DNA of 64,000 bases, from the NCBI GenBank assembly GCA_902594405.1, contig CACJMB010000003.1, forward strand, positions 113,649 through 177,648. The letters run 5' to 3'. Each line of letters opens with the position of its first letter. Positions within the stretch are counted from its first letter, which is position 1. Source of the DNA: an uncultured Pelagibacteraceae bacterium. GTDB taxonomy: Bacteria > Pseudomonadota > Alphaproteobacteria > Pelagibacterales > Pelagibacteraceae. Shown one piece after another: positions 1-64,000 of the stretch. The notes beneath the pieces are model-generated. The model was not told where the DNA came from. It was given only the letters and a program-made list of their open reading frames with translations, and searched no databases. Both the position numbers and the translations under genes were made by a program.

Positions 1-332
1 TCATTTCCAATAAATCGCATTAAAAACCATTTTTGCTTCTGACCTTTGTACTTACCTTTCCAAATAATACCTAGTAATCTATCAGGTAAATCATAGGTTA
101 ATGTACCATCTAATTCTTTTATAAGTTCCACACTTTTGATACTTGTTTCTTCCTCTAGTTCTCTAAATGCAGCTTTTAAATTATCCTCTCCTTCATCAAC
201 ACCACCCTGAGGCATTTGCCAAAAATTTTTAGGATTATCTATTCTTTTTGCTACGAATACTTTATTTTCTTTATTCAATAACACAATTCCGACCCCACTT
301 CTCAGTGGTAAATCTTTAAAATTTTTATTCAT
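1..332 (-). CDS. rppH: RNA pyrophosphohydrolase / NUDIX hydrolase (3' part outside window)
   Basis: Reverse-strand reading from ATG at 332 gives MNKNFKDLPLRSGVGIVLLNKENKVFVAKR...FWQMPQGGVDEGEDNLKAAFRELEEETS, a NUDIX box typical of RppH; runs off the window edge. Confidence 0.85.
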   Translation of the reverse strand, partial: MNKNFKDLPLRSGVGIVLLNKENKVFVAKRIDNPKNFWQMPQGGVDEGEDNLKAAFRELEEETSIKSVELIKELDGTLTYDLPDRLLGIIWKGKYKGQKQKWFLMRFIGN

Positions 333-333
333 A

Positions 334-1473
334 TTATCCGTTAAGTAACTTAATAGCGTAGTTTAATTGATTATCAGTATCAGTTTTTATTCTAAAATCA
401 TCACCTTCTTCATTTACTTCAATATCTGGTCTAACACCTACTTCAGAAATAGATTTTCCAGAGGGAAGATAATATTTTGCGACAGTTAATCTGATAGCTC
501 CACGATTTTTTAAAGGAATAATTGATTGCACAGAACCTTTACCAAAGCTATTTTCACCAACGATGATTGCTCTTTTGTGATCCTTTAAAGCTCCAGCAAC
601 AATTTCAGATGCAGATGCTGAACCATAGTTAATTAAAACTAATAATGTTTTTCCATCAGTAATATCTCCTTTTCTTGCAAACCATTTTCTATTTTCAGAT
701 TTTTTTCTACTTTTTGTTGAAACTATCTCTCCATTTTCTAGAAAAAAATCTGATATCTTTATTGCTTGAGATAAAAGACCTCCAGGATTATTTCTTAAAT
801 CTAAAATAAATGAATTTAAGTTTTTATTTTTTTTAAGTTTTTTAATTTGCTTTTCTATTTGATCACTACTGTTATCGTTAAACGAAGTAAGCCTGATGTA
901 TCCAATATTTCCGTCTATAATTTCAGATTTTACAGATTGAACCTGAATAACTTCTCTTATGATATTAAATGTTAGCGCTTTTCTTTCACCTCTTCGTCTT
1001 ACTGTTAACTCTATTCCAGAACCTACAGGTCCTCTCATTAAATCAACAGCTTCACTTAATGATTTTCCTTGAACCTGGACATCATTTATTTTGACTATGT
1101 AATCACCAGCTTTTAATCCAGCCCTAGATGCAGGTGTATCATCTATTGGTGAAATTACTTTTACCACACCAGCCTCCATGCTAACTTCAATTCCTAGTCC
1201 ACCAAATTCACCACTAGTTTCTGTTTGCATTTCATCAAAAATTTTAGGAGACATGTAGGATGAATAAGGATCTAAGGATTGTAAAAGTCCATTGATAGCA
1301 GAGTCCATACTCTCAGATTGGTTGAACTCATCAACATACTCTTTATTAATTTTTTCTAGAACCTCACCGAAGAGATCAATTTTTTTATAAATATCAATTT
1401 CAGCTGAAATAACTGTTTTATTTAAATAAAAAACGGAAAAAAAAATTAATAATAAAAATTTAATTTTTTTCAT
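334..1473 (-). CDS. ctpA: S41 family C-terminal processing peptidase
   Basis: PDZ domain plus tail-specific protease motifs (GSASASEIVAGALKDH, GKGSVQ). Likely start is the internal MKKIKF with signal peptide (1473), not the ORF-track start 1509; ATGA overlap with rsfS stop. Confidence 0.9.
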   Translation of the reverse strand: MKKIKFLLLIFFSVFYLNKTVISAEIDIYKKIDLFGEVLEKINKEYVDEFNQSESMDSAINGLLQSLDPYSSYMSPKIFDEMQTETSGEFGGLGIEVSMEAGVVKVISPIDDTPASRAGLKAGDYIVKINDVQVQGKSLSEAVDLMRGPVGSGIELTVRRRGERKALTFNIIREVIQVQSVKSEIIDGNIGYIRLTSFNDNSSDQIEKQIKKLKKNKNLNSFILDLRNNPGGLLSQAIKISDFFLENGEIVSTKSRKKSENRKWFARKGDITDGKTLLVLINYGSASASEIVAGALKDHKRAIIVGENSFGKGSVQSIIPLKNRGAIRLTVAKYYLPSGKSISEVGVRPDIEVNEEGDDFRIKTDTDNQLNYAIKLLNG

Positions 1474-1820
1474 ATCATCACTTTTTCTTTTGGAATTAGC
1501 TCTGACCAAATTTTTTCTAATTCATAAAATTTTCTTTTTTCTGGATGAAAAATATGAACAATCAAATCAATCCCATCAACAAGTTTCCATTCTCCACTTT
1601 CTTTACCCTCAATTTTTGAGTCTTTTACACCGTTATTTTTAAGTTTTTCTAAAACTTGTTCTGATAAAGATTGAATATGTCTAGATGATGTTCCACTTGC
1701 TATGATCATGTAATCAGCCATAGAACTTTTGTCTTTAAGATCAATAGTTACAATGTCTTGAGCTTTATTTAGATCTAGTGTGTTGATTACAATTTCTTTT
1801 AGGTCTGAAATTTTGTCCAT
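1470..1820 (-). CDS. rsfS: Ribosome silencing factor RsfS
   Basis: 116 aa with DYMIIASGTSSRHIQSL and EGKESGEWKLVDGIDLIVHIF, DUF143/RsfS signature; next to nadD as usual. Confidence 0.92.
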   Translation of the reverse strand: MDKISDLKEIVINTLDLNKAQDIVTIDLKDKSSMADYMIIASGTSSRHIQSLSEQVLEKLKNNGVKDSKIEGKESGEWKLVDGIDLIVHIFHPEKRKFYELEKIWSELIPKEKVMI

Positions 1821-1837
1821 TAATTGAATTTAGATTA

Positions 1838-2359
1838 TCAAATTTTTCTTAATTGAGAAGATGAAATGTTGACTTTATTAAACTCAATAAACTCTAGATT
1901 GGTCTTATTAAGTTGCTTAAATGTCTTTGATTTTAAAGAATTTTTTTTATACCCATGTCTATCAAAAACTAGGATGTTACATTTTTGTGAAATTAATTTA
2001 GATTTATACCATTTATGAAAATTAATAAGGTTGTCGGCACCCATTAAAAAATAAATTTCAATTCTTTTATCTTTTTTTAAATGATTGATTAAATTAATAG
2101 TTTTATTTGATTTAATAATTTTTTCATAAAATTTAACCTTAATAAATGAATTTGTACTAATAATTTTTTTACAATATTTAATTCTGTTAGCAACAGATGT
2201 CTTGCTCTCTATTTTAAATGGATTTTTTTTTGTAATTGCCCAAATAACTTTTTTGAGTTTGAATCTTTTTTTTGCTTCCTTAGAAATTGCCAAATGTCCT
2301 TTATGAGCAGGATCAAACGATCCACCTAATACACCAATTTTTATTTTTGTTTTATTCAA
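1838..2359 (-). CDS. nadD: Nicotinate-nucleotide adenylyltransferase
   Basis: GVLGGSFDPAHKGHLAIS nucleotidyltransferase motif and ISSSQLRK C-terminal motif; synteny with rsfS/proA. Confidence 0.9.
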   Translation of the reverse strand: MNKTKIKIGVLGGSFDPAHKGHLAISKEAKKRFKLKKVIWAITKKNPFKIESKTSVANRIKYCKKIISTNSFIKVKFYEKIIKSNKTINLINHLKKDKRIEIYFLMGADNLINFHKWYKSKLISQKCNILVFDRHGYKKNSLKSKTFKQLNKTNLEFIEFNKVNISSSQLRKI

Positions 2360-2360
2360 T

Positions 2361-3611
2361 TTAATTTCTTATTTTACCATTACTAGTGATTTCATATTTA
2401 TATGAAATCAATTGATTTAAACCTACAGGACCTCTTGGTGGTAGCGTATTAGTAGAAATTCCAACTTCTCCACCAAATCCAAATTCACCGCCATCAGCAA
2501 ATTGAGTTGAGGTATTATGCATTGCAATTGAGCTTTTAACATTTTTTAGGAAATATTTTGCTGTCTTTTTATTTTTTGTAATGATGGAGTCAGTGTGCAT
2601 AGTTCCATATTTGTTAATATGCTTAATTGCCTCTTCAGAATTTTTAACAACTTTAACAGATACAATTGATGATAAATATTCAGTTGACCAATCTTTTTCT
2701 TTTGCAGGATATACTTGACCATTGTAATAACTTTTCAAAATCTTATCGCCAATTATTTTACAACCACTATTTTCAAGTTCTTGCAAAATAGGATTACTAA
2801 ATTTTTTGACTATATTTTTATGAATAAGAATAGTTTCAGTTGCACCACAAATACTTGTATTTCTTAATTTAGCGTTATAGACAATTTCTTTAGCCATTTT
2901 TAATTCTGCATCTTTATCTATATAAGTATGACAAAGCCCCTCTAAGTGCCCGATTATAGGTACTTTGGATAATTCTAAAACTTTTTTGACTAAATTTTTT
3001 CCACCACGAGGTATGATGACATCGATATATTTTTTCATCTTAGAAAGCATAATATCCACAAGCTTCCTTTTTTTTGAATCAATAAATTGTATAAAGTTTT
3101 CATTAACTTTATTTTTTTTAAGTGCTTTTCTAAACAGCTTAGCTAAAGCTTTATTTGAATTTATGGCCTCAGAGCCTCCTTTCAAAATCACTACATTTCC
3201 AGATTTAAAACAAAGACTAGCAACATCTGAAGTTACATTTGGTCTACTTTCATAAATAACCCCAATAACTCCAATTGGTATTGAAACTCTTTTAATATTC
3301 AAACCATTTGGTCTTTTCCATTTTTCTAAAGTGCTATCTATAGGATCCCTTAATTTAGCTATTTTTAAAATAGAATTTATAATTCCATCTAATTTATTTT
3401 CATTTAAATGAAGTCTTTTGATTAAGTTTTCTTTTAACCCTTTTTTTCTTGCGTAATTAATATCTTTTGAATTTTGATTAATAATAAATTTTTTTTCATT
3501 CTTAATTAATTTCGCGTAATCATTTAAGACTTTATTTTTTACTTCAGTTGTAACTTTATACTCACTAGCTTTTCGAGCCTTTATTCCAATTAAATTCATA
3601 TATTTAATCAT
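2361..3611 (-). CDS. proA: Gamma-glutamyl phosphate reductase
   Basis: IGVIYESRPNVTSDVASLCFKSGN, NTSICGATETIL, FGFGGEVGISTNTLPPRGPVGL. Confidence 0.95.
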   Translation of the reverse strand: MIKYMNLIGIKARKASEYKVTTEVKNKVLNDYAKLIKNEKKFIINQNSKDINYARKKGLKENLIKRLHLNENKLDGIINSILKIAKLRDPIDSTLEKWKRPNGLNIKRVSIPIGVIGVIYESRPNVTSDVASLCFKSGNVVILKGGSEAINSNKALAKLFRKALKKNKVNENFIQFIDSKKRKLVDIMLSKMKKYIDVIIPRGGKNLVKKVLELSKVPIIGHLEGLCHTYIDKDAELKMAKEIVYNAKLRNTSICGATETILIHKNIVKKFSNPILQELENSGCKIIGDKILKSYYNGQVYPAKEKDWSTEYLSSIVSVKVVKNSEEAIKHINKYGTMHTDSIITKNKKTAKYFLKNVKSSIAMHNTSTQFADGGEFGFGGEVGISTNTLPPRGPVGLNQLISYKYEITSNGKIRN

Positions 3612-5706
<2,095 letters not shown>

Positions 5707-5722
5707 TTAATTGGTTGTACTA

Positions 5723-5977
5723 TTAATTGGGCTTTACAGAAACGAAAGTTCTATCTGATTTAGATTTTTTGAAAACAACTTTCCCTTTAACAACTGAAAA
5801 TATTGAATGATCTTTACCCATACCAACATTTTCACCTGGAAAAATCTTAGTTCCTCTTTGTCTAACAATTATGTTTCCAGGAATTACTGTTTCACCACCA
5901 TACTTTTTTACACCAAGTCTTCTACCGGCACTATCTCGTCCGTTTCGTGATGATCCACCTGCTTTTTTTGTTGCCAT
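5723..5977 (-). CDS. rpmA: 50S ribosomal protein L27
   Basis: [29 protein letters not shown], canonical L27. Confidence 0.98.
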
Positions 5978-5991
5978 AATTTACCTAATAA

Positions 5992-6390
5992 CTATTTGCT
6001 TACTGCTTCCTTAACTTCTTCTTTATTTGAAGTTTTAGAAATTTTTTCAGCTTCTGATAACACTTTACCATCTTTTGAAAAAATTTTGTTAATTCTTATC
6101 ATAGAATATTGTTGTCTATGCCCATTTTTTCTTCTTGAATTTTGTCTTCTTCTTTTTTTAAAAATTAAAATAGTTCTATTTTTGCTATTTTGAATTAAAT
6201 CAGCCTCTACTTTTGCACCTTCAACATTTGGAGTTCCAATTTCAATTGATTTATCATCACCATATGCCAAGATTTCATTAAACTCTATTTTAGTCTCAGG
6301 TTTAGAGTCTGGTAGTTTTTCAATTTTTAGAATTTCTCCAGATTTTACTTTATACTGTTTTCCACCTGTTTTTATTACTGCGTATGACAT
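5992..6390 (-). CDS. rplU: 50S ribosomal protein L21
   Basis: MSYAVIKTGGKQYKV... and KKRRRQNSRRKNGHRQQYSMIRI, canonical L21 with Lys/Ser-rich C-terminal tail. Confidence 0.97.
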   Translation of the reverse strand: MSYAVIKTGGKQYKVKSGEILKIEKLPDSKPETKIEFNEILAYGDDKSIEIGTPNVEGAKVEADLIQNSKNRTILIFKKRRRQNSRRKNGHRQQYSMIRINKIFSKDGKVLSEAEKISKTSNKEEVKEAVSK

Positions 6391-6416
6391 AGTATGATTT
6401 AATTTAAAGTTACCGC

Positions 6417-6444
6417 AATATAGTTGTAGTCAGCCTTTAGTCAA
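6417..6444 (-). promoter_or_regulatory. Predicted sigma-70 promoter of the rplU-rpmA-obg operon
   Basis: Minus strand TTGACT (6444-6439), 16 nt spacer, TATATT (6422-6417), about 27 nt upstream of the rplU ATG at 6390. Confidence 0.65.
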
Positions 6445-6454
6445 GCCGAATTAA

Positions 6455-7174
6455 TTAGAAATTATCCTTAAAATCTCTTAATTTTGAAAAGGTTTCTACA
6501 TCTTTTGCTCTTAAAAATATATTACAATCCAATTCCTCTTTTAAAGTTGAGGGTATGGTAGGAATTCCATTTTCTCTGAATTTTTCTATTTTTTCTATTT
6601 TTTTTTGTAAATCTTTATTCTCAGAATCATATTTTTTACAAAATTTTGCATTGTTAAGAGTGTATTCATGACCACAATAAATTTTTGTCTCTTTTGGTAA
6701 TAATTTAATTTTGTTCAAAGACTCAAACATTTCTTCATAAGAGCCTTCAAATATTTTTCCGCAGCCAAGTGAAAAAAGTGTATCTCCAGTAAAAACTAAT
6801 TTTTCTTTAAAAAAATTAAAACAAATATGTCCTGATGTGTGTCCAGGTATATGCATAATTTTAGCTTCAAAGTTTTCAGCTTTCCATATTTGATTATCTT
6901 CTAACAATATGTCTATTCCGGGAATTCTTTTTGAGTCTCCTTTAAAACCTACAACAACTGATCCATATTTTTTTTTTAATTCTTGATTTCCTCCAATGTG
7001 ATCATAGTGATGATGAGTATTAAGAATGTATTTTAATTTTATATTTTTATTCTTTAGGAAATTTATTATTGGCTCAGCCTCACTAGGATCTACAATACAC
7101 GCAGAATTGTTATTCTCGTCTATTATTAAATAGCTATAATTGTCTTGAAGACAAGATATAATTTCAATACGCAT
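6455..7174 (-). CDS. gloB: Hydroxyacylglutathione hydrolase (glyoxalase II)
   Basis: THHHYDHIGGN metal motif, HIPGHTSGHICF, FTGDTLFSLGCGKIFEG, YCGHEYTLNNAKF. Confidence 0.93.
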   Translation of the reverse strand: MRIEIISCLQDNYSYLIIDENNNSACIVDPSEAEPIINFLKNKNIKLKYILNTHHHYDHIGGNQELKKKYGSVVVGFKGDSKRIPGIDILLEDNQIWKAENFEAKIMHIPGHTSGHICFNFFKEKLVFTGDTLFSLGCGKIFEGSYEEMFESLNKIKLLPKETKIYCGHEYTLNNAKFCKKYDSENKDLQKKIEKIEKFRENGIPTIPSTLKEELDCNIFLRAKDVETFSKLRDFKDNF

Positions 7175-7175
7175 T

Positions 7176-7772
7176 TTATTTTTCTATCAAAAATATACCT
7201 AGATCTGCAAACAAATTTTTAACGCCTAAATTACTCTGATTTATTATTGATGAATTAAGATTATTTAAAGCGAGTGATTTAAAAATCTTTATATCTTTTG
7301 ATTTTACAAAATGAAAAAAATCTTTGATTGTGCACATGTGTAAATTTGGAGTGTTATACCATTCATCTGGTAATGTTTTTGTAATTGGCATTGTACCTTT
7401 AAATAATAAATGAAATCTTACTTTCCAGTATCCAAAATTAGGAATCGTAACTATTGCTTTTTTTCCAACTCTTAAGAGTTCATCTAAAACTAATTCAGGA
7501 TTAAGAAAAGCTTGAAGCGTTTGACTTAAAACAACATAATCAAATGATTTGTCTGGAAATTGCTTTAAATCTTTTTCAGCATTTCCTTCAATTACAGTTA
7601 AACCTTTAGCAATACATTCTTGCACCTTTTCTTTTGAAATCTCTAATCCTCTTATATTTATGTTTTTATTATCCTTTAAAAATTTCATCAAAGTTCCATC
7701 GGCACAACCTACATCTAATACTTTCTTATCTTTTTCAATTAAATCTGCTATTACCTGAAATTCATTTTTCAT
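7176..7772 (-). CDS. metW: Methionine biosynthesis protein MetW
   Basis: VLDVGCADGTLMKFL, VVLSQTLQAFLNPELVLDELLRVGKKAIVTIPNFGYWKVR; directly downstream of metX. Confidence 0.93.
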   Translation of the reverse strand: MKNEFQVIADLIEKDKKVLDVGCADGTLMKFLKDNKNINIRGLEISKEKVQECIAKGLTVIEGNAEKDLKQFPDKSFDYVVLSQTLQAFLNPELVLDELLRVGKKAIVTIPNFGYWKVRFHLLFKGTMPITKTLPDEWYNTPNLHMCTIKDFFHFVKSKDIKIFKSLALNNLNSSIINQSNLGVKNLFADLGIFLIEK

Positions 7773-7774
7773 AA

Positions 7775-8890
7775 TTAATTTTCTTCGTAAGATTTATCTA
7801 AAAAGTTTTTAAGTGCACTCAAGAAATCAGGAACGTCTAGTAAAAATGAGTCATGACCTTTATCTGACTCAATTTCTACAAATCCAACATCAGCTCCTAT
7901 TGAGTTTAAAGCAATCACAATATCTTTGTTTTCTTGGGTTGGATAAAGCCAATCTGAAGTAAAAGAAATTATAAAAAATTTCGCGTTTGTATTTACAAAT
8001 GCTTCTGAAAGATTACCATTGAATTGCTTAGCTAAATCAAAATAATCCATAGCTCTAGTAATATAAAGATAACTATTTGCATCAAATCTATCTACGAAAA
8101 CTGAGCCCTGATATCTTAAATAACTTTCTATTTGAAAATCAGCGTCAAATCCAAATTTAAGATCTTCTCTTTCTTGTAACTTTCTTCCAAATTTTTCCTG
8201 CAAACCTTTTTTAGATAAATAAGTAATATGAGCTGCCATTCTAGCTACTGCCAATCCTTTTCCAGGATTAGTATCATTTGATGTATAATTTCCATCCTTC
8301 CAGTTACTATCAGCTGTAATAGCTTGTCTACCCAGCTCGTTAAAAGCAATATTTTGAGCTGAATGACTAGATGTGGTTGCTATCGGTATCACTGTTTTAG
8401 ATTTATCAGGAAAGTTGCTAATAAACTGAAGGACTTGCATACCTCCCATTGAACCACCAGTTATAGAAAACAGTTTATCAATACCAAAATGATCAAGTAA
8501 ATTATATTGAGCATTCACCATATCATTAATTGTAATAACAGGAAAATTTGTTCCAAAAATTTTTTGATCAGGATCTTTATGACTTGGTCCGTATGATCCC
8601 ATACATCCACCAATTACGTTGGAGCAAATAACAAAATATTTATTCGTATCGATAGCCTTATCAGGACCTACTGCATAACTCCACCAACCCTCTTTGTTAG
8701 TTACAGGGTTTATTCCGGTTACAAATTGATCTCCTGTTAGAGCATGAAAAATTAATATTGCATTATCTTTTTTTGAATTAAGTGAACCGTAAGTTTCATA
8801 GGCTATCGGAAAATCTTTTATGGTCTTTCCACAGTCTAATTTTAGTGGTTTCTTTATAATTAAAGTTTTTATGTTTTTCTCAGTATTCAT
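7775..8890 (-). CDS. metX: Homoserine O-acetyltransferase
   Basis: [11 protein letters not shown] nucleophile elbow, [35 protein letters not shown]. Confidence 0.93.
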
Positions 8891-8921
8891 AGTTTTTGAC
8901 TGTTTCGAATTGTGAGAAAAA

Positions 8922-8975
8922 AAACTATTTTAGCGGTTTTTTTTAAGCGCTCGCAATTCAGTTAAATCAGCGCAT
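8922..8975 (-). ncRNA. SAM-II/SAM-V-type S-adenosylmethionine riboswitch in the metX leader
   Basis: Minus strand GCGCUGAUUUAACUGAAUUGCGAGCGC-UUAAAAAAAACC-GCUAAAA. P1 is GCGCU/AGCGC, pseudoknot UUUAA (8966-8962) with UUAAA (8946-8942), and a terminal GCUAAAA. Closely matches the SAM-II core as remembered from the Sargasso Sea metX aptamer (GCGCUGAUUUAACCGUAUUGCAAGCGC...GCUAAAA). Confidence 0.87.
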
Positions 8976-8979
8976 AATT

Positions 8980-9008
8980 TTTTTACTAGAACTTATTTAT
9001 TATGTCAA
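8980..9008 (-). promoter_or_regulatory. Predicted metX promoter
   Basis: Minus strand TTGACA (9008-9003), 17 nt spacer, TAAAAA (8985-8980). Predicted TSS near 8973, the first base of riboswitch P1. Confidence 0.65.
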
Positions 9009-9081
9009 TTTTTTAAAAAAACCTCTTATTCTCTATAAAATTTTGTAATTTTATCTATAAAGAGCACATAAATTAAAAAAA

Positions 9082-10167
9082 ATGATAACTCCAAATTTCA
9101 AAAAATTTAAAATTGAGGCTTATAAGCCTGGTAAATCAAAAGTTAAGAAACTTAAGAACGTCATTAAGCTTTCTGCAAATGAGTCTGCTTTAGGTATGAG
9201 CCCTAAAGCAAAGAAAATAATATCAAATAAAAATCTGAATTTAGATAAATATCCAGATGGAAAATCTCAAAATTTAAGAAAAGCAATATCTAAAGCATAT
9301 AAATGCAATTCTGAGAAAATTATTTGTGGAGCTGGTTCAGATGAAGTTATTCAAATGCTCTGCCAGTTGTTTTTAAACCCAAAAGATGAGGTTGTGGTAC
9401 CAGAATACAGTTTTTTAATGTACAGAATTTACTCAAAAATTGTAGGTGCAAAAGTTGTATATGCAAAAGAAATTAATTTTAAAGTTTCAGTAAATGAAAT
9501 TTTAAAAAAAATAACAAAAAAAACTAAAATCGTGTTTATAGCTAACCCAAACAATCCTACAGGAACTTACTTAACGAAAATAGAAGTTTTAGAATTAAGA
9601 AAAAAATTAAATAAAAAAATTTTACTAGTTATAGATGATGCCTATGCAGAATATATGAAAAACAAAGATTATTCATCCGGGTTAGATTTGTTTAAAAATA
9701 AAAACAATGTTTTCATCCTTAGAACTTTTTCAAAAATGTTTGGATTAGCTTCTCTGAGAGTAGGTTGGGGCTATGGATCAAAAAAAATAGTTGATGCGCT
9801 AAATGTTATAAAACCACCATTTAATGTAAATGGTATTGCTCAATTAGCTGCCACCGAGTCACTGAAAGATAGAGCTTTCATAACTAAATCGATTAGACAT
9901 AATTTATTATATTCTGAAAAAATTAAGAAATTTCTTGAGACATATAATATTTTTTCAAATTCAGTTTCAGCAAATTTTTTGTTACTTAATTTTGAAAAAT
10001 GCAGATATTCAGCAAAATTTTTGTATGAAAAACTTAAAAATAAGGGAATTATTTTAAGATCAACAGAAGATGGTTATCATATAAAGAATAAATTAAGGTT
10101 AACTATTGGATCTAAAAAAGAAAACTTAAAATTTATGAGTGTTATTAAGCAAGTATTGAAAAAATGA
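9082..10167 (+). CDS. hisC: Histidinol-phosphate aminotransferase
   Basis: KLSANESALGMSPKA, IANPNNPTGTY, DDAYAEY, RTFSKMFGLASLRVGWG PLP aminotransferase motifs. Confidence 0.9.
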   Translation: MITPNFKKFKIEAYKPGKSKVKKLKNVIKLSANESALGMSPKAKKIISNKNLNLDKYPDGKSQNLRKAISKAYKCNSEKIICGAGSDEVIQMLCQLFLNPKDEVVVPEYSFLMYRIYSKIVGAKVVYAKEINFKVSVNEILKKITKKTKIVFIANPNNPTGTYLTKIEVLELRKKLNKKILLVIDDAYAEYMKNKDYSSGLDLFKNKNNVFILRTFSKMFGLASLRVGWGYGSKKIVDALNVIKPPFNVNGIAQLAATESLKDRAFITKSIRHNLLYSEKIKKFLETYNIFSNSVSANFLLLNFEKCRYSAKFLYEKLKNKGIILRSTEDGYHIKNKLRLTIGSKKENLKFMSVIKQVLKK

Positions 10168-11060
10168 AAAATATTTTAATTATTGGCTGTGGGTTATTAG
10201 GTTCATCTTTATTAAGGCGTATTAGCAAAAAAAAAATAGCAAAAAAAATATTTATTTATGAAAAATCAAAATCAAATATTGCTAAGATAAAAAGATTAAA
10301 ATTACCTGGAACAATTGTTAAATCATTAAAAGAAGGTGCAAGTAATTCCGATTTAATCATCTTTTGTACACCAATGAGTGAATACAAAAATATTATTTTA
10401 AAAATTAATAAATTTATACCATCGAAAACATTGATTACAGATATTGGTTCTTCAAAAATTGAAACTTCTAAAATTATAAATAAATTTTTAAAGAAAGGTA
10501 TTCATTGGATTCAAAGTCACCCAATAGCTGGATCAGAGGTCAGTGGACCAGAGCATGGTAAAGAAAATATGTTTACTGATAGATGGTGCATAATAATTAA
10601 AGAAAAAAATATTAAAAAAAATAATATAAATATTCTAATTAAGTTTTGGAAAAAAATTGGAGCAAAAGTAGTTGTTATGAGCGCTGAAAAACATGACAAA
10701 ATTTTTTCTATTACTAGTCATTTACCACACTTAATTGCATATAATCTGGTGAAATCTGCACAAGATTTTGAGAAAAAACAAAATTATAAGCTCATCAAAT
10801 ATAGCGCTGGTGGATTACGAGATTTTTCTAGGATTGCAGCATCAAATGAAATCATGTGGAGAGATATTTTTTTTAACAATAAAAATAATATTTCAAAAGC
10901 GATTGATTTATTTATTAAAAATTTAAATCAATTTAAAAAAGATATTAACTCAAAAAATAATAAGTCTATCTTAAAGAAACTTATTCAGACTAAAAAAGTA
11001 AGGTCAAAAATCATCAAATTGAAACAAGATATTGATAAACCTGACTTTGGAAGAAATTAA
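10164..11060 (+). CDS. tyrA: Prephenate (cyclohexadienyl) dehydrogenase
   Basis: IIGCGLLGSSLLR Rossmann motif, THLPHLIAYNLV-type helix, SHPIAGSEVSGPEHG; follows hisC as in other alphaproteobacteria. Confidence 0.88.
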   Translation: MKNILIIGCGLLGSSLLRRISKKKIAKKIFIYEKSKSNIAKIKRLKLPGTIVKSLKEGASNSDLIIFCTPMSEYKNIILKINKFIPSKTLITDIGSSKIETSKIINKFLKKGIHWIQSHPIAGSEVSGPEHGKENMFTDRWCIIIKEKNIKKNNINILIKFWKKIGAKVVVMSAEKHDKIFSITSHLPHLIAYNLVKSAQDFEKKQNYKLIKYSAGGLRDFSRIAASNEIMWRDIFFNNKNNISKAIDLFIKNLNQFKKDINSKNNKSILKKLIQTKKVRSKIIKLKQDIDKPDFGRN

Positions 11061-11806
11061 TTTTTTATTCTAGATACTTTTTTCACCTTTAGCTTGGCAG
11101 TTTTTTCAATTCTATTAATTGTTTCTATAATTGGCATAATAATTACTTTTCTTTCTGGACCATAAGCATGAATTAGTTGTTTAGAATTTAAACACATAGC
11201 AACATGACCTTTCCAAAAAATAATATCTCCTTTTTTAAATAGTCTTTTCTTTGAATTCTTTTTTGTATATTTGATCTGATCTTTAGTATCTCTTGGATAA
11301 AACAAATTATTATAAAAATAAAATATTTGCAATAAGGCCGAACAATCAATACCTTGAAATGTTTTTCCACCCCAAACATATTTTACATTTAAAAATTTTT
11401 TAAATATTTTTATAAAATTATTTTCTTTATGGTTTATTTTTTTAATATCTGCTTTTTTAATCCACTTATTTTTTTCAATTTTTACGTAATTCTTATTTTG
11501 CTCAAATACAGATAATTTGGATGCAAGTGGAAGCCAACTGCTAGTTCCAATTCCAGGTTTTTTATAAATCTTTGCTTTTAGTGAACTGACTTTATAATTG
11601 GGGCTAAATTTTTCTAAATATTTTGAATTTTTTATAAACCCCTTATAATTATCAAATAAAGTTTTAATTTTTATCCAATTTTTATTTTTTGCTAATATTT
11701 TGAATTTTTCACCATGTATAATTTGTGAAGTTACTTCAGATCTTTTCGAAGGATTTTTGTAAATATTCGAAAAATTACCTGTGAAATAAAAATTATTTTG
11801 CACCAA
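11057..11806 (-). CDS. NlpC/P60 family cysteine peptidase with N-terminal SH3 domains
   Basis: KYVWGGKTFQGIDCSALLQ (Cys), KGDIIFWKGHVAMCL (His), LIHAYGPE; SH3-like N-terminus; no obvious signal peptide. Confidence 0.85.
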   Translation of the reverse strand: MVQNNFYFTGNFSNIYKNPSKRSEVTSQIIHGEKFKILAKNKNWIKIKTLFDNYKGFIKNSKYLEKFSPNYKVSSLKAKIYKKPGIGTSSWLPLASKLSVFEQNKNYVKIEKNKWIKKADIKKINHKENNFIKIFKKFLNVKYVWGGKTFQGIDCSALLQIFYFYNNLFYPRDTKDQIKYTKKNSKKRLFKKGDIIFWKGHVAMCLNSKQLIHAYGPERKVIIMPIIETINRIEKTAKLKVKKVSRIKN

Positions 11807-13169
11807 TTTTAATTTTGTTTTTAATTAACCACAAACAAATTAATGATGGTATTACCATTATAGTAGTTAAAACAAAAAATGTTCCCCAATCTCCGTTTAA
11901 CCAATCAACTAAAGCCCCTGACGATGAAGCTAAAGTAGTACGACCAGCAGTACCAATTGAAGCAAGCAATGCATATTGTGTGGCTGTATAAGTTCTATCA
12001 ACTAGTAATGATATAAATGCAACAAATGCTACAGTTGCAAAAGCTGCTGTGATATCATCAGCTATAACAGCAATTGCAAATAAAATTTCAGATTTTCCAG
12101 TCCATGCTAAAACTGCAAATAAAAGATTTGTTATAGCCATCAACCCACCAGCAAAGAACATAGTTTTAATTGTTCCAGCTCTCATGGCCATTACTCCACC
12201 TAACAAAGTAAATACAACTGTTGTTATCCAACCAAGTCCTTTTGAATAAATTGCAATTTGACCTTTGGAGAAACCAATTTCTTTATAAAAAACAATAGAC
12301 ATTCTTCCCATAAATGCCTCACCTATCTTAAACAAGAAAACAAATCCTAAAATTCCAGCTGCAATGGCAAAACCATTTTTTCTAAAAAAACTAATAATAG
12401 GTCCGCCTATAGTTCCTGTAATATATGCAATAAAGTTTGTAATTATATTTTTAGATCCAAGTTTTCCTTCAATTAATTTATCCGTTTCTCTTTGTTTTGC
12501 TTGCCTATTTGTCTCTATAGGTTCATGAACAAACATTAATCCAATATTCATTAAAATAATCAAAATACCTAAAATTAAAAAAGTAGCTTGCCAGTAGTCA
12601 GCTACCCCTAGGTTTTCAAAAAATTCTGCTGTGAATAAAGCAACAACTCCGCCTAATTTATAACCTGTCCACCAACCAACAACAGCCATAGCTGCGCCAG
12701 CAGCCATTGATTTTCCTTCATTTTCATTTATCTGTTCAATTCTTAATGCATCTACAGTTATATCTTGGGTTGCTGACGCAATAGCAATAATTAAACCTAC
12801 AGTAATTAATAAAGCCAAATTTTCAGTTGGATTAATTACACTCCAAACAATAAGACTTAACAAGATAATTAATTGCATTAAAACTATCCAGCCTCTTCTA
12901 TGACCTAATTTTTTTGTAAGTATTGGAATTTGAATTCTATCTATAATTGGAGCCCACAAATAATTGAAAGCATATACCCCAAAAATTAAACCTGCCCATC
13001 CAATTGTTGATCTACTAAGACCTTCTTCTTTAAGCCAAAGACTCAAACTGCTTGCGATTAATACCCATGGAAATCCACTTATTGCACCTAATAAAAGAAT
13101 TCTTACCATTCGAATATCTTTATAAACTGCAAGAGAATCAAGCCATGTTTGTTTCTTTGTTTCAGACAT
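11793..13169 (-). CDS. ampG: AmpG-like MFS muropeptide permease
   Basis: About 12 TM; GAISGFPWVLIASSLSLWLKEEGLSRSTIGWAGLIFGVYAFNYLWAPIID and ASATQDITVDALRIE are AmpG family motifs. Start MSETKK (13169) has a GGAG SD. Confidence 0.82.
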   Translation of the reverse strand: MSETKKQTWLDSLAVYKDIRMVRILLLGAISGFPWVLIASSLSLWLKEEGLSRSTIGWAGLIFGVYAFNYLWAPIIDRIQIPILTKKLGHRRGWIVLMQLIILLSLIVWSVINPTENLALLITVGLIIAIASATQDITVDALRIEQINENEGKSMAAGAAMAVVGWWTGYKLGGVVALFTAEFFENLGVADYWQATFLILGILIILMNIGLMFVHEPIETNRQAKQRETDKLIEGKLGSKNIITNFIAYITGTIGGPIISFFRKNGFAIAAGILGFVFLFKIGEAFMGRMSIVFYKEIGFSKGQIAIYSKGLGWITTVVFTLLGGVMAMRAGTIKTMFFAGGLMAITNLLFAVLAWTGKSEILFAIAVIADDITAAFATVAFVAFISLLVDRTYTATQYALLASIGTAGRTTLASSSGALVDWLNGDWGTFFVLTTIMVIPSLICLWLIKNKIKIGAK

Positions 13170-13171
13170 AA

Positions 13172-14611
13172 TTAATTTCTCCAAAAAGATGGTAAGAACA
13201 ATACTAATATCGCAAACAACTCAAGTCTACCTAAAATCATACCTACAGTTAAAATCCATTTAGAAATATCAGGTAAAGACGAAAAATCTCCATTAGGCCC
13301 AATTATAGGACCTAAACCTGGACCTACATTTGAAATTGATGTTGCTGCTCCAGAGATGGCAGTTATAAAATCGAGACCTGTTAATGATAATAATGCAGCT
13401 AAAGTAAAAAAAATAACAAAGTAAAAATAAATAAATGAAATTATTGATGCAATAAATTTATCATCAACAGATCCTTGATCGTATTTAATTATAAATATTC
13501 CCTTGGGATATATAATTTTTTTCAATTGATTTAATATAAATAAATATAGAATTTGAATTCTAAAAATTTTAACACCACAAGTAGTTGATCCAGCACAGCC
13601 TCCAATAAACATTAATGCAAGAAATATTGTTATAGGAAAACTTCCCCAACCATCAAATTCAGCATTTACATAACCTGTTCCAGTCAATATTGAAATTGTA
13701 TTAAAAAAAATAGATCTTAAACTAAAGTTTCCGTTATTATTAAATAATAAATAAATTGATAATATAATAATGCTTATAATTATTATTTTAATAAATGTTC
13801 TGATTTGAATATCCTTTAAAAATATTTTTTTATTACCATTAATAAATTTAATATATGCAATAAATGGAATACTTCCTAAAATTATAAAAATCATTGATGA
13901 TATTTCTATAGGAACACTTTCAAAATATCCGATAGATTGATTATAATTGGAAAATCCGCCTGTAGCTATAGTAGTCATAGAATGAGTTAAACTATCAAAT
14001 TTTCCCATTCCAAATATCCAATATGATAATGCACAAAGAGCGGTTAGACCTGAATAAATATAAATAAGTCTCAAAGCTATTTCTTTCGATTTAGGAAGAA
14101 TTTTTTCAGATGAGTCGTTACTAGAAATTTTAAATAATTGCATACCACCAACATTCATTATAGGCATCAGGGTAATTGCCATTATAATTATACCAATACC
14201 CCCCAACCACTGAAGTATTGCTCTCCATAATAGAATGCCTTTTGGTGTATTTTCTAAGTCAGAAATAATTGTAGATCCAGTTGTTGTAATACCAGACATA
14301 CTCTCAAAAAAAGCATTAGTAATTGAAAGCTCCATAGTCGAAAATATAAATGGTAAAGATCCAAAAATAGCAACACTTAACCAAGACAAAGCAGTTAATA
14401 AAAATGCTTGTTGTAAATTTAACTTCTTATCGTGGTCTAGATTTGAAAGAAAAAATAATGATCCAAAAATTATAGTAACAATAGATGCACCAAAAAATGA
14501 TGAATCTATTTCGGAATAAATAAATTGAGCAATTATAGGGATGAACATTGAGACCCCTAAAATTATTTGTAAAATTCCTAGTGTAAAAAAAACAGTTTTA
14601 TAATTAGACAT
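13172..14611 (-). CDS. trkH: Trk-type potassium uptake membrane subunit TrkH
   Basis: SGITTTGSTII, TTIATGGFSNYNQSIGYF, TGTGYVNAEFDGW, AISGAATSISNVGPGLG selectivity-filter repeats. Confidence 0.92.
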   Translation of the reverse strand: MSNYKTVFFTLGILQIILGVSMFIPIIAQFIYSEIDSSFFGASIVTIIFGSLFFLSNLDHDKKLNLQQAFLLTALSWLSVAIFGSLPFIFSTMELSITNAFFESMSGITTTGSTIISDLENTPKGILLWRAILQWLGGIGIIIMAITLMPIMNVGGMQLFKISSNDSSEKILPKSKEIALRLIYIYSGLTALCALSYWIFGMGKFDSLTHSMTTIATGGFSNYNQSIGYFESVPIEISSMIFIILGSIPFIAYIKFINGNKKIFLKDIQIRTFIKIIIISIIILSIYLLFNNNGNFSLRSIFFNTISILTGTGYVNAEFDGWGSFPITIFLALMFIGGCAGSTTCGVKIFRIQILYLFILNQLKKIIYPKGIFIIKYDQGSVDDKFIASIISFIYFYFVIFFTLAALLSLTGLDFITAISGAATSISNVGPGLGPIIGPNGDFSSLPDISKWILTVGMILGRLELFAILVLFLPSFWRN

Positions 14612-14702
14612 TTTGAAAGAACATTATTTTATGGTAAATAAATTTCAACTCTATAAGAATTAATAAAATCGCCAATTTGAGATTTTTATAAAAGATATAT
14701 TA

Positions 14703-16265
14703 GTGATTAAAAAAGAAATTTTAGACAAAACAAGTGCTTGGCCTTTCGTTGAAGCAAAAAAAATGCTTCGTGAGAGAAAATCATTTATTGATAAAAAAGG
14801 GAAAATTACCCTTCAAACAGGATATGGTCCAAGCGGCCTTCCACATATCGGAACATTTGGTGAAGTCGCAAGGACTTCAATGATGGTGAATGCCTTAAAG
14901 CAACTTACAGATTTGCCGACAGAAATAATTACTTTTTCTGATGATATGGATGGTTTAAGAAAAGTTCCAGATAATGTTCCTAACCAGGATCTACTAAACA
15001 AAAATTTACATAAACCATTAACACAAGTTCCAGATCCATTTGAAAAATTTTCAAGCTTTGGAGAGCATAATAATGAAATGTTAAAAGATTTTTTAAACAG
15101 TTTTAATTTTAAATACAGTTTTAAAAGTTCAACATCTTTATATAAAGGCGGTTTTTTCAATCCAACTTTAAAAATTATTTTAGAAAATTACGATGGTATA
15201 ATGAACATTATACTTCCAACTTTGGGTAAAGAACGTCAACAAACTTACTGTCCTTTTTTGCCTATTTGTCCAGACACCGGACATGTTCTTGAAATACCAG
15301 TTATAGAGATTGATAAAAAAAATTCTAAAATAATTTTTGATAATAAGGGTAAAAAATTAGAATCCAGTATTTTGGACGGAAATTGTAAATTACAATGGAA
15401 AGTTGATTGGGCAATGAGATGGTATGCTTTGGATATAGATTTTGAGATGTATGGAAAAGACCTTATTGAAAGTGCAATTTTATCAACTAAAATTATAAAT
15501 TTAATCGGTAAAAAACATCCATCTGGATTTGCTTATGAATTATTTCTTGATGAAAAGGGTGAAAAAATTTCAAAATCAAAAGGAAATGGTATTACCATCG
15601 ACCAGTGGTTAAAATACGCTTCACCCGAAAGCTTGTCTTTATATATGTATCAAAATCCAAAAAGAGCAAAAAAACTTTATAAAGAAATAGTTCCTAAAGC
15701 TGTAGATGAGTACCTTGATAATATTGAAAAATCAAAAAAACAAACAGAACAACAATTAGTGATGAATCCTGTTTGGCATGTTCATAATGGAAACATTCCA
15801 AAAGAAGAGATGATTATGACTTTTTCGATGTTGTTGAATTTAGTTGAAACAAGTAATGCTGATAACAAAGATTTATTATGGAAGTTTGTTAAAAAATATA
15901 AATCTAACATTCATGAAAAAAACTTTCCTATTTTTGATGGACTAGTTGGTTATGCAATTAAGTATTTTAATGATGTTATTAAGGCTCAAAAAAAATATAA
16001 AAATCCATCTGAAAATGAAAAATTAGCTCTACAAGCTTTAGTTAAAACTTTAGAGCAATGTAATGATCAGATGTCTCCTGAGGATATACAAACATTAATT
16101 TATTCAACAGGCAAAGATAATGGTTATGCAGAAAATTTGAGAGATTGGTTTAAGTTAATTTATGAAGTGGTGTTTGGAGATGAAAATGGACCTAGAATGG
16201 GTTTTTTTATAAGTTTTTTCGGTGTTAACGAAACAAAAGAGTTAATAATTAGTAAATTAAAATAA
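14703..16265 (+). CDS. lysS: Class I lysyl-tRNA synthetase (GTG start)
   Basis: TGYGPSGLPHIGTFGE (HIGH) and KISKSKGNGITIDQWL (KMSKS); class I LysRS as expected in alphaproteobacteria. Confidence 0.92.
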   Translation: MIKKEILDKTSAWPFVEAKKMLRERKSFIDKKGKITLQTGYGPSGLPHIGTFGEVARTSMMVNALKQLTDLPTEIITFSDDMDGLRKVPDNVPNQDLLNKNLHKPLTQVPDPFEKFSSFGEHNNEMLKDFLNSFNFKYSFKSSTSLYKGGFFNPTLKIILENYDGIMNIILPTLGKERQQTYCPFLPICPDTGHVLEIPVIEIDKKNSKIIFDNKGKKLESSILDGNCKLQWKVDWAMRWYALDIDFEMYGKDLIESAILSTKIINLIGKKHPSGFAYELFLDEKGEKISKSKGNGITIDQWLKYASPESLSLYMYQNPKRAKKLYKEIVPKAVDEYLDNIEKSKKQTEQQLVMNPVWHVHNGNIPKEEMIMTFSMLLNLVETSNADNKDLLWKFVKKYKSNIHEKNFPIFDGLVGYAIKYFNDVIKAQKKYKNPSENEKLALQALVKTLEQCNDQMSPEDIQTLIYSTGKDNGYAENLRDWFKLIYEVVFGDENGPRMGFFISFFGVNETKELIISKLK

Positions 16266-17317
16266 TGTATTCAAATTTAAGATCTTTAATATTTAAAATA
16301 GATCCTGAAAGAGCACATTTTTTAGCAATTCAATCTCTTAAACTAAATTTAGTTTCAAATATATTTGATGAAAACAAAAATGATCCCCTTTTAAAAACCA
16401 AACTATTTAATCAAGATCTTGATAATCCCATCGGTATCGCGGCAGGTTTTGATAAGAATGCAGAGGTATACAACCCTTTATTTAAATTGGGTTTTGGATT
16501 TGTTGAAGTAGGTACGGTTACTCCATTAAAACAATATGGAAATGAAAAACCAAGAGTATTTAGATTGGTAGAAGATCAAGCGTTAATTAATAGGTTAGGT
16601 TTTAACAATCATGGATCAGATACAATATTAAATAGAATAAAATCAAATAAAAAACTAGGTGTACTAGGTGTAAATGTAGGTCCAAACAAAGATTCTAATG
16701 ATAGATTGAATGATTATTTAATTGGATTAGAAAAATTTTCTAAAGTTGCAGATTATATTACAATCAACATTTCTTCACCAAATACCGAAAATCTAAGAAA
16801 CTTTCATGATGAGAATAAATTAAAAGAGTTATTAACATCTATCTCAGAGAAAAAAAAACAATTAAAAACTGAAATTCCTGTGGCTGTAAAAATTTCACCA
16901 GACATTAACGAAAATCAAATTGACTTAATTTCAGAAATACTTTTAGAAAATGATATAAATGCAATAATAATTTCAAATACATCCGAAGCTTCTAGAGAAA
17001 CGCTTCAAAATATACAGAGACATCAAAAAGGTGGTTTATCTGGAAAACCTATTGAAAAAAAATCCAATTTTTTAATAAGTAAATTCTACAATTTAATTAA
17101 AGGCAAAATTAAAATAATTGGAGTAGGTGGTGTTGATTCTGGTAAAGCAGCTTATGATAAGTTTTTATTAGGAGCAGATTATGTTCAACTTTACACCGGC
17201 ATGGTATTTCAAGGACCCAATATTGCTGGTATGATTAAAAAAGACCTAAAAGAATTATTAAAAAGAGATGGTGTCAAAAATTTCACAGAAATTGTTGGAA
17301 ATAAAACTGTTTCTTAA
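16265..17317 (+). CDS. pyrD: Dihydroorotate dehydrogenase (quinone), class 2
   Basis: [77 protein letters not shown]. Confidence 0.95.
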
Positions 17318-17328
17318 ATGTATTAAAC

Positions 17329-17357
17329 TTGACGCCTTCAATATCTCCCCTTATATA
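17329..17357 (+). promoter_or_regulatory. Predicted rpmB promoter
   Basis: TTGACG (17329-17334), 17 nt spacer, TATATA (17352-17357), only 12 nt before the rpmB ATG at 17370. Confidence 0.6.
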
Positions 17358-17369
17358 GGCACTGTTATT

Positions 17370-17681
17370 ATGTCAAAAAAATGTGAACTTACCGGTAAAA
17401 TTCCTATGAAAGGTCATAATGTTAGTCATGCTAACAACAAGACTAAAAGAAGATTTTTACCCAATCTTAAAAAAGTAAAATTTACAAGTGAACTTACTGG
17501 AAGAAGTTTAAAACTTACTGTAAGCAACTCAGGTGTAAGGTCAGTTGACAAAAAAGGTAGTTTTGATGAATTTTTAAAAACTGTAAAAAATAAAAATTTA
17601 TCCCCTAGATTAAAAAAGTTAAAAAAAGTAGTTTTAATTAAATCCCCTTTTAAAAAGAAACCTGTAGCTAAATCAGCTTAA
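17370..17681 (+). CDS. rpmB: 50S ribosomal protein L28
   Basis: [33 protein letters not shown]; canonical start is internal to the ORF-track frame that begins at 17268. Confidence 0.97.
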
Positions 17682-18235
17682 TGAACAAATTATTTATCAC
17701 CCTGTCTATAATGATGGGGGTTGTTGTACTATCTTCTAATTATTTAGTTCAGTTCCCAATAAACTATTTTGGATTAAATGAGATTTTAACTTATGGAGCT
17801 TTTAGTTACCCAATAGCTTTTTTAATAACCGATTTAGCGAATAGGTCGTACGGAAAATTATTAGCAAGGCAAATTGTATATTTGGGCTTTTTAATAGGAA
17901 TTATATTTACATTGCTATTCTCAACTGATTTTGCAGATTTAATCTCTGTTAGAATTGCAATTGGATCAGGGGTAGCTTTTATTACCGCTCAATTGTTAGA
18001 TATTCAAATTTTTGATCGATTAAGAAAAAAAGAGTGGTTTGTTGCACCACTTACCTCTTCTTTGATTGGATCAACAGTCGATACATTTTTATTTTTCTCA
18101 ATATCATTTTATGCAACAGGGGTACCTTGGGTTACTTTATCTCTTGGAGATTTAGCGGTAAAAATTTTAGTTGCTATAATAATGTTGATACCATTCAGAA
18201 TGTTATTGAAAATTATTAAACCAATTAAAGTTTAA
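17681..18235 (+). CDS. yhhQ: Queuosine precursor (VUT family) transporter
   Basis: SYPIAFLITDLANRSYGKLLARQIVYLGF and FFSISFYATGVPW; DUF165/VUT_1 family membrane protein. Confidence 0.85.
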   Translation: MNKLFITLSIMMGVVVLSSNYLVQFPINYFGLNEILTYGAFSYPIAFLITDLANRSYGKLLARQIVYLGFLIGIIFTLLFSTDFADLISVRIAIGSGVAFITAQLLDIQIFDRLRKKEWFVAPLTSSLIGSTVDTFLFFSISFYATGVPWVTLSLGDLAVKILVAIIMLIPFRMLLKIIKPIKV

Positions 18236-19107
18236 TATAAAAATTTATAAGACAAAATTTTATAAGCTAATTTTGCAACAAGAAAATTATAAGAATTAAA
18301 TCCTTTAATTGGAGATAGTTCATTAATATCTGCACCAACAATTTTCGAGTTTTTAGCTGCAATTCTTATTATATCTAATGTTTCGTTCCACAAAAGTCCT
18401 CCTGGTTCAGGTGTACCGGTTGCAGGCATAATACTTGAATCTAGTCCATCTACATCGAATGTTAGATAAACAGTTTTGTTTTTAATCAGTTTTCTAAATT
18501 TAGACAAATTCCATTTTTTTTTATCTTTTGCCCAAAAAATATTTATTCTTGAAGAATTTTTTTTTAAATATGGGATTTCACTTTTTGAGATATTTCTTAT
18601 CCCAAATGAAATTAAAGAAACATTTTTATAATCTAGACATCTTCTAATTGCTGAGGCATGTGAAAATTTTTCTCCATTATAGCTTTGACGTAAATCTGCA
18701 TGGGCATCAAAATGCAAGAGGCAAATATTTTTATATTTTTTAGTAAAAGGAACAATACAACCAGGAGTTATTGAATGCTCTCCACCCAAAGTCATTGGAA
18801 AAAGCTTTTTATCTAAAATTTCTTTATTAATATTTGAAATTTTATTAAGTGCTTTTCTAATATTTTTATCAATTTTAAACGGTTTTAAAGTTTTAATACC
18901 TATTTTTTTATAAGGTTCGCAGTTAAGTTCTTCATCATAAAGCTCAACTTGATGAGATGCTTTTATAATTTCTTTAGGTCCATTTCTTGTTCCTCCCCCA
19001 TAACTGACTGTTTTTTCCAATCCAAATGGAACAATTACAGCTTTTTCTTTAAAGCTAAATTTATTATCAATTCCTAAAAACCCGTTTTTATTTGAGAGAT
19101 ATTTCAA
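18232..19107 (-). CDS. speB: Agmatinase / ureohydrolase family
   Basis: GGEHSITPG, LHFDAHADLRQSYNGEKFSHASAIRR, VYLTFDVDGLDSSIMPATGTPEPGGL Mn-binding motifs. Confidence 0.9.
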   Translation of the reverse strand: MKYLSNKNGFLGIDNKFSFKEKAVIVPFGLEKTVSYGGGTRNGPKEIIKASHQVELYDEELNCEPYKKIGIKTLKPFKIDKNIRKALNKISNINKEILDKKLFPMTLGGEHSITPGCIVPFTKKYKNICLLHFDAHADLRQSYNGEKFSHASAIRRCLDYKNVSLISFGIRNISKSEIPYLKKNSSRINIFWAKDKKKWNLSKFRKLIKNKTVYLTFDVDGLDSSIMPATGTPEPGGLLWNETLDIIRIAAKNSKIVGADINELSPIKGFNSYNFLVAKLAYKILSYKFLY

Positions 19108-19109
19108 TT

Positions 19110-20153
19110 TTATTCAAAAATTTTAGTAAAGTTTTTTCTTGTTCTATTTTTCCACTCACCCTTATGATAAGCATCACTTGCTATCAATGGTAAAACACTA
19201 GTTGCTTCTGCAAACACCATCTGTTCCTTTGTAATATCTACTTTTCCCCATGAACTTGCTTCTTTTAATGTGGAGCTACTACAAGCACCGTCTCTACTAT
19301 CAGCAACAGTAATTTGAACAGCATATTTATGCATGTCTACATCTTTTCCTAATAGTTCAGCACAAATAACAGTGTCTTGAATAAAGTTTTTAGGCACACC
19401 ACCACCAATCATAAATAAGCCAGAACCTTTAGATTTGATTTTAATTTCTGTTAGTTCTCTAAATTCTCTAACCGAGTCTATTGTCATATGTTTTTTTGGA
19501 TTTTGTTCTTGATGCATAACTAACCCGAATCCTGCACTCGAGTCAGTAAAAGCAGGGCAGAAAATAGGAACATTGTTGTCAAAAGCGGTTTCAATTAAAG
19601 AGTCTTTTTTCTTTGAGTTATTTTTCAAATATTTTCCCATTTCATAAATGAACTCTCTTGAAGTATAGCTTTTTGCTTCTAAGTCATTTGCGATTTCACA
19701 TATAATTTTATCACACATTTGAAGCTCTTCTTCATCTATGTAGGTATCGTAAATTCTATCTATATAGTTGTTCCTCAACTCAGTATCATCTTGAAATTGT
19801 GAACCTCGATAATGTTTAAAACCAAGAGCTTCAAAAAAATCCATATCAACTATAGAGGCGCCAGTTGCAACAACTGCATCTACCATATTATATTTAACTA
19901 AATCTTTGTAAATACTCATGCATCCAGCTGCCGAAGTGGAGCCTGCTAAAGTAAGAAAAATTGTACAATCTTTATCTTTAAGCATCTCGTTATAAATATT
20001 AGCAGCATTTGCTGTTTCTCTAGAAACAAATGACATTTTTTCCATTGAGGATATAATTTTTCTAGAGTCGAAAGAAGTTATATCTATGTGCTCAACAGGT
20101 TTTTTTAAGAAATCTCTTTTACTGTTATGACCTGGATTTTTTTGACTCGACAT
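19110..20153 (-). CDS. Deoxyhypusine-synthase-like protein (SpeY-type, probable homospermidine-pathway enzyme)
   Basis: LTLAGSTSAAGCMSIYKDLVKYNMVDAVVATGASIVDMDFFEALG, GGGVPKNFIQ, EASSWGKVD (retains the catalytic WGK lysine context of DHS); lies between agmatinase and ODC. Confidence 0.85.
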   Translation of the reverse strand: MSSQKNPGHNSKRDFLKKPVEHIDITSFDSRKIISSMEKMSFVSRETANAANIYNEMLKDKDCTIFLTLAGSTSAAGCMSIYKDLVKYNMVDAVVATGASIVDMDFFEALGFKHYRGSQFQDDTELRNNYIDRIYDTYIDEEELQMCDKIICEIANDLEAKSYTSREFIYEMGKYLKNNSKKKDSLIETAFDNNVPIFCPAFTDSSAGFGLVMHQEQNPKKHMTIDSVREFRELTEIKIKSKGSGLFMIGGGVPKNFIQDTVICAELLGKDVDMHKYAVQITVADSRDGACSSSTLKEASSWGKVDITKEQMVFAEATSVLPLIASDAYHKGEWKNRTRKNFTKIFE

Positions 20154-21337
20154 TAAGCTACCATGTTAGCTTTGTTAATGTCTTTATCATACATTGTCAT
20201 TATTGGGTTATCTTCAACTTCATAAATTTCATTTGAGTAATAACCATTAAACTGAGTTCTAAATGTTAATCCGTATGCCCCAAGTTGACCAAGTTCAATA
20301 TAATCATTTTCTTTAATATTATTTGGAAGTAAAAAAGGACCTTTCATATAATCCATGCTATCACATGTAGGTCCAAAGAAATCAAAAGCAGTTAATTTTT
20401 TTGAAATTATTTTATTAGAATTTTCTTTAATCATTCTAGAAGGGAATACAATGTTTGGTGTACCAGCATCAAAAAGAGTACCATAGGTACCATCATTAAT
20501 ATAAAGCTTTTGTTTTTTCCTTAAATTAACCCTTACAATTGTTGACCCACTTTCTGCAACTATAGCTCTACCAGGCTCACAAATAATTTCAGGAAGTTTT
20601 TCAAGCTTTAAATTTTCTAAACTCTTATTTATTTCATTAAAATAACTATCTAAAGATTGTGGAATTAAGTCAGGATAGATTGTAGGGAAACCTCCACCTA
20701 CATTAATGTAATTTGGAATAATTTTTGTCTTTTTAATTATATTTCCAATTTCACTAATTCCTTTCGAGTAAGAAATTGGATGCATACATTGTGAACCAAC
20801 GTGAAAACTTAAACCAATCTTTTTAGCATGTTGTTTTACAAGTCTTAACAAACCTATTGCTTCAGATGTTAAAGCACCAAATTTTTTTGATAAATCAATT
20901 TCTGCATGTTCATTTGAAACAGCAACTCTTACAAATAACTCTAAATCTTTAGCGTTATTTGTACTTTCAATTATTTTAATCAGTTCATCTTTAGTATCTA
21001 ATGAAAAAGTTTTTACACCATAATTAAAATATGCTTCTTTTATACTTTCTCTGCTTTTAACAGTATGCATATAAGAGCATTTTGCTGTATTACTAAAAGT
21101 TCTAATATTTTTAATTTCCTCAATTGAAGCAACATCAAATTGCTTAACTCCACTTTCTATGATTGTTTTGATTACCTCAGGGTGAGGATTGGTTTTAACT
21201 GCATATAAAATTTTACCTGGAAATTTGTTTAGGAAAAATTTAACAGCAGATTTAATGGAATTCTTTCTAATACAGTAAACTGGTTTTGCAGGTTTCAGCT
21301 GACTAACTAATTCCTCAACTGATTTAAATTTTTGCAT
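20153..21337 (-). CDS. Ornithine/lysine decarboxylase, PLP fold III
   Basis: KILYAVKTNPHPEVIK (PLP Lys), LSFHVGSQC, INVGGGFPTIYPD, EPGRAIVAESG, FGPTCDSMD. Start MQKFKS at 21337 with perfect GGAGG SD (21347-21351). Confidence 0.9.
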   Translation of the reverse strand: MQKFKSVEELVSQLKPAKPVYCIRKNSIKSAVKFFLNKFPGKILYAVKTNPHPEVIKTIIESGVKQFDVASIEEIKNIRTFSNTAKCSYMHTVKSRESIKEAYFNYGVKTFSLDTKDELIKIIESTNNAKDLELFVRVAVSNEHAEIDLSKKFGALTSEAIGLLRLVKQHAKKIGLSFHVGSQCMHPISYSKGISEIGNIIKKTKIIPNYINVGGGFPTIYPDLIPQSLDSYFNEINKSLENLKLEKLPEIICEPGRAIVAESGSTIVRVNLRKKQKLYINDGTYGTLFDAGTPNIVFPSRMIKENSNKIISKKLTAFDFFGPTCDSMDYMKGPFLLPNNIKENDYIELGQLGAYGLTFRTQFNGYYSNEIYEVEDNPIMTMYDKDINKANMVA

Positions 21338-21498
21338 TTTAAATGCCTCCAAAAAAAATTTAATAAAAAAAAGTCTTTTTAAAAAAAACTTTAATATTTT
21401 TTGGCATATAAAGTAAACAGCACTAAAGTAAAGCAAATAATTCAAGCCAGAAATGCGTAAAATTCATATATTGTAATATCTTGCAGAGACCCCATATA

Positions 21499-22068
21499 AT
21501 GGTCATGAAAGAAGAGGCAAAACTACAGAATCTAAGTGATTTTGAAAATAAGTCATTATTAATCGTGGATGACGATAATCCTTTCCGTGAGCGTTTAGCA
21601 AGAGCGATGGAAAAAAAAGGATTTGAGGTTTTTCAAGCTGAGAGTGTACAAAAGGGAGTTGAATCTGTAAAAACTAAAAAACCTGGTTTTGCTGTTGTAG
21701 ACTTAAGGCTTGCAGATGGTAATGGACTTGAGGTTGTAAAAGAAATTCAGTCTTCAAATAGTGATAGTAGGATTATTATGTTAACTGGTTATGGAAATAT
21801 TCCAACGGCAGTAGCTGCAATCAAAGAAGGTGCCATAGATTATTTAGCTAAACCTGCTGATGCAGAAGATGTAGAGAAAGCATTATTGGCAGATCCTTTA
21901 AAAAAAGCAGCCCCACCAGAAAATCCGATGTCGGCTGATAGAGTTAAGTGGGAACATATACATAGAGTTTTCGAGTTATGTAATAGGAATGTTTCAGAAA
22001 CAGCCAGAAGACTCAAAATGCACAGAAGAACTCTTCAAAGAATTCTTTCTAAAAGATCACCTAGATAA
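21499..22068 (+). CDS. regA: ActR/RegA/PrrA-type redox response regulator
   Basis: LLIVDDDNPFRERLARAMEKKGFEV receiver, VDLRLADGNGLEVV, Fis-type HTH RNVSETARRLKMHRRTLQRILSKRSPR diagnostic of the RegA family. Confidence 0.92.
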   Translation: MVMKEEAKLQNLSDFENKSLLIVDDDNPFRERLARAMEKKGFEVFQAESVQKGVESVKTKKPGFAVVDLRLADGNGLEVVKEIQSSNSDSRIIMLTGYGNIPTAVAAIKEGAIDYLAKPADAEDVEKALLADPLKKAAPPENPMSADRVKWEHIHRVFELCNRNVSETARRLKMHRRTLQRILSKRSPR

Positions 22069-22612
22069 ATTTTTTAATTTTAATTATTTGCTTAGTCAAA
22101 AGAGCTAAAAGCATAATTTTAAAAATCTCAGCTAATAGAAACGGTTTTGCACCTAAAGCAAAAATTGGCTTATCCCATCCAATCAATGTTCCAAGCCAAA
22201 TTAGACCCAAAATATAGATTGTTGAAGTTGCGATAATTAACTTAAATAAAACAACGAAAAAATTATCATCAATCTTAATTTTGGAAGCTAAGTAACAAGC
22301 TGTTAAAAAACCAATTAAGTAACCCATAGTTGGTCCTGTAAAGTAAACTAATCCAATACCTTTTTCAGGAGAATTTGAAAATACAGGTAGCCCCGCAATT
22401 CCTTCAATTATATATAGACCAATTGTAGCTAGTGCAATTTTATGCCCTAAACTTATTCCTAAAAATAATACAACAAATGTTTGCATAGTCATAGGAACCG
22501 GATAGAAAGGAATTTTGATCTTTGCAGATATAGTTAGTGCTATTGAACCAAGAACAATAACAACCAGAGATTTAAATAGTTTAGCTTGCGTGAGATTTTT
22601 TGTTAATTCCAT
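22061..22612 (-). CDS. bioY: Biotin transporter BioY
   Basis: IPFYPVPMTMQTFVVLFLG, GLPVFSNSPEKGIGLVYFTGPTMGYLIGF. Confidence 0.93.
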   Translation of the reverse strand: MELTKNLTQAKLFKSLVVIVLGSIALTISAKIKIPFYPVPMTMQTFVVLFLGISLGHKIALATIGLYIIEGIAGLPVFSNSPEKGIGLVYFTGPTMGYLIGFLTACYLASKIKIDDNFFVVLFKLIIATSTIYILGLIWLGTLIGWDKPIFALGAKPFLLAEIFKIMLLALLTKQIIKIKKFI

Positions 22613-22726
22613 CGTTAAATAATACTCAAAATATAAAAAATAATCTACTTATAATTGTTATAATAATTGAAAGTAAATTTTTTTATATACAGAATATGTT
22701 ATCATTATAATATTTAATTATACCTC

Positions 22727-25501
22727 ATGAATAAAATTCTAAAAACAGATCATTTTTATTTGATTGATGGCTCTGGTTATATTTTTAGAGCTTATTATGC
22801 TTTGCCTCCATTGACTAGAAAAAGTGATGGACTTCCAACAGGTGCTGTAAGTGGTTTTTGCAGTATGTTATTTAAATTATTAGAGGACTCAAAATCTGAT
22901 CAAAACTTGCAAAAACCAACACATTTTGCAGTAATATTCGACTCAGCAAGAAAAACTTTCAGAAATGAAATTTATAGTGATTATAAAGCTAATAGGTCAG
23001 AGGCGCCTGATGATTTGGCTCCTCAATTTGAGTATATAAGAAAATCAGTACTAGCATTCAATTTACCATCTGTGGATCTACCTAATTATGAAGCAGATGA
23101 TTTAATAGCCACATATGTTGATCAAATCCTTAAAAAAGGTGCAAAAGTTACAATTGTCTCATCAGATAAAGATTTAATGCAGCTTTACAAAAAAGGGGTT
23201 CGAATTTTTGACCCCATGAAAAACAAATTTATAACTGACGATGATGTCTTCAAAAAATTTGGAGTAGATGCTTCAAAAGTTATTGATGTGCAATCTTTAG
23301 CAGGAGATAGTAGCGATAATGTTCCTGGTGTTCCAGGGATAGGTGTTAAGACAGCTGCAGAGCTAATTAACAAATATCACACTTTAGAAAATTTACTAAA
23401 ATCAGCTCATGAGATTAAGCAAAATAAAAGAAGAGAAACATTAATAGAGAATAAGGATAAAGCATTAATAAGTAAAAAACTTGTAACACTAGATCATAAC
23501 TCTCCTGTTAATAGAGAGTTAAGTGAATTTAAATTGCAAAATATAGATAAAGATAAATTATATAAATTTTTAAGAGAAATGGAATTTAACAGGTTGTTAA
23601 GTTCTGCAATTTCTGCTTATGGAGAACCTGAACTAGAAAGTAACAAGATTGAAACTCAAAATCTAGAAAAACAACAAACGATAAATAGTAAAAATTATTA
23701 CTTAATTAATAGCTTAGATGAAATTGATAAATGGATAGAAGAGGCAGAAGAAGTTGGTGAAGTTGCTGTTGATACGGAAACAACCTCATTAGATCCTCAT
23801 CAAGCAGATTTAGTGGGTATTTCTCTCTGTTCTAAAATTGGAAAAGCATGTTACATACCAGTTGGTCACAAGTCACCCAAGTGTCTTAAAAAAGATGCAG
23901 TAATTAAAAAATTAAAAAAAATATTAGAAGATCCTAGTATAAAAAAAATAGGTCAAAATATAAAATTTGATTTTATCGTATTTTATAAGTGTGGAATAAC
24001 GCTTTCATCAATGGAAGATACAATGCTGATGTCTTATGTCTTAGATGCAGGAAAAAATAGACATAATATGGATACTTTATCAGAAATTCATTTAGGACAT
24101 AAAACTATATCTTTTAAAGACATGGTAGGAACAGGCAAGAAAGAAATTAATTTTAGCGAAGTAGAATTAGATAAAGCAAAAGATTACGCCGCTGAAGATG
24201 CCGATGTTACTTTTAGATTATACAAGAAATTTATCAAAAATTTAAAATCAGAAAAAATGATAAATATCTATGAAATTTTTGAAAAGCCATTAATTAAAAT
24301 TCTTGCATTTATGGAAATAGAGGGAGTTGAAATTGATAGTAATTTTTTAAAATCTCTTTCATCTAAATTTGAAAAAAAAATTCAAAAACTTGAAAAAGAA
24401 GTATTTAAAATTTCTAAAAAAGAGTTCAATATCGCATCTCCAAAGCAATTAGGTGAAATAATTTATAATGACTTGAAAATAGCTGGTTTAAAGAAAACTA
24501 AAAAAGGAAGTTTTGCAACAAGTGCAACTGTTTTAGAGGATTTAGCTTTCAAAGGTCATGAATTTCCAAAATTAATTTTAGACTGGAGACAAGTTTCAAA
24601 ATTAAAAAATACTTATTCAGATGCTTTACCCGAACATTTAAACCCAAATACAAAAAGAGTTCATACTTCTTTTTTGCTAGCTGCTACAACAACTGGAAGA
24701 CTAGCATCTAGTGATCCCAACTTACAAAATATACCAATTAAATCAGAAGATGGAAAAGACATAAGAAAAGCTTTTAAAGCAAAAAAAAATCACCTACTTA
24801 TTTCTGCAGATTACAATCAAATTGAGATGAGAATCTTGGCAGATCTAGCAGATGTAAAAGAACTAAAAAAAGCTTTTAAAAATAAAGAAGATATTCACTC
24901 TTTAACAGCTAGCCAAATTTTTAATATTGATATTAAAAAAGTTAATCAAGATCACAGACGAAAGGCAAAAGCTATTAATTTTGGAATTATTTATGGAATT
25001 TCACAATATGGATTAGCTAAGCAAATAAATGTTTCTAATTATGAAGCAGAAGAATTTTTGAATTCATATTTTGCTAAATTTCCAGAAATTAAAGTTTATA
25101 TGGATAATACAATTAAATTTTGTAGAAAAAGTGGATATGTCAATAATATTTTTGGAAGAAGGTCTCACTTTAATGGAATAAATGACAAAAATTTTAATGT
25201 AAGAAATTTTCAAGAGCGTGCTGCAATAAATGCACCCATCCAAGGTTCTGCTTCTGAAGTAATGAGATTAGCTATGATAAGATTGGATAAGAAATTATCA
25301 GAGGAAAAAAATTCTAATTCAAAAATGCTCTTGCAAATTCATGATGAATTAATTTTTGAAATTCCAAAAAAAGATGAAAAAGTAATGATTAAATTAATTG
25401 AAAAAGAAATGACCAGTGTAGCTCAGAGTGATTATCATTCTTTTTCAACTCCTTTAACAGTTGATATTAATGTTGGAGATAATTGGGGTATGTTACATTA
25501 A
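22727..25501 (+). CDS. polA: DNA polymerase I
   Basis: 5'-3' exo (DYKANRSEAP, GDSSDNVPGVPGIGVKTA), 3'-5' exo (EVAVDTETTSLDPH), pol motifs (SADYNQIEMRILAD, RRKAKAINFGIIYGIS, LQIHDELIFE). Confidence 0.97.
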   Translation: MNKILKTDHFYLIDGSGYIFRAYYALPPLTRKSDGLPTGAVSGFCSMLFKLLEDSKSDQNLQKPTHFAVIFDSARKTFRNEIYSDYKANRSEAPDDLAPQFEYIRKSVLAFNLPSVDLPNYEADDLIATYVDQILKKGAKVTIVSSDKDLMQLYKKGVRIFDPMKNKFITDDDVFKKFGVDASKVIDVQSLAGDSSDNVPGVPGIGVKTAAELINKYHTLENLLKSAHEIKQNKRRETLIENKDKALISKKLVTLDHNSPVNRELSEFKLQNIDKDKLYKFLREMEFNRLLSSAISAYGEPELESNKIETQNLEKQQTINSKNYYLINSLDEIDKWIEEAEEVGEVAVDTETTSLDPHQADLVGISLCSKIGKACYIPVGHKSPKCLKKDAVIKKLKKILEDPSIKKIGQNIKFDFIVFYKCGITLSSMEDTMLMSYVLDAGKNRHNMDTLSEIHLGHKTISFKDMVGTGKKEINFSEVELDKAKDYAAEDADVTFRLYKKFIKNLKSEKMINIYEIFEKPLIKILAFMEIEGVEIDSNFLKSLSSKFEKKIQKLEKEVFKISKKEFNIASPKQLGEIIYNDLKIAGLKKTKKGSFATSATVLEDLAFKGHEFPKLILDWRQVSKLKNTYSDALPEHLNPNTKRVHTSFLLAATTTGRLASSDPNLQNIPIKSEDGKDIRKAFKAKKNHLLISADYNQIEMRILADLADVKELKKAFKNKEDIHSLTASQIFNIDIKKVNQDHRRKAKAINFGIIYGISQYGLAKQINVSNYEAEEFLNSYFAKFPEIKVYMDNTIKFCRKSGYVNNIFGRRSHFNGINDKNFNVRNFQERAAINAPIQGSASEVMRLAMIRLDKKLSEEKNSNSKMLLQIHDELIFEIPKKDEKVMIKLIEKEMTSVAQSDYHSFSTPLTVDINVGDNWGMLH

Positions 25502-25550
25502 TTTATAACATTGCCCAAATTAGGACAATTTAGTATTTTTAAACTACCTT

Positions 25551-26258
25551 ATGCAAAAACAAACAATAGCCTTGATAGATGATGATAGAAATATTTTAAC
25601 AAGTTTAAGTATCGCATTAGAAAAAGAGGGTTTTAAAGTTCAAACGTACATTGATGGTGAAAGTGCATTAATCGGTTTAACCAGAATGCCACCTGACTTA
25701 GCAGTCATAGATATAAAAATGCCTAAGATGGATGGAGAAGAATTACTAAAAAAACTTCGAAAAAAAACTTCTTTACCAGCAATTTTTTTAACATCTAAAG
25801 ATGATGAAATTGATGAGTTGTTAGGTCTAAAACTGGGCGCAGATGATTTTGTAAAAAAATCAGGAGGTTTTTCTATAAAAGTTTTGATTGAAAGAATTAG
25901 AGTGCAGCTAAGAAAAAAAGATTCAAATAATATTCTAGAGGAAAATAAAAGCCTGATATCTCATGGAAGATTAAAATTGGATCCTTCACAACTCGAGTGT
26001 GAATGGAATGGAAAACAGCTGCCTGATAAATTGACAACAACTGAGTTTTTAATTGTTAAAGAGTTAGCAAAGAGGCCTGGTATAATTAAAGAAAGAGCTC
26101 AGCTTATGGATATAGCTTACCGAGAGGATACAGATATTGAGGATAGGACTATTGATAGTCACGTAAAACGAATTAGAAAAAAATTTAAAAAAGTAGATCC
26201 TGATTTTTCAGCTATTGAAACTAGGTATGGTAGTGGATATAGATGGAATGTTAGCTAA
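25551..26258 (+). CDS. chvI: ChvI-type OmpR-family response regulator
   Basis: TIALIDDDRNILTSLSIALEKEGF, LGADDFVKKSGGFS, winged helix EDTDIEDRTIDSHVKRIRKKFK; paired with ChvG-like kinase. Confidence 0.88.
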   Translation: MQKQTIALIDDDRNILTSLSIALEKEGFKVQTYIDGESALIGLTRMPPDLAVIDIKMPKMDGEELLKKLRKKTSLPAIFLTSKDDEIDELLGLKLGADDFVKKSGGFSIKVLIERIRVQLRKKDSNNILEENKSLISHGRLKLDPSQLECEWNGKQLPDKLTTTEFLIVKELAKRPGIIKERAQLMDIAYREDTDIEDRTIDSHVKRIRKKFKKVDPDFSAIETRYGSGYRWNVS

Positions 26259-27799
26259 TGTTTAGTAAATACTTAAAAACTCTTTCTATATTAAAAAAAT
26301 TTTTATTTATAAATTTTGTAATTTTTACAATTATTGGACTATTTACATTCATATATCTTAATAATATTCAACCAAGTTTAATAAAAAAAAAATCTCAAAA
26401 TCACACAAACATTATTAACAACACTATTGAAAATATTTTAAGGCTAGATGTAAAATTCCAATCTGATGATATTAGAAGATTTTTATTTTCTACAAGGTTT
26501 ATTTTTCAAAATTTAGATAGAGTAATATTTTTTGATGATCAACTTAACCTTATTGGTGACACTGATACTTTAGATCTTGATCCAAGATCATTCTCTACAA
26601 GACTTGATAAAATTGAATTTGAAAGTTTAGATAATGAGGAAATAGAAAAAACTATTGAGGAAAAAAATATAAAAATTGATGAAAAAAAACCTGTTTCATT
26701 TAAAGATATATTAAAAAATTATTCTAGTTCTGAAAATTTAGGAGTTCCTTACACATTTACGCAAGAAGATTTTAATCAATTTAATGTAACAACAATTAAG
26801 AATGTTACAAAGAATGAAATTAATCTTGGTTATGTAGCTATTACAGAAAATGCCAATGAAATAAAGACAGCAATAGATGAGAGAAAAGCATTTGTAATAA
26901 GAACAGCTATATCTGTAGGATTTGTAATATTAATTTTTTCTTTTGTTTTAAGTAGATATTTTATCAAACCAATACAAAATCTCGTTGGATATACAATTCG
27001 TGTCAAAGAAAAAAGTCAAGTTAAACCAGGTATTGAAAATTTAAAAAAAAGAAATGACGAATTAGGACTTTTATCTAATTCTTTAGAGGATATGACAAAT
27101 GAGCTTCAAAATAGAGTTGCTCATGCAGAAAACTTTTCAACAGATTTGGTTCATGAGATAAGAAATCCACTAGCATCTTTAAAAAGTGCATCAGAAATTT
27201 TACAAGACACAAATGATACCGAACAACGAAATAGATTACTGAATATACTTAGTCATGACGTTCAAAGAATAGAAAGATTAATTACTGACTATTCGCAAAT
27301 GTTAAAGGATGAAGTTGCTTTAAGTAAAGAAAAAATGAAAAAAATTGATATTGAACCTATAATTCAATCTGTTGTTGATGATTATAATAATATTCATCAA
27401 GTGAAAAAAGGAATTAAAATTAAATATAAAAATGATGGAAAAGATAAATATTTAATAAATGGTATAGAAAATAGAATTGAACAAATAGTTGCAAATTTAT
27501 TAGATAATTCAATATCATTTAGTAAAGACGGTGCTAATGTTTTTGTTGATGTATCTGTTAATGGAAAAAATCAAATATCAATCAAAATTATTGACGAAGG
27601 ACAAGGATTTAAAGAAAAAGACACATCAAGAATATTTAAAAGATTTTATAGTAATAGACCTGAAAAATTTGGAGAACATTCAGGCCTAGGTTTAAATATA
27701 GTGAAAAACTTGGTTGAACTCCACGATGGTGAAATTGTAGCATCTAATCGTATTGATAAAGAAGGAGCAATGATAGAGATAAGATTTCCCAATGTTTAA
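26258..27799 (+). CDS. chvG: ChvG-type sensor histidine kinase
   Basis: Two TM, HAMP, H-box DLVHEIRNPLASLKSASEIL, N/G boxes IVANLLDNSISFS, DEGQGF, HSGLGLNIVKNLVELHDGEI. Confidence 0.88.
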   Translation: MFSKYLKTLSILKKFLFINFVIFTIIGLFTFIYLNNIQPSLIKKKSQNHTNIINNTIENILRLDVKFQSDDIRRFLFSTRFIFQNLDRVIFFDDQLNLIGDTDTLDLDPRSFSTRLDKIEFESLDNEEIEKTIEEKNIKIDEKKPVSFKDILKNYSSSENLGVPYTFTQEDFNQFNVTTIKNVTKNEINLGYVAITENANEIKTAIDERKAFVIRTAISVGFVILIFSFVLSRYFIKPIQNLVGYTIRVKEKSQVKPGIENLKKRNDELGLLSNSLEDMTNELQNRVAHAENFSTDLVHEIRNPLASLKSASEILQDTNDTEQRNRLLNILSHDVQRIERLITDYSQMLKDEVALSKEKMKKIDIEPIIQSVVDDYNNIHQVKKGIKIKYKNDGKDKYLINGIENRIEQIVANLLDNSISFSKDGANVFVDVSVNGKNQISIKIIDEGQGFKEKDTSRIFKRFYSNRPEKFGEHSGLGLNIVKNLVELHDGEIVASNRIDKEGAMIEIRFPNV

Positions 27800-27841
27800 T
27801 CATTTCTTGATAAATAAATACTTAGCTGTATAAAGCTTGCC

Positions 27842-29128
27842 ATGGAAGATTATAAAGTAAAAGACATTGCTCAAGCTGAATTTGGTAGAAAAGAAATATC
27901 AATAGCTGAAAGTGAAATGCCTGGTTTAATGGCTTTAAGAGAAGAGTATTCTAAAGAGAAACCATTAAAGGGTGCAAGAATTATAGGATGTCTTCATATG
28001 ACAATTCAAACTGCAGTACTAATCGAAACTTTAGTTGCATTGGGCGCTGAAGTTCGTTGGTCTTCATGTAATATTTTTTCAACTCAAGATCATGCAGCTG
28101 CTGCAATTGCAAAGGCTGGGATCCCTGTTTATGCCTGGAAAGGTGAAACAGAAGAGGAATATTTATGGTGCATTAAACAAACTATAGTTGGAAAACCTGA
28201 TTGGAAACCTAACATGTTATTAGATGACGGTGGTGATTTAACAGCTATCATGCACAATGAATATCAGGATTTAATGAAAGATATTAAGGGTGTTTCAGAA
28301 GAGACCACCACTGGAATTAAAGCACTTAATAAAATGGAAAAAGATAAATCTCTTTTAGTTCCAGCAATAAACGTGAACGACTCTGTCACAAAATCAAAAT
28401 TTGATAATTTATATGGATGTAGAGAAAGTTTAGTAGACGGAATAAGAAGAGCTACTGACGTAATGATGTCTGGAAAAATTGCTATTGTTGCTGGTTTTGG
28501 AGACGTTGGAAAAGGAAGTGCTGCATCTTTAAGACAAAGTGGAGCTAGAGTTTTAGTTACAGAAGCAGATCCAATTTGTGCTCTACAAGCTGCAATGGAA
28601 GGTTATGAAGTGGTATTAATGGAGGAGGCTATAAGTAGAGCGGATATCGTTGTAACAGCAACAGGTAACAAAGATATTGTTACTGCAGATCATATGAGAG
28701 ATATGAAGGATAGAGCCATCTTATGTAATATTGGTCACTTTGATAATGAAATACAAGTTGAAGCTCTTAGAAATTATAAGTGGACTGAAGTAAAACCTCA
28801 AGTGCATGAAATAGAGTTGCCAAGTGGCAAAAGAATTATTCTTTTAGCTGAAGGAAGATTAGTTAATCTTGGTTGTGCAACAGGACATCCAAGTTTTGTA
28901 ATGAGTGCATCATTTACTAATCAAGTTATCGCTCAAATAGAACTTTGGCACAATCATAAAAATTATGAAAATAAAGTTTACGTACTTCCAAAACATTTAG
29001 ATGAAAAAGTAGCAACTCTGCATTTAAAAAAGGTTGGGGCAAAACTAACAAAATTATCAAAAGAGCAAGCAGATTATATAAGTGTTGGAACAGAAGGTCC
29101 TTTCAAACCAGATGCCTATCGCTATTAA
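27842..29128 (+). CDS. ahcY: Adenosylhomocysteinase
   Basis: [54 protein letters not shown]-terminal KPDAYRY. Confidence 0.97.
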
Positions 29129-29561
29129 AGATAGCACAATCGATATCACTTCAGAGAAGTCAACTAAAGAATTAGCTAAAGAATTTACAAAATATCTCAA
29201 AGGCGGCGAGTTTGTTTTTTTATATGGAGAGATGGGAGTTGGTAAAACAACCTTTGTTAAATATTTTATAAATGAGTATCAAAAAATAAATAATTTGACA
29301 CAAACAGAAATTACAAGCCCTACTTTTAGTTTATTAAATGAGTATCAGGTGAAAGATATAAGAATAAAACATTATGATTTATTTAGAATTAATAGGAAAG
29401 AAGATATCAATAATTTAGATATTTTTGAAAAAGATAATAAATTAATAACACTTATAGAATGGCCACAATTGATTGCTGATAAACAAGATATAAAATTTAT
29501 AACTTTAACATTTAATTATTTAAATCAATTAAATGATAGGACTGTAGATATAAAAATTTAA
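29112..29561 (+). CDS. tsaE: tRNA threonylcarbamoyladenosine biosynthesis ATPase TsaE
   Basis: [17 protein letters not shown] Walker [19 protein letters not shown]; start MPIAIKDS at 29112 overlaps the ahcY end. Confidence 0.92.
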
Positions 29562-29574
29562 ATTAAAACCTATT

Positions 29575-30522
29575 TTGATGAAAAGCTTAGCAAAATTGAA
29601 AAAAATAAAAGGTGACGCGTCTTTTAGAGAATTTTATAGAAACAGAAAAAATAAATCTATTATTGTAGTATCCAAGAAAGAAAAGTTAAAAAATCTTTTA
29701 ATTTACGATGCGATAAATAAAATTTTAATTAAAAATAAAATTTTAGCACCAATACTATTAAGTGAAAATTACATTAATAATTATATAGAAATAAATGACT
29801 TTGGAGATCAAACTTTGTTTCAAATTTTAAAAAACAAAAAGAATAATAAATATGATATTTTTAAAAAGATAATAAAAATTTTAAATAAAATACAATCAAT
29901 AAAAGATAAAAGAGTAAAAAATTTTAAAAACAAATTTTATAAAGTTCAAGAATATAATAACAAAATTTTGTTTGATGAAACTAAACTTTTTTGTGACTGG
30001 TATGTACCAAAGAAATTATCTAAATTCAAAAGTATTAAATTTAAAAAGAAATTTAAATCAGAGGTAAAAAATTTATTATCAAAATTAAATTACAAAAATG
30101 ATACATTTGTTCATAGAGATTTTCATGTTTCAAATTTTATGTATCACAATAAAAAAATTGCAGTAATAGATAGTCAAGATGCACTAATTGGCAATAGAGC
30201 TTACGATTTAGCGTCCTTAATTGACGACGTAAGATTAAAAACACCCAATGAATTAAAAGATAAAGTATTTAAGTTTTACGTCAAAACAAATCAAAAAATT
30301 GATTTAGAAAAATTTAAAAAAGATTTTAAAATTTTATCTGTTTTAAGGAATTTAAAAATAATTGGTATTTTTATGCGTTTAGCTGTTAGAGATAATAAAA
30401 AAAAATATCTTAAATTAATTCCCTACGCTTGGGAATTGATTAATCATAGAATTAAAGAGCAAAATGAATTCAATAATTTGATGTTGCTATTAAAAAATAA
30501 TTTTCCAAAATTTATAAGGTAG
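29575..30522 (+). CDS. amgK: Aminosugar kinase AmgK-like (APH family)
   Basis: APH fold FVHRDFHVSNFMYHNKKIAVIDSQDALIGNRAYDLASLIDD; tsaE-amgK-murU order. Confidence 0.85.
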   Translation: MMKSLAKLKKIKGDASFREFYRNRKNKSIIVVSKKEKLKNLLIYDAINKILIKNKILAPILLSENYINNYIEINDFGDQTLFQILKNKKNNKYDIFKKIIKILNKIQSIKDKRVKNFKNKFYKVQEYNNKILFDETKLFCDWYVPKKLSKFKSIKFKKKFKSEVKNLLSKLNYKNDTFVHRDFHVSNFMYHNKKIAVIDSQDALIGNRAYDLASLIDDVRLKTPNELKDKVFKFYVKTNQKIDLEKFKKDFKILSVLRNLKIIGIFMRLAVRDNKKKYLKLIPYAWELINHRIKEQNEFNNLMLLLKNNFPKFIR

Positions 30523-30526
30523 AGTA

Positions 30527-31216
30527 GTGAGAATAAATACAGCTTTAATTTTATGTGCAGGTTTTGGTAAGAGATTAAACCCAATTACTTTAAATACTCC
30601 TAAGCCCTTATTAGAGATTAAAGATGTAAGTATGCTGGAAAGATGTATTAATTTAATCGAAAAACTAGGTATTAAAAAAATCTTAATAAATACTTTTTAT
30701 TTAAAAGATCAATTTTCATTGTTTTTAAACAGTAAAAATTTCAATAGTGATATCAAAATAATTGAGGATGGTGAGCATATTTTAGATACAGGGGGAGGTA
30801 TTCAAAATATGATTAAAGACTCTAATGAAAAGGATTTTATAATTTTTAATCCAGATACAATCTGGAGCAATGACTATAAAGATGAGATATTAAAAATGGA
30901 AGAAATGTATTTCTCTGGAAAATTAGAAAACATTCTTCTTTTAGTAAATAAAAAATTTAGTTTTGATAAAAAGTTAAAAGGAGATTTTAATTTAGAAAAT
31001 AATTTAATTAACAAAGAGACTGAAAAAGAATTTATTTACATTGGATGTCAAATAATTAATAAAAAATTATTTATTAGACAGAAAATAGAAAATTACTCAA
31101 TTTTTGAAATTTGGAATAATTTATTAGACCAAAAAAAGTTATTTGGTTATGAAAGCCAAAAAGACTTTTATCATTTAACTGATCTGGATATTTTTAAAAG
31201 ACTAAAAGATCTTTAG
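30527..31216 (+). CDS. murU: N-acetylmuramate alpha-1-phosphate uridylyltransferase MurU-like (GTG start)
   Basis: ALILCAGFGKRLNPITLNTPKPLLEIKDVSML, DGEHILDTGGGIQN, FNPDTIWSND. Confidence 0.85.
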   Translation: MRINTALILCAGFGKRLNPITLNTPKPLLEIKDVSMLERCINLIEKLGIKKILINTFYLKDQFSLFLNSKNFNSDIKIIEDGEHILDTGGGIQNMIKDSNEKDFIIFNPDTIWSNDYKDEILKMEEMYFSGKLENILLLVNKKFSFDKKLKGDFNLENNLINKETEKEFIYIGCQIINKKLFIRQKIENYSIFEIWNNLLDQKKLFGYESQKDFYHLTDLDIFKRLKDL

Positions 31217-31901
31217 ATCTTTCTTGATCAAGATATTTGCAACTAGAAATTTTTCTATTTTCTAATTCAATTAAAAGAGGATTTCCTGTAGGAATTTCAA
31301 GTTTAGAGATTTCATTGTCATCTAAATTAAACAAGTGTTTGCAAAGAGCTCTAATAGAGTTTCCATGAGCAGAAATAAGAATATTTTCACTTGTTTTGGA
31401 TTCTATCTCTTTACTATAAAACTTCATTACTCTTTCATATGTATCTTTTAGAGACTCAGTGTCAGGAATTTTTTCTGAAGGAATTTCTTTGTAAGTTTTA
31501 ATATTTAGAGGATGATATGGGTTTTTTTTATCTAAAGGATCAGGTCTAAGATCCCAAGAACGTCTAAATTGATGAACTTTTTCCTCTCCAAGTTTTACTT
31601 TCATTTCATCTTTATTTAATCCAGTCAAAGCACCGTAATGTCTTTCATTTAATTCCCATGCACTTATTACCTTTTTAAAATCTTTCAGTTCTTCTTGTAT
31701 TATTTTTAAAGTATTTTTTGCTCTTAATTGAAAGGATGAATAATAAAGATCGATTTTAATATTTTCTTGTTTTATTAATTGGCCAGCTTTTTTTGCTTCT
31801 GATTGTCCATTTTCTGTTAAATCTACATCTACCCACCCAGTAAATTTTTTTTCAAGATTCCAGACACTTTGACCATGTCTAACTAAAATTAAATAACTCA
31901 T
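31194..31901 (-). CDS. gpmA: 2,3-bisphosphoglycerate-dependent phosphoglycerate mutase
   Basis: LVRHGQSVWNLEKKFTGWVDVDLTE, ERHYGALTGLNK, ILISAHGNSIRAL. Confidence 0.94.
   Translation of the reverse strand: MSYLILVRHGQSVWNLEKKFTGWVDVDLTENGQSEAKKAGQLIKQENIKIDLYYSSFQLRAKNTLKIIQEELKDFKKVISAWELNERHYGALTGLNKDEMKVKLGEEKVHQFRRSWDLRPDPLDKKNPYHPLNIKTYKEIPSEKIPDTESLKDTYERVMKFYSKEIESKTSENILISAHGNSIRALCKHLFNLDDNEISKLEIPTGNPLLIELENRKISSCKYLDQERSKDLLVF
31205..31222. terminator. Candidate bidirectional terminator inside overlapping murU/gpmA 3' ends
   Basis: Perfect inverted repeat AAAGATCT-TT-AGATCTTT (31205-31222) in the 23-nt convergent coding overlap; 10-nt palindrome CTTGATCAAG follows at 31223-31232. 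Confidence 0.4.
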
Positions 31902-31946
31902 TTGTTTATCTTTTAGATCAATTTGATAAATAAAACTATATTATTA

Positions 31947-32342
31947 ATGATTAATTTTTTTTCGAAATATAAATTTATTTTTTATTTATTCAATTTTTTT
32001 CTTATACTTTTATATTTATATCCTGGTAGTCTGCTTGGTTGTTTTCTGTACGATGATTGCAAATTACAACCACAAATAACATCAGATTTTATAATTTCGA
32101 CTAACCACTTGTATGCGTTTGTTCTGTTTTCTGTTATTGGTTATTTAACATTTCATAAATCGTCTCAATTTATATTTATTACTTTTTATTTATTATTTTT
32201 ATCACTAATACTTGAGATACTGCATTACGTTATACCAAATAGAAGTTTTGAAATTCCTGATTTATTTGGAAATCTTATAGGTGTTATTATAATAACAATT
32301 ATTATTTATTTTTTTAAAAAAAATGAAAACATTAAAAATTAA
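31947..32342 (+). CDS. VanZ-like family membrane protein
   Basis: Multi-TM small protein; LILEILHYVIPNRSFEIPDLFGNLIGV resembles the VanZ-like family motif. Confidence 0.6.
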   Translation: MINFFSKYKFIFYLFNFFLILLYLYPGSLLGCFLYDDCKLQPQITSDFIISTNHLYAFVLFSVIGYLTFHKSSQFIFITFYLLFLSLILEILHYVIPNRSFEIPDLFGNLIGVIIITIIIYFFKKNENIKN

Positions 32343-32922
32343 TTTTTTATTTGTTTTAATTATATTAATTTCAGGCTGTTCATCTGTTCCTAAAAATACA
32401 GCAGATGGTTGTTCCATATTTAATGAAAGATACATGTGGTACAAACATGCAAAAAAAGCAGAAAAAAAATGGGGAACCCCAGTTTATTTACAACTTGCAA
32501 TTATAAAAATGGAATCCAGTTTTGATTGGTTAGCAAAACCTCCTAGACAGAAATTATTTAAAGTAGTGCCTTATAAGAGACCATCAAGTTCTTTTGGGTA
32601 TTCACAAGCTGTTAAAGGAACATGGAAACAGTATAAAGAAGAGACTGGAAATAAGCTTGCTACAAGGACAAGGTTTAAAGACAGTGTAGATTTTATTGGT
32701 TGGTATACTAATAAAACTGAAAAGATTTTAAAAGTTTCAAAAAAAGATGCTTTCAAGCAATATATTGCTTATCATGAAGGGTGGGGTAATTATAAAAATT
32801 ATAAAAAAAATAAAAAAGTAATTAATCTAGCCAAAAGAGTGGAGGAACAATCAAATATTTATAAGCAACAATTATCAGAATGTAAAAATTCTTTATCAAC
32901 GTCAAAATATATTATTTTTTAA
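32323..32922 (+). CDS. Transglycosylase SLT-domain lipoprotein
   Basis: Lipobox ILISGCSS; QLAIIKMESSFDWLAKPPR, SSSFGYSQAVKGTW, YIAYHEGWGNY lysozyme-like motifs. Confidence 0.75.
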   Translation: MKTLKINFLFVLIILISGCSSVPKNTADGCSIFNERYMWYKHAKKAEKKWGTPVYLQLAIIKMESSFDWLAKPPRQKLFKVVPYKRPSSSFGYSQAVKGTWKQYKEETGNKLATRTRFKDSVDFIGWYTNKTEKILKVSKKDAFKQYIAYHEGWGNYKNYKKNKKVINLAKRVEEQSNIYKQQLSECKNSLSTSKYIIF

Positions 32923-35900
32923 TTTAGCTGTTTTTTTAATTCAATATCAACTGCATCAATTCGCTTAGTATTTTTTGCAAGAGCTAAATACATTGTCGGA
33001 GTTACATATAAAGTAAAGAAGGTTGAAATAATCATTCCTCCTAAAATTGTAGAACCCACGGCTAATCTAGAGCCCTCACCTGCACCTGGTCCAATATTCC
33101 CAATAACTAATGGAAGCATTGCTATCATTGTACTAAGTGAGGTCATTATGATTGGTCGAATTCTAAGTTGGCAAGCTTTAATTATAGCATCCTGGATTTT
33201 AACACCAGTAGTTCTTATTTGGTTTGTATAGTCTACAATCAAAATACTATTCTTTGTGGATATACCAATAAGTATTATTAAAGCGATTTGAGAGAAAATA
33301 TTTACCGAACTATTTAAAAATAAAATAAACACTAAGCCACCAAATACAGCTAATGGAACTGTTAAAATAATAATAAATGGATGAATAAAAGAGTTAAATG
33401 TTGCTGCCATAACCAAATAAGCAGTTAACAAAGCAAGAGCAAAAATTAAGTATATTTCATTTGTTGTTTCTTTTAACTCTTCAGATTTTCCTTTCCAAGT
33501 GATTTGATTTTGAGGAGCAACTCTAATCATGACATCTTCAAGGTATTTAATAGCCTCTGTTAGAGTGTAATCTTCTGCAAGCGCAGCAGAAATTGTAACT
33601 GCTCTTTGACGATTGTATCTTGGAAGCGCTTCAGCAGTACCTTTCTCTTTAAACTCAACTAAACTTGCAACAGATACAAGTTTACCAGTTGTTTCAGATC
33701 TAACAAAAATTTTTGATAACCCATCTTTATCTCTTCTGTCTGCTAAATATTGCTGTAAAATAATTGGATATTCTCTTCCCTCTTTACTAAAAGTTGTTAC
33801 TCTTTTTCCTCCATAAAGAGTTTCTAAAGTTCTACCTATATTTTCTGTAGAAACTCCCAAATCATTTGCTCTATTTTTATTAGTGATTAATTTAACCTCG
33901 GGTTTATTTTTTGTATAATCGCTTTCAATTCTAGACATATTTCTATTTTTTCTTAATTCTCTTAAGACACTATTTTGAATTTCCTCTAATTCTTCGTAAC
34001 TAGATCCATATATGACCATTTGAACAGGCTTATTGTAACTAGATACTCTTATTGATTGTGGAGAAATTGGAAATGCAAAAGTTTCAGGTACAGAAACCAC
34101 TTGTCCGATAGCTTCTCTTAGTATTTGTTGACTACCTTTTTCTCTATTTTTCCACTCATCAAGTAATGCAATAATTATAAAACTGTTATAAGATGTTGCA
34201 GATCTTCCAAAACCAGGAACTCTCATTATTAGTCTTGCATATGGACTGTCTTCTGCCTGCAATAATCTTAATATTCTTCCTTCAATTATCTGCGCTTTTT
34301 CTTGGGTATATTCAAATGAACTTCCTTCATCAGTTGATCCAATAATTAAATAAGCGCCTCTATCTTCAACTGGTATCAATTCTTTTTTAGAAAAACTAAA
34401 TAAATAAGCTGAGGCAGCAACAATTAAAATTATAAATATTGAAATAGTTTTTTGTTTATTCACCCAATATTTAAGAGAGTTTACATAAAAACCTGTAAAA
34501 GATTTGAATCCATTATTGAATTTTTTTACAAAGAAATTAATTTTTTCTTTTTTGTTTAAAAATTTACTTCCTAACATTGGAGATAATGTTAATGCGACAA
34601 AAGAAGATACAACAATTGAAAAAGATAAGGCTATTGCTGTTTCTTTAAACAAAGTTCCTGATATTCCTTTAATAAAAATTAAAGGTAAAAATACTGCTAT
34701 AAGAATTAAAGTCGTTGCAATGATTGCAAATGTAATTTGTTTAGAACCCTTGTAAGCAGCCACTAAAGGTGTTTCACCATTTTCAATTCTTGTATAGATC
34801 GCATCAGTCATGATCACTGAGTCATCAGTTATTATACCAATTGCTAGAATGAAACTTAGTAATACGAAAATATTAATTGATAGATCAAATATATATAACC
34901 CTAGAAATGATCCAATAAGACTAACTGGTAAAGCAACCGCAGGAACTATTACAGCTTTAAGGTTACCTAAAAAAAGATAAATAATTAAAACAACTAATAC
35001 AAATGCAATTACCAAACTTTTATACACTTCTTCTATTGCAGCACCAATATAGGTTGCTCTATTAAATGCTATTTCTAACTTTAATCCATCAGGTAAGGAT
35101 TTGTTGAGTTCTTTGATTTTAGTTTTTATTTGTTTAGAAAGCTCTACTGTCGACGCACCACTTTTTGCATAAATACCAATACCAACAGTTTTTAAATTTA
35201 CTGCATTTTTTCTTTGTGCTTTAAATAAAGTTTTTTCTGAAACAGGTCCAAACTCTATATCAGCCACATCAGATAAAATGATAACTTTTTCTTTATTTTT
35301 CTTAAGTGGCAATTGTTTAATAGTATCAATGTTAGAATAGGATTTATCAATGTTTAAAGTTAAGTCTTTGTTATTAGCTTCTAAGGTTCCAGCTGGAAGA
35401 TTTATATTCTCATTTCTAAGTGCTCTTTCAACTTCTTGAATTGTAAGATCATTTGCAGCTAATTTTATTGGATCTATCCAAACTCTAACACTAAGCTCTC
35501 TTAATCCCCCAACTAAAATTCGACCTACATTTGGTACACTTGAGAATGCATCTATAAGATATCTTTCAGCATAATCTCCAAGATCTAAATCATTCCAAGT
35601 TGGAGATGATAAGGCTACCCACATTGTAGTTGTAAAACCTGCTGCCTGTTTTAAAATTTGTGGAGGGTTCGACTCACTTGGTAAATTATCTACAACCCTT
35701 GCAACTCTTTCCCTAATATCATTAGCAGCATCATCTAAATCAATGTCTGTGTTGAATTGAATATTAATCCTACTTCTTCCATTGAGAGAACTTGAGTCAA
35801 TATTTTTGATACCTTCAGCTCCACCAATTACATCCTCTAATTTTTGAGTTATTTCTTCATCAACGATTTCAGCAGAAGCAGATTTATAATCGGTTTGAAC

Positions 35901-36041
35901 TTGAACTACTGGGGGCTGTATACCATCTGGAAGTTCTCGTACTGGCAATTCTAAAAAGACAAAAATACCAAAAATTATTAATATCAAAGACATAACCCAA
36001 GCAACAACAGGTCGTTTAATGCTAACTTCAGTTATATACAT
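32919..36041 (-). CDS. RND family efflux transporter permease (AcrB-like)
   Basis: About 1040 aa; IKRPVVAWVMSLILIIFGIFVFLELPVRELPDGIQPPVVQV, ILAIGIITDDSVIM, LIILIGISTKNSILIVD. Confidence 0.93.
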   Translation of the reverse strand: MYITEVSIKRPVVAWVMSLILIIFGIFVFLELPVRELPDGIQPPVVQVQTDYKSASAEIVDEEITQKLEDVIGGAEGIKNIDSSSLNGRSRINIQFNTDIDLDDAANDIRERVARVVDNLPSESNPPQILKQAAGFTTTMWVALSSPTWNDLDLGDYAERYLIDAFSSVPNVGRILVGGLRELSVRVWIDPIKLAANDLTIQEVERALRNENINLPAGTLEANNKDLTLNIDKSYSNIDTIKQLPLKKNKEKVIILSDVADIEFGPVSEKTLFKAQRKNAVNLKTVGIGIYAKSGASTVELSKQIKTKIKELNKSLPDGLKLEIAFNRATYIGAAIEEVYKSLVIAFVLVVLIIYLFLGNLKAVIVPAVALPVSLIGSFLGLYIFDLSINIFVLLSFILAIGIITDDSVIMTDAIYTRIENGETPLVAAYKGSKQITFAIIATTLILIAVFLPLIFIKGISGTLFKETAIALSFSIVVSSFVALTLSPMLGSKFLNKKEKINFFVKKFNNGFKSFTGFYVNSLKYWVNKQKTISIFIILIVAASAYLFSFSKKELIPVEDRGAYLIIGSTDEGSSFEYTQEKAQIIEGRILRLLQAEDSPYARLIMRVPGFGRSATSYNSFIIIALLDEWKNREKGSQQILREAIGQVVSVPETFAFPISPQSIRVSSYNKPVQMVIYGSSYEELEEIQNSVLRELRKNRNMSRIESDYTKNKPEVKLITNKNRANDLGVSTENIGRTLETLYGGKRVTTFSKEGREYPIILQQYLADRRDKDGLSKIFVRSETTGKLVSVASLVEFKEKGTAEALPRYNRQRAVTISAALAEDYTLTEAIKYLEDVMIRVAPQNQITWKGKSEELKETTNEIYLIFALALLTAYLVMAATFNSFIHPFIIILTVPLAVFGGLVFILFLNSSVNIFSQIALIILIGISTKNSILIVDYTNQIRTTGVKIQDAIIKACQLRIRPIIMTSLSTMIAMLPLVIGNIGPGAGEGSRLAVGSTILGGMIISTFFTLYVTPTMYLALAKNTKRIDAVDIELKKQLN

Positions 36042-36045
36042 TTAA

Positions 36046-37041
36046 TTATTTTTTCTCTTTATCTGATTTTTTAAAAATATTTTTCAACCAATCAAATTTA
36101 CCTTTTTTTTCTTCAGCTTTTTTTGATTTATCTTTTTTACCCCAGCTAGAATTTCCTTGTTTTTTTTTAGCACCTTTTTCTATAGGTCTGATTGTTAAAT
36201 TTGGCCTTACTTTTTTTGTTCCTTCTGCAACAATTTTATCTCCATTATTTAATCCATCTAATATTTCCACAAAGCCTAAGTATCTATCACCAATGGTTAC
36301 CTTTGTTTTCATTACTTTATTTTTTTCATCTACTTTATAAATAAAAACATTTTCACCCTCGACAATTGTACTAGTGTCAGGAGCACTTAAGCCATTTCTT
36401 ACATCATATTTAATTGATATTTCTAAAAATGAGCCAGGTAATATTTCACCTGATGAATTGTCCATCTTAATTCTTGTTGCTAAAGCTCTTGTATCTTCAC
36501 TTATCCTGCTAGCAAATGAGTCTACTTCACCTTTATAAATTTTATTTTTATATCCAGAAAATTTAATATCAACTGGCAGACCAACCTTAATAAATGGTAC
36601 AAAAATTTCAGGTATATCTACATCACAATATATTGAGCTAGTATCTTCAAGATTAATTAATATTGAAGATTTTGAAACCTCTATATCTTCAGAAAATTCT
36701 CTTTTTCCAATAACACCATCAAATTGTGCAATAACTTTTCGATTTTTAAGCTCAGCAATTACATCTCCCTTTTTAACTTTTTGATTAAATTTTATAGGTT
36801 TTAATATTTCATATTTTTCAATTTTAAATGATTGTGTTTGAATTGAAGTTGCAGTCCCATAGGTACTAATAACATTTTCAAAAACTCTTTCTTGAGTAGT
36901 AGTTATTATTATTCCAGGTGGCGGTCTTTTACTAAATTTTTTTTTGAAGTGATTTCCTATCATTGTTCTTCCAATGATCACTGTTGCAATGATTAAGAAA
37001 AATATGATTACTATACTTGTTATTTTCGTAGATGTTTTCAT
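36046..37041 (-). CDS. RND efflux periplasmic adaptor (HlyD/AcrA family)
   Basis: N-terminal TM, barrel-sandwich IAELKNRKVIAQFDGVIGKREF, LEDTSSIYCDVDIPE; adjacent to the RND permease. Confidence 0.88.
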   Translation of the reverse strand: MKTSTKITSIVIIFFLIIATVIIGRTMIGNHFKKKFSKRPPPGIIITTTQERVFENVISTYGTATSIQTQSFKIEKYEILKPIKFNQKVKKGDVIAELKNRKVIAQFDGVIGKREFSEDIEVSKSSILINLEDTSSIYCDVDIPEIFVPFIKVGLPVDIKFSGYKNKIYKGEVDSFASRISEDTRALATRIKMDNSSGEILPGSFLEISIKYDVRNGLSAPDTSTIVEGENVFIYKVDEKNKVMKTKVTIGDRYLGFVEILDGLNNGDKIVAEGTKKVRPNLTIRPIEKGAKKKQGNSSWGKKDKSKKAEEKKGKFDWLKNIFKKSDKEKK

Positions 37042-37044
37042 AAG

Positions 37045-37857
37045 TTAATTTTTTCCGTATTCAGCCCAAGAGCCATCGTAAATTGTCGGCATATATTTAG
37101 CATTTATTAAAGAATAAGCTAGTGCCAATACACTTGCAGTCACTCCAGATCCGCATGAAAATACTAGATTTTTATCATGGTCAAATTTAAAGGACTTAAA
37201 TTTTTCCATTATTTTATCTTTACTAACGAAAGTATGGTCTTCGTTTACTATTTCAGAAAAGGGTAGGCAAAAAGAATTTTTTATTGAACCACTTCTAAGA
37301 CCTTTCCTTGGTTCAGCAACTTTGCCTTCAAATCTCTCTCTACTTCTTGCATCAACAACATTAAATTCACGTGAATTAATATTTTCATCTATTTGTTTTT
37401 TATTTTTAACTAGTTCTATATTTTCTTTGCATCTATACTTTGAAGTTTGATAGGTTACTTCTTTGTTATCTGTAGATTTATTTTCCATTTTCCATTTTTT
37501 TAATCCACCATCCAGAACATGAACTAGTTTAGGATCATGTCCATAATAAATTAAATTGTACCAACATCTACAAGAACTAATAACATCAGAATTATCGTAA
37601 ATTACTATTCGATCATTATTTTCTATACCCATGTTGCTCATTATTTTTTCCCAAGATTTAGTATCAGTAAGCATATGTGGTAAATCAGTATCTAATTTAG
37701 AATTTTTATCTAAATCAAAAAAAATAGCATTTGGAATATGTTCCTCTGTATATTCCTCAAAACCATTTCTTTGAGTTTGAGGCATATGCCATGAGCAATC
37801 AATAATTTTTACTTTATCAATATTATTTTCTAACCAACTTGTATCAACTAAAGACAT
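37045..37857 (-). CDS. sseA: 3-mercaptopyruvate sulfurtransferase
   Basis: Two rhodanese domains; IIDCSWHMP, VDARSRERFEGK, VFSCGSGVTASVLALA (CG(S/T)GVTA). Confidence 0.9.
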   Translation of the reverse strand: MSLVDTSWLENNIDKVKIIDCSWHMPQTQRNGFEEYTEEHIPNAIFFDLDKNSKLDTDLPHMLTDTKSWEKIMSNMGIENNDRIVIYDNSDVISSCRCWYNLIYYGHDPKLVHVLDGGLKKWKMENKSTDNKEVTYQTSKYRCKENIELVKNKKQIDENINSREFNVVDARSRERFEGKVAEPRKGLRSGSIKNSFCLPFSEIVNEDHTFVSKDKIMEKFKSFKFDHDKNLVFSCGSGVTASVLALAYSLINAKYMPTIYDGSWAEYGKN

Positions 37858-37858
37858 T

Positions 37859-38302
37859 TTATCTTTTTTCCAAATATCTTTGATGATACTCTTCAGCTTG
37901 GCAATAATTTTTAACTAAAGAAGTTTTTGTTACTACTTTTCCTGATAATTTGACGTTTTCTTTTTCTATCATTTTTTCAGCAGTAATTTTTTGCTGATCA
38001 TTTAAATAAAATATTTCACTTCTATATTGGGTTCCAAAATCTGGTCCTTGAGAATTTAAAGTTGTTGGATCATGAATTTCAAAAAAATATTCAAGAATTT
38101 TCTCGTAAGATATTACTTTAGGATCAAAATCTAATTTTACTACTTCTGCATGATTTGTTGTGCCTGTGCATACTTCTTTGTAATTGGTTTCAGCATTATG
38201 ACCTCCACAATAACCTACTTCTGTTTTTATAACTCCATCAAGTTTACTAAACTTAATTTCTGGTCCCCAAAAACATCCTAATCCTAAAATTGCTATTTCC
38301 AT
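37859..38302 (-). CDS. msrA: Peptide-methionine (S)-S-oxide reductase
   Basis: LGCFWGPE (GCFWG), EVGYCGGH, FGTQYRSEIFYL. Confidence 0.95.
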   Translation of the reverse strand: MEIAILGLGCFWGPEIKFSKLDGVIKTEVGYCGGHNAETNYKEVCTGTTNHAEVVKLDFDPKVISYEKILEYFFEIHDPTTLNSQGPDFGTQYRSEIFYLNDQQKITAEKMIEKENVKLSGKVVTKTSLVKNYCQAEEYHQRYLEKR

Positions 38303-38336
38303 TGATAATTAACTTAATTAATCTAAAGTTAATCAT

Positions 38337-39218
38337 ATGCTATCAAAAAATCAATTAGGCTTTTTTTACATGTTCATATCGGTATGTGCATTTTCACTTA
38401 TGGATGTGATTGTTAAATGGTCTGAGGATTATCCCGTTGGACAAGTACTATTTTTCAGAGGATTTTGTGGAATAATTCCTATTTTATTTCTTATTCCTAA
38501 AGACAGATATTTAGATTTTTATAAAACAACTAGACCGTTTCTTCATTTTAAAAGATGTTTAGCTGGATTAATTGCTTTGGTTTCTATATTTGTAGCTTTA
38601 AGAAATTTACCTTTAGCAACAGTTGTAAGTATTTCATTTGCAGCACCAATATTTATAACAATATTTTCAATTTTTTTATTAAAAGAAAAAGTTGGTCTTT
38701 ACAGGTGGCTAGCGGTGTTAGTTGGATTTGTGGGTATTATTTTCATAACTGAACCAGGTTTTAGCTCTTTAAATTTATATTATATATATCCAATAGTTTT
38801 TTGCTTAGGTCTATCATATGTTGCTATTGCTATCAGAAAATTATCATCAACTGAGCCAGCTTGGTTAATTAGTTTCTTCTTTTCATTTTCAATAATGCTT
38901 TTAAGTTTTTTATCTATTTATCAGGGATGGATTTTGCCAAGTTTAGTTGATTTATTTTTGTTATCCATGGTTGGTATATTAGGTGGTCTTGCTAATTTAT
39001 GGTTATCACAATCTTATAAATACTCAGAAGTAAGTTTAGTTTCTCCTTTAAAATATCTTGGGTTAGTATTTGCTATAATATTTGGATATTTTATTTGGAA
39101 CGAAATACCAACTTCTAAAACATTATTAGGTGCCTTATTAGTTATAGTTTCATCTATTATTATATTTAGAAGAGAGATGTATTTGAAAAAAAAGTTATCT
39201 GTTTCACGACATGAGTAA
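38337..39218 (+). CDS. DMT superfamily (EamA) transporter
   Basis: Ten-TM protein with two EamA repeats; VVSISFAAPIFITIFSIFLLKEKVGLYRWLAVLVGFVGI. Confidence 0.87.
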   Translation: MLSKNQLGFFYMFISVCAFSLMDVIVKWSEDYPVGQVLFFRGFCGIIPILFLIPKDRYLDFYKTTRPFLHFKRCLAGLIALVSIFVALRNLPLATVVSISFAAPIFITIFSIFLLKEKVGLYRWLAVLVGFVGIIFITEPGFSSLNLYYIYPIVFCLGLSYVAIAIRKLSSTEPAWLISFFFSFSIMLLSFLSIYQGWILPSLVDLFLLSMVGILGGLANLWLSQSYKYSEVSLVSPLKYLGLVFAIIFGYFIWNEIPTSKTLLGALLVIVSSIIIFRREMYLKKKLSVSRHE

Positions 39219-39846
39219 AACACCATCATATTGGAATAAAGCAAAAAAGTACTTATCAAAAAAAGATAAAACTATGTCTGCCTTGATAAAGAAATATAAG
39301 TCACCATCAGAAACTGTTCTTACATCAAGACGAGATGTTTTTTTTTCTCTTTGTAAAAGTATAATTGGTCAACAAATTAGTGTTGCAGCTGCTAATTCTG
39401 TTTTTTTAAAATTTAAGAAAAAATGTAAAAATAAAATTAATCCAAAAACTGTGAGCAAATTATCTATCTCTCATTTAAAGAGCTGTGGTTTAAGTAGACA
39501 GAAAGTAAAAGGTATAAAAAGTTTAGCTCAACAAATACTAAGTAAGGAGTTTAATCCAAGACTGATTTCAAAAATGTCTGACGAAGATGCTATAATTTAT
39601 CTTTCACAGCTAAGACAAATTGGAAGATGGTCAGCAGAAATGATTTTATTATTCACTTACAATCGTCCTAATATTTGGCCTATACAAGACATTGGATTAT
39701 TAAGAGCTATTTCAAAAAATTATAATAAAAAATATTTACCACCCGAAAGTTATGTTAGTTACTTAAATAAAAAATTTTCACCTTATTGTTCGGTGGCAAC
39801 ATGGTATCTTTGGAGAAGTATAGATCCTGAACCAATCCAGTATTAA
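39211..39846 (+). CDS. alkA: DNA-3-methyladenine glycosylase II-like
   Basis: HhH-GPD: SIIGQQISVAAANSVFLKF, LSQLRQIGRWSAEMILLFTYNRPNIWPIQDIGLLRAI. Confidence 0.85.
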   Translation: MSKTPSYWNKAKKYLSKKDKTMSALIKKYKSPSETVLTSRRDVFFSLCKSIIGQQISVAAANSVFLKFKKKCKNKINPKTVSKLSISHLKSCGLSRQKVKGIKSLAQQILSKEFNPRLISKMSDEDAIIYLSQLRQIGRWSAEMILLFTYNRPNIWPIQDIGLLRAISKNYNKKYLPPESYVSYLNKKFSPYCSVATWYLWRSIDPEPIQY

Positions 39847-40532
39847 AGATTTTTGTATTTGTTTGTCTCAGAAACTAGTTGTGCAACAATTGATAAAGCT
39901 ATTTCAGGAGCAGATTTTCCTCCTAGTCTAATTCCAATCGGTCCATGTATTGAGTCAATTTCTTTATCGTTAAATCCTTCATCTTTTAATCTTTTACATC
40001 TGTTGTCATGAGTTTTTTTACTTCCTAAAGCACCTATATAAAAAAATTTTTTTTTTAAAGCATGTTTTAACGCTGGCTCGTCAATTTTTGGATCATGACT
40101 CAAAGTAATTAAAGCGGTATTAGAGTTTGATTGAATATTTTTAAAAAATTCTTCAGGCCATTTATTGATAATTTTAATATTTTGAAATTTTTGTTTAGTT
40201 GTGAAATATTCTCTTGGATCAACAACAGTAACATCAAAATTTAAATCTTTTAAAAATTTAATTAAATATTGTGCAATATGTACTGCTCCAATGATTATAA
40301 CTTCAATTGGTTTAATATAATTTTGAATTAAAATTTCGGTATTATTAATTATGCCACTTTTCTTTAAATTGTAATAATTCTCTATTTCATTTTTATAATT
40401 AATAAAATTTTTACTTAAAGGTATTCCCAATTTGTATATTTCAGAGGATCCATTACTTAAATTAGTTAAAACAGCAAATTGTTCATCAGATGATTTTTTT
40501 TTTATTATTTCTTTAAGTATTTCTATTTTCAT
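39843..40532 (-). CDS. xdhC: XdhC/CoxI family C-terminal (Rossmann) component
   Basis: IIGAVHIAQYLIKFLKDLNFDVTVVDPREYF, ALITLSHDPKIDEPALKHAL, IHGPIGIRLGGKSAPEIALSIVAQLV. Start MKIEIL at 40532 (ATG overlaps upstream TAA as TAATG). Confidence 0.85.
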   Translation of the reverse strand: MKIEILKEIIKKKSSDEQFAVLTNLSNGSSEIYKLGIPLSKNFINYKNEIENYYNLKKSGIINNTEILIQNYIKPIEVIIIGAVHIAQYLIKFLKDLNFDVTVVDPREYFTTKQKFQNIKIINKWPEEFFKNIQSNSNTALITLSHDPKIDEPALKHALKKKFFYIGALGSKKTHDNRCKRLKDEGFNDKEIDSIHGPIGIRLGGKSAPEIALSIVAQLVSETNKYKNL

Positions 40533-40861
40533 TAATTTATTTGTTCTATAAAAACAGTCATTTCTCCTCCACATGCAAGGCCTTCGTTCCAAGCATTTTC
40601 ATCTGAGATTTTGAAATCAATTTTCTTAAATGAATTTTTATTTTTTATTAGTTCTACACATTCAGTAATTACGCTTGTTTCGACACAACCACCTGAAACT
40701 GAACCTAAAAAATTACCTTTTTCATTAATTATCATTTTACTTCCAATTTGGAATGGAGAAGATCCCCAGGTTTGAACTACAGTTGCAAGAGCTACTTGTT
40801 GATCAGACTCAATCCATGAAATAGCTTCTTCTAAAATTGTATCTTTAAATGGTTGTGTCAT
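40532..40861 (-). CDS. XdhC/CoxI family N-terminal component
   Basis: QVALATVVQTWGSSPFQIGSKMIINEKGNFLGSVSGGCVETSV, GLACGGEMTVFIE; PF02625-like. Confidence 0.85.
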   Translation of the reverse strand: MTQPFKDTILEEAISWIESDQQVALATVVQTWGSSPFQIGSKMIINEKGNFLGSVSGGCVETSVITECVELIKNKNSFKKIDFKISDENAWNEGLACGGEMTVFIEQIN

Positions 40862-40882
40862 TTATTATTTTGTTATTGAATT

Positions 40883-41170
40883 TTACATTCCTTCAAAAAT
40901 AATGTGTTCTCTAACAGCATTATTTTCCAAATGTTTTCTAGCTTCAACATACTCTTCGGAATTGTAACAATTTTTTGCTGTTTCAATATCTGGAAATTCT
41001 GCAAGTGCTACTCTAACCATTTCCCTGCCTTCTAAAGTTATGTTATTTGCACTTCTCGCTATTATTTTTCCAGAATATTTTTCAACCGCTTCTTTTGCTT
41101 TAACAGCATATTTTTTAAGTCTTTCGTCGTCTTTTATTTCAGTATAATTTGCAACCCAATAAGCTTTCAT
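40883..41170 (-). CDS. DUF1330 family protein
   Basis: MKAYWVANYTEIKDDERLKKYAVKAKEAVEKYSGKIIARS...REMVRVALAEFPDIETAKNCYNSEEY, dimeric alpha-beta barrel DUF1330 pattern. Confidence 0.82.
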   Translation of the reverse strand: MKAYWVANYTEIKDDERLKKYAVKAKEAVEKYSGKIIARSANNITLEGREMVRVALAEFPDIETAKNCYNSEEYVEARKHLENNAVREHIIFEGM

Positions 41171-41213
41171 AATTCTCCTTTTTAAATTTTTTTAATTATG
41201 ATACCAAATTTAT

Positions 41214-41537
41214 GTGAAAAAATTATTTTTAAATTTCTTTGGTACATCATTATTTTTGATATTTTTATCATTAACTCACGTTAATGCTGATGAATTGTTT
41301 AATAAGGGAAAAGAAGTTTTTCTGGGAACTGGAAATTGTGCAGCATGTCATATGCTCTCAGATGCTGGATCAAACGCAATGGTTGGTCCAAATTTAAATG
41401 AAATTAGACCTGATATTCAAAGAATCATTATGGCAGTTAGAAACGGTATAGGAGTAATGCCCGCAATGGAGGGTATACTAACTGATGAGGAAATAGAAGC
41501 AGTTGCTCATTATACTTCTATAGCTGCGGAACAATAA
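41214..41537 (+). CDS. Class I cytochrome c, periplasmic (GTG start)
   Basis: Signal peptide, GTGNCAACHMLSDAG haem-binding CxxCH, GPNLNEIRPD, MPAMEGILTDEEIEAVAHY. Confidence 0.88.
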   Translation: MKKLFLNFFGTSLFLIFLSLTHVNADELFNKGKEVFLGTGNCAACHMLSDAGSNAMVGPNLNEIRPDIQRIIMAVRNGIGVMPAMEGILTDEEIEAVAHYTSIAAEQ

Positions 41538-41545
41538 TAAAAATT

Positions 41546-42445
41546 TTAACTATAATTTTTTATCCAATGTTTAGCTATATCTACTCTTTTGCAGATCCAA
41601 ATATCCTTAAACTTTGTGATATAATTTAAAAATTTTTTAAGAGACTGTATTCTACCTGGTCTTCCAATTAATCTACAATGCAGGCCAACTGACATCATCT
41701 TTGGTGAAGTTTTTCCTTCCTCATAAAGGGCATCGAAACTATCTTTTAAATAATTATAAAATTGTTCACCTGAATTAAATCCTTGATTGGTTGCAAATCT
41801 CATATCATTGTTATCAAGTGTGTATGGAACCATTAGTTGTTTTTTATTACCTTTTTTTATCCAATAAGGAAGATCATCACTGTATGTGTCGCTACAGTAT
41901 AAAAAACTACCATTATCAATTACTAAATCTAAAGTATTTTCACTACACCTACCAGTGTACCAACCAGCAGGTTGATTGCCAAAAATCTTTTTTATAGATT
42001 TTACTGCAAGTTTCATATCACTTTTTTCTTTTTTCTTTGATACATTTTGATAGTCAATCCATCTCCATCCATGACTAGCAACTTCATAATTTGCTTTTTT
42101 TATAGCTGAACAAACTTCTCTATTTCTTTCCAATGCCATACCAACTCCAAAAATAGTAAGTGGAATTTTCTTTTTATTAAATAGATCGTGAATTCTCCAA
42201 AACCCTCTTCTTGACCCATATTCATAAATTGATTCCATATTTAAGTGTCGACCTTTAATTGGTTTTGCTCCTATAATTTCTGATAAAAATACTTCTGAGG
42301 TTTTATCACCATGAAGAGTACAATTCTCTGCTCCCTCCTCGTAATTAAGCACAAATTGTAAAGCCAACTTTGCATTACCAGGCCACTTAACCTTAACTTT
42401 TTTGGAACCATATCCCACCAAATCTCTTGGGTATTTTTTTTTCAT
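41546..42445 (-). CDS. puuE: PuuE-type allantoinase (polysaccharide deacetylase family)
   Basis: YPRDLVGYGSKKVKVKWPGNAKLALQFVLNYEEGAENCTLHGD, YEVASHGWRWIDYQ; flanked by allA/alc/uraD. Confidence 0.9.
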   Translation of the reverse strand: MKKKYPRDLVGYGSKKVKVKWPGNAKLALQFVLNYEEGAENCTLHGDKTSEVFLSEIIGAKPIKGRHLNMESIYEYGSRRGFWRIHDLFNKKKIPLTIFGVGMALERNREVCSAIKKANYEVASHGWRWIDYQNVSKKKEKSDMKLAVKSIKKIFGNQPAGWYTGRCSENTLDLVIDNGSFLYCSDTYSDDLPYWIKKGNKKQLMVPYTLDNNDMRFATNQGFNSGEQFYNYLKDSFDALYEEGKTSPKMMSVGLHCRLIGRPGRIQSLKKFLNYITKFKDIWICKRVDIAKHWIKNYS

Positions 42446-42933
42446 TTTTTCAAAATAATTTTATCTTTTTTAAATTTATAAATAACAAGATTGTTTCCTT
42501 TTCCTTTTCTATCAACAATTAGAAAATTCATATTTTTCATAGAAATTAACGGAAAGTGCCAAATACCAGCATTGTAATTAACCCCAGTTTGTTTTGGGAC
42601 TAAAAAAGATTGGATTTTATTTACATCTGGTTTATCTCCTCTTGGTGCTACAAATACTAAAAATTTTGTATCTTCCATTGGTATAAAGGCTTGGCTTCCT
42701 AAAGGATGTTTTTCCATCATATCAATTTTCATGGGAAACTTTCTTTTTTTTGCTTTAAAAATACTAACAATTGCTTTCCCTTTGTTTTTAGATGCATCTA
42801 CATTTATTAAATCATCAAATCTTTTTGCATACCCATCATTAATATTTATAGGATTTTTTTTTGACGTATTTATTAATTGACCAAATTTAGAAAAATTTTT
42901 TTTAGTAATTTTTTTTGCTTTTATTATTTTCAT
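42442..42933 (-). CDS. allA: Ureidoglycolate lyase
   Basis: MMEKHPLGSQAFIPMEDTKFLVFVAPRGDKPDVNKIQSFLVPKQTGVNYNAGIWHFPLI, AllA signature. Confidence 0.9.
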   Translation of the reverse strand: MKIIKAKKITKKNFSKFGQLINTSKKNPININDGYAKRFDDLINVDASKNKGKAIVSIFKAKKRKFPMKIDMMEKHPLGSQAFIPMEDTKFLVFVAPRGDKPDVNKIQSFLVPKQTGVNYNAGIWHFPLISMKNMNFLIVDRKGKGNNLVIYKFKKDKIILKK

Positions 42934-43916
42934 CTCACAAAATTTCCAAATGCCCTTATTCTTGAAATTCCACCGTCTGGATAGATATTTATTCTAAGAT
43001 AATTTTCCTTACTTCTCTTAATTAAGAATTTTTTAAATATATGTTTCTTGTGAGCTGACAGTTTTGACTTATTTAAAATAAACTTCCAATTTTTTGAATT
43101 ATTGACAATTGATTTATTGGACAGATCTTTTGAAATGCTTGCAGTTTGAATTGAGCAACTATCGGGATAGTTTCCTTTAAAATGATGGGTATCTATCTCT
43201 AGCTTTTTTATTAATCCTGGTTTGCCAAATTTTATTATAAGCCAATCAAAGTTTTTTCCTCTACTTCTTCTTGTTTCCCAACCATCTCCCATATTTTTTC
43301 CTTTACCAGGTGCTATGATATTATCAGCTCTGCCGAAATGTTCATTATTACAACCAATAATTGAAGCGCCATTTAAAACAGATGTAAGGTTGATAGTTTT
43401 GTTATTTAAAAAGTTTTTCTCCATTTCAATTTTTCCATAAAGTCTTAGTCTTGCAACTCCACCATCTGGAAAAATGTTTAGTCTTATATAATTAAAAACA
43501 GATTTGTTGTTTGATTTGAAGCTATGGTTTCGGCTTGGCCCAAGTTTTTTTTTGCTCAGTAAAGAAATCCATTTTGTTTTCTTATTAGGCTTTGTTTTAC
43601 TTAAGCAACCCTCTAACGAAGCATGTGTGGGCTGATTTCCATTGAAATGAGTTGTGTCAATGTCTATGTCAAATATCTTTCCAGGTTTACCAAGTTTTAA
43701 AATTAAATAATCAAAACCTTTTGATCTTCTTCTTCTTGTTTCCCATCCATCCATCCATTTACCATGTTTGTCAAATAGTCCATCTTTAAAAACTGGAGTT
43801 TCGATGTTTAATATTCTATGAGCAGCTGCAAAAAAATCGTCGGTCTTAAATATAACTTTAGATCCAATTCTTGGATCCGCTAAGTTAATCATTTTTGCAC
43901 TTATAAATTTTTTCAT
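42930..43916 (-). CDS. alc: Allantoicase
   Basis: Two tandem allantoicase repeats (MDGWETRRRRSKGFDYLILKLGKPGKIFDIDIDTTHFNGNQP and GDGWETRRSRGKNFDWLIIKFGKPGLIKKLEIDTHHFKGNYP). Confidence 0.94.
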   Translation of the reverse strand: MKKFISAKMINLADPRIGSKVIFKTDDFFAAAHRILNIETPVFKDGLFDKHGKWMDGWETRRRRSKGFDYLILKLGKPGKIFDIDIDTTHFNGNQPTHASLEGCLSKTKPNKKTKWISLLSKKKLGPSRNHSFKSNNKSVFNYIRLNIFPDGGVARLRLYGKIEMEKNFLNNKTINLTSVLNGASIIGCNNEHFGRADNIIAPGKGKNMGDGWETRRSRGKNFDWLIIKFGKPGLIKKLEIDTHHFKGNYPDSCSIQTASISKDLSNKSIVNNSKNWKFILNKSKLSAHKKHIFKKFLIKRSKENYLRINIYPDGGISRIRAFGNFVR

Positions 43917-44410
43917 TTTTTATTTATTTCATTTAAACGAAAGGTTGCGATTTTTTTTACTTGTTTTTTTGCTTCAAGGAATTCACTTTCTACATCACTT
44001 TGTATTCTTTGTCTAAAATTATTCAAAATTTCATTTTTATCTTTACCTTTCACAGCAATTATAAAAGGAAAATTAAACTTTTTTTTATATTCTGAATTTA
44101 ATTTTTTAAATTCTTCATATTCATCATTAGAACATTGGTTTAATTTTGCAGAGGCTTGTTCTGATATAGACTCAGAGGTCATTTTTTTTGCTACAGCAAG
44201 TTCAGGATGAGCATTTAAAATGTCTAAAATTTTATCCTTTTCGTAATTTTCATAAATATCAAGCATTTTAAACACAATATCTTCAAAGTTTTTAAATGGT
44301 TTTAATTCAAAAGCTTCCATAGCAACTGACTCAGTTTTTTCAAAAACATTACCAAATATAGACAAAAAATCAGACTTGTTAAGATCGTTAATGTTATCTA
44401 TTGTTCTCAT
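43913..44410 (-). CDS. uraD: OHCU decarboxylase
   Basis: FLSIFGNVFEKTESVAMEAFELKPF, ILNAHPELAVAKKM, FPFIIAVKGKDKNEILNNFRQRIQ. Confidence 0.92.
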   Translation of the reverse strand: MRTIDNINDLNKSDFLSIFGNVFEKTESVAMEAFELKPFKNFEDIVFKMLDIYENYEKDKILDILNAHPELAVAKKMTSESISEQASAKLNQCSNDEYEEFKKLNSEYKKKFNFPFIIAVKGKDKNEILNNFRQRIQSDVESEFLEAKKQVKKIATFRLNEINKK

Positions 44411-44457
44411 ATAACTTTTAAAAATTTAAGTTTGAAATTAAATGATACTATAATTTT

Positions 44458-44808
44458 ATGACAAAGCTCACAACTCATGTTTTAGATGTGTATTCTGGTA
44501 AACCTGGCAAAGGTATCTTAGTTGAGTTGTTTTATATTAATAATTCAGAACGAAAAAAATTAATGTCAACAAAACTCAATGATGATGGTAGAGCTAATTC
44601 ACCATTAGCAGAGGGAGATGTTTTCATTAAGGGTAAATATGAATTAATTTTTCATATTGGTGACTATTTTAAAAATATATCTTCAGCTAGCGATGTACCA
44701 TTCTTGGATGATGTTGTTATAAGATTTGGTATTTCAGATCCCTCACAGCATTATCATGTTCCTTTACTTGTTTCACCTTGGAGTTATTCTACTTATAGAG
44801 GTAGTTAA
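44458..44808 (+). CDS. uraH: 5-hydroxyisourate hydrolase
   Basis: LTTHVLDVYSGKPGKGILVELF and C-terminal YHVPLLVSPWSYSTYRGS (YRGS hallmark). Confidence 0.96.
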   Translation: MTKLTTHVLDVYSGKPGKGILVELFYINNSERKKLMSTKLNDDGRANSPLAEGDVFIKGKYELIFHIGDYFKNISSASDVPFLDDVVIRFGISDPSQHYHVPLLVSPWSYSTYRGS

Positions 44809-46245
44809 GTGATATCGAGTTCTGTTAAATTTTTATTAAATGACAAGCTTATAGTAATCAAAAATCCCGATCCAAATCAAACGTTACTTAATTATATTAG
44901 AACTGAATTAAAAAAGACGGGAACTAAAGAAGGATGTTCAGAGGGTGGTTGTGGTGCATGTACAATTGTTTTAGGTGAATTGGTAGATAATAAAATTGAA
45001 TATAAAGCAATTAATTCTTGTATTTCGTTTGTCCCAACACTAAATGGTAAACAACTTATAATTGTCGAGGATTTAGTTTCTAAAAATGGACAACTTCATC
45101 CTGTGCAAGATGCTATGGTGAAATTTCATGGCTCTCAATGTGGTTTCTGCACACCAGGATTTGTTATGTCGTTATTTTCAATGTTTAAAAATAACAAAAA
45201 TCTTAATAATGAATTAATATCAGATTCTATATCTGGTAATTTATGTCGTTGTACTGGTTACAGACCCATAATTGATGCTGCAAAAAGTTTAAATAAACTA
45301 AATAAAAATGATCAATTTTCTAAAAATAAAAATAAAGTTATTCAGCAATTAAAAAAAATTAAACCGAAAAATATTTATATTAAAAAAGATGATAAAATTT
45401 ATTTTTCACCAAAAAATATTAAAGATTTAAAAGGTATAATTAAAAAACATTCTAATTTTAGTTTTCTTGCTGGTGGAACTGACTTATCTTTAAAAGTCAC
45501 AAAAGAAAGAAAAGAAATTCCGTTTATAATTGATTTAAAAGAAATTAATGAATTAGATTTTATCAAAGTAAGTAAAAATTATTTAGAAGTTGGTTCTGCC
45601 ACACCTTTAATAAAATTTGAAAAAGAAATTAAAAAATATTATCCAGATTTTTATTTGGTTCTAAAAAGATATGGCTCTGTTCAAATTCGAAATGTTGGGA
45701 CTATAGGCGGCAATATTGCAACAGCATCTCCAATTGGTGACTCACTGCCAATTCTATTATCTTTAAACGCAGAGGTTTTAATTGAAAGTTTTAACAAAAG
45801 AAAAGTGATACCTTTAAATAATTTTTTTCTTGATTACAGAAAAACTAAATTAAAAAACAATGAATTTATTCATTCAATAAAAATACCATTATTTAAGAAA
45901 AATATCTTTAAGGCATTTAAGATATCAAAAAGATTTGATGATGATATTTCATCTGTTTGTGGATCTTTTAATTTTGAGATTAATAAAAATAAAATTAAAG
46001 AGGTTTATATTGCATATGGAGGCATGGCCGCTGTACCAAAAAGAGCTAAAGCATGTGAAAAAATTCTTAAAAACAAGCCTCTTACCATCAATACTTTTGA
46101 TCAAGCAAAAAAATATTTAGAAAAAGATTTAAGTCCTATTGGAGACATGAGAGCTAGTAAAGAATACAGACTAGAGATAGCAAAAAATTTATTGATGAAG
46201 TGTTTCGTAGAAATAAATTCTAATAAGTTATCAAGAGTAAATTAA
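44809..46245 (+). CDS. xdhA: Xanthine dehydrogenase small subunit (2Fe-2S + FAD)
   Basis: GCSEGGCGACTIVLGE, CGFCTPGFVMSLFSM, GNLCRCTGYRPIIDA; FAD domain FLAGGTDLSL, SVQIRNVGTIGGNIATASPIGD. Confidence 0.94.
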   Translation: MISSSVKFLLNDKLIVIKNPDPNQTLLNYIRTELKKTGTKEGCSEGGCGACTIVLGELVDNKIEYKAINSCISFVPTLNGKQLIIVEDLVSKNGQLHPVQDAMVKFHGSQCGFCTPGFVMSLFSMFKNNKNLNNELISDSISGNLCRCTGYRPIIDAAKSLNKLNKNDQFSKNKNKVIQQLKKIKPKNIYIKKDDKIYFSPKNIKDLKGIIKKHSNFSFLAGGTDLSLKVTKERKEIPFIIDLKEINELDFIKVSKNYLEVGSATPLIKFEKEIKKYYPDFYLVLKRYGSVQIRNVGTIGGNIATASPIGDSLPILLSLNAEVLIESFNKRKVIPLNNFFLDYRKTKLKNNEFIHSIKIPLFKKNIFKAFKISKRFDDDISSVCGSFNFEINKNKIKEVYIAYGGMAAVPKRAKACEKILKNKPLTINTFDQAKKYLEKDLSPIGDMRASKEYRLEIAKNLLMKCFVEINSNKLSRVN

Positions 46246-48549
46246 ATGAGTAAAGAGAACTACATTGAGGAAACAAGACCACATGATAGTGCTTATAAGC
46301 ATGTGAGTGGATATGCAGAGTACACTGATGATATTAATGAACCAAAAAATACAATTTATGGTGCTATTGGTTTAAGCAAAAAAGCCCATGCAATAATCAA
46401 AAATATAGACTTAACCGAGGTAAAAAAAAGTGAAGGAGTGATATCAATAGTTACTCAAAGAGATATCCCTGGTAGGAATGACGTAGGTCCTGTTTTTGAA
46501 GGTGATCCAATTTTTCCAGAAAAAAAAGTTGAGTTTTTTGGTCAGCCATTATTTGCAGTAGCTGCTACAACTACAGAACTTGCTAGAAAGGCAGTATTAA
46601 AAGCCAAAATTACCTATAAAGATTTAAAACCTGTTATTACAATTAAGGAAGCTTTAAATAAGAAGCAATTTTTATTTAAACCTAGAAAAGTCAAAAAAGG
46701 TAATCCGTCTAAAAAAATAAAAAATTCCAAAAACAACTTAAAAGGAAATTTTACAACTGGAAGCCAAGAGCACTTCTATCTAGAAGGCCAGGCAGCTTTT
46801 GTTGTTCCTAAAGAAGATGATAATTTTTTAGTTTATAGTTCAACACAACATCCATCAGAAACTCAACAATTAATTGCAAAAATGTTTAATCAAAAAAGTA
46901 ATTCAATAAATGTTGAAGTTAGAAGAATTGGAGGTGGGTTTGGGGGCAAGGAAACAAATTTCATGACAGCATGCATTTGCGCGTTGCTGGCAAAAAAATC
47001 AGGGCAACCAGTTAAATTAAGATTGGATAGAGATGATGATATAATTTTGACTGGTAAGAGACATGAATTTTTATCTGAGTATGAAGTTGGTTTTAATGAT
47101 CAAGGTATCATTGAAGGATTAAAATTAAATTTATCTTCTAATTGTGGAATGTCACCTGATTTATCGGCTGCAATAAACGAGAGAGCTTTGCTTCATGTGG
47201 ACAATGCATATTATATTTCAGATATCGAGGTAACAAATAATTTATGTAAAACAAATATTCCAACCTCAACTGCATTTAGAGGCTTTGGTGGAAATCAAGG
47301 GATGATGGCTATAGAAAATATTATAGATAATATCGCAAGGTATTTAAAAAAAGATCCTATAGAAGTCAGAAAAAAAAATTTTTATCAAAAAGACAAAAGA
47401 AATGTAACTCATTATGGAATGACTGTTGAAGATAATGTCATTAATGAAATATTTAAAAAATTAGAAAGTAAATCTAATTATAAGAAAAGATATTTGGAAA
47501 TAAGAAAATTTAATGAAAAAAATAAATTTAAAAAGAAGGGTATAGCTATTACACCTTTAAAATTTGGTATTTCATTTACAACAATTCATTTAAATCAAGC
47601 TGGAGCTTTAGTTCATATTTACACAGATGGAAGCGTTCATTTAAATCATGGAGGTATAGAAATGGGTCAGGGGACTCACACAAAGATTGCTCAGTTAGTA
47701 GCTAATTCTTTGGGATTACCCTATAATTTAGTTCATATCTCATCAACAAATACAGCCAAGGTTCCAAATACTTCAGCGAGCGCCGCTTCGTCAACTACAG
47801 ACCTTAATGGAGCAGCAGCTCTAAATGCAGTAGCAAAAATTAAATTAAATTTAGAAAAATTTATAAAGAAAAAATATAAGATCTACAACCAAGAGGCAGT
47901 CTATAAAGATCAATATATAATATTTGGAAACAGACAATTTGAATTTAAAAGCATAATTCAAGAGGCATATCTAAATAGAATATCTCTTTCATCATCAGGC
48001 TTCTATTCAACACCAAAAATTAATTTTGATAAAAAAAAATTTAAAGGAAGACCTTTTTATTACTTTTGTTACGGAGCGGCTGTTTCGGAAGTAATTGTAG
48101 ATATATTGACGGGTGAAAATATACTGGAAAGAGTAGATATCTTACATGATGCCGGCAAGCCAATAAATCCAGCGTTAGAACTAGGTCAGATAGAGGGTGG
48201 TTTTATACAAGGACAAGGTTGGCTTACAATAGAGGAATTGAAATGGAAATCAGATGGTCAGATTACAACTTTTTCTCCATCGACTTACAAAATACCTGCA
48301 GTAAGTGATATTCCAAAAAAATTTAATGTAGAAATTTTTAAAGAAGGATTAAATAAAGAAAAAGTTGTTAATAAAGCAAAAACAACTGGTGAACCTCCTT
48401 TGATGCTAGCAATGAGTGTTTTTTATGCAATTAAAGATGCAGTTGCTTCAATTGGAAATTATCAGTTTGCACCAGAACTTAATGCACCAGCAACACCTGA
48501 AAGAATTTTAATGAGTATTAACAAAATTAAAAATAAAATAAAAAATTAA
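46246..48549 (+). CDS. xdhB: Xanthine dehydrogenase molybdopterin subunit
   Basis: RRIGGGFGGKET, STAFRGFGGNQGMMAIE, EMGQGTHTKIAQ, TTGEPPLMLAMSV (XDH-type catalytic Glu motif). Confidence 0.94.
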   Translation: MSKENYIEETRPHDSAYKHVSGYAEYTDDINEPKNTIYGAIGLSKKAHAIIKNIDLTEVKKSEGVISIVTQRDIPGRNDVGPVFEGDPIFPEKKVEFFGQPLFAVAATTTELARKAVLKAKITYKDLKPVITIKEALNKKQFLFKPRKVKKGNPSKKIKNSKNNLKGNFTTGSQEHFYLEGQAAFVVPKEDDNFLVYSSTQHPSETQQLIAKMFNQKSNSINVEVRRIGGGFGGKETNFMTACICALLAKKSGQPVKLRLDRDDDIILTGKRHEFLSEYEVGFNDQGIIEGLKLNLSSNCGMSPDLSAAINERALLHVDNAYYISDIEVTNNLCKTNIPTSTAFRGFGGNQGMMAIENIIDNIARYLKKDPIEVRKKNFYQKDKRNVTHYGMTVEDNVINEIFKKLESKSNYKKRYLEIRKFNEKNKFKKKGIAITPLKFGISFTTIHLNQAGALVHIYTDGSVHLNHGGIEMGQGTHTKIAQLVANSLGLPYNLVHISSTNTAKVPNTSASAASSTTDLNGAAALNAVAKIKLNLEKFIKKKYKIYNQEAVYKDQYIIFGNRQFEFKSIIQEAYLNRISLSSSGFYSTPKINFDKKKFKGRPFYYFCYGAAVSEVIVDILTGENILERVDILHDAGKPINPALELGQIEGGFIQGQGWLTIEELKWKSDGQITTFSPSTYKIPAVSDIPKKFNVEIFKEGLNKEKVVNKAKTTGEPPLMLAMSVFYAIKDAVASIGNYQFAPELNAPATPERILMSINKIKNKIKN

Positions 48550-48550
48550 A

Positions 48551-49021
48551 ATGGAAGATAAAAAAAAATTTATGGCAAGAGCCATTGAGCTATCAATTAA
48601 TAGTGCAAATACTATTGGAGGTCCCTTTGGAAGCGTTATAGTTAAGAATGATAAGATTATTTCAGAGGGTTCTAATAAAGTTACTTCTTCAAATGATCCG
48701 ACTGCTCATGGAGAAATAGTAGCAATTCGAGAAGCCTGTCAAAATTTAAATACTTTCGATCTATCTGGATGTGAGATTTACACATCTTGTGAACCTTGCC
48801 CGATGTGTCTTTCAGCAATTTATTGGTCAAGATTAGATAAAATATATTATGCAAACACTAGAGAAGATGCAAAAAATATAGATTTCGATGACTCGTTTAT
48901 TTATACAGAAATTCCAAAAAAAATTGATGATAGGAAAATTAAAATGGTACAAATGCTTAGAGACGAAGCTTTAAAAGCATTTGAAATTTGGGATAAAAAA
49001 GTAGATAAAATAAAATATTGA
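48551..49021 (+). CDS. guaD: Guanine deaminase (CDA superfamily)
   Basis: GGPFGSVIVKNDKIISEGSNKVTSSNDPTAHGEIVAIREAC, SCEPCPMCLSAIYWSRLDKIYYAN; within the xdh operon. Confidence 0.87.
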   Translation: MEDKKKFMARAIELSINSANTIGGPFGSVIVKNDKIISEGSNKVTSSNDPTAHGEIVAIREACQNLNTFDLSGCEIYTSCEPCPMCLSAIYWSRLDKIYYANTREDAKNIDFDDSFIYTEIPKKIDDRKIKMVQMLRDEALKAFEIWDKKVDKIKY

Positions 49022-49929
49022 TGGAATTTTTACCTTATACAATAAAATGGTTAGAAGTTATTTTAAGATGGGGCCATGTATTATTTGCAATATTATGGGT
49101 AGGTAATAGTTTTTTATTTAATTACTTAGATAATAATTTAAATAAAAATATAACAAGTGATGATATCGATGGCGAAGGATATCTGATGCATTCAGGTTTT
49201 TTTTATAAACTTTCGAGGTTAAAAACATCTCCACCTCAGGATTACTTAAATAGATTAGTTATCTTCAAATGGCAAAGTTACTTAACCTTTGTAACTGGAA
49301 TGTTGCTTTTAGTTGTAATTTACTATTACAACGCTGGTGTATTAATGGTTGATAAGCGTGTTCTGTTAATTACTCCTAGTTATGCAATTATTATCTCACT
49401 TTTATCATTGATTGTTTCTTGGTTTGTTTATGATCTTTTATGTAAGTCAAAATTAATTGAGAATAATATTTTATTTATATCCACAGGAATAGTTCTGCTA
49501 GCAATAGTATCATTTGGACTTACAAAATTATTTGGACCGAAATTTGCAATTTTAAGTGTTGGATTAATCATTGGATCCAATATGTTTGGCAATGTTTTCA
49601 CGGTAATTATCCCTAATCAAATGAATATAATTAGTAGCAGCGAAAGAGGTGAAAAATTTGATATGAGCTTATCTTTAGCAGCTAAACAACGATCAATTCA
49701 CAATAATTATTCAACTTTTTTAGTTTTGTTTATAATGCTTTCTGGGCATTCGAGCTTTTTAGTTTATCATCAATATAATTGGTTAATATTATGTGCGATT
49801 GCGGTTATTTCTGGTGTAGCAAGACATTATTTTAATTTAAGAGGAAGAAACATTCATAGGTTGTATATTCTAATTTCTTCAATAATAGCACTTATCGTTC
49901 TTGCAGTTTTAGTTTTATTATTTAAATAA
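49018..49929 (+). CDS. puuD: Urate hydroxylase PuuD, membrane (urate oxidase N) domain only
   Basis: EVILRWGHVLFAILWVGNSFLFNYLDNNL, GEGYLMHSGFFYKLSR, FKWQSYLTFVTGMLLL, IPNQMNI, SIHNNYSTFLVLFIMLSGHS; 303 aa, no CxxCH. Confidence 0.85.
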   Translation: MMEFLPYTIKWLEVILRWGHVLFAILWVGNSFLFNYLDNNLNKNITSDDIDGEGYLMHSGFFYKLSRLKTSPPQDYLNRLVIFKWQSYLTFVTGMLLLVVIYYYNAGVLMVDKRVLLITPSYAIIISLLSLIVSWFVYDLLCKSKLIENNILFISTGIVLLAIVSFGLTKLFGPKFAILSVGLIIGSNMFGNVFTVIIPNQMNIISSSERGEKFDMSLSLAAKQRSIHNNYSTFLVLFIMLSGHSSFLVYHQYNWLILCAIAVISGVARHYFNLRGRNIHRLYILISSIIALIVLAVLVLLFK

Positions 49930-49945
49930 CTAGATATAAAAAATT

Positions 49946-50470
49946 ATGTCTGAAAAAATGATTGTCAGCTGGGACGAATACAACAAAACTGTTGAGAAAC
50001 TAGCAATCCAAATTGATGAGAGTGGATATCAACCAACAATACTAGTTGGTATCATGCGTGGAGCAGCGCCGATGATAGATGTTTTAAGTAGAATTTTTAA
50101 ATTAAAATGTGCGTATCTTGCAGTCGAATCTTACAGTGGTAAGGGAGTAGAGGATGAGCAGGGTGATATTGTTTTTTCAAGAGAAATGAGTTCGATAGCA
50201 CCTAATATGGGTGGAAAAATACTTTTATGTGATGATTTATCTGATACAGGAATTACTTTTAACAAAAGTATAGATTGGTTAAAAAAATATGAACCCATTA
50301 AAGATAAAATAGAAGACATTAAAACTGCAACATTATTTAAAAAAAAGAAATCAACATTTGAGCCAGACTTCTGTGCAAATAGACTTCCTGATAATCCTTG
50401 GATAGTACAACCCTTCGAAATTTATGAAGAATTAAGGATTGAAGAAATCAAAAAAAAACATCAGATATAA
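49946..50470 (+). CDS. Purine phosphoribosyltransferase (type I PRT fold)
   Basis: PTILVGIMRGAAPMIDVLSR and ILLCDDLSDTGITFNKS PRPP loop. Confidence 0.82.
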   Translation: MSEKMIVSWDEYNKTVEKLAIQIDESGYQPTILVGIMRGAAPMIDVLSRIFKLKCAYLAVESYSGKGVEDEQGDIVFSREMSSIAPNMGGKILLCDDLSDTGITFNKSIDWLKKYEPIKDKIEDIKTATLFKKKKSTFEPDFCANRLPDNPWIVQPFEIYEELRIEEIKKKHQI

Positions 50471-50498
50471 AAAAGGCCAGTTAAAAAACCGGCCTTTT
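50471..50498. terminator. Bidirectional Rho-independent terminator
   Basis: AAAAGGCC (50471-50478) / GGCCTTTT (50491-50498) stem between convergent PRT and BMP genes. Confidence 0.85.
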
Positions 50499-50521
50499 AA
50501 ATTTTTTAAATTGGAAATTGA

Positions 50522-51592
50522 TTACTTAGGTATATCTCCTTCGACACCTTTAACGTAAGTCATCATTCCTGCAAGCATTCCATCATCTGCAGTTTTTCCT
50601 TCCGCTACCATTAAATTACCTTTCTGGTCATAAATTGGTCCAGTGAAAGAATGAACTTTACCAGATGCTAAATCTGCTTGAAGTTTTTTAACTTTTGATC
50701 TTAGGTCAGCTGGCATTTGTGAATCTAAATCTGATATCACAACCATACCGTCTCCAATACCATGCCAAGTATCTTTTTGATTCCATGTACCGTTCGCAAC
50801 AGCTTTAACTCTGTCTACGTAATATGGCCCCCAATTGTTTTCAACTGAAGTCAATACAGCTTTAGGAGCAAACTTGTCCATATCACTTGCTTGTCCAAAA
50901 GCATATACTCCAGCTTTTTCAGCCATTTGAACAATAGCAGTACTATCTGTATGTTGAGCAATTACATCAGCACCTTGATCAATTAAAGCTTTTGCTGCCT
51001 CTGCTTCTTTACCTGGATCGTACCAAGTGAAAGCCCAAACAATTTTAGTTTTAATATTTGGGTTAACTTTTTGAGCTGCTAAAGTAAATGAATTGATGCC
51101 CCTGATAACTTCAGGAATCGGAAAAGATGCAACATAACCAATAACATTTGATTTTGTCATAGTTCCAGCAATTGTTCCCAGGATAGTTCTACCTTCGTAA
51201 AATCTAGCTGCATATGTTGAAACATTTGCATGTTCTCTTTTGTATCCAGTAGCATGTTCAAATTTTACATTTGGAAACTCTTTTGCAACTTTGTTAGTTG
51301 GATTCATGTATCCAAAACTAGTTGTAAAGATTATATCATGACCAGAATTAGCTAATTGTCTAAGAACCCTCTCAGCATCAGCACTTTCTGGAACACCTTC
51401 TACGTAAGTTGTTTTAAATCCGGCAGCTTCAACAGCTTTTCTACCCACATCATGCTGATATGTCCACCCATGGTCACCAGTTGGACCAATATAAACGAAT
51501 GCTGCTTTCACATCCTTTGCTATTGCAGCTACAGTCAATGTAAATAATAAAACTAAAGAAGAGACGAAAGAACGAATAAATATTTTATGCAT
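50522..51592 (-). CDS. BMP family ABC transporter substrate-binding protein
   Basis: Signal peptide; VKAAFVYIGPTGDHGWTYQHDVGRKAVEAAGF, FTTSFGYMNPTNKVAKEFPNVKFEHATG, ADVIAQHTDSTA. Confidence 0.92.
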   Translation of the reverse strand: MHKIFIRSFVSSLVLLFTLTVAAIAKDVKAAFVYIGPTGDHGWTYQHDVGRKAVEAAGFKTTYVEGVPESADAERVLRQLANSGHDIIFTTSFGYMNPTNKVAKEFPNVKFEHATGYKREHANVSTYAARFYEGRTILGTIAGTMTKSNVIGYVASFPIPEVIRGINSFTLAAQKVNPNIKTKIVWAFTWYDPGKEAEAAKALIDQGADVIAQHTDSTAIVQMAEKAGVYAFGQASDMDKFAPKAVLTSVENNWGPYYVDRVKAVANGTWNQKDTWHGIGDGMVVISDLDSQMPADLRSKVKKLQADLASGKVHSFTGPIYDQKGNLMVAEGKTADDGMLAGMMTYVKGVEGDIPK

Positions 51593-51670
51593 AAATTTAT
51601 TTCCCCTTTTGATTTTTTAATAAAATTAAATTTAGATTAAATTACCTAAAAAAAAATAATTATTTTAGAA

Positions 51671-52603
51671 TTAATTGTCTTTATGAAAAGATTTCCCCAG
51701 AGAACTAGGAGTACTTAGCCTAATTTTTCTACTATCACGAGAAATTACAACTAAAACTATTATTGTAACGATGTAAGGTAGAGCTGTTAAAAATTGCACA
51801 GGAATTCTTACTCCAATTGCTTGCATATGAAATTGAATGATTGTTAACCCACCAAAAATCATAGCACCTATCAGAATTTTAATTGGATTCCATGTTGAGA
51901 AAACCACCAGAGCTAATGCGATCCAACCTCTTCCGCCTGTCATATTTTCAATCCACTGTGGAGTATAAATCATTGATAAATATGCACCAGCAAGTCCACT
52001 CATTGCACCTCCGTAAAGAATACATAAGTAACGAACTAACCTCACTTTTATTCCTTGATTAGATGCTGAAACAGGAGAGTCTCCCACAGCTCTTACTATT
52101 AATCCTATTTTTGTTTTTTTTAAAAAATAGTTAGTCATGAAAGGTAGAGCAAAAGCAAAATAAAAAACAATTGAATGTCCAAATAATATTGGACCTATAA
52201 GTGGTATTGTATCTTTTAAATTTTCAAATAAAACAGGAAATTCTTTTCCAGGAATACCTACAAAATTTTTTCCTATCATTGCCGATATTCCAATTCCAAA
52301 TATGGTAAGAGCTAAACCAGTAGCGACATGATTTGTAATTAATGTTTGTGTCAGGAATGCAAAAATAGTTGAGATTAAAACCCCAGCTAACATTGCCCCA
52401 AAAATTGCAATAATCAAACTTCCTGTAACAGTCATTAATGCGAAACCTGAAATAGCACCAATGATCATCATTCCTTCAACACCAAGGTTTAAAACTCCAG
52501 ACCTTTCTGTAATCAATTCACCACAAGACGCTAGGATTAAAGGAACAGCAGAGGCCATGATTGATGCAATTATCAGTCCAATAAAATTTATATCGATGAT
52601 CAT
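51671..52603 (-). CDS. ABC transporter permease (BMP-associated, nucleoside/nucleobase type)
   Basis: Multi-TM; VPLILASCGELITERSGVLNLGVEGMMIIGAISGF, NHVATGLALTIFGIGISAMIG. Confidence 0.9.
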   Translation of the reverse strand: MIIDINFIGLIIASIMASAVPLILASCGELITERSGVLNLGVEGMMIIGAISGFALMTVTGSLIIAIFGAMLAGVLISTIFAFLTQTLITNHVATGLALTIFGIGISAMIGKNFVGIPGKEFPVLFENLKDTIPLIGPILFGHSIVFYFAFALPFMTNYFLKKTKIGLIVRAVGDSPVSASNQGIKVRLVRYLCILYGGAMSGLAGAYLSMIYTPQWIENMTGGRGWIALALVVFSTWNPIKILIGAMIFGGLTIIQFHMQAIGVRIPVQFLTALPYIVTIIVLVVISRDSRKIRLSTPSSLGKSFHKDN

Positions 52604-53664
52604 TTTTTTAAACCTATAAATTTAATTTTGAAAAAAAGTAAATAATCCGATGCAAGAAGAAAAAATAAAATCATTCCTTGAAAAACCTGACCAGTATATT
52701 TAGGTATTTGCATAAATATTTGAGCTGTCTCAGCACCCAGATAAGTTATTGCAACAACTAGAGATGCAAAGATGATACCAACAGGATGTAAACGACCCAA
52801 AAACGCTACAATTATAGCAGTGAAACCATAATCTGGAGAAATTTCTCTATGAAGCTGCCCAATAGGTCCAGTTATTTCTCCAACTCCAGCTAAACCTGCG
52901 CAAGCACCACTTATTAGAAAAACGAGGATGATCATTTTTTTACCTTTGTATCCGGCATATTTTGCTGTCTTTAAACTAAAACCCGAAACTTTCATTTGGA
53001 AACCTAAATACGTTTTATAAAACACAAACCAACTTATAACCACCGCAGCTAAAGCTAAAAATATTCCCGCGTGAATTCTCAGTCCTTCAAATAACAACGG
53101 AAGTTTAGCAGAGTCACTGAACTGTCTAGTTTCAGGAAAATTAAATCCCTCAGGATTACTCCAAGGACCAACAACAAGATAGTCCAAAATTAATTTTGAG
53201 ACATATACCAACATAAGACTTACTAATATTTCATTTGTATTAAAGTAAGTTTTTAAGATTGCGGGTATTGATGCATACAGCATACCACCGATTGCGCCAG
53301 CTAAAATTACTATTGGAAGAATGTAAAATCCTTCTTGCTCATAAAATAATAATGCAACTCCTCCAGAAACTATCGCCCCGAAAGTTAATTGTCCTTCGGC
53401 TCCAATATTCCAGTTATTACTTTTAAAACAAAAAGATAAACCAATTGCTATTAAACAAAGAGGTGTAGCTTTTAATAGTAATTCACTGAAACCATATTTA
53501 TCTGCGATTGGAACTATGAAAAAAAATTTAAGAGCTTCAAATGGTTTAAAACCTAAAATAAAAAAAATCAAACCTCCCGCTACTAATGTTAGAAAAATAG
53601 CTAACACGGGTGTAAAGAAAAAAATAGCTCTTGATGGTTGATCTCTTTTTACGATTTTAATCAA
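52600..53664 (-). CDS. ABC transporter permease (BMP-associated)
   Basis: LCLIAIGLSFCFKSNNWNIGAEGQLTFGAIVSGG, ACAGLAGVGEITGPIGQLHREISPDYGFTAIIVAFLGRLHPVGII. Confidence 0.9.
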   Translation of the reverse strand: MIKIVKRDQPSRAIFFFTPVLAIFLTLVAGGLIFFILGFKPFEALKFFFIVPIADKYGFSELLLKATPLCLIAIGLSFCFKSNNWNIGAEGQLTFGAIVSGGVALLFYEQEGFYILPIVILAGAIGGMLYASIPAILKTYFNTNEILVSLMLVYVSKLILDYLVVGPWSNPEGFNFPETRQFSDSAKLPLLFEGLRIHAGIFLALAAVVISWFVFYKTYLGFQMKVSGFSLKTAKYAGYKGKKMIILVFLISGACAGLAGVGEITGPIGQLHREISPDYGFTAIIVAFLGRLHPVGIIFASLVVAITYLGAETAQIFMQIPKYTGQVFQGMILFFLLASDYLLFFKIKFIGLKK

Positions 53665-55151
53665 TTTGCTCCTCCCATTAGTATCCCAAGTTTTTCAGAG
53701 GTAACTTCTTCAGCATTCATAATTTTTGACAATTTTCCTTTATGAATTACTGAAATTTTATCACTTAATTTTAATAACTCATCAGTGTCTGTAGATATTA
53801 ATATAATTGATTTATTTTGTTCATTGATTTTAATCAATGTTTCGTGGATATAATTTATTGCCCCAACATCTAGACCCCAAGTTGGATTAAAACAAATTAA
53901 TAAATCTGGAGAAGTTATTAATTCTCTTCCAATAATTAATTTTTGAAGATTACCTCCAGACAAAAATTGGCTTTTTAATTCAATGTTATCCGTATTAACA
54001 TTAAAATCTGAAATTATTTTTTTGGAATGTTCTTTAATTTTGTTTTCGTTTATTAATCCATTATTAAAAAAATTTGATGATTTAAAATTGTTTAGAGCTA
54101 CATTTTCAAAAATTTTCATTTGTGGAATTGCAGCCTGCTCAAGCCTATCCTCTGGAGAAAAGGCCATCAAATATTCTCTTCTTTCTTGAGGGTTTAAATT
54201 TCCTATATAACTATTGTTAAATTCTATAGAGTTCTTTTCCGAAATAATTTCACCACTTAATACTTGAAATAATTCACTTTGTCCGTTTCCTGATATACCA
54301 GCAATTCCTAAACACTCCCCTCGATTAACAGAAAAATTAATATCCATTAAGTTTGTTTCAAAAGGATCCTCACTTGTAAAATTAAGATTAGTTATCTTAA
54401 TCAATTGATCTGATGAAGTTTTTGCTTTTTTTTTCTTAATTGTTTTAAGGTTCTGACCCACCATTTTGTTGGCAAGTGACTCAATATTTTCATTCTTTAT
54501 TTCACTTACAGAAACTAATTTTCCCCTTCTCATTACAGCAACTTCATCACAAAGCTGCATAACTTCCTTTAACTTATGGGTTATATAAATAATTAAAATT
54601 CCTTCTTCTGAAAATTTTTTCAAAGATAAGAATAATTCACTCGTTTCTTGCTCTGTTAATACTGATGTTGGCTCATCCATAATTAAAACTTTTGGATTTC
54701 TTATCAGACATCTAATTATTTCCACTTTCTGTTTTTGACCTGCTGACAGATTTAGAACAGGAATATCAAGATCAATTGAAAAATTGTATTTTTTCATAAT
54801 TAAGTCAATTTTTTCTCTTAAACTTTCCCTTTGCTCATCTGAGTCTATTATTAAGTTTTCAAATACGGACAAAGTTTCAAAAAGATTAAAATGTTGGAAT
54901 ACCATTCCAATATCATTTTTTTTTGCATCTAATGGTGAATTGAGCTTTAGATTATTTTTATTTAAATAAATTTCACCTTCATCAGGAATGATGACGCCCG
55001 ATAGAATTTTAACTAGTGTAGATTTTCCAGCACCATTTTCTCCAAGAAGAGCATAAATTTTACCACTATTAAACTCTAGCGAAACATTATCATTTGCAAC
55101 ACACCCAGGATATATCTTTGTTACGTTTGAAATTTTAAGGTTTGTATTCAT
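53661..55151 (-). CDS. ABC transporter ATP-binding protein (double ABC domain)
   Basis: YALLGENGAGKSTLVKILSG, LSAGQKQKVEIIRCLIRNPKVLIMDEPTSVL, second domain GISGNGQSELFQVLSG, LSGGNLQKLIIGRELI. Confidence 0.93.
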   Translation of the reverse strand: MNTNLKISNVTKIYPGCVANDNVSLEFNSGKIYALLGENGAGKSTLVKILSGVIIPDEGEIYLNKNNLKLNSPLDAKKNDIGMVFQHFNLFETLSVFENLIIDSDEQRESLREKIDLIMKKYNFSIDLDIPVLNLSAGQKQKVEIIRCLIRNPKVLIMDEPTSVLTEQETSELFLSLKKFSEEGILIIYITHKLKEVMQLCDEVAVMRRGKLVSVSEIKNENIESLANKMVGQNLKTIKKKKAKTSSDQLIKITNLNFTSEDPFETNLMDINFSVNRGECLGIAGISGNGQSELFQVLSGEIISEKNSIEFNNSYIGNLNPQERREYLMAFSPEDRLEQAAIPQMKIFENVALNNFKSSNFFNNGLINENKIKEHSKKIISDFNVNTDNIELKSQFLSGGNLQKLIIGRELITSPDLLICFNPTWGLDVGAINYIHETLIKINEQNKSIILISTDTDELLKLSDKISVIHKGKLSKIMNAEEVTSEKLGILMGGAN

Positions 55152-55154
55152 TAC

Positions 55155-55745
55155 TTAGTTTAATGGTATAGAATTTTCATCTTTATTTTCCTGGTATTGA
55201 TTTGATAAAGCTTGATATTTTTTTTTAATTTCATCTAATTGTTTTAAAATATCTTCTTTTTTTGAAGTAGGTAAATTCTCAATAAGTAAATTTATATTCT
55301 GACTTTTCCAATAGGAATTTTCTTTATTATATTCTCCATCGTTAATTTTAAACACTTCTTTGAGTATATTTAAATCGTGAGGAATTTTAAATTGATCATT
55401 TGTTTCAGTATACGGAAACACATAATAAAAATTATCAAATCCAGAAAAAGTAATCCCACTCAAACACATGCTACAAGGCTCATGTGAACTTAAGAAGATG
55501 CAGTCTTTTTCATTTGGTCTTGTATTTGCATCTAATTCATAAAACTTTTTAAGAGTATGTATTTCTCCATGCCACAATGGATTTTCTATTTCATTGTTTG
55601 TGTCTGCAACTACAAGCGATAAATCATCTTTTTTAATTATTGCTGCACCAAATATTTTACTACCTCCAGCAACACCTTGTTCAGTTAAGGGTAAAATTTC
55701 TTTTGAAAATATATTTAATATTTTTTCTAGGGCTTTTTCATCCAT
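55155..55745 (-). CDS. Nucleoside/nucleobase deaminase, CDA superfamily, specificity unknown
   Basis: PLWHGEIHTLKKFYELD and SHEPCSMCLSGITFSGFDNFYY zinc motifs; start of the ABC importer operon. Confidence 0.8.
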   Translation of the reverse strand: MDEKALEKILNIFSKEILPLTEQGVAGGSKIFGAAIIKKDDLSLVVADTNNEIENPLWHGEIHTLKKFYELDANTRPNEKDCIFLSSHEPCSMCLSGITFSGFDNFYYVFPYTETNDQFKIPHDLNILKEVFKINDGEYNKENSYWKSQNINLLIENLPTSKKEDILKQLDEIKKKYQALSNQYQENKDENSIPLN

Positions 55746-55870
55746 ATGCTTGAACCATCAAATAAAGAACACAATTGTTACTATAATTAAACTCAAATTA
55801 ATAAGAAATAAATTATTAATACAACTTTAAAGTTAGTAATTTATTAAACAAAAAATGTTAATTTAAACTT

Positions 55871-56176
55871 ATGACAAAATTAAAATCAGCAATAAGTCTC
55901 GTAATTATATTAATTTTTTTTTCAGGGTGCCAAACTGTTAAAGATAAAACAGATGCTATTGTTGAAAAGGAAAATGAAAAATTAAGTAAATTTCTAGGAA
56001 AATCAGCTAGCGAACTTCAGATGGAGCTTGGAAAACCAGACGAAGACTTTAAAAATGCTAAAGGGAACTTTGAGTTTGTTTATAATAGTAAAAAATATCT
56101 TGTTCCATGTGAGCGAAGGTTTGAAATAAATTCAGAAAATATAGTTGTGGGTTTTGTTTCAAACGGGTGTTTTTAA
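55871..56176 (+). CDS. Small lipoprotein, possibly SmpA/BamE-like fold
   Basis: Lipobox FFSGCQ; KFLGKSASELQMELGKPDEDFKNAKGNFEFVYNSKKY; conserved-looking C-terminal Cys pair. Confidence 0.55.
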   Translation: MTKLKSAISLVIILIFFSGCQTVKDKTDAIVEKENEKLSKFLGKSASELQMELGKPDEDFKNAKGNFEFVYNSKKYLVPCERRFEINSENIVVGFVSNGCF

Positions 56177-56314
56177 AATTTATTGGTTGAAATAAATCTG
56201 TTCATTATAGGTTTTTTTTACTATTTAAAGTGGAGTTATTCTAAACTACTTAGTTTTTTTATATTAATTCATAGTCAGTAATGTAACGTCTATTAAGATA
56301 ACGACGGAGGTTAT

Positions 56315-57637
56315 ATGGCTTCAAGAAAAACAAAAGTGGGCTCTACAAACAGTCCAGACAAAAAACTTCCATTAAATAAATCCATACCTTTAGGAATTCA
56401 GCACGTACTAGCAATGTTTGCTGGTAATATAACTGTTCCTATTATTGTGGCTGGAGTTTTTGGTCAAACGCCGGAACAAAAAATATTTTTGATTCAAATG
56501 GCTTTGTTTGTTGCGGGAGTTGCAACAATTATCCAAACAGTTGGATACAAAGAAATTGGTGCAAGACTTCCTATTGTTCAAGGAACCAGTTTTGCATTTA
56601 TACCAATCATGCTACCATTTAAAGCAGCAGGATTAGGTGCGGTATTTACAGCAGCGTTCATTGGAGGAATTTTCCAAATTTTTATTGGAAAAGTTTTAAA
56701 ACCAATAAGACATCTATTCCCACCATTAGTCACAGGTATAGTTGTGTTAATGATTGGATTTAGTTTGCTTAAAGTCGGTTTTATGTATGCAGGTGGAGGT
56801 GGATGGTTAATGAATAATAAACCTGAAATCTTTGCAAATGCAAATCATTTAACGGTTGCCGCTTCAGTGTTCATAGTTGCTATTTTTTTCAATCTTAGAG
56901 GTAAAGGAATGGCTTCTGCAGCATCAATTTTGATTGGAATAGTAGCTGGCTTTATCGTTGCAGCGGCACTAGGAATGGTTAACTATGGTAAAATTGAATC
57001 TGCATCATGGTTTGCATTTCCAATGCCACTTCAATATGGAATTGATTTTGTACCTGGTGCAATAATTCTAATGTTGTTTATGTCGATTGTTACAACAATT
57101 GAAACAATTGGAGACATTAGTGCTACTACAATGGGTGGTGCAAAACGAGAAGCAACAGATAAAGAAATATCAGGTGGGATTATGGCAGATGGTGTTGGTA
57201 CTGCATTTGGTGCAATATTTAATGCAATGCCAAATACATCTTATTCGCAAAATGCTGGACTAGTTGCGTTTACAGGAGTGGTAAGTAGACATGTTGGAAC
57301 TATAGCTGGAATAGTTTTGGTTTTAATGGGATTATTTCCAAAATTAGGTGGAATAATTGCTGCAATGCCAGAGTCTGTAATTGGTGGAGCAGCAATCATT
57401 ATGTTTGGGATGATTGTAGCCGCTGGTATTAAATTGATTTCAAGAGCAGAAATGGATCAAAGAAATTTATTAATCTTAGCTCTTTCTTTGTCTTTTGGAA
57501 TTGGAATGTCATTGTTGCCAGACTTTGTAAAAAATATTCCAGATTTTGGAATAAGCTTGAAACTATTGTTAACAACGGGACTAATACCTGCTGGATTATT
57601 AGCATTTGTTTTAAATGCTATAATGGCAAAGAAATAA
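56315..57637 (+). CDS. Nucleobase:cation symporter-2 family permease (xanthine/urate/uracil type)
   Basis: LGIQHVLAMFAGNITVPIIVAGVFG, GTSFAFIPIM, NTSYSQNAGLVAFTGVVSR, ESVIGGAAIIMFGMI; strong GGAGG SD. Confidence 0.92.
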   Translation: MASRKTKVGSTNSPDKKLPLNKSIPLGIQHVLAMFAGNITVPIIVAGVFGQTPEQKIFLIQMALFVAGVATIIQTVGYKEIGARLPIVQGTSFAFIPIMLPFKAAGLGAVFTAAFIGGIFQIFIGKVLKPIRHLFPPLVTGIVVLMIGFSLLKVGFMYAGGGGWLMNNKPEIFANANHLTVAASVFIVAIFFNLRGKGMASAASILIGIVAGFIVAAALGMVNYGKIESASWFAFPMPLQYGIDFVPGAIILMLFMSIVTTIETIGDISATTMGGAKREATDKEISGGIMADGVGTAFGAIFNAMPNTSYSQNAGLVAFTGVVSRHVGTIAGIVLVLMGLFPKLGGIIAAMPESVIGGAAIIMFGMIVAAGIKLISRAEMDQRNLLILALSLSFGIGMSLLPDFVKNIPDFGISLKLLLTTGLIPAGLLAFVLNAIMAKK

Positions 57638-57647
57638 TTAACTCAAA

Positions 57648-57671
57648 CTTGTGGGGAGAAATCCCCACAAG
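57648..57671. terminator. Strong hairpin, probable bidirectional terminator
   Basis: CTTGTGGGG (57648-57656) / CCCCACAAG (57663-57671) perfect 9-bp stem between convergent permease and hsp20 genes; only a weak T tract follows. Confidence 0.75.
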
Positions 57672-57684
57672 CAAGGTTTAAGAC

Positions 57685-58131
57685 TTATTTAATTTCAATA
57701 AGCTTCTTTTTTTTATGTTCTGGAATTATTCTTTCACAAGATATTGTTAAAAGACCGTCTTTAAGTTCAGCACCATTAACTTTTACATCATCAGCTATAG
57801 TGAATGATCTTGCAAATTGTCTTTGAGAAATACCTTTATGAATAATTTCTCCATTAACATCACTGTCTTCAGACTTATTAACTTGTTTTGTTCTAACTGT
57901 TAATAAATTGTCCTCGAACTCAACCTCAACGTCCTTTTTGCTAAAGCCAGCCAATGCTACTTCAATTGCATAGTTGTCTTTACCAGTCTTTCGGATGTTG
58001 TATGGTGGATAATTTGACTGCATCGTCAAATTTCCATTTCCCAACATATTTTCAAATTGGTCGAACATATCATCAAAACCAATTGAAAAAGGTCTAAGTG
58101 AGTTAAATATAGATAGATCCTTACTTGTCAT
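57685..58131 (-). CDS. ibpA: Small heat shock protein Hsp20 (IbpA-like)
   Basis: FSIGFDDMFDQFENML, YPPYNIRKTGKDNYAIEVALAGFSKKDVEVEFEDNLLTV. Confidence 0.94.
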   Translation of the reverse strand: MTSKDLSIFNSLRPFSIGFDDMFDQFENMLGNGNLTMQSNYPPYNIRKTGKDNYAIEVALAGFSKKDVEVEFEDNLLTVRTKQVNKSEDSDVNGEIIHKGISQRQFARSFTIADDVKVNGAELKDGLLTISCERIIPEHKKKKLIEIK

Positions 58132-58136
58132 AATAT

Positions 58137-58186
58137 CCTCCTTTTTTAAGCAAGTTTATTTATGTAAGCCCCGTTAGGCGACTTAC
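58137..58186 (-). promoter_or_regulatory. Candidate ROSE-like RNA thermometer in the hsp20 5' UTR
   Basis: Minus strand CUUGCUU (58154-58148) AAAA AAGGAGG (58143-58137): SD pairs with CUUGCUU leaving one bulged G, the ROSE hallmark. An upstream hairpin GUAAGUC...GGCUUAC spans 58186-58164. Confidence 0.7.
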
Positions 58187-58193
58187 TAAGTTT

Positions 58194-58221
58194 ATATGGG
58201 AATTAATTTTTTTTTTTCAAG
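58194..58221 (-). promoter_or_regulatory. Predicted RpoH (sigma-32) promoter of hsp20
   Basis: Minus strand CTTGAA (58221-58216), 15 nt, CCCATAT (58200-58194), matching the heat-shock consensus. Confidence 0.72.
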
Positions 58222-58233
58222 ATTGAATGTGAA

Positions 58234-60309
58234 CTAAATTTTATTTGAAATTTTTAATGCAAATGCATAATCAATCGCAATTTCTTCTATTGCACCATCC
58301 CTTCCAGATTTTCCACCATGACCAGCATTCATCTCAGTTTTTAAAAGAAGTAAATTATTATCTGTTTTATAGTCTCTGAGTTTTGCTGTGAATTTTGCAG
58401 GTTCATCAAACAAAACTCTATTATCACTTAAACTTGTTGTAATAAAAATATGCGGATAATCCATTTTTTTAATATTGTTATAGGGTGCATATGAAAAAAT
58501 ATAATCAAAGTGTTCTTTATTTTCTTTTGCATTTCCAAATTCGTCAAATTCTCCCACAGTTAAAGGTAAGGAATGATCAAGATTAGTTGTTAAAGAATCT
58601 ACAAAAGGAACAGCCATTATAATTCCTAAGAATAATTCAGGAGATTGATTGACTACAGCTCCCATTAATAATCCTCCAGCTGATCCACCCATTCCAATAA
58701 TATTTCCTTTTGACGTATAATTCTTTTCGATCAAATATTTTGCTGCGTAAATATAATCTTCAAAAGTATTCTTTTTGTTTGTTAATTTTCCCTCTTTCCA
58801 CCACTTCATACCTTTTTCCATACCACCTCTAATGTGAGCTGTAGCCCAAATTATATCTCTATTGATAAGACTTAACCTTGTAGAAGAAAAACTTGGGGAC
58901 ATAGAATTTCCATAAGACCCATATCCATACAATAAAACATTTGCAGACCCATCAATTTTTGTTTTTTTGTGTCTAGTAATTGTTAATGGAACCATTCTTC
59001 CATCATGAGATTTAAACTCAACTCTCTCAACAATATAGTCATCTTTATTATGACCAGATGGGATCTCTTGTTCTTTAACAAGTTCTTTAGATTTTGTTGC
59101 TAAATTATATTTAAATACTCTAGAAGGAGTTTTAGGTGATGAGTATCCTAAATGAACTTCATCAGTATTTCTATCTTTTTGAGTTAAGCTTACTCCTGGA
59201 ACATAAACAGATTCATCAGAAAAAATTAATTCTTCTTCTATATTTGTTGAAATATTTTTGACAAATAATTTATCTAGTGCATCTGATGTTTCACCACGAA
59301 TAATCCAATTTTTAAGGAATGTTAATCCACCAATTAAAACTTCATCTTTTGCTGGAATATATGCTTTCCAATTTTGGTTTTCTAAATTGTCACAAATATC
59401 AATTTTAAAGTCTTCAGCATTTTTATTTGTATGATTATAAAATTTACCATGCCATGAATTAACAGAATACAGAACACCTCTTTCCCTTTTAATAATAAGT
59501 TTTGGAGATGGATTTAATTCATCTGATTTAAAATAATATTGCTCTGAAGTATTATGGTCAGAAGTATTTATAAAAAAATATTTTTCATCTGAGCTTTTTC
59601 CAATTCCTACTGTAAAAGCTTCACTTTTCTCCTCAAATATTAATTCATCTTTGCCCTCAAAATCACCTATTCTGTGCCTGTATATTGTTCTTGCTCTATG
59701 ATTTTTATCAAGTTTAGAATAAAAAATATATTTATCATCCAAACTAAATGTTATTCCTCCTGATGTCTCTGCAATTTCTTTTGAAATAATTTTGTTTGTT
59801 TTTATATCTCTTAAATAAATTGTATAATATTCAGATCCTTTAAGATCTAAAGAGTATCCTAGATATTTATCATTGTTACTTACTTCCAAATCCCCAACCC
59901 CAAAATATTCAGTTTTAAGTTTTTCTTTTTCTTTATCTCCATTCCATATTTCCTCAATATTTTCTGAACCAATTTTTTTTCTAAGTTTTATAGAATAATT
60001 TCCTTTTGTTGTGGTTTTTGTCCAATACTCATAGGTATGATCTTTATAGGGCAAAGATTCATCATCTAATTTAATTCTTGCTTTAATCTCATCAAATAAT
60101 TTTTTTTGAATATCTTTTGTATCTTTTAAATGATGCTCTGAGTATGCATTTTCATCTTCTAAATATTTTTTCACTTCAGGATCTAACTTACTTTTATCTC
60201 TGAGAACTTCCAAAATATTATCTTGATGAATCCAGCTGTAATTGTCTTCCCAATCAATATTGTGACAAGTTTTTATCTCTAGTTTTTTTTTAAGTTGTGG
60301 TACTTTCAT
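58234..60309 (-). CDS. ptrB: Oligopeptidase B (S9A prolyl oligopeptidase family)
   Basis: YGYGSYGNSMSPSFSSTRLSLINRDIIWATAHIRGGMEKGMKWWKEGKLTNKKNTFEDYI, GGSAGGLLMGAV, NAGHGGKSGR. Confidence 0.94.
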   Translation of the reverse strand: MKVPQLKKKLEIKTCHNIDWEDNYSWIHQDNILEVLRDKSKLDPEVKKYLEDENAYSEHHLKDTKDIQKKLFDEIKARIKLDDESLPYKDHTYEYWTKTTTKGNYSIKLRKKIGSENIEEIWNGDKEKEKLKTEYFGVGDLEVSNNDKYLGYSLDLKGSEYYTIYLRDIKTNKIISKEIAETSGGITFSLDDKYIFYSKLDKNHRARTIYRHRIGDFEGKDELIFEEKSEAFTVGIGKSSDEKYFFINTSDHNTSEQYYFKSDELNPSPKLIIKRERGVLYSVNSWHGKFYNHTNKNAEDFKIDICDNLENQNWKAYIPAKDEVLIGGLTFLKNWIIRGETSDALDKLFVKNISTNIEEELIFSDESVYVPGVSLTQKDRNTDEVHLGYSSPKTPSRVFKYNLATKSKELVKEQEIPSGHNKDDYIVERVEFKSHDGRMVPLTITRHKKTKIDGSANVLLYGYGSYGNSMSPSFSSTRLSLINRDIIWATAHIRGGMEKGMKWWKEGKLTNKKNTFEDYIYAAKYLIEKNYTSKGNIIGMGGSAGGLLMGAVVNQSPELFLGIIMAVPFVDSLTTNLDHSLPLTVGEFDEFGNAKENKEHFDYIFSYAPYNNIKKMDYPHIFITTSLSDNRVLFDEPAKFTAKLRDYKTDNNLLLLKTEMNAGHGGKSGRDGAIEEIAIDYAFALKISNKI

Positions 60310-60324
60310 TTAATAAGGAAATAT

Positions 60325-60828
60325 ATGAATATTATTATTTATCTACTTGTAATTTTAGTCATCTTATATTTTTTATTAAGATGGTGGTCAAATATTTCTC
60401 CAAAAAAAATGTCAAAAGGAGTAAGGTTGATAACAATTTTATTATTGGCTTTATTAGCAGTTTTATTTGCTATAGGTGGAAAATTTTTACTTACGTTGCC
60501 ATTAACTCTTGCAAGTCTTGCATTAGTTAAACTTAAAGGTTTATCATTAATACAATTGCTTTCTCTTTATAGACTTATTCAAACTTTGAGGAATTCTGGA
60601 AGATTTTCTTTTAATCAGTATCAAAATAACAACTCTTCATCATTATCAATATCTGAGGCATATAAAATTTTAAATTTAGATATTAATAAAAAACCAACCA
60701 AGGAAGCACTAAATAAAGCTTATCAAAAAATTCAAAAAAAAATTCACCCAGATATTTCTCCAGAGACTTCAAGATTATCTGCTATTGTTAATGAAGCTAA
60801 AGAAATAGTTCTTAAAGATATTTCTTAA
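60325..60828 (+). CDS. Membrane-anchored DnaJ-domain (TIM14-like) protein
   Basis: N-terminal TM segments and J domain SEAYKILNLDINKKPTKEALNKAYQKIQKKIHPDISP (HPD); start MNIIIYLL with AAGGAA SD. Confidence 0.82.
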   Translation: MNIIIYLLVILVILYFLLRWWSNISPKKMSKGVRLITILLLALLAVLFAIGGKFLLTLPLTLASLALVKLKGLSLIQLLSLYRLIQTLRNSGRFSFNQYQNNNSSSLSISEAYKILNLDINKKPTKEALNKAYQKIQKKIHPDISPETSRLSAIVNEAKEIVLKDIS

Positions 60829-61787
60829 TTAATTATTGATAATAGTTTTTCATAAATCTTATCTGGATTTATTTTATCTTTACCTTGAGTGTTGTGAGAA
60901 ACAGTAGTTTCTCCATCAGGAATAATTGGATGCATATTTGTATTATAAGAACCATAAATTAATGGTGTGTCTGCCATTAATGTAATTGTTTTAATTCCCA
61001 ATGCTGATGATAAATGCGAGAAACTTGTATCATTGCAAATTGCAACATTGCAATTTTTTATAATAGGTAATGTTTCCTTTATACTGAGATTATCTAAAGC
61101 AACACACTTTTCTCTAAATTTTGTATTTAATATTTCCATTAAGATTTTTTGCTCATCTTCATTTTTACCTGTAGCTAAAAAAAATCTACATTTTTTAAAA
61201 GCTTCTAATTTTTCCATTACGTTTAGAAAAGTTTTTGATGGTATTCTTTTTGTTGGACCTGAACCACCAACACCCAACAAAACATTAAGTTCATCATTAT
61301 TAATATTAAAGTTTACTGCTGTTTTTTGAACTAAACTATCATCAATTTGAATTTCTGGATTATCAATAGTTTCGATATCTAAATATTTTTTTATTATAGC
61401 TTTAGCCGGATCCGTTATGTGTTGATTTTGTTTTTCAAATAATGGGTACTGAAATATTTCTTTAACTCCTGCTAATTTAGAAATTAAGTAATATCTCAAA
61501 GAAGAATTGAATATAAAAACTTTATCAAAATTATATTTTTTTAGATCACTTGCTAATTTGAAAAATCCTCTTAAACCATCGTGTTTTTGGTTTATTTTGT
61601 TGTCTCTTTCCAAGTAAATTATTTTATCAATATAATTCGTTTGATTTAAAAATTCGTTACCTTTTGAATTTTCTTTAACCAGCAAACTAACGGGCACTCC
61701 AAATTTATTTGAAATAGCTCTAATATAGGGTAGGTAAATTACTGTATCACCTATACCCATCCTGTTTTGAATAGCTAATATTTTCAT
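60825..61787 (-). CDS. Glycosyltransferase family 9 (heptosyltransferase-like)
   Basis: NRMGIGDTVIYLPYIRAI, LLGVGGSGPTKRIPSKTF, VAICNDTSFSHLSSALGIKTITLMADT. Confidence 0.83.
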   Translation of the reverse strand: MKILAIQNRMGIGDTVIYLPYIRAISNKFGVPVSLLVKENSKGNEFLNQTNYIDKIIYLERDNKINQKHDGLRGFFKLASDLKKYNFDKVFIFNSSLRYYLISKLAGVKEIFQYPLFEKQNQHITDPAKAIIKKYLDIETIDNPEIQIDDSLVQKTAVNFNINNDELNVLLGVGGSGPTKRIPSKTFLNVMEKLEAFKKCRFFLATGKNEDEQKILMEILNTKFREKCVALDNLSIKETLPIIKNCNVAICNDTSFSHLSSALGIKTITLMADTPLIYGSYNTNMHPIIPDGETTVSHNTQGKDKINPDKIYEKLLSIIN

Positions 61788-61836
61788 AGTTAATTTATAA
61801 ACTTTACTAATTAATATTTTTATATAAATTTTTACT

Positions 61837-62721
61837 ATGAGTAAAATTAAAGGTATTTATGCGGCTTCAATGTCGATCTTAAATGATGATTTGACGCTTG
61901 ATATTAAAAAAACCATTCAGCACGCAGAAATGGTTATAGACAATGGTTGTCACGGAGCAGCTATATTTGGAAGTACAGGGCAAGCGCAACTTATACCTGT
62001 CTCTGAAAAAATTAATTTGTTAAATCATCTGACTTCAAGCAAATACAAAGAAAAGTATATTATTGGTACCGGTTTAAATTCTTTGGGTGAAACAATTAAT
62101 TTAATGAGGGTTTCTAAGTCTTTAGGTTTCAATAGATTCTTAATTATGCCGCCTGCTTACTATAAATATGGAGATAAAGAAGTAATAGAATTTTATAGTA
62201 AAATAGTAGAGGTAATTTCAGATTGTGAAATAGTACTATATAATTTTGAAAAACTCTGTGGTTATAAGTTCAGTATTGAATGTATTGAACAGTTAGTAAA
62301 AAAATATCCAAAAAATATTATTGGAGTAAAAGATAGTTCTTACAATCTTTTTGAAAACTTAAAAATTGATAATTTTTCAGTTTTACCTGGATCGGAGTCT
62401 AAATTATTTAAAGGACTTCAATTAGGCTGTTCAGGAATTATTACAGCTACATGTAATGCTACTTCTTCACTAGCAAGAAAAGTATATGATGATTTTAATG
62501 ATGGACATGATCAGACAGTAAATCAAAATCTTTGTGAGGTAAGAGCTGAATTTGAAAAATATAATTTAATTTCGGGTTTACACACATACTTTAGTAAAAA
62601 AGAAATATATTATAAAAATCTTTTACCACCACTAAGCATTTTAAATTCTAAAGATGAAACGGATTTAATTAATAATTTAGAAAAATTAAATTTTTCAATA
62701 AAAAATACTATGGCGGCTTAA
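61837..62721 (+). CDS. DapA/NAL superfamily lyase (dihydrodipicolinate-synthase-like)
   Basis: GAAIFGSTGQAQLIPVSEK, YYKYGDKEVIEFYSKI, VLYNFEKLCGYKFS (Tyr), IIGVKDSS (Schiff-base Lys). Confidence 0.85.
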   Translation: MSKIKGIYAASMSILNDDLTLDIKKTIQHAEMVIDNGCHGAAIFGSTGQAQLIPVSEKINLLNHLTSSKYKEKYIIGTGLNSLGETINLMRVSKSLGFNRFLIMPPAYYKYGDKEVIEFYSKIVEVISDCEIVLYNFEKLCGYKFSIECIEQLVKKYPKNIIGVKDSSYNLFENLKIDNFSVLPGSESKLFKGLQLGCSGIITATCNATSSLARKVYDDFNDGHDQTVNQNLCEVRAEFEKYNLISGLHTYFSKKEIYYKNLLPPLSILNSKDETDLINNLEKLNFSIKNTMAA

Positions 62722-63912
62722 ATGCAATTAGCTAGATTTTTAAATAATGTTTTTAAAAAAGATGGATTTATATTAGTTGATGCTAATTCAAAAAGTTACA
62801 TCATTGGAAATCCAAAAAATGAAAACCCAATAAAAGTTAAAATTTTAAATAAAAATCTTCATTATAAGTTACTATTTCATCCTGATTTATATTTTGGTGA
62901 AGCATATACAGATGGTGAAATAACTATCGAAAATGGGACACTAACTGATTTTTTGGATCTTTCTTTAATGAATTTTGGAAGAGGTGACTTAAATTTTTTT
63001 AGCTATTTGATTAATAGATTAAGAGGTTCTTATAGATATTTAACTAATTTTAATTTTATAAAAAAATCTAAGATGAATGTTTCGCATCATTATGATATTT
63101 CAGATGATCTTTATGACTTATTTTTAGATCCTAAAAGACAATATTCATGTGCATATTTTAAAAATGAAACAGATTCATTGGAAACTGCTCAAAATAATAA
63201 AATTCAACATATAATAAAAAAACTTAATATAAAACCAAATCAAAAAGTTTTAGATATCGGATGTGGATGGGGTTCTTTAGCAATAGATATTGCAAAAAGT
63301 GCAAACTGCGAAGTAACAGGCATTACACTTTCAGAAAATCAATTTAATTACTGCAAGAAAAGAGCAAAAGAACTTAATTTAGAAAATCAATTAAACTTTA
63401 AGTTAATAGATTATAGAGAGCTCAATGAAAAATTTGATAGAATAGTCAGTGTTGGAATGTTTGAACATGTAGGAAGAAAATTCTATAAAAAATTTTTTTC
63501 ACAAGTTGAAAAACTTTTGAAAGATGATGGGGTATCATTAATTCATACTATAGGATCAGTTAATCCTCCAAGAGATCCACATCCATGGATCACTAAGTAT
63601 ATTTTTCCAGGAGGCTATACTCCAAGTTTAAGCGAGGTAACAACACCAATTGAAAAAGCAGGCTTGATTGTTGCAGATATTGAGGTTTTAAGACTTCATT
63701 ACTCACATACACTAAGACATTGGAAAGAAAATTGCATTCGAAATAAAGACAAAATAATTCAAATGTTTGATGAAAGATTTTTTAGGATGTGGGAATTTTA
63801 TCTTGCTGGTTGTGAGATGGCATTTAAATGGGGTGATCAAGTTGTGTACCAATTTCAATTAACAAAGAATTATTCTTCTACACCTGTTACAAGAGACTAT
63901 ATTTATCAATAA
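62722..63912 (+). CDS. cfa: Cyclopropane-fatty-acyl-phospholipid synthase family methyltransferase
   Basis: NVSHHYDISDDLYDLFLDPKRQYSCAYF, VLDIGCGWGSLAIDIAK, VGMFEHVGRKFYKKFF, WITKYIFPGGYTPSLSE. Confidence 0.93.
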   Translation: MQLARFLNNVFKKDGFILVDANSKSYIIGNPKNENPIKVKILNKNLHYKLLFHPDLYFGEAYTDGEITIENGTLTDFLDLSLMNFGRGDLNFFSYLINRLRGSYRYLTNFNFIKKSKMNVSHHYDISDDLYDLFLDPKRQYSCAYFKNETDSLETAQNNKIQHIIKKLNIKPNQKVLDIGCGWGSLAIDIAKSANCEVTGITLSENQFNYCKKRAKELNLENQLNFKLIDYRELNEKFDRIVSVGMFEHVGRKFYKKFFSQVEKLLKDDGVSLIHTIGSVNPPRDPHPWITKYIFPGGYTPSLSEVTTPIEKAGLIVADIEVLRLHYSHTLRHWKENCIRNKDKIIQMFDERFFRMWEFYLAGCEMAFKWGDQVVYQFQLTKNYSSTPVTRDYIYQ

Positions 63913-63940
63913 ATAATTGGTAGAAACTAACTCTCTTAAA

Positions 63941-64000
63941 ATGAAAAAAAAGAAAAAAAAATTAAAAAAAAATATTTCTAAAAATCAAAGAAAAATCAAA
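63941..64000 (+). CDS. Possible start of a Lys-rich ORF, truncated by window end
   Basis: ATG at 63941 followed by 20 open codons MKKKKKKLKKNISKNQRKIK. Confidence 0.3.
   Translation, partial: MKKKKKKLKKNISKNQRKIK

Follow-up and report, generated by a model that had tools for sequence, protein, structure and literature searches.

Introduction

SAR11 bacteria are among the sea's most abundant cells and have few transcription regulators, and an hsp20/ibpA-like small heat-shock protein gene of this group raises the question of how its expression is controlled. The gene lies at 57685..58131 on the minus strand of the 64,000-nucleotide stretch of DNA analysed here (the window), encodes 148 aa, and matches PF00011 (E 8.5e-17) and NCBIfam IbpA (1.7e-29, under the cut-off of that model). 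Its AUG is read from the sequence at 58131-58129. It adjoins a prolyl oligopeptidase gene and lies 102 nt downstream of it. A gene divergent from this peptidase gene, at 60298-60828 on the plus strand, encodes a small protein whose C-terminal stretch resembles a J-domain (weak DnaJ/DjlA match).

In Pseudomonas ibpA, transcription by sigma-32 is combined with a two-hairpin, 61-62-nt ROSE element that melts in hairpin II but remains folded in hairpin I (PMC3669281). Our literature search found no paper on a ROSE element or on hsp20 control in Pelagibacter or SAR11, and a survey of structured RNAs in Pelagibacter, which covered intergenic regions over 100 bp, mentions neither hsp20 nor thermometers. 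The initial annotation had proposed dual control of hsp20 by an RpoH promoter and a ROSE-like leader, and sequence comparison supports both halves of this proposal. We conclude that, downstream of an RpoH-type promoter, the hsp20 leader very probably forms a compact RNA thermometer of the ROSE-like kind with two hairpins. It would join the known ROSE thermometers as a relative that had escaped annotation, conserved across the SAR11 genus, with a temperature response that we infer. A genus-wide thermometer on a single gene would show that minimal genomes keep direct temperature sensing by RNA, in a group facing ocean warming.

The comparison was based on 71 hsp20 genes of the genus collected with their leaders, 54 of which are distinct, and on the 80 nearest named hsp20 loci, which belong to Pelagibacteraceae or Pelagibacterales and include Ca. 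Pelagibacter ubique single cells. From these neighbours, the window most likely derives from an uncultured member of the Pelagibacteraceae.

RpoH-Type Promoter of hsp20

Upstream of hsp20, an RpoH (sigma-32)-type -35 box CTTGAA (58216..58221, minus strand) is separated by a 15-nt spacer from a -10 box CCCATAT (58194..58200, minus strand). The promoter CTTGAA-N15-CCCATAT had been proposed before, and it holds up in relatives, where CTTGAA/ATTGAA and a CCATAT/CTACAT-type box occupy the same places. The same promoter type is found at other chaperone genes of the genus: groES leaders carry CTTGAAA-N-CTATATGA, with the same -35 box, and dnaK leaders carry mostly CTTGTAG-N-CTTATATGA, which retains CTTG; both resemble the hsp20 boxes. 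The rpoH product is also encoded (TIGR02392, 363.7 bits; cut-off 323.1), so that the sequence features of the RpoH regulon, a CTTGAA-type -35 box, a CCCATAT-type -10 box and RpoH itself, are all present. Taken by itself, the promoter pattern does not exceed chance, with 11 genome-wide matches versus 13 for the reversed pattern, and therefore the assignment rests on conservation and on the sharing of the boxes with groES and dnaK. On this basis, hsp20 transcription would be controlled by RpoH, with a predicted start near 58187. Despite the common promoter type, no ROSE hairpin was found in the groES or dnaK leaders of the genus. These genes thus provide a natural control, which places the putative thermometer only at hsp20.

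Structure of the hsp20 Leader

By the predicted start, the leader is ~56 nt long (58187-58132) and lies directly before hsp20; the full ROSE-like element, comprising the leader and first codons, spans 58126..58187 on the minus strand. It opens with hairpin I (58164..58186, minus strand), GUAAGUC-G-CC-UAAC-GG-GGCUUAC (GUAAGUCGCCUAACGGGGCUUAC), which the initial annotation had placed at 58186-58164 and which is confirmed here by sequence, fold and covariation. Its folding energy is -10.6 kcal/mol (z -3.7), and none of 200 shuffles was as good. A looped-out G at 58179, missed in the initial annotation, is invariant in the 54 distinct leaders, and RNAalifold recovers hairpin I including this G unaided. 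Two-sided changes were found in six of the nine pairs, with 97.9% of alignment cells paired in the 54 distinct leaders. On a tree made from hsp20 codons 12-148, simple parsimony places 2, 5, 5, 4 and 5 double-change events on five stem pairs of hairpin I, ~21 in total. Covariation across the whole structure scored 0.238, compared with 0.138 when shuffled and at most 0.122 when slid.

Hairpin II is formed by the anti-SD strand CUUGCUU (58148..58154), an AAAA loop (58147-58144) and the Shine-Dalgarno (SD) sequence AAGGAGG (58137..58143), all on the minus strand, and is predicted to sequester the SD. It folds at -3.1 kcal/mol (z -5.3), with one of 200 shuffles as good. The SD had been described as pairing across a single bulged G. 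This G, at 58151, is present and invariant, but the strict bulge (-0.6) is only one of two registers, and the folding program favours a G.G mismatch of G58151 with G58140 of the SD (-2.5). Both arrangements are known in ROSE elements, the bulged G in the P. stuartii crystal structure and the G.G pair in the B. japonicum NMR structure (PMC11342760). CUUGCU with its G never varies among the 54 distinct leaders while the flanks vary, and CUUGCU also occurs in the g12 and f24 leaders. Hairpin II lacks covariation because the SD is fixed, and its evidence is the invariance of the UUGCU strand; the paired fraction of the SD (84.9% of cells in 54 leaders) is a lower bound, as MAFFT misplaces the SD in some leaders. 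A fourU thermometer was considered and rejected, since the anti-SD strand is CUUGCUU and not a UUUU run paired to the SD.

The testable features of the ROSE-like definition (PMC3669281; PMC11342760) are found in the leader, while its score stays below the Rfam cut-off. A stable, covarying hairpin stands upstream of the SD hairpin. The motif U(U/C)GCU is imperfectly paired to the SD, as UUGCU in the genus and as UCGCU in another family of the order (f2). The SD stem contains an unpaired or non-canonically paired G, except that 15 leaders of the CCUUGCU type are predicted to favour another register, a plain CCUU:AAGG stem that lacks the ROSE bulge. In 71/71 cases, the leader is the 5'UTR of a small heat-shock gene and ends at the start codon.

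Relation to Known ROSE Elements

A permissive cmscan of 601 nt aligned the leader with RF02523 (ROSE_3) over model positions 1-69 of 69, on the correct strand and at the start codon, with 22.5 bits (E 0.026). The curated gathering cut-off of this family is 43 bits; therefore the leader is not annotated by Rfam, and we do not file it as a curated RF02523 member. The initial annotation had expected a match to RF00435: a full-length ROSE-family alignment was obtained, but with RF02523 as the best family and below its cut-off. In this alignment, a hairpin with a looped-out G is followed by an SD hairpin with a looped-out G and then by the AUG in the same place as in ROSE_3, and a hairpin I with this looped-out G is part of both Rfam ROSE models. 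The SAR11 leader differs from ROSE_3 in its score, in its AU-rich outer stem and in having CUUGCU instead of CUCGCU. When RF02523 was searched, 0/150 relatives and 0/289 genomes of the class gave a match over the cut-off, and the top two matches among the 150 relatives were hsp20 leaders, at 35.1 (the genus best) and 28.3 bits. The element is thus invisible to standard annotation, yet not unlike the family. RF02523 was rejected as a finder in SAR11, as no match exceeds its cut-off and weak matches elsewhere (e.g. G000:C3:3135, G093, G134) lie away from hsp20.

A covariance model built from the genus leaders (R1) recovers 71/71 leaders with scores of 48.7-84.5 bits. Each of these genomes has a single such match, located at hsp20, and the next-best match across 150 genomes reaches 24.9 bits. 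The leader of the window, itself part of the model, scores 81 bits. R1 also matches 84/84 further loci, consisting of the 80 named loci, two genus genomes outside the training set, and the loci L284 and L285. As Rfam misses the whole clade, the present sequences and model would extend ROSE detection to AU-rich genomes.

Among characterized elements, Pseudomonas ibpA offers the closest parallels in organization (PMC3669281), with two hairpins, of which the 3' one pairs U(U/C)GCU with the SD, and sigma-32 combined with translational control of a small heat-shock gene, a control that would apply to SAR11 by analogy. In contrast, the SAR11 leader is AU-rich, and its hairpin I has a looped-out G and a conserved UYGCC-loop-GGGR cap. 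The initial annotation had called the element extremely compact; at ~56 nt from the predicted start it is compact, but only slightly shorter than the Pseudomonas ibpA ROSE, and the accompanying description of a cold-ocean microbe finds no support in our data. With ROSE (RF00435) of the B. japonicum ROSE1 type, the leader shares a UUGCU strand that sequesters the SD, a G that is unpaired or paired with G, and an association with alphaproteobacterial small heat-shock genes. However, classical ROSE elements have three to four hairpins (PMC3669281), whereas the SAR11 genus has two and family f2 three. The ROSE-like element of P. stuartii oppF also has UUGCU, a bulged G against the SD and U.G wobbles in the SD stem, but it controls an ABC transporter gene and has a different 5' part (PMC11342760).

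Distribution and Age of the Element

The initial annotation had made the thermometer depend on structural conservation in relatives, and the structure is conserved there. Outside the genus, R1 gave 55.9 bits at a locus of a sister genus of the family (L284) and 35.7 bits at a locus of another alphaproteobacterial family (L285), where ROSE_3 gave 34.5 bits. A longer hsp20 leader with three hairpins was found in family f2 of the same order (L073-L109). It carries UCGCU in the SD stem UUUAAUC-G-CUU-AAG-GAGGAUUAAA, and nine pairs of its upstream hairpins show two-sided changes. Versions in the sister genus and in other families indicate that the thermometer is probably older than the genus. The hsp20 protein was also sought in three g3 genomes of family f2, and none was found.

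Further observations concern these relatives. The upstream hairpins of family f2 also carry looped-out Gs (GCCUA-G-CUUA, GCUGAUG-G-CA), and its SD lies in a long UUUAAUC-G-CUU...GAGGAUUAAA stem. In the small-genome alphaproteobacterial family of L275/L285 (G165), hsp20 has a CTTGAA...TTATAT promoter and a ROSE_3-like leader, whose 34.5 bits are below the cut-off. Rfam may set this cut-off too high for AU-rich genomes.

Proposed Mechanism and Alternative Explanations

Considering these results, we propose a plausible model for hsp20 control. Under heat stress, RNA polymerase with RpoH would start near 58187, and hairpin I would form first and remain folded. At normal sea temperature, the SD AAGGAGG would be tied up by CUUGCUU in a stem that is weak and imperfect and encloses the unpaired or mismatched G. 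Warming would open this stem, allowing the 30S subunit to bind and Hsp20 to be made. By analogy with Pseudomonas ibpA, we infer that the leader closes off the SD at low temperature and frees it on warming. Promoter and thermometer together would form two gates that delay chaperone production by a minimal genome until the onset of heat.

Computed melting shows a weak predicted opening, with a temperature response too small to decide the matter: between 4 and 42 C, the mean predicted probability that the SD is unpaired rises from 0.18 to 0.27 for the leaders alone, and from 0.28 to 0.46 when 36 nt of coding sequence are included. Non-canonical pairs are poorly described by nearest-neighbour parameters. 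The small opening would also suit a constitutive brake and mRNA stabilizer, in which translation is reduced by the SD hairpin whatever the temperature, the 5' end is shielded by hairpin I and heat control is left to RpoH alone, and a stable 5' hairpin has been proposed as a stabilizer in Pseudomonas ibpA (PMC3669281). We consider this explanation improbable, because the flanks vary but the ROSE motif and the two unpaired Gs never do, groES and dnaK have the same promoter type without the element, and the two-hairpin relatives are proven thermometers (PMC3669281). An RpoH promoter acting alone, with the hairpins as chance features of an AT-rich leader, would fit the single-sequence Rfam score under the cut-off, but it is contradicted by covariation, motif invariance and model specificity to a degree that leaves it almost no probability. 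The thermometer therefore remains our preferred reading of the leader.

Frozen Start Codons and the 3'UTR Octamer

Few positions of hsp20 are as frozen at synonymous sites as codons 2-4 (ACA AGU AAG), with codons 3 and 2 ranking 1 and 2 of 96. Codon 4 is AAG in 65/68 genes, although AAA is the usual lysine codon, and no such frozen block is present in dnaK or groES. The fewest synonymous changes fall in the octamer AAGUAAGG (58119..58126, minus strand), from the end of codon 2 to the start of codon 5. Just after the hsp20 stop lies a complementary octamer, CCUUGCUU (57669..57676, minus strand), which resembles the anti-SD strand and occurs as CCUURCUU in 147/151 genus loci. It can pair with AAGUAAGG at 8/8 positions, and both consensus octamers are present in 145/151 loci. 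The 14-mer that combines the 3' octamer with the following hairpin arm was never found more than once in any of 41 genomes, and every occurrence was at hsp20.

Two additions to the thermometer could account for the frozen codons. In one, the 3' octamer would pair over ~450 nt with codons 2-5 and clamp the translation start from the 3' end. Among five loci with a changed coding octamer, three have also changed the 3' octamer and a fourth retains pairing by U.G (Fisher p 7e-5, uncorrected for relatedness, two of the co-changed genomes being close relatives). When 68 whole mRNAs were folded, the 3' octamer paired at a distance far more with the coding octamer than with any other partner, with a mean of 2.2 pairs and at least four in about a quarter of the genomes. 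In the other, the anti-SD would be bistable: CUUGCUU would pair either with the SD (off) or with AAGUAAG of codons 3-5 (SD free), the coding start thus being an anti-anti-SD. The same codons support this arrangement, as AAGUAAGG can form a 7-bp duplex with the anti-SD strand at -6.8 kcal/mol, which only 2.8% of synonymous recodings match, and in the 68 full-mRNA folds the anti-SD is split between the SD (2.3-2.6 pairs) and the coding start (1.2-1.4 pairs). However, CUUGCU is retained without an AAGUAAG partner in the g12 and f24 leaders and in L072, the outcome varies with the length of coding sequence folded, and the start codon would remain enclosed in the alternative helix, so that we regard bistability as unlikely. 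At L072, L284 and L285, the 3' octamer and the frozen codons are both missing while the anti-SD strand is retained, which favours the 3'UTR pairing over the anti-SD alternative. The clamp is itself put forward tentatively and with considerable doubt, since the last three bases of the octamer also belong to a local 3' hairpin, the fold of the window's own mRNA keeps the octamer local, and the idea was formed after the data had been seen. If true, a ROSE element clamped 5'-3' in this way would add a new variant to the RNA thermometers. Together, the frozen codons at the start and the matching octamer offer a specific and cheap handle on long-range control of a thermometer mRNA.

The 3' hairpin is GC-rich, with the arms CUUGUGGGGA and UCCCCACAAG (57648..57671, minus strand), and follows the hsp20 stop. 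A standard intrinsic terminator was rejected for it, as there is no consistent U-run. The hairpin is conserved in relatives with changing arms, which co-vary between genomes, as in CUUGUGGGG/CCCCACAAG and CUUGCGGAG/CUCCGCAAG.
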